Shown: one piece after another, positions 1 through 14,150 of the stretch | Layout: each line of letters opens with the position of its first letter | Numbering within the stretch: the stretch's first letter is position 1 | Assembly (NCBI GenBank): GCA_014804565.1 | Contig: JAAUZN010000036.1 | Coordinates: 86,110-100,259 of the forward strand | Direction: 5' to 3' | Source of the DNA: Lachnospiraceae bacterium | GTDB taxonomy: Bacteria; Bacillota; Clostridia; Lachnospirales; Lachnospiraceae | DNA: 14,150 nucleotides | Program-made: the position numbers and the translations under genes | The notes under the pieces: generated by a model | The model's input: only the letters and a program-made list of their open reading frames with translations | Told to the model about the DNA's origin: nothing | Database searches by the model: none

Positions 1-42
1 CGTATGATATATTGGCTTCCTTATTTTCACGTAATACCATCG

Positions 43-1377
43 TTAATTTGTTATATTTTTTACCCAGCCGTATTTTTTGTAATGCCGATATACGGCTGGC
101 AATTTTATGACTTCATCTAAATTTAATACAAAATAAACAACCAATATCGGAAGCCTAAACGCAAATGCACATAAGCAGCCAAAAGGAATGGTAATAAACC
201 ATAATGTTACTGTATCACAAAGCAGCCCGAATTTGGAATCCCCTCCCGCAGGAAAAATGCCGCCTATGGTCATACAGTTTATGGACTTACCCACAATATA
301 GTACGAGCATATGACTAACATTCCGCCTAAAATTTTTTTAGCCTCGGGTGTCAGATCAACGAGACTTATAATGACAGGGGACAATGCCAGTAAGAATAAC
401 CCAGACAAAGCACCGCCAATAACGGAAGCCCATGTCAATATTCTGCCTATCCTCTTAGCTTCCTCAAAATGATCTGCGCCCAATTCATTCCCTATTAAAA
501 TGCTTCCACCACTCCCCATTCCAAGGCAAAAGCATATGATAAGATTCTTGGAAATGTTTGCAATGCTGTTTGCTGCCACCGCATCCGTCCCCAAATGTCC
601 CATAATGATCGAATATAAGGTAAATCCGCAGCCCCATATCAGTTCGTTAAACATTACCGGCGTCACTTTGAGACGAAACTGCTTTGCCAGCTCCCGATTA
701 TTCTCTAATAAATGTACTTTTATCTGACTCGTTTTTCGTTTCACATAGACAACGCCAAGGAGCATCTGCAGCGCCGTCGCTGTCACCGTAGCCAGCGCCG
801 CTCCCCTGATTCCCATAGCCGGAAATCCGAAAAGCCCAAAAATAAAAACCGCATTGAGCACAATATTTAAAATGACCGTCAAGCTGCTGATAGCAGAGCT
901 TTGATTGACCGCACCGCAGTTCTTTAAGATTGTCAGGCACACCTGCGCTATTGCAGAAAAAAGATAAGAAATTCCTACATACCGCAAGTATTCACTTCCC
1001 ATATGGATCAAATCCGGTTCATTTGTCAGAAAGCACATGATCCTATCCGGGAAAAACAGAGAACCAATCAAAAACGGAATCGCCATAAGACAGGAAATCC
1101 GAAGAACCAGAACGAACGTTGCCGAAATTCCCGCATAATCCTTTTTCCCATAGTATTGTGCCGCGAACATATTCTCCCCAATCACAAACGCCGTCATAAA
1201 AAGATTGAATACGAAAGTGACTTGAGATGCCAGAGACACTGCCGACATAGTGTTCTGATTCAGCCTCCCTAACATGATCGCATCGCTGGCCCCTACGAGT
1301 GCAAGCATAAACTGCTGAAAGGAAATCGGCAGAACCAGTCGCAGCATCTTGCTATATAAGGTTTCTTTATCTGCCAT
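43..1377 (-). CDS. MATE family efflux transporter
   Basis: This 444-residue protein is almost entirely hydrophobic and has the usual length and shape of a MATE exporter: two six-helix bundles, roughly residues 10-205 and 235-435, joined by a short basic stretch near residue 215. The N-terminal segment (LPISFQQF, then GASDAIMLGRL) matches the first-helix pattern of the family, in which a proline, glutamines and an early acidic residue line the cavity. MATE proteins are cytoplasmic-membrane antiporters that export drugs or metabolites in exchange for Na+ or H+; the substrate here is unknown. The ATG at 1377 is preceded by purine-rich sequence (GGAAAGGATGGGAAGAG). The gene is divergent from the AraC regulator, 134 bp away, so that regulator is a plausible controller. 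The family call is solid and the substrate is not. Confidence 0.93.
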   Translation of the reverse strand: MADKETLYSKMLRLVLPISFQQFMLALVGASDAIMLGRLNQNTMSAVSLASQVTFVFNLFMTAFVIGENMFAAQYYGKKDYAGISATFVLVLRISCLMAIPFLIGSLFFPDRIMCFLTNEPDLIHMGSEYLRYVGISYLFSAIAQVCLTILKNCGAVNQSSAISSLTVILNIVLNAVFIFGLFGFPAMGIRGAALATVTATALQMLLGVVYVKRKTSQIKVHLLENNRELAKQFRLKVTPVMFNELIWGCGFTLYSIIMGHLGTDAVAANSIANISKNLIICFCLGMGSGGSILIGNELGADHFEEAKRIGRILTWASVIGGALSGLFLLALSPVIISLVDLTPEAKKILGGMLVICSYYIVGKSINCMTIGGIFPAGGDSKFGLLCDTVTLWFITIPFGCLCAFAFRLPILVVYFVLNLDEVIKLPAVYRHYKKYGWVKNITN

Positions 1378-1511
1378 CCCGCTCTTCCCATCCTTTCCAT
1401 TCTTTCTTTTTTAACAATAACACATTGCCCGTTTCAATTTCTTTCAAAATATGCTATTATTTTATAACAATCCTCTTCTCGTTAAATTGGTATACGACAA
1501 AGGAATGACCT

Positions 1512-2423
1512 ATGAACGAAAACATTACATACTGCTCCACCTTTAATTTAGACTCTTCCGAAACGGTAGCATACAACAATCCACTGTTCCCAGCCTATAT
1601 CAGGCAAGGTATTTTATCCTCTTACCCGGATTACTCTGCCGTCAGTCATTGGCATAAGGATCTGGAATTTATTGTGATCAAAAAGGGAGCTATGACCTAT
1701 AATGTCAACGGGGAATTGTACGATCTGTACGAAGGAAGCGGCATCATGGTGAACAGCCGGCAATTACATTATGGCTTTTCACCTGAACATAAAGAATGTG
1801 AATTTATCTGCATCTTACTTTCACCGGAGCTGCTGTCAGGAAATGAATGGTTTTATCAAAATTATATAGAGCCTGTCACAGAGAACTCCCTGTATCCTTA
1901 TCTCTTCCTGTCCAAAGAGAATTGGACAAATGCTATCCTAGATAAAATAAATAAAATATATTCATCCGCTGCTTTACAAGCAGAACGGGATCTACCCTAT
2001 TTTACTTTGACAGGGGAGTTTTTGTCGATCATGAAAATACTATACGAAAATTTAGACAGCAAGACGGATAACACGGCAAAGGAATCGAACGAATTGATTT
2101 CTTTAAGAAACATGATCACTTATATTGAAGGACACTATTTCCAACGCATCACACTGGAGAACCTGGCTTCGTCCGGAATCTGCTGCAAAAGCAGATGCTC
2201 TTTCCTTTTCAAAAAATATCTCCATGAAACTCCTATGGTCTATCTCGCCAAACTGCGCCTCAGAAAAAGCCTTGATGCCTTATTAAATTCTGATACGAGC
2301 ATTACAGATATCGCCTATGCCCATGGATTTTGCGGAGCAAGCTATTACTGCGAAACTTTTCAGAAATATTATGGTATATCTCCGCTGCAATATCGCAAAG
2401 TACAAAAAGGAGCTACGCACTAG
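1512..2423 (+). CDS. AraC-family transcriptional regulator with N-terminal cupin domain
   Basis: The protein has 303 residues. Residues about 40-110 form a small beta-barrel (cupin) sensor region that starts with HWHKDLEF (46-53), the usual opening of the AraC ligand-binding domain. Residues about 200-300 hold the double helix-turn-helix: the first motif is around 212-236 and the second around 262-285, ending in the typical ITDIAYAHGF and YYGISPLQYR. The family binds DNA through the C-terminal half and senses a small molecule with the cupin. The ATG is preceded by AAAGGA at good spacing. It is transcribed away from the MATE pump gene, and the 134-bp spacer probably holds promoters for both. 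Control of the pump is inferred from position only. The IS200-type element begins just after its stop codon, so any native terminator has been displaced or lost. Confidence 0.93.
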   Translation: MNENITYCSTFNLDSSETVAYNNPLFPAYIRQGILSSYPDYSAVSHWHKDLEFIVIKKGAMTYNVNGELYDLYEGSGIMVNSRQLHYGFSPEHKECEFICILLSPELLSGNEWFYQNYIEPVTENSLYPYLFLSKENWTNAILDKINKIYSSAALQAERDLPYFTLTGEFLSIMKILYENLDSKTDNTAKESNELISLRNMITYIEGHYFQRITLENLASSGICCKSRCSFLFKKYLHETPMVYLAKLRLRKSLDALLNSDTSITDIAYAHGFCGASYYCETFQKYYGISPLQYRKVQKGATH

Positions 2424-2531
2424 CTAATTAGCGCGCGGCTCCCTAATTATGGGTCGTGACCCAGTTGAGCACGCGAAGCGTGCGAAATATAAACCACCCG
2501 CTATGCGGGTGCGCGGTGTGAGTTATACAAA

Positions 2532-2596
2532 AAAATCACCTTTCCGCTATAATAAGGTTGTTCAAGCCAATATATAGCGAAAGGAAAGGTGATTTT
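2532..2596 (+). promoter_or_regulatory. Inverted repeat masking the tnpA ribosome binding site
   Basis: Two perfect 14-bp arms at 2532-2545 and 2583-2596 (AAAATCACCTTTCC and its complement) are extended inward by GCTATA/TATAGC (2546-2551 and 2573-2578). In the mRNA the right arm contains the Shine-Dalgarno (GGAAAGG), so folding would hide it. IS200 itself is known to use a 5' hairpin of this kind to block transposase translation and stop read-through transcription. That the same control works here is inferred from position and pairing. Confidence 0.75.
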
Positions 2597-2597
2597 A

Positions 2598-3053
2598 ATG
2601 GCCAATAAGGCAAATAGTTTAGCACACACCAAGTGGATGTGTAAATACCACATAGTGTTCACTCCTAAGTATAGGAGAAAAATAATATATAATCAATACA
2701 AAGAAAGTATCAGGGATATATTAAAGCAGCTATGCGCGTATAAGGGAGTAGAGATACTGGAAGGGCATCTCATGCCGGATCACATCCATATGCTAGTAAG
2801 CATACCACCGAAAATAAGTGTATCACAATTCATGGGATATCTGAAAGGAAAAAGTGCGCTTATGATATTCGATAAGCACGCAAACCTGAAGTACAAGTTC
2901 GGTAACAGACATTTCTGGGCGGAGGGATATTATGTGAGTACAGTAGGGCTGAATGAGGCAACTATAAGAAAGTACATTCAGGAACAAGAAAGTCACGATA
3001 TAGCCATGGATAAATTGAGTGTGAAAGAGTATGAGGACCCCTTCAAGGGGTAG
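2598..3053 (+). CDS. tnpA: IS200-type Y1 transposase
   Basis: This 151-residue protein is a single-domain HUH/Y1 transposase that cuts and joins single-stranded DNA at IS hairpins. The HUH motif is visible as HIH at residues 62-64 within HLMPDHIHMLV. The helix with RKYIQEQ places the likely nucleophilic tyrosine at Y126 and a metal-binding glutamine at Q130, matching Y127/Q131 described for the Helicobacter ISHp608 enzyme. The length is normal and no motif is lost, so it may be active. The ATG at 2598 was chosen over an in-frame GTG at 2589 because the Shine-Dalgarno (GGAAAGG, 2583-2589) sits correctly only for the ATG. The last codons include a CCCC/GGGG hairpin running into the stop codon. 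Confidence 0.93.
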   Translation: MANKANSLAHTKWMCKYHIVFTPKYRRKIIYNQYKESIRDILKQLCAYKGVEILEGHLMPDHIHMLVSIPPKISVSQFMGYLKGKSALMIFDKHANLKYKFGNRHFWAEGYYVSTVGLNEATIRKYIQEQESHDIAMDKLSVKEYEDPFKG

Positions 3054-3194
3054 CCGGTAGTAAGAGCGCCCTTTCAAGGGCAGCGACGAGTCAAGGGCGT
3101 TAAGGCTTGAACGAAGTGAAAGCCAGCGTCTTTAGGCGCTGGCCGGTAACAGAGGCTTATAGCCTCAGAGCAAACCGCCCGTTAGACGGGCGGT
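3038..3194 (+). repeat. Run of hairpins forming the right end of the IS
   Basis: Six consecutive inverted repeats lie in 157 bp: 3038-3050 (CCCC/GGGG, inside the end of tnpA), 3068-3081 (GCCCTT/AAGGGC), 3091-3110 (TCAAG/CTTGA), 3122-3143 (GCCAGCG/CGCTGGC), 3152-3166 (GAGGCT/AGCCTC) and 3174-3194 (8-bp stem with a TTAGA loop). The last is the best candidate for the end hairpin recognised by the transposase. The others may be transcript structure or relics of a longer element that once carried tnpB and its guide RNA; this is inference. Confidence 0.6.
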
Positions 3195-3211
3195 AATGAT
3201 TACTTTTATTA

Positions 3212-4573
3212 TTAGGGCCATTCAACCCTTGCAATCTCAGGATACCGTTTCTTGATCGCCGACTCAAAATTATCCTTTGCAGCATCCAGATCAATATAGC
3301 CGTCAAAATAGTTGATAAAAGCATTCTGTATCTCCTCATTACATCCCTGATCATAAGCAGAAATATTGCTCATATTAACGGCAGATGCTGCTTCGGAGAA
3401 TAATCCGACAGGGTTCTGTCCACCCAGTAATTCCGACTCGAAGTCAGGATCAGCGGCGATTTCCTGCATACCGGATACTGTATTGGCATAGTCCTGAATA
3501 TGAGGGTCCTCTGCCATTGCTTTCATAATATCCTTTGTGCAAGTCAGCTTTAACATAACGTCTTTCACCAGTGTCGGGTTATCCGTTCCCTGTGCGGCGG
3601 CCATCCATGTCCCGCCCCAGTAATAGGACTGCGGTCCCTGACATACTGCCCAATCGCCGTAACCTGCTTCACCAGCTGTACCTTCCAGTATGAAATTGAT
3701 TCCCCATGTCGGATAGAAGAAACCGAATACCTTCGCATCCGCACCCTGATCCTGCATCCATCTATCACTCCAGAGTGTAGCTTTATGATGATATCCGTTA
3801 TCTGTAAATTCTTTTGTCTGTTCGATCCATGCCATAATATTAGAGTCTACTGTAACAGTAGTTCCCTCAACCCAAGGCTTATCAATATTGTTAGAGAATA
3901 CACGGAAGGAATCCTGATAACCGGAAAGCATATAATACCCTTTATCCTTCGCCTGCGCCGCAGCCTTATTAAACTTATTCCAGTCGGAAAGCATTGCCTG
4001 AACCTTCTCCGGATCGTCTGTTCCAAGAACATCCTTAGCAATGGAACGTCTATAAGCAAACAGACCGGGTTCTGCATTCCATGACGTTGCTCTCTGTTCC
4101 CCATTCTCATCCGTAACAATATCCTTTGTATACTGATACTGATCGGCGAGATCATCTGCTGTGATTCCCAGCTCGGAAAGCGGTATTGCCACATCTGCAT
4201 CAGCACTCACATATTTCAGTGCGTAGTCCGCCTCAAGCAAGAAGATATCAATCTTGTCATCAGCCGCCGCGCTGTCCTGCGCCATCAATGCTTCGTCCAA
4301 TTCATCTTGATAGTTATTGTCTAAAGAGAAATTGATCGTCCATTTCACCATGATGCCATTCTTCAGAATCGTTGTCGATCTGTCTTTTGAAACAGACTCT
4401 ACATCAGGATAGTAATCATTGAAATACCGCTGGAACTCATCATTCCAGCACCAGATATTGAGAACTTTCCCCTCCATGTTCTGTCGGGATTGCTGCAAAA
4501 TCTGATCCATATCCACCAGACTGCTTTTTATCATAGAAGCTGCAAGCATCACACTAAGTAATTTGAACTTCAT
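3212..4573 (-). CDS. Extracellular solute-binding protein (ABC sugar type), damaged export signal
   Basis: The 453-residue product has the look of a family 1 carbohydrate-binding lipoprotein of an ABC importer. The mature fold begins at VLNIWCWNDEF (about residues 37-47), and the C-terminal half contains the aromatic-rich segments of sugar-binding proteins (YYWGGTWMAA). It would normally capture a sugar outside the cell and deliver it to a permease, but no permease or ATPase is in the window. The N-terminus starts like a signal peptide (MKFKLLSVMLAASM) but then reads IKSSLVDMDQ, with no lipobox cysteine. A neighbouring frame over the same bases reads a glycine/serine-rich linker typical of these lipoproteins (KQSGGYGSDFAAIPTE), which suggests small compensating indels. 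It may therefore be non-functional. The ATG has GGAG eight bases upstream. It lies 54 bp downstream of the DUF4299-like gene on the same strand. Confidence 0.78.
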   Translation of the reverse strand: MKFKLLSVMLAASMIKSSLVDMDQILQQSRQNMEGKVLNIWCWNDEFQRYFNDYYPDVESVSKDRSTTILKNGIMVKWTINFSLDNNYQDELDEALMAQDSAAADDKIDIFLLEADYALKYVSADADVAIPLSELGITADDLADQYQYTKDIVTDENGEQRATSWNAEPGLFAYRRSIAKDVLGTDDPEKVQAMLSDWNKFNKAAAQAKDKGYYMLSGYQDSFRVFSNNIDKPWVEGTTVTVDSNIMAWIEQTKEFTDNGYHHKATLWSDRWMQDQGADAKVFGFFYPTWGINFILEGTAGEAGYGDWAVCQGPQSYYWGGTWMAAAQGTDNPTLVKDVMLKLTCTKDIMKAMAEDPHIQDYANTVSGMQEIAADPDFESELLGGQNPVGLFSEAASAVNMSNISAYDQGCNEEIQNAFINYFDGYIDLDAAKDNFESAIKKRYPEIARVEWP

Positions 4574-4627
4574 ATTTGTATCTCCAATGCCTTTCCTAAA
4601 TCCCCGATATATGTTTTTCTCCTGTTT

Positions 4628-5506
4628 TTAACTTAATTTATCCGCTAATCTTTCAAGACTCTCCTTATTCATCGGTGGAATCAGAACATGATCTGTATCA
4701 AACTGTTGAACACCATATTGTCGAATTTCTTCCATAAAACGCTCATAAGGATACAAACCATCTAATATACGATCTTCGCTGTAAATATAAAATTGAATGA
4801 ATCCCTCACTTATTTTAAGTTCACTCAAATTCAAAAATCCATCTGCACGGACAGGAAAAACGCTTTCACACTCTTCCGTCAACACATAAAAAGCACCTAT
4901 TTCCGCTGCACCACTTTTTTGCAACAGCCGCGGTTTAGCATAATACACATCCCGCGATTGGATATTATGTAACGTCTTTTCAAAGTCAACAAGATCCATA
5001 CAGTCTCTCCAGGCTGACACCTTATCCGTCGGCAAAGTATAAGGCCATAGCGCCAATGTAAGTATATAATTCTGAAATTCTTTATTGCTGCAAAACTGAT
5101 TCAATGACTCCAAACTGAAATCCACAAACTTATCTATATTTTCTTCTAATTCTCCACTTGTGAAAGTCCGTTCTTCCTCGACACAATACATTTCCACCTT
5201 ACCTAAACGCTGTTCTACTTCTTGTACCAGCCTGACGAAATCTATTATCTCCCCTCTTGTCGTAGGAATATTATAACTTATCTCATAAAATCCATTGTCA
5301 CCCTTTGTTCCATCAAAAAAGATGCCTCGTCCAATTCTGTCCGGATTATAAAAGATAGCTGTTTTATTATTCTCCTGACCCTCTTGTAAAATAAAAAAAT
5401 CGTCATCAGAGCCATACTTAAATCCGCATGAGCGAGCCAATGCCGGAATGTCAAGTTTTGTCTTTCCAAAAAGTTTCTTCTGTTTAATCTGTAACGTAAA
5501 CGCCAT
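4628..5506 (-). CDS. DUF4299-like protein of unknown function
   Basis: The product has 292 residues, mixed alpha/beta, with no signal peptide and no membrane segment, so it is probably cytoplasmic. The opening (KQKKLFGKTKLDI) and the conserved stretches IFYNPDRIGRGIFFDG, YEISYNIPTTRGEI and MYCVEEER fit my memory of the DUF4299 family of Firmicutes, whose function is unknown. I cannot verify this by search. The ATG at 5506 has a clear AAGGAG at the right distance. The gene begins only 63 bp beyond the 3' end of the interrupted tRNA-Asn, with just that tRNA's terminator between, so before the insertion it lay directly downstream of the rRNA/tRNA unit. A TATAAT at 5521-5526 is too close to the ribosome binding site to be an obvious promoter. 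Confidence 0.72.
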   Translation of the reverse strand: MAFTLQIKQKKLFGKTKLDIPALARSCGFKYGSDDDFFILQEGQENNKTAIFYNPDRIGRGIFFDGTKGDNGFYEISYNIPTTRGEIIDFVRLVQEVEQRLGKVEMYCVEEERTFTSGELEENIDKFVDFSLESLNQFCSNKEFQNYILTLALWPYTLPTDKVSAWRDCMDLVDFEKTLHNIQSRDVYYAKPRLLQKSGAAEIGAFYVLTEECESVFPVRADGFLNLSELKISEGFIQFYIYSEDRILDGLYPYERFMEEIRQYGVQQFDTDHVLIPPMNKESLERLADKLS

Positions 5507-5526
5507 AATATTTTCTCCTTATTATA

Positions 5527-5565
5527 CAAAAAAGAACCTATAAGTAATATACCTATAGATTCTTT
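5527..5565 (-). terminator. Terminator of the original tRNA-Asn/rRNA unit
   Basis: Arms at 5531-5542 and 5554-5565 (AAAGAACCTATA and its near complement, one mismatch) are followed on the minus strand by a T-run (T6 opposite 5528-5533). The hairpin sits immediately after the tRNA 3' end at 5570, as expected for the end of the rRNA-tRNA transcript before the element inserted. Confidence 0.7.
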
Positions 5566-5569
5566 ATAC

Positions 5570-5626
5570 CTCCCCGAGTAGGGCTCGAACCTACAACCCC
5601 GCGGTTAACAGCCGCGTGCTCTACCA
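5570..5626 (-). pseudogene. tRNA-Asn 3' fragment left by integration
   Basis: These 57 bases equal the 3' portion of tRNA-Asn: discriminator G, acceptor strand, T-arm, anticodon arm with GTT, and part of the D-arm. They are identical to the same part of the intact gene at 13763-13834. Homology stops after CTACCA (5621-5626). The missing 15 bases of the 5' end are found at 13924-13938, beyond the element. The fragment has no 5' half and is cut off from the rRNA promoter, so it should be inert. Confidence 0.92.
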
Positions 5627-5650
5627 GCGTTGCGGTTACATACCGTAACC
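5600..5650. other. attL: left junction of the integrated element
   Basis: The left part is tRNA-Asn sequence (attB half). The right part from 5627 is element sequence carrying the attP half-site GGTTACATACC (5634-5644), which also lies in a local repeat GGTTAC/GTAACC (5634-5639 and 5645-5650). The shared core CTACCA occupies 5621-5626. The inverted partner GGTATGTGACC is found at the far junction (13895-13905). Confidence 0.85.
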
Positions 5651-5786
5651 ACTCCCTGACAGAGTGTTATGTCCTGATCACATCCGAGGCTGTCTTTTCT
5701 TTATGTTTTTACTCTGTGATCTATGAACAGCAACAGCCATAATGAAACATATCCGTCTTTTATGATAGAGTACCTCTTCCCACTTT

Positions 5787-7397
5787 CTACCCGACCGTTT
5801 CCACAGGCAGATCATTTCCTCCCCATTCGGTACAGAACTGTCTGTAGGTCATGTTGAGTTCCACCCTGATCTGATAGCCCCGTCCCACTTCAATGCGTCT
5901 GAACAAGTGGCAGGTTATCATCTTCTGCTGCTCCAGTGATGCTTCGTCAAACTCTTCCGCCCATGACCTGAACCGTTCATATTCCGGGATGATCAGGTCG
6001 ATCCCCTGTCTCTTCTGCTCTTCCTCTGCCCTAAGTTCTTCCAGCTTCTTCTCCGCATCTGCGATCTTAACTTTTACCGTCTGGATCGCCTGTGAGAGAT
6101 CCTCCGCCGCATAGCTGCTCTCTCCCGTCAGTGTCTTTCCGATCTCAAGCTGAAGCTTTGTGAGCTGCTCCCGATTCTTAGAAAGTTCCATGTCCAGCTT
6201 TTTCTGCCTCGCCCTGTTCCCTGCCATCTGCTTCTTAAATACTGCCTGCAGTTTTTCCTCCTCCGGCGCACCATCCATGCAGCCGAATATCTTCCGTATG
6301 ATCTGCTTTATGCTCTCATCCACCCGTTCTGCTTGATAGGTGGTCTGCCCGTCACACTGACAAAGCTTGCGGCTCTTATGGTAGCAGGAATACTTGATCT
6401 GATCCACCGAGTACACGGTGCCATCAGCCCTTGTATAGCTGTCCCGGTAGCGGATCGTGGTCAGCCTCCCGCCACAGTGGGCACAGAACACATTCCCCGA
6501 AAGCATCGCCTGCCCTTTGGTCTGCAAAGCGATATGTCGCTTTTCTTCATTCTTGTTCTGCCTCTGCTCCAGAATGTAAAGGATACGCTCATAGGTATCG
6601 TCACTGCGCAGCCTGAGTGCCTCAAGCTGTGGTGAAGTCGTTCCGTCCGCAAGCCTCCCGCAGTAGAATGGGTCGCGCAGGATGCGGATCACCTTGATGC
6701 TGGTGAACTTCCCGCCGCCCGGCGCATACCCGTTCTTATTTAAGAAGTCCGCCATCCGGTAGGAACCATACCCTTTATGGATCGTCATGTCATCGATCAT
6801 ACGGAGCACTTCACTCTCCGCCGGGTCGATCTCATATTTTTTTATCTTCGCGCCTTTCCGGTTCACAAAGCCGCTGTCCACAAGACGATAGCCGAACCTG
6901 ACCGGCCCGCCTGTGTATAACCCTTCCAGCGCCATCTGCTGCATCTTGCTCCTGATCCTTATGGAAGTCTTCTCACTCTCCCCGGATGCCTGCCAGAACC
7001 TCAGATAATTCATCAGCTTGTCCACATGGCTGTTGAAGCACTGCTGTCCCTCCTGTGTACTCCACACCTCGATACCGTGCTTTGCAAACCATTCCACCAC
7101 AAAGGGCGTCTCGTCGTCGATCCTCCCGATCCGGTCAAACATGAACACTAAGAGGATGTCGAACTCTTTCTTCTGGGCCGCTTCCTTTAACTCCTGTATG
7201 GCGTCCCTGTCCTTCGCCGATACCTTGTACCCCGAAACGCCTTTTTCGGAAAATTCCTTCAGGATCGCCCAGCCTTCCTGTCTTTCTGCAAAATCATGGC
7301 ACGCCTTTTTCTGCATGGGGATGTCATTCTCATCCTTATCGTTCTTATCTACCTGCTTTTTTGTTGATACTCTGTAAAGACAATAAACCCGTTTCAT
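5787..7397 (-). CDS. Large serine recombinase (TnpX-like integrase)
   Basis: The 536-residue protein has the full large serine recombinase layout. Residues 1-150 are the resolvase catalytic domain with YRVSTKKQ, making S11 the nucleophile, and FDRIGR at 87-92 supplying active-site arginines. Residues about 160-275 are the recombinase domain. A zinc ribbon has cysteines at 305 and 308 (CAHC) with partners at 338 and 346/348. A coiled coil runs from about 375 to 465. These enzymes cut attP and attB at a central dinucleotide and rejoin them; excision usually needs a partner factor. The start was set at 7397 (MKRVYCLYRVST) because GGAGG lies at the right spacing, rather than at an upstream in-frame ATG at 7415. 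The gene ends 160 bp from attL. It looks intact. Confidence 0.95.
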   Translation of the reverse strand: MKRVYCLYRVSTKKQVDKNDKDENDIPMQKKACHDFAERQEGWAILKEFSEKGVSGYKVSAKDRDAIQELKEAAQKKEFDILLVFMFDRIGRIDDETPFVVEWFAKHGIEVWSTQEGQQCFNSHVDKLMNYLRFWQASGESEKTSIRIRSKMQQMALEGLYTGGPVRFGYRLVDSGFVNRKGAKIKKYEIDPAESEVLRMIDDMTIHKGYGSYRMADFLNKNGYAPGGGKFTSIKVIRILRDPFYCGRLADGTTSPQLEALRLRSDDTYERILYILEQRQNKNEEKRHIALQTKGQAMLSGNVFCAHCGGRLTTIRYRDSYTRADGTVYSVDQIKYSCYHKSRKLCQCDGQTTYQAERVDESIKQIIRKIFGCMDGAPEEEKLQAVFKKQMAGNRARQKKLDMELSKNREQLTKLQLEIGKTLTGESSYAAEDLSQAIQTVKVKIADAEKKLEELRAEEEQKRQGIDLIIPEYERFRSWAEEFDEASLEQQKMITCHLFRRIEVGRGYQIRVELNMTYRQFCTEWGGNDLPVETVG

Positions 7398-7404
7398 CAC
7401 GCCG

Positions 7405-7428
7405 CCTCCGTACATCTTTTTTGTACGG
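7405..7428 (-). promoter_or_regulatory. Hairpin overlapping the recombinase ribosome binding site
   Basis: On the minus strand CCGTAC and GTACGG (7423-7428 and 7408-7413) form a 6-bp stem with an A-rich loop, and the 3' arm shares two bases with the GGAGG Shine-Dalgarno (7405-7409). Pairing could lower recombinase translation. A second GC-rich hairpin (CCGGGG/CCCCGG, 7468-7483) lies in the same leader. Function is inferred. Confidence 0.4.
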
Positions 7429-7556
7429 GACCGCGCTGCTGTTTCCTATTCACTTTTCAATGTGCCGCCGGGGAACGCCCCGGTACATATATCATACCGC
7501 CCGTTCCCCTTTTCTGCAACACATCTTTTCGGAATAGCGGCGCGGCCCTTCTCCTG

Positions 7557-7736
7557 TCATCCTGCCTTGGCATATGGGGGATCCCTCTGCAGGCGTTCCC
7601 TGTATGCTTCCGTTAGGATGTCAAGGATCACGGCTTTTACGCCTGCGCTCTCCTCTGCGCTGAAGGTGAGCGTGATCACTGGATCGTCAGTATGAAATTG
7701 AATGACCGGCGCGCTTTCTCTTTTCCTGTTTCCCAT
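7557..7736 (-). CDS. Small TnpW-like protein upstream of the recombinase
   Basis: This 59-residue protein starts MGNRKRESAPVIQF and ends with a run of charged residues. It has a short beta-strand region (PVITLTFS) followed by one helix (SAGVKAVILDILTEAYRERL). The start at 7736 is chosen over the longer open frame to 8006 because AAGGAGGG sits just upstream and because a strong terminator (7865-7903) lies inside the longer frame. Size, position beside a large serine recombinase and strand-helix layout resemble TnpW-type proteins of Tn4451 relatives. This is a weak similarity judged by eye, and the role of such proteins is not clear. It is probably co-transcribed with the recombinase; the 159-bp spacer carries hairpins that may tune recombinase expression. 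Confidence 0.6.
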   Translation of the reverse strand: MGNRKRESAPVIQFHTDDPVITLTFSAEESAGVKAVILDILTEAYRERLQRDPPYAKAG

Positions 7737-7783
7737 CGGCTCCCTCCTTCCCTCTGATATTTTCGAGATGGGCATGTAGGTCT

Positions 7784-7795
7784 GGTCTATAGACC
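7784..7795. promoter_or_regulatory. Perfect palindrome, candidate operator before the tnpW-like/recombinase genes
   Basis: GGTCTATAGACC is a perfect 12-bp palindrome 48 bp upstream of the tnpW-like start. It lies just after an AT-rich stretch (TAATTATATAG on the minus strand) that could be a -10 region. An extra GGTCT lies next to it. It could bind a dimeric regulator or be cut by the recombinase's accessory factor. No regulator gene can be assigned to it. Confidence 0.4.
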
Positions 7796-7864
7796 TCCCT
7801 ATATAATTAGCCGTTGGGAAGGGGGTTTTGGTCCGTATTTTTTTACAGGACATATATTTTGAGA

Positions 7865-7903
7865 CAAAAAATAGCAGGGACAAAACATTTTTCTTATCCC
7901 TGC
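7865..7903 (-). terminator. Rho-independent terminator between the DUF1413-like gene and the recombinase module
   Basis: On the minus strand GCAGGGA and TCCCTGC (arms at 7897-7903 and 7874-7880) enclose an A/T-rich loop and are followed by ATTTTTT. It should stop transcription coming from the DUF1413-like and exporter genes before it reaches the recombinase, so the recombinase module needs its own promoter between 7737 and 7865. Confidence 0.75.
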
Positions 7904-8062
7904 CCTTCTTCTCATACATATATTTGACGATACTTTCCATATCAGTTAGCCGTGTTTTTTCTCCTACCGAGTAATTGGAAATTCGGTGAATATCCACTGA
8001 AAACACGAGAAAACTTCTAGAATTATTTCTGACAAAGCGTATACCTGATATATTCTACGATT

Positions 8063-8488
8063 TCAGTCAATAAGAGTTTGATTAAGTACGCTTGCTAATT
8101 TCTCAACATCTGCTCCCGATTTAAGAGCCATTTCACACAAATCCAGTCCAGACGTCCCAATACTTACAAATATCATTCCTTCTTCAATTATTTTCATTTC
8201 CATAACCCCTGTTTTTATGAAGCAATTCTTCTGCGAGAGTGGTTTGAATGTCCATCCATTAACCAATCTATATTCCTGCTGTCCTGATGAATTTTTGCTA
8301 AGCGCTTGGAGCTTGTCCTGGTTTTGCCTAACATAATTCATGAATAGTGTTCCTAGGGTTAATCTTTCCGCCCTATCTTGAGCGTTCCAAATATGCCCCT
8401 TGAATAAATCTTTGACGATAAAAACTTCTCCATCATTGAGATTACCCAGTTCGATAATGGCCTGCTCTAACATTTCTTGTGCTGTCAT
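8063..8488 (-). CDS. DUF1413-like protein with extra C-terminal segment
   Basis: The protein has 141 residues and is soluble. Residues about 1-75 (MTAQEMLEQ, GEVFIVKDLFKG, WN, RLTLGTLFMNYV) fit the DUF1413 family as I remember it, a short domain common in Firmicutes and on mobile elements and of unknown function. Residues about 90-141 (MKIIEEGMIFVSIGT...LASVLNQTLID) look like a second small unit joined to it. The start at 8488 is chosen because AAAGGATG precedes it and because the perfect promoter at 8522-8550 would place the transcription start close to the 23-codon N-terminal extension of the longer frame. The gene stands alone between the exporter pair and the recombinase module. A role in control of the element is possible but unproven. 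Confidence 0.68.
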   Translation of the reverse strand: MTAQEMLEQAIIELGNLNDGEVFIVKDLFKGHIWNAQDRAERLTLGTLFMNYVRQNQDKLQALSKNSSGQQEYRLVNGWTFKPLSQKNCFIKTGVMEMKIIEEGMIFVSIGTSGLDLCEMALKSGADVEKLASVLNQTLID

Positions 8489-8521
8489 AAACACACATCC
8501 TTTCCGCGTTTTTATAGTCAT

Positions 8522-8550
8522 ATTATAATCACTATTAACATGAATGTCAA
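8522..8550 (-). promoter_or_regulatory. Perfect sigma-A consensus promoter for the DUF1413-like gene
   Basis: On the minus strand TTGACA (8545-8550) and TATAAT (8522-8527) are separated by exactly 17 bp. This is the full consensus for the housekeeping sigma factor, and the expected transcription start near 8515 leaves a leader of about 27 bases to the ATG at 8488. Confidence 0.88.
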
Positions 8551-8713
8551 TATGCATATTTCTATTTTAGGAGAAAGGATTAATGTACCATAGTCAGAAT
8601 GCATCTCTAATTTTTCTATAATCATTCCAGTTATTAAGTGTTTCCAAAAGAGGTTACATATGTTCTGCTACAACTGCATTCCTATCAGAATTTTTCAATA
8701 ACTGGCAAGCAAT

Positions 8714-8854
8714 GGATTAGGATATCCTTTTCGGATGTCCTAATCCCCGCTTCACCGCCTCCGGCGTCTCGCTTTGCTTGTTGGGGACACCCCAAACCCC
8801 GGTGAAATTCGCTTCGCGCATTTCACGAACACGCCCTCCGGCGTGGCTTTTTTT
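8714..8854. other. Cluster of hairpins, possible oriT/mobilisation relic
   Basis: Four inverted repeats follow each other: GGATTAGGATATCC with GGATGTCCTAATCC (8714-8727, 8733-8746, one mismatch), TTGGGG/CCCCAA (8781-8795), GTGAAAT/ATTTCAC (8802-8826, with an inner CGC/GCG) and CACGCC/GGCGTG (8830-8845) followed by T7. GC content jumps compared with the AT-rich genes on either side. Such arrays beside a nick site are typical of oriT regions of mobilisable Clostridia elements, but no relaxase gene is present. The whole 8558-9044 interval contains no convincing gene. A Shine-Dalgarno and ATG near 8583 (plus) opens only a 12-codon frame. Confidence 0.45.
8830..8854 (+). terminator. Rho-independent terminator on the plus strand
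   Basis: A 6-bp GC-rich stem (CACGCC/GGCGTG) with a CTCC loop is followed by GC and seven T residues. No plus-strand gene lies upstream within the element, so it may be left over from a lost gene. It could also shield the exporter genes from antisense transcription. Confidence 0.55.
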
Positions 8855-9044
8855 ACCACTTATTTATTTTACGGACTCTGCGCAAATCCATCTGTCGATA
8901 TCCGTCTCATGCTTTTGTCTTTGCAGTTTTATAAAGAACCTGCCTAACAGCCTCTCCTCTTAGTGACTGATTGTATCAAATCTCAAGCCTCATTTATACA
9001 GGCTATGTTTGTAAATATCTGCCGGGAAAGTTGAGTTACATACT

Positions 9045-10925
9045 TTATGATATATCCATCTTATCTGCATAATGCCTTGCCTGCGCGAGCCACAGTTCTT
9101 TATATTTTCCAGGTTTAGTGACAAGGTCATCATGATTTCCCTGCTGAACAATCTCACCTTTATCCATCACAATAATTTCATCACAGAAACGACATGTTGA
9201 CAGACGATGGCTAATGAATATGGTTGACTTGTCACCGACAACTTTATCAAGTCTGGTGTATATTTCATGCTCCGTTATGGGATCAAGCGCTGCCGTAGGT
9301 TCATCCAGGACAAAGATAGCTGCCCCCTTATATACTGCTCGGGCCATGGCAACCAATTGCTCCTCACCACCAGATAATTCGACTCCATCCTCATCATAAT
9401 CGTGATATATTGTCTGTTCCAGCCCCTTAGATAAACGGTCAAGCTTTGAAGCAAACCCTGATGCACGCAGACTTTTATCGACTCGGTCTGCATCATATTC
9501 CTCAGAAGCCGCTACATTCTGCCCCAGAGAAAACGCAAGCAGCCTAAAATCCTGAAAAACAACGGAAAACAATTTGATATACTCAGCATAACTATAGTCG
9601 GAAATCGGATGATTCCCCAACATGATCTGCCCCTTCGTTGGTTTATATAATCCGCATAACAGTTTTACTAACGTTGTCTTGCCGGAACCATTCATTCCGA
9701 CAATAGCAATTCTTCGTCCTGATCGGATCGAAAATGATACATTATGAACCGCATCCTTCTCACTTTCCGGATAATGAAAACTCACATTTTCAAACCGTAT
9801 TTCCGGATTATCAACAAGTTCCTGACCGACAGATAACTCACCTTCATCCTTCTGCTCAGGTAACGTCATATATTGGAAATACCTCTTCAAATGTTCATTA
9901 TTATTACGCAGATCCGTAAAAATCATTGAACATTCACTGAACGCAAGGATCATCATCGTAACAGAAGAATATGCCATAACCACATCACCAATATTTACCG
10001 TCCCGGACATCGCCTTTAACCCTATTAACAGATAAACGGTTCCACCCATCAAGGCGCTCAATAAAAGTTTGATGCCATCATACTTGTTTGAAGCACTCTT
10101 TTCACGCTTGTCGCCATCTGAAAAAGGGATGTAACAACGGTTCAATGCTTCTTCTACAATCAGTTTCCTTTGGGAGAATATCCTGATATCCTTTGCCGCT
10201 TTCTCGTCAGACAGATAATCCAAAGTATAAAAATTTCCATATCGATGATAACGAGCCCCATTTGAATAAACTTCAAATGCTACATCAAACAACTTCCCTG
10301 TCATTTTTGCTGATATCCAAACGCTGACAGCTATAAGACCTACCAGAATAAAAATCGCGTAAGGAGAGTTCACCACTCCATATATACCTGTAAATTCCCT
10401 GTCTGATGCCATAAAGAAAATATCTGCACACAACACGATTCCAATAAGCGCAGAACACAGGTTTCTCACCATAATCTCCATATCCCAGTAGAGACTTGCC
10501 ATGCCAGCCCCTGTCGCACCGCTATTATCAGAAACCTGATCGCGCAGCCCTCTTATTTCAGGATCTTCTATATTCACATATGGCAGTCTATGACCTTTTT
10601 CATTCAGCAGTATCTCCTGAGACGTAAAAAGCTGATGATAGCCAACATCTATTCTTTTTTTTAAATAAGAGGATAATGCCGTCAACAGCAACGTTGTAGT
10701 TATTGCCAGCAAAATATAACTAGTCAATAATTTTATGCTCTGCTCTCCGGCAAGCTCATTGATCATACGCGACGACATATATACCGGGACATATGGTGTC
10801 AATGCCACAAGGAAAGAATTGAAAATTACCATCTGCATTTGACCGGGCAGAATGGAATCAAATTCCTTCATTCCACGAAATATGAAACTAAGATCCTCTC
10901 TTAAACTTCTCTCATTCTTCTTCAA
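9045..10925 (-). CDS. ABC exporter subunit B (fused membrane and ATPase domains)
   Basis: The 626-residue protein is a type I ABC exporter half-transporter: six membrane helices in about residues 25-340, then an ATPase domain. Walker A is GMNGSGKTT (410-418), the Q-loop glutamine is Q458, the signature is LSGGE (517-521), Walker B is FVLDE with catalytic E542, and the switch histidine is H573. All are canonical, so this subunit can contribute an active ATP site. The start codon is TTG at 10925, with AAAGGAAA nine bases upstream and the partner's stop only 18 bp before it. The two are therefore translated from one mRNA and most likely pair as a heterodimer. The exported substrate (drug, peptide or lipid) cannot be inferred. 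There is no peptidase domain as in bacteriocin exporters. Confidence 0.94.
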   Translation of the reverse strand: MKKNERSLREDLSFIFRGMKEFDSILPGQMQMVIFNSFLVALTPYVPVYMSSRMINELAGEQSIKLLTSYILLAITTTLLLTALSSYLKKRIDVGYHQLFTSQEILLNEKGHRLPYVNIEDPEIRGLRDQVSDNSGATGAGMASLYWDMEIMVRNLCSALIGIVLCADIFFMASDREFTGIYGVVNSPYAIFILVGLIAVSVWISAKMTGKLFDVAFEVYSNGARYHRYGNFYTLDYLSDEKAAKDIRIFSQRKLIVEEALNRCYIPFSDGDKREKSASNKYDGIKLLLSALMGGTVYLLIGLKAMSGTVNIGDVVMAYSSVTMMILAFSECSMIFTDLRNNNEHLKRYFQYMTLPEQKDEGELSVGQELVDNPEIRFENVSFHYPESEKDAVHNVSFSIRSGRRIAIVGMNGSGKTTLVKLLCGLYKPTKGQIMLGNHPISDYSYAEYIKLFSVVFQDFRLLAFSLGQNVAASEEYDADRVDKSLRASGFASKLDRLSKGLEQTIYHDYDEDGVELSGGEEQLVAMARAVYKGAAIFVLDEPTAALDPITEHEIYTRLDKVVGDKSTIFISHRLSTCRFCDEIIVMDKGEIVQQGNHDDLVTKPGKYKELWLAQARHYADKMDIS

Positions 10926-10943
10926 TTATCGGTTTCCTTTCCA

Positions 10944-12746
10944 TCAATCAGTGTAGTATTGACTTTGAATCCGGAACATTTCAGCATATTTTCTATTATT
11001 CGCCATCAATTCATCATGGTTCCCTGTTTCTGCAATACCTTTATCATCAAGCAGGATGATACGATCGCAAAAACGTGTGGACGAAAGTCTGTGGGAAATA
11101 AATATCGCCGTCTTGCCACGAGTCAGCTCATTATATGACTGGTAGATATGACTCTCAGCAATGGGATCAAGTGCTGCTGTTGGTTCATCAAGGATGATAA
11201 CAGGTGCATTCTTATACAAAGCCCGTGCAAGCAATAACTTTTGTATTTCGCCGCCTGAAAATTCTGTACCATTCTCAGAAATATATCTAACCAGATTTGT
11301 TTCAAGCTCTGATGGAAGTGATTCGATTTTTTCTTTAAGCCCTGCTAACGAGATACATTCTTCGATACGGTTATAATCTTTATGCCCGCCCATATTAAGC
11401 GCTATATTATCTGCTATGCTGACAGGCAAAACGCCGGAGTCCTGGAATACCGCCGAAAACAGTTCATAATAATCATCACGAGCAAACTGGTTAATTTCAA
11501 CGTCATTAATATATACATTACCCTCTGACGCACGTAATAAGCCGCAGATAATTTTGATCAAAGTCGTCTTTCCGGCTCCATTACTCCCAACGATTGCAAG
11601 TTTCTCACCCGCCTTTATATGTAGGTTTATGCCCTCCAGCACATTTCCTTTCGCAGTATCATAAGCATAAGAGACATTTTCAAGTCTGATCGATACAGTA
11701 TCATTCGAGTCCGGCAGCCGTTTTGTCCCCTCACGGTTCAAGGAATCCGGAATATCAACGAAATCTCTAAAATCGGTCACATAATTATTTGCTTCTGCCA
11801 TTTCCCCAATACTTACTGCTAATTGGGCAAACCAGTCCCCCAGCCCTGTAATTGCCACAAAATAGAGGGCAAAATCACCAATTGTTATATTATTCTGCAA
11901 TACCATATAGATTAAATAGGCATAAGCCCCGCCATCTCTGACAAATACAAGTACAATATTAAAAAGATTCACAATAAACTGGCGGTCTGCTACTTTTGTC
12001 TGTATCTGAATATTTTCCCTTTTAGCTTTAAATGCCATAGCCCGCAGCCAGCCTGCCATTGAATAAAGTCTGATATCTTTACCTATGTCAAGTCCCCTGG
12101 TCCGGTAAGCAATATAATTAAGTTTCCTGTTCGCTTTAGCAATATCGTCCTTCGCCGCCTGTTTTACCCTTTCCACATACAGCGCACCGCCTAGATTAAA
12201 CAGATAGAAAATAAGAAGTATGGGAACGATAAACGGATTGAGATTGATAATGACCGCACTATAAGAAACAAATCCAGCTGTATTAATAAGCATCGTGACA
12301 AGTCTCGGAAAATATGTGCCTACCCCTTCTCTGCTCTCACCCTCCAGCGCCTCACGGGCTTTTTCTGCTTTCTGCTTTCCCGATTCCGACGTAAAGGCTT
12401 CATAATCCATATCAGCTGCTTTATTCAGCCATATACAATGCATATGAGTAAGAATAAAAGCATTCGCGCAATGTTCTGCTGTATTATGCGCATAAAGTTC
12501 CAAAATAAACATAAAAACAAGAAGTATGGTGACCGCTATAATCGTTAGGATAAATTCTTTAATTGTAGCTGGTTTTTGGATCGCATCCAAAACAATTTTA
12601 GGTGTATAGACAGTAATCAGCGCAACTATTACTTTCGCCGGAACTTCCATAAAAGATATCAGTACGCTACTCATACTGAATCTTTTTAATTCCTGAAAGA
12701 TATATTTGAAATTACTGTATAACGAATATCCTTTCTTTTCTTGCAT
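10944..12746 (-). CDS. ABC exporter subunit A (fused membrane and ATPase domains)
   Basis: The 600-residue half-transporter is the first gene of the exporter operon. Membrane helices fall in about residues 25-315. The ATPase domain has Walker A GSNGAGKTT (387-395), Q-loop Q435, signature FSGGE (496-500), Walker B VIILDE with catalytic E521, and switch histidine H552. Unlike many heterodimeric exporters, neither subunit shows a degenerate catalytic glutamate, so both ATP sites may be active. The ATG at 12746 has AGGAG with eight bases of spacing. It has no N-terminal peptidase domain. No regulator, immunity gene or modifying enzyme accompanies it inside the element; only short open frames (12782-13031) precede it. 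Confidence 0.94.
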   Translation of the reverse strand: MQEKKGYSLYSNFKYIFQELKRFSMSSVLISFMEVPAKVIVALITVYTPKIVLDAIQKPATIKEFILTIIAVTILLVFMFILELYAHNTAEHCANAFILTHMHCIWLNKAADMDYEAFTSESGKQKAEKAREALEGESREGVGTYFPRLVTMLINTAGFVSYSAVIINLNPFIVPILLIFYLFNLGGALYVERVKQAAKDDIAKANRKLNYIAYRTRGLDIGKDIRLYSMAGWLRAMAFKAKRENIQIQTKVADRQFIVNLFNIVLVFVRDGGAYAYLIYMVLQNNITIGDFALYFVAITGLGDWFAQLAVSIGEMAEANNYVTDFRDFVDIPDSLNREGTKRLPDSNDTVSIRLENVSYAYDTAKGNVLEGINLHIKAGEKLAIVGSNGAGKTTLIKIICGLLRASEGNVYINDVEINQFARDDYYELFSAVFQDSGVLPVSIADNIALNMGGHKDYNRIEECISLAGLKEKIESLPSELETNLVRYISENGTEFSGGEIQKLLLARALYKNAPVIILDEPTAALDPIAESHIYQSYNELTRGKTAIFISHRLSSTRFCDRIILLDDKGIAETGNHDELMANNRKYAEMFRIQSQYYTD

Positions 12747-12781
12747 ACTTTTCGCTCCTGATAACTATAAATCATATGTTT

Positions 12782-13031
12782 TTAATAGATCGTCATACCC
12801 ATGTGCTTCTCATTTTCCCATAATTCTGGACAAATAGCAGTTAGAAACCACAGTAGCTCATCTTCTTTTCTACATAACATTGATCTAAAATATAGAAAAG
12901 ACAGACATAATAACGTTTTCCCAAATACGCTCTGTCAGTTCATTTCTCTCATTATACCGATACTCTACCGTCTCGTCAACGGAACCGTTCTGATACTTCT
13001 CTCTTATCAGACATGGCGGAATCGATCTTAA
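12782..13031 (-). pseudogene. Possible decayed small gene upstream of the exporter operon
   Basis: The 428-bp stretch between TnpV and the exporter holds no convincing whole gene. On the minus strand one frame stays open for 48 codons (13031 to 12885) and reads like protein (IREKYQNGSVDETVEYRYNE) but has no usable start or Shine-Dalgarno. A second frame gives a 32-codon ORF from ATG 12880 to 12782, with two cysteines and the run DELLWFLTAICPELWENEKH, again without a Shine-Dalgarno and ending 35 bp before the exporter. Frameshifts in one older gene would explain both. A short peptide or leader is the alternative. Confidence 0.3.
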
Positions 13032-13081
13032 TCAGATATGCTTCAAAAGATAAATACTTATATAACCATTTTTTCCACACC

Positions 13082-13126
13082 GTAAAAAGTCTGGAATCGC
13101 CTTTTCAGACTATCCAGACTTTTTAC
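13082..13126 (-). terminator. Terminator after tnpV (bidirectional)
   Basis: Perfect 14-bp arms (GTAAAAAGTCTGGA at 13082-13095 and its complement at 13113-13126) flank a 17-base loop, with T-rich arms on either strand. It lies 49 bp past the tnpV stop and separates that gene from the exporter operon, which must have its own promoter. Confidence 0.7.
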
Positions 13127-13174
13127 ATTTGATTTATTTTTCAGTCTTTAAAATCCTGCCTTTTGCAAATCACT

Positions 13175-13510
13175 TTACTGATACACGATTTCCCGCGGCA
13201 CTACCTCTTCTGCCATCGCTCTCAGTGCATTGACCTCCCGCACCCAAGCTATCTGATCCAAGGCTTTCAGTGCCTCGTCTACACCCTGCCTCTCCATCAT
13301 CTTTTTAAGCAGATATTCCAATTCTTCCTCCGCCTGCCTATCAATCTTCTGCAGATGAGCCGTAAGGTTCCCCATTAAGAGCATTGCCGTATATGTCCCA
13401 TGGTGATGCTCACGCAGGAAACGTTCTCTCAACTCCTCATACCGCCCTATCTCTTCCTCCTCTTCTTCACTTGTACATATTGATGTGTTACGTTGCTGGA
13501 GAAATTGCAT
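13175..13510 (-). CDS. tnpV: TnpV family transposon-encoded protein
   Basis: The 111-residue protein is charged and helical. The core IGRYEELRERFLREHHHGTY, then MLLMGNLTAHLQKIDRQAEEE, and the ending LDQIAWVREVNALRAMAEEVV follow the TnpV pattern: Y..L...YL..H, a middle helix leading into an AE-rich segment, and WV..MN..R..AEE. TnpV was named in the chloramphenicol transposon Tn4451 of Clostridium perfringens and often accompanies large serine recombinases; its role is not established, and it is not needed for basic excision as far as I recall. The start at 13510 is supported by GGGGAGG eight bases upstream. It is slightly shorter than usual relatives, mainly at the N-terminus, where there is an acidic run of six glutamates. 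Confidence 0.8.
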   Translation of the reverse strand: MQFLQQRNTSICTSEEEEEEIGRYEELRERFLREHHHGTYTAMLLMGNLTAHLQKIDRQAEEELEYLLKKMMERQGVDEALKALDQIAWVREVNALRAMAEEVVPREIVYQ

Positions 13511-13728
13511 AGCTAATCCCTCCCCGAAGCTATTTCCAAGTAATCCACACTCAAAAGCTTACCGGCGGAAAAGAAAATATCTCCGTCCGCAGCTTCCGGC
13601 TATGATAAAAGTGAAATAAGAAGAGCAACGCTGTCCCTGCCTGTTTCCGGTTACCAGTCACATGGCCTCATTTGCAGCCATGCGATCTATTTCCTTGTTT
13701 GATGATATAAATTTTGTTTATAACAAAA

Positions 13729-13757
13729 CCCGTAAACATTGATGTCTACGGGCTTTT
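13729..13757 (-). terminator. Terminator of the element-borne tRNA-Asn
   Basis: CCCGTA and TACGGG (13729-13734 and 13747-13752), with an inner ACA/TGT pairing, are followed on the minus strand by TTTTGTT and on the plus strand by CTTTT. The hairpin lies 10 bp past the tRNA 3' end. It should stop rRNA-driven transcription before it enters the rest of the element. Confidence 0.72.
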
Positions 13758-13762
13758 CTCAA

Positions 13763-13834
13763 CTCCCCGAGTAGGGCTCGAACCTACAACCCCGCGGTTA
13801 ACAGCCGCGTGCTCTACCATTGAGCTATCGAGGA
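13763..13834 (-). tRNA. tRNA-Asn (GTT), intact copy inside the element
   Basis: The 72-base gene folds fully: acceptor stem TCCTCGA with TCGGGGA (one T-G pair), D-stem GCTC/GAGC, anticodon loop CTGTTAA with GTT, T-loop GTTCGAGC, discriminator G, and no encoded CCA. It is identical to the tRNA rebuilt from the two broken pieces at 5570-5626 and 13924-13938, and even the two bases before its 5' end match. It sits inside the element, on the same strand as and directly downstream of the 23S gene, so read-through from the rRNA promoter can express it. Confidence 0.95.
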
Positions 13835-13892
13835 TCATTATGCAGCCTCTTAAAAATACTGGCTGATTTTTACTTTTCCTGTCCAGCTCTTT

Positions 13893-13938
13893 CCGGTATG
13901 TGACCATTACGGCTGCCCTACCATTGAGCTATCGAGGA
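13893..13938. other. attR: right junction of the integrated element
   Basis: The element side carries the half-site GGTATGTGACC (13895-13905). The core CTACCA is at 13918-13923, and tRNA-Asn sequence resumes at 13924. Joined to the left-end inner flank, the two half-sites are inverted repeats symmetric about position 13918, the first base of the core. Confidence 0.85.
13918..13938 (-). pseudogene. tRNA-Asn 5' fragment left by integration
   Basis: These 21 bases match the 5' end of tRNA-Asn (acceptor strand, D-stem and start of the D-loop); the last 15 beyond the core are the part missing from the fragment at 5570-5626. It is transcribed with the 23S gene but cannot form a tRNA. Confidence 0.9.
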
Positions 13939-13946
13939 TCGTGTTA

Positions 13947-13993
13947 AATTTGCTCCGCAAATTAAGCACTGAAGAATTACTCCGTAATTCTTC
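13947..13993. repeat. Twin hairpins in the 23S-tRNA spacer
   Basis: AATTTGC/GCAAATT (13947-13963) and GAAGAATTAC/GTAATTCTTC (13971-13993) share the same three-base TCC loop and lie eight bases apart between the 23S end and the tRNA fragment. They probably act in rRNA/tRNA processing. No 5S rRNA is recognisable in the 118-bp spacer. Confidence 0.6.
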
Positions 13994-14056
13994 CCACTGA
14001 TTATGCGGAGTCTTTGAGGTAACATACCCTCAAAACCGAAACTGAATGATCCTTGT

Positions 14057-14150
14057 GGTTAAGCCCTCGACCGATTAGTACACGTCAGCTGCACACATTA
14101 CTGCGCTTACACCTCGTGCCTATCTACCTCGTACTCTCCAAGGGGTCTTA
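14057..14150 (-). rRNA. 23S ribosomal RNA, 3' end (partial)
   Basis: Read on the minus strand, the last 94 bases contain the conserved 23S ending: GTGTAAGCGCAGTAATG, then TACTAATCGGTCGAGGGCTTAACC. The mature end is at about 14057. The rest of the gene lies beyond the window. Confidence 0.96.

Follow-up and report, generated by a model that had tools for sequence, protein, structure and literature searches.

The window analysed here, a 14,150-nt stretch of a Lachnospiraceae genome, contains an 8.3-kb element (positions 5627–13917) that splits the D-arm of a tRNA-Asn gene lying behind the 23S rRNA (Table 1). Joined at a shared 6-bp core, CTACCA, the two host pieces of the gene form 72 nt identical to the intact tRNA-Asn. 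A preliminary description of this DNA had placed tRNA-Asn fragments summing to 72 nt at 5570–5626 and 13924–13938; both the positions and the total were confirmed, and the common core that it reported at the junctions was found at 5621–5626 and 13918–13923. Its proposal of an approximately 8.3-kb element inserted in the D-arm with a very short core was also supported, the large serine recombinase that it noted just inside the left end corresponding to a minus-strand open reading frame (5787–7415) with three Pfam domains. No further Rfam match was obtained between the end of the 23S rRNA and the tRNA piece, so there is no 5S rRNA at this position. The neighbouring gene named as DUF4299 scored 27.4 bits, below the Pfam cut-off of 31.

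Table 1 Features of the split tRNA-Asn locus and of the inserted element (window coordinates).
Feature	Position	Strand	Support
Terminator-like hairpin 3′ of host 3′ piece (native terminator)	5530–5564	−	RNA fold, −17.1 kcal/mol
Host 3′ piece, tRNA-Asn nt 16–72, including shared core (attL side)	5570–5626	−	57/57 nt same as whole tRNA
Left att arm GGTTACATACCG (+ strand)	5634–5645		Conserved beside junction in related loci; inverted repeat
Large serine recombinase, 542 aa	5787–7415	−	Pfam PF00239 Resolvase, PF07508 Recombinase, PF13408 Zn_ribbon_recom, all above cut-offs
ORF, 149 aa	7557–8006	−	No Pfam, NCBIfam or PADLOC match
DUF1413 protein	8063–8557	−	Pfam PF07205, 64.5 bits
Second ABC transporter protein (cargo)	9045–10925	−	Pfam PF00005
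ABC transporter ATP-binding/permease protein (cargo)	10944–12746	−	Pfam PF00005
TnpV-like protein	13175–13510	−	Pfam PF14198, 104.1 bits; homologs at right ends in G081 and G018
Terminator-like hairpin and U run 3′ of element-borne tRNA	13725–13757 (approx.)	−	RNA fold of 63-nt stretch, −19.8 kcal/mol
Complete element-borne tRNA-Asn, anticodon GTT	13763–13834	−	ARAGORN; Rfam RF00005, 67.7 bits
83-nt spacer, 5′ piece to whole tRNA	13835–13917	−	Homologous spacer in G081
Right att arm of predicted attP CGGTATGTGACC (+ strand)	13894–13905		Inverted repeat with 5634–5645
Host 5′ piece, tRNA-Asn nt 1–21, including shared core (attR side)	13918–13938	−	Same as nt 1–21 of whole tRNA
3′ end of 23S rRNA, upstream of target tRNA	14055–14150	−	Rfam RF02541, 71.2 bits

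The recombinase frame is full length and free of internal stops, and its sole match in the PDB was the TP901-1 integrase (E 5e-6). Among the six element open reading frames scanned there was neither a tyrosine integrase (no integrase family) nor a relaxase gene for mobilisation. Serine attP sites are expected to carry a long inverted repeat. In the predicted attP of the window, 17 of 29 positions are paired (plain count) around a centre at the last G of GGTAG, and the attP inverted repeats are centred in this motif; a symmetry test that allowed odd centres gave a signal, and one restricted to even centres gave none (17,554 of 20,000 shuffles were as good). The attB has no matching repeat, and the attB and attP arms around the 6-bp core are unlike. 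Integration and excision would be catalysed by this recombinase.

Overlooked in the preliminary description, which took the gene to be truly broken, is a complete, identical tRNA-Asn inside the element near its right end. Because the element supplies this copy, in the rrn-transcribed direction, tRNA-Asn function is probably kept, and kept through replacement of the whole gene rather than through a rebuilt 3′ end. A hairpin with a U run follows the tRNA in all seven element right ends that were folded; a simple consensus scan at the right end flagged neither a promoter nor a terminator. The possibility that the whole tRNA stems from two inserted elements was rejected, as the DNA directly before this tRNA is element spacer and not a left att arm.

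We propose with high confidence, from comparison of sequences, that this is an integrative element that relies on its large serine recombinase to enter the D-arm of the tRNA-Asn behind the 23S rRNA and that itself supplies a whole tRNA-Asn and a terminator. Insertion would destroy the host copy of the gene and replace it from within the element, 83 bp from the right end. The rrn transcript would then pass from the 23S through the dead 5′ piece and the spacer to the whole tRNA and end at the stop. The tRNA would thus still be made, and read-through from the rRNA genes would stay out of the cargo. A replacement in the form of an entire gene is at the same time a new target, so that elements stack. 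The anatomy, the family-wide junctions, the movement of the whole tRNA with the element and the stacking were read from sequence comparison; an active recombinase, excision, expression of the tRNA and shielding from read-through are inferred.

At identities of 57% or more, 12 of 14 distinct recombinases, in different hosts, adjoin the same D-arm junction; at 28–42% identity none of 14 does, a difference on which we rejected chance junctions. The two close recombinases that have no adjoining junction (L052 and L072) are counted against our explanation. In a second species (G081) the complete anatomy is repeated on a single contig. In two genomes, G104 and G105, the sequence of the whole tRNA differs from that of the flanking pieces, and in G104 it also differs from two other host copies; since the whole tRNA is discordant with the pieces that it replaces, it travels with the element. 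The two ends of the G104 element lie on different contigs, an observation that we also count against the proposal.

Successive insertions are recorded at several loci. G102 carries two successive 5′ pieces, L049 and L053 carry two 3′ pieces each, and in G022 an insertion split the own tRNA of an earlier element. Each insertion thus restores the target, and element remnants stack.

It is conceivable, if unlikely, that the anatomy merely records past insertions and that neither the tRNA copy nor the recombinase still acts. The elements in G018 and G022, which lack this recombinase and have a whole tRNA with no preceding 5′ piece, fit such an immobile remnant, as do the recombinase remnants in G032 and G095; the window argues against it, with an intact recombinase frame, both att arms and both cores. 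The missing 5′ pieces in G018 and G022 require a further step and are counted against our proposal. We consider it very improbable that the whole tRNA is instead the resident second gene of a tandem tRNA-Asn pair, of which one host copy was broken. The window, G081 and G102, where the whole tRNA matches the pieces exactly, agree with such a pair and by themselves do not discriminate, but the discordant tRNAs of G104 and G105, including the mismatch with the other host copies in G104, contradict it, and DNA on either side of the whole tRNA is common to elements in different hosts. Also very improbable is that another recombinase, such as a tyrosine integrase since lost, made the insertion and that the serine recombinase is cargo: viral contig L139 does carry stacked tRNA-Asn 5′ pieces with a tyrosine integrase nearby, but the serine recombinase adjoins the junction in 12 of the 14 relatives, and the short core and long inverted repeat of the predicted attP are those expected of serine sites.

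The proposed integrative element resembles several known systems in part. Tyrosine-integrase islands of the Islander type, as outlined in the excerpted source, likewise split a tRNA gene, leave a displaced fragment and restore the gene (PMC4383910). On those islands the host gene is completed by a fragment that they bring (PMC4383910), whereas the present element has a serine recombinase and a whole second gene; the predicted attP supplied no completing fragment, the whole gene lying well inside the right end and the host 5′ piece being dead. A long repeat marks the tyrosine-integrase islands, in contrast to the very short core here. Few precedents exist for a serine recombinase with a tRNA gene as its target: AICEs of Mycobacterium use tRNA-Leu, and phage phiRSM1 uses tRNA-Ser (PMC3218068). 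Their hosts and tRNAs differ from ours, the 3′ end is given as the site of phiRSM1, and the excerpt of that source does not mention a whole replacement gene (PMC3218068). Integrative mobilizable elements of the Tn4451 type also have a large serine recombinase, a TnpV-like protein and very short direct repeats; they are described as mobilizable and of low integration specificity (PMC5704250), whereas the element here has one conserved target (the same D-arm junction in 12 of 14 relatives) and no relaxase among the frames scanned. Tycheposons, islands with cargo and a tRNA at the border, are described with a tyrosine recombinase (PMC10872708). We found no published account of a whole tRNA gene carried by a serine-recombinase element. 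Such an element would represent another answer to the general question of how a conserved gene can serve as an entry point for an element whose recombinase is unable to share a long repeat with its target. With a whole gene and a terminator, the target would be reusable, varied cargo could be stacked behind rRNA genes, and tRNA genes would be moved between species. The comparison also yields a family of recombinases whose tRNA target is defined and conserved.

A further suggestion, put forward tentatively, is that the element may also neutralise the leftover 5′ piece at the RNA level through its spacer, forming self-repairing tRNA grafts that swap in the tRNA of a foreign species. A spacer segment complementary to nt 1–13 of the broken tRNA (13877–13889 in the window) would fold first during transcription and prevent capture of the downstream whole tRNA's 3′ acceptor strand by the dead piece. 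The same strand of the tRNA is paired in three families whose spacers are unlike (window/G081, G104/G102a and G105). In a duplex test, expressed as the fraction of 1,000 shuffles that were as good, fractions were low for the window (0.024), G081 (0.021), G104 (0.003), G102a (0.004) and G105 (0.006), but not for G102b (0.521), G061 (0.735) or the L139 copies (0.718, 0.733, 0.297 and 0.742); the G048 value (0.952) is invalid, since the script did not find GGTAG and compared 4 nt only. A pair-probability test covered nine copies with 400 shuffles each, leaving out G048 and two L139 copies. Shuffles as good numbered 0 for G104, 1 for G102a, 21 for G105, 53 and 104 for L139 copies, 157 for the window, 155 for G081, 253 for G061 and 160 for G102b, and Fisher's method over one copy per family gave p = 0.007. 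When whole transcripts of six copies were folded, the own acceptor stem was kept in G105 (0.93), G104 (0.73) and G081 (0.49) and lost in the window (0.00), G102a (0.03) and G102b (0.00). The sequestration tests disagree, and the folding model is fragile, because the G102a and G104 spacers are nearly the same (0.03 versus 0.73). For the window, the model predicts interference of the dead 5′ piece with folding of the whole tRNA, which is likewise counted against the proposed explanation.

A search of 77 same-genus genomes found no uninterrupted allele of the window's locus, an absence that we count against our reading. The whole 999-bp flank query was matched in G018 only, where another element occupies the site. 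No plasmid record covered 80% of the query, and among the matches listed all fell in its tRNA part. Each of two scans of viral contigs for the att arms returned 0 matches, and a further viral scan returned two, one of which (L140) represents neighbouring tRNA genes. The attR pattern was found in 2 of 397 genomes of the family sample, the same count in two scans, and in 2 of the 77 same-genus genomes; a shorter spacer gave 0 of 77, and a scan for the right arm that tolerated as many as 3 mismatches gave 3 of 77.

Read on the minus strand, the 8.3-kb element separates a tRNA-Asn 5′ piece from its 3′ piece and encloses a complete tRNA-Asn gene. The preliminary description, in which a serine-recombinase element had truly broken a tRNA-Asn gene, identified the two pieces correctly and overlooked the complete copy between them, which the pieces, when joined through the core CTACCA, match across all 72 nt. 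The draft genome of the window holds only one other tRNA-Asn match, at the start of contig C60, with its first two bases lost at the contig end.

Features of the window and of the matching element in genome G081
Feature	Position	Strand	Remark
Window
23S rRNA end	14055	minus	then 116 nt before 5′ piece
tRNA-Asn nt 1–21 (5′ piece)	13938–13918	minus	
Spacer, 83 nt		minus	between 5′ piece and complete tRNA-Asn
Complete tRNA-Asn	13834–13763	minus	
Hairpin with U run	about 13757–13725	minus	3′ of complete tRNA-Asn
TnpV, two ABC transporter genes, DUF1413, unassigned ORF		minus	in this order after hairpin
Large serine recombinase	7415–5787	minus	att arm next
tRNA-Asn nt 16–72 (3′ piece)	5626–5570	minus	
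Second terminator-like hairpin, then gene weakly like DUF4299		minus	beyond 3′ piece
IS200-like transposase (Pfam Y1_Tnp)	2589–3053	plus	outside element
G081, contig C8
5′ piece	115–139		
Whole tRNA	219–290		
TnpV	688–969		
Recombinase	12050–13678		
3′ piece	13841–13897		

The same order recurs on a single contig of G081, a genome of the same genus, with different host flank and different cargo, and its tRNA-Asn pieces likewise join into the whole-tRNA sequence. The genome containing this contig carries a second element right end (L073, G101:C22), 85% identical to the first over 702 bp, where the whole tRNA lacks a preceding 5′ piece.

At a threshold of at least 57% identity to the recombinase of the window, 14 distinct loci were obtained (the window, L036, L048 in G081, L049–L055, L072 and L149–L151), with L147 and L148 counted as repeats of L049 and L050 on our reading of matching contig numbers, positions and flanks. 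Shortly beyond the recombinase, 12 of the 14 loci contain GGTAGAGCA of tRNA-Asn, at 125–275 bp in nine loci, with three more found separately; direct reading gives 161 bp for the window. L052 retains the tRNA 3′ piece and has lost the junction, and L072 has no junction within 400 bp of its intact recombinase and a recombinase remnant with a junction about 3 kb further. The tRNA-Asn stretch was absent from the available flanks of 14 recombinases of 28–42% identity (L060–L070 and L144–L146), of which L144 and L146, with less than 120 bp past the gene, carry little weight. Sequence comparison thus indicates that the recombinase goes together with the D-arm tRNA-Asn target. Allowing up to one mismatch, the left-arm pattern matched 12 places in 11 of the 77 genus genomes; the matches in G087:C13 and G005:C26 look like chance, leaving 10 genomes.

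Identical tRNA copies make the window, G081 and G102 (another Lachnospiraceae genome) uninformative on the origin of the whole tRNA. In G104 (Bacterium 1XD21-70), the two other host tRNA-Asn copies are of one 73-nt type, shared by the 5′ piece (L075) and the recombinase-adjacent 3′ piece (L051), and the complete copy behind the 5′ piece has 72 nt and matches the G102 type exactly; because the two ends lie on separate contigs, they may belong to different elements. The whole tRNA of G105 is unlike both flanking pieces. DNA beyond the whole tRNA is also common to elements (window versus G081, 84% over 322 bp; G104 versus G102, 98% over 710 bp). Together, these comparisons indicate that the whole tRNA is element DNA.

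Joining left arm, core and right arm yielded predicted attP sites, whose longest inverted-repeat run was 12 in G081 and G104, 15 in family C and 20 in family D, equalled in each case by 0 of 2,000 shuffles; the run of 8 in the window, from a tested row with one base too many, was matched by 6 of 2,000. The symmetry centre falls between A and G of GGTAG in families C and D and half a base further in families A and B, so the non-palindromic AG dinucleotide of the D-arm is the likely crossover.

Tyrosine attP sites can supply the matching half of a tRNA, whereas a serine attP is unlike its own attB outside the core and therefore presumably cannot. A whole tRNA copy beside attR, the 5′-piece side, would answer this missing half. 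The copy points the same way as the rrn genes, and in 7 of 7 right ends folded it is followed by a U-run hairpin; such an arrangement would let the tRNA remain part of the rrn transcript and protect the cargo from that transcript.

Modelled with shuffled spacers, the dead 5′ piece captured the 3′ acceptor strand of the whole tRNA in 189–200 of 200 cases, which makes a threat from this piece plausible. Pairing of a spacer segment with nt 1–13 of the broken tRNA beat shuffled spacers in three spacer families (fraction of 1,000 shuffles as good: window, 0.024; G081, 0.021; G104, 0.003; G102a, 0.004; G105, 0.006), and no better-than-shuffle pairing was found in G102b, G061 or the four copies of L139; an invalid row for G048 is left out of this comparison. 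A pair-probability test clearly supported only the G104/G102a family, with less support for G105, and the model still predicted acceptor-strand theft (0.95) for the real sequence of the window. We keep neutralization of the 5′ piece by spacer pairing as a possible case, not as a result.

Serine recombinases with tRNA targets are termed rare: eight Mycobacterium AICE serine recombinases use the same tRNA-Leu gene and phiRSM1 sits in the 3′ end of tRNA-Ser (PMC3218068, 2011); site-specific serine-recombinase IMEs disrupt dispensable genes, and Tn4451 has low specificity, its recombinase exchanging strands at 2-bp identical sequences (PMC5704250). A literature search covering mainly open-access papers, among them PMC12884075, PMC10654092, PMC9652813 and PMC10872708, returned, in the text available, no serine-recombinase element described with a whole replacement tRNA.

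Cargo differs among the elements: the window carries a pair of ABC transporters, G081 carries type I restriction-modification with an AAA ATPase, G018 has Fic and PIN proteins, G032 encodes a DNA methylase together with a restriction endonuclease, and G022 encodes a Schlafen/AlbA_2 protein. PADLOC matched the window transporters only weakly or partially, to ATPases, and no defence role was assigned to them.

Among the 77 genus genomes, no empty allele of the window's own locus was found; the whole flank query was matched by G018 only, where a 3.1-kb element, in which the window-type recombinase was not found, occupies the site. In G022 (L034), the 3′-piece flank matches the right ends of the G104 and G102 elements (88% over 455 bp), which indicates insertion into another element's own tRNA, and by sequence this locus doubles as an occupied/empty comparison for the family. 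Weaker matches link the first of two 3′ pieces in L049 to L034 (70% over 244 bp) and L120 (69% over 252 bp). Stacked pieces occur elsewhere too: L053 also has two 3′ pieces, and one G102 locus (L082) contains two 5′ pieces, both with an identical 49-nt spacer behind them, ahead of a whole tRNA. In both G018 and G022, the whole tRNA lacks a 5′ piece, and the DNA immediately upstream of it is found again in front of another tRNA-Asn in that genome; these loci may be trapped elements whose attR was erased through exchange between rRNA operons.

L141 (1–700; G061:C51) holds a third attR from the family of the window, with an N run beyond the second TGGTAG. In L043 (2640, minus strand; G018:C23), the end of the family's spacer precedes a tRNA-Asn-like remnant, perhaps a relic right end. 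In G048, a genome of the same taxonomic order (L026, 1378, minus strand), a tRNA-Asn 5′ piece and an unrelated spacer lead to an intact tRNA-Asn 127 bp later. Four tandem tRNA-Asn 5′ pieces of 102 bp each precede an intact tRNA-Asn in L139 (IMGVR_UViG_3300028886_000314, about 12561–12982, minus strand), with a tyrosine integrase close by; the stacking is of the same kind, and the system may be different.
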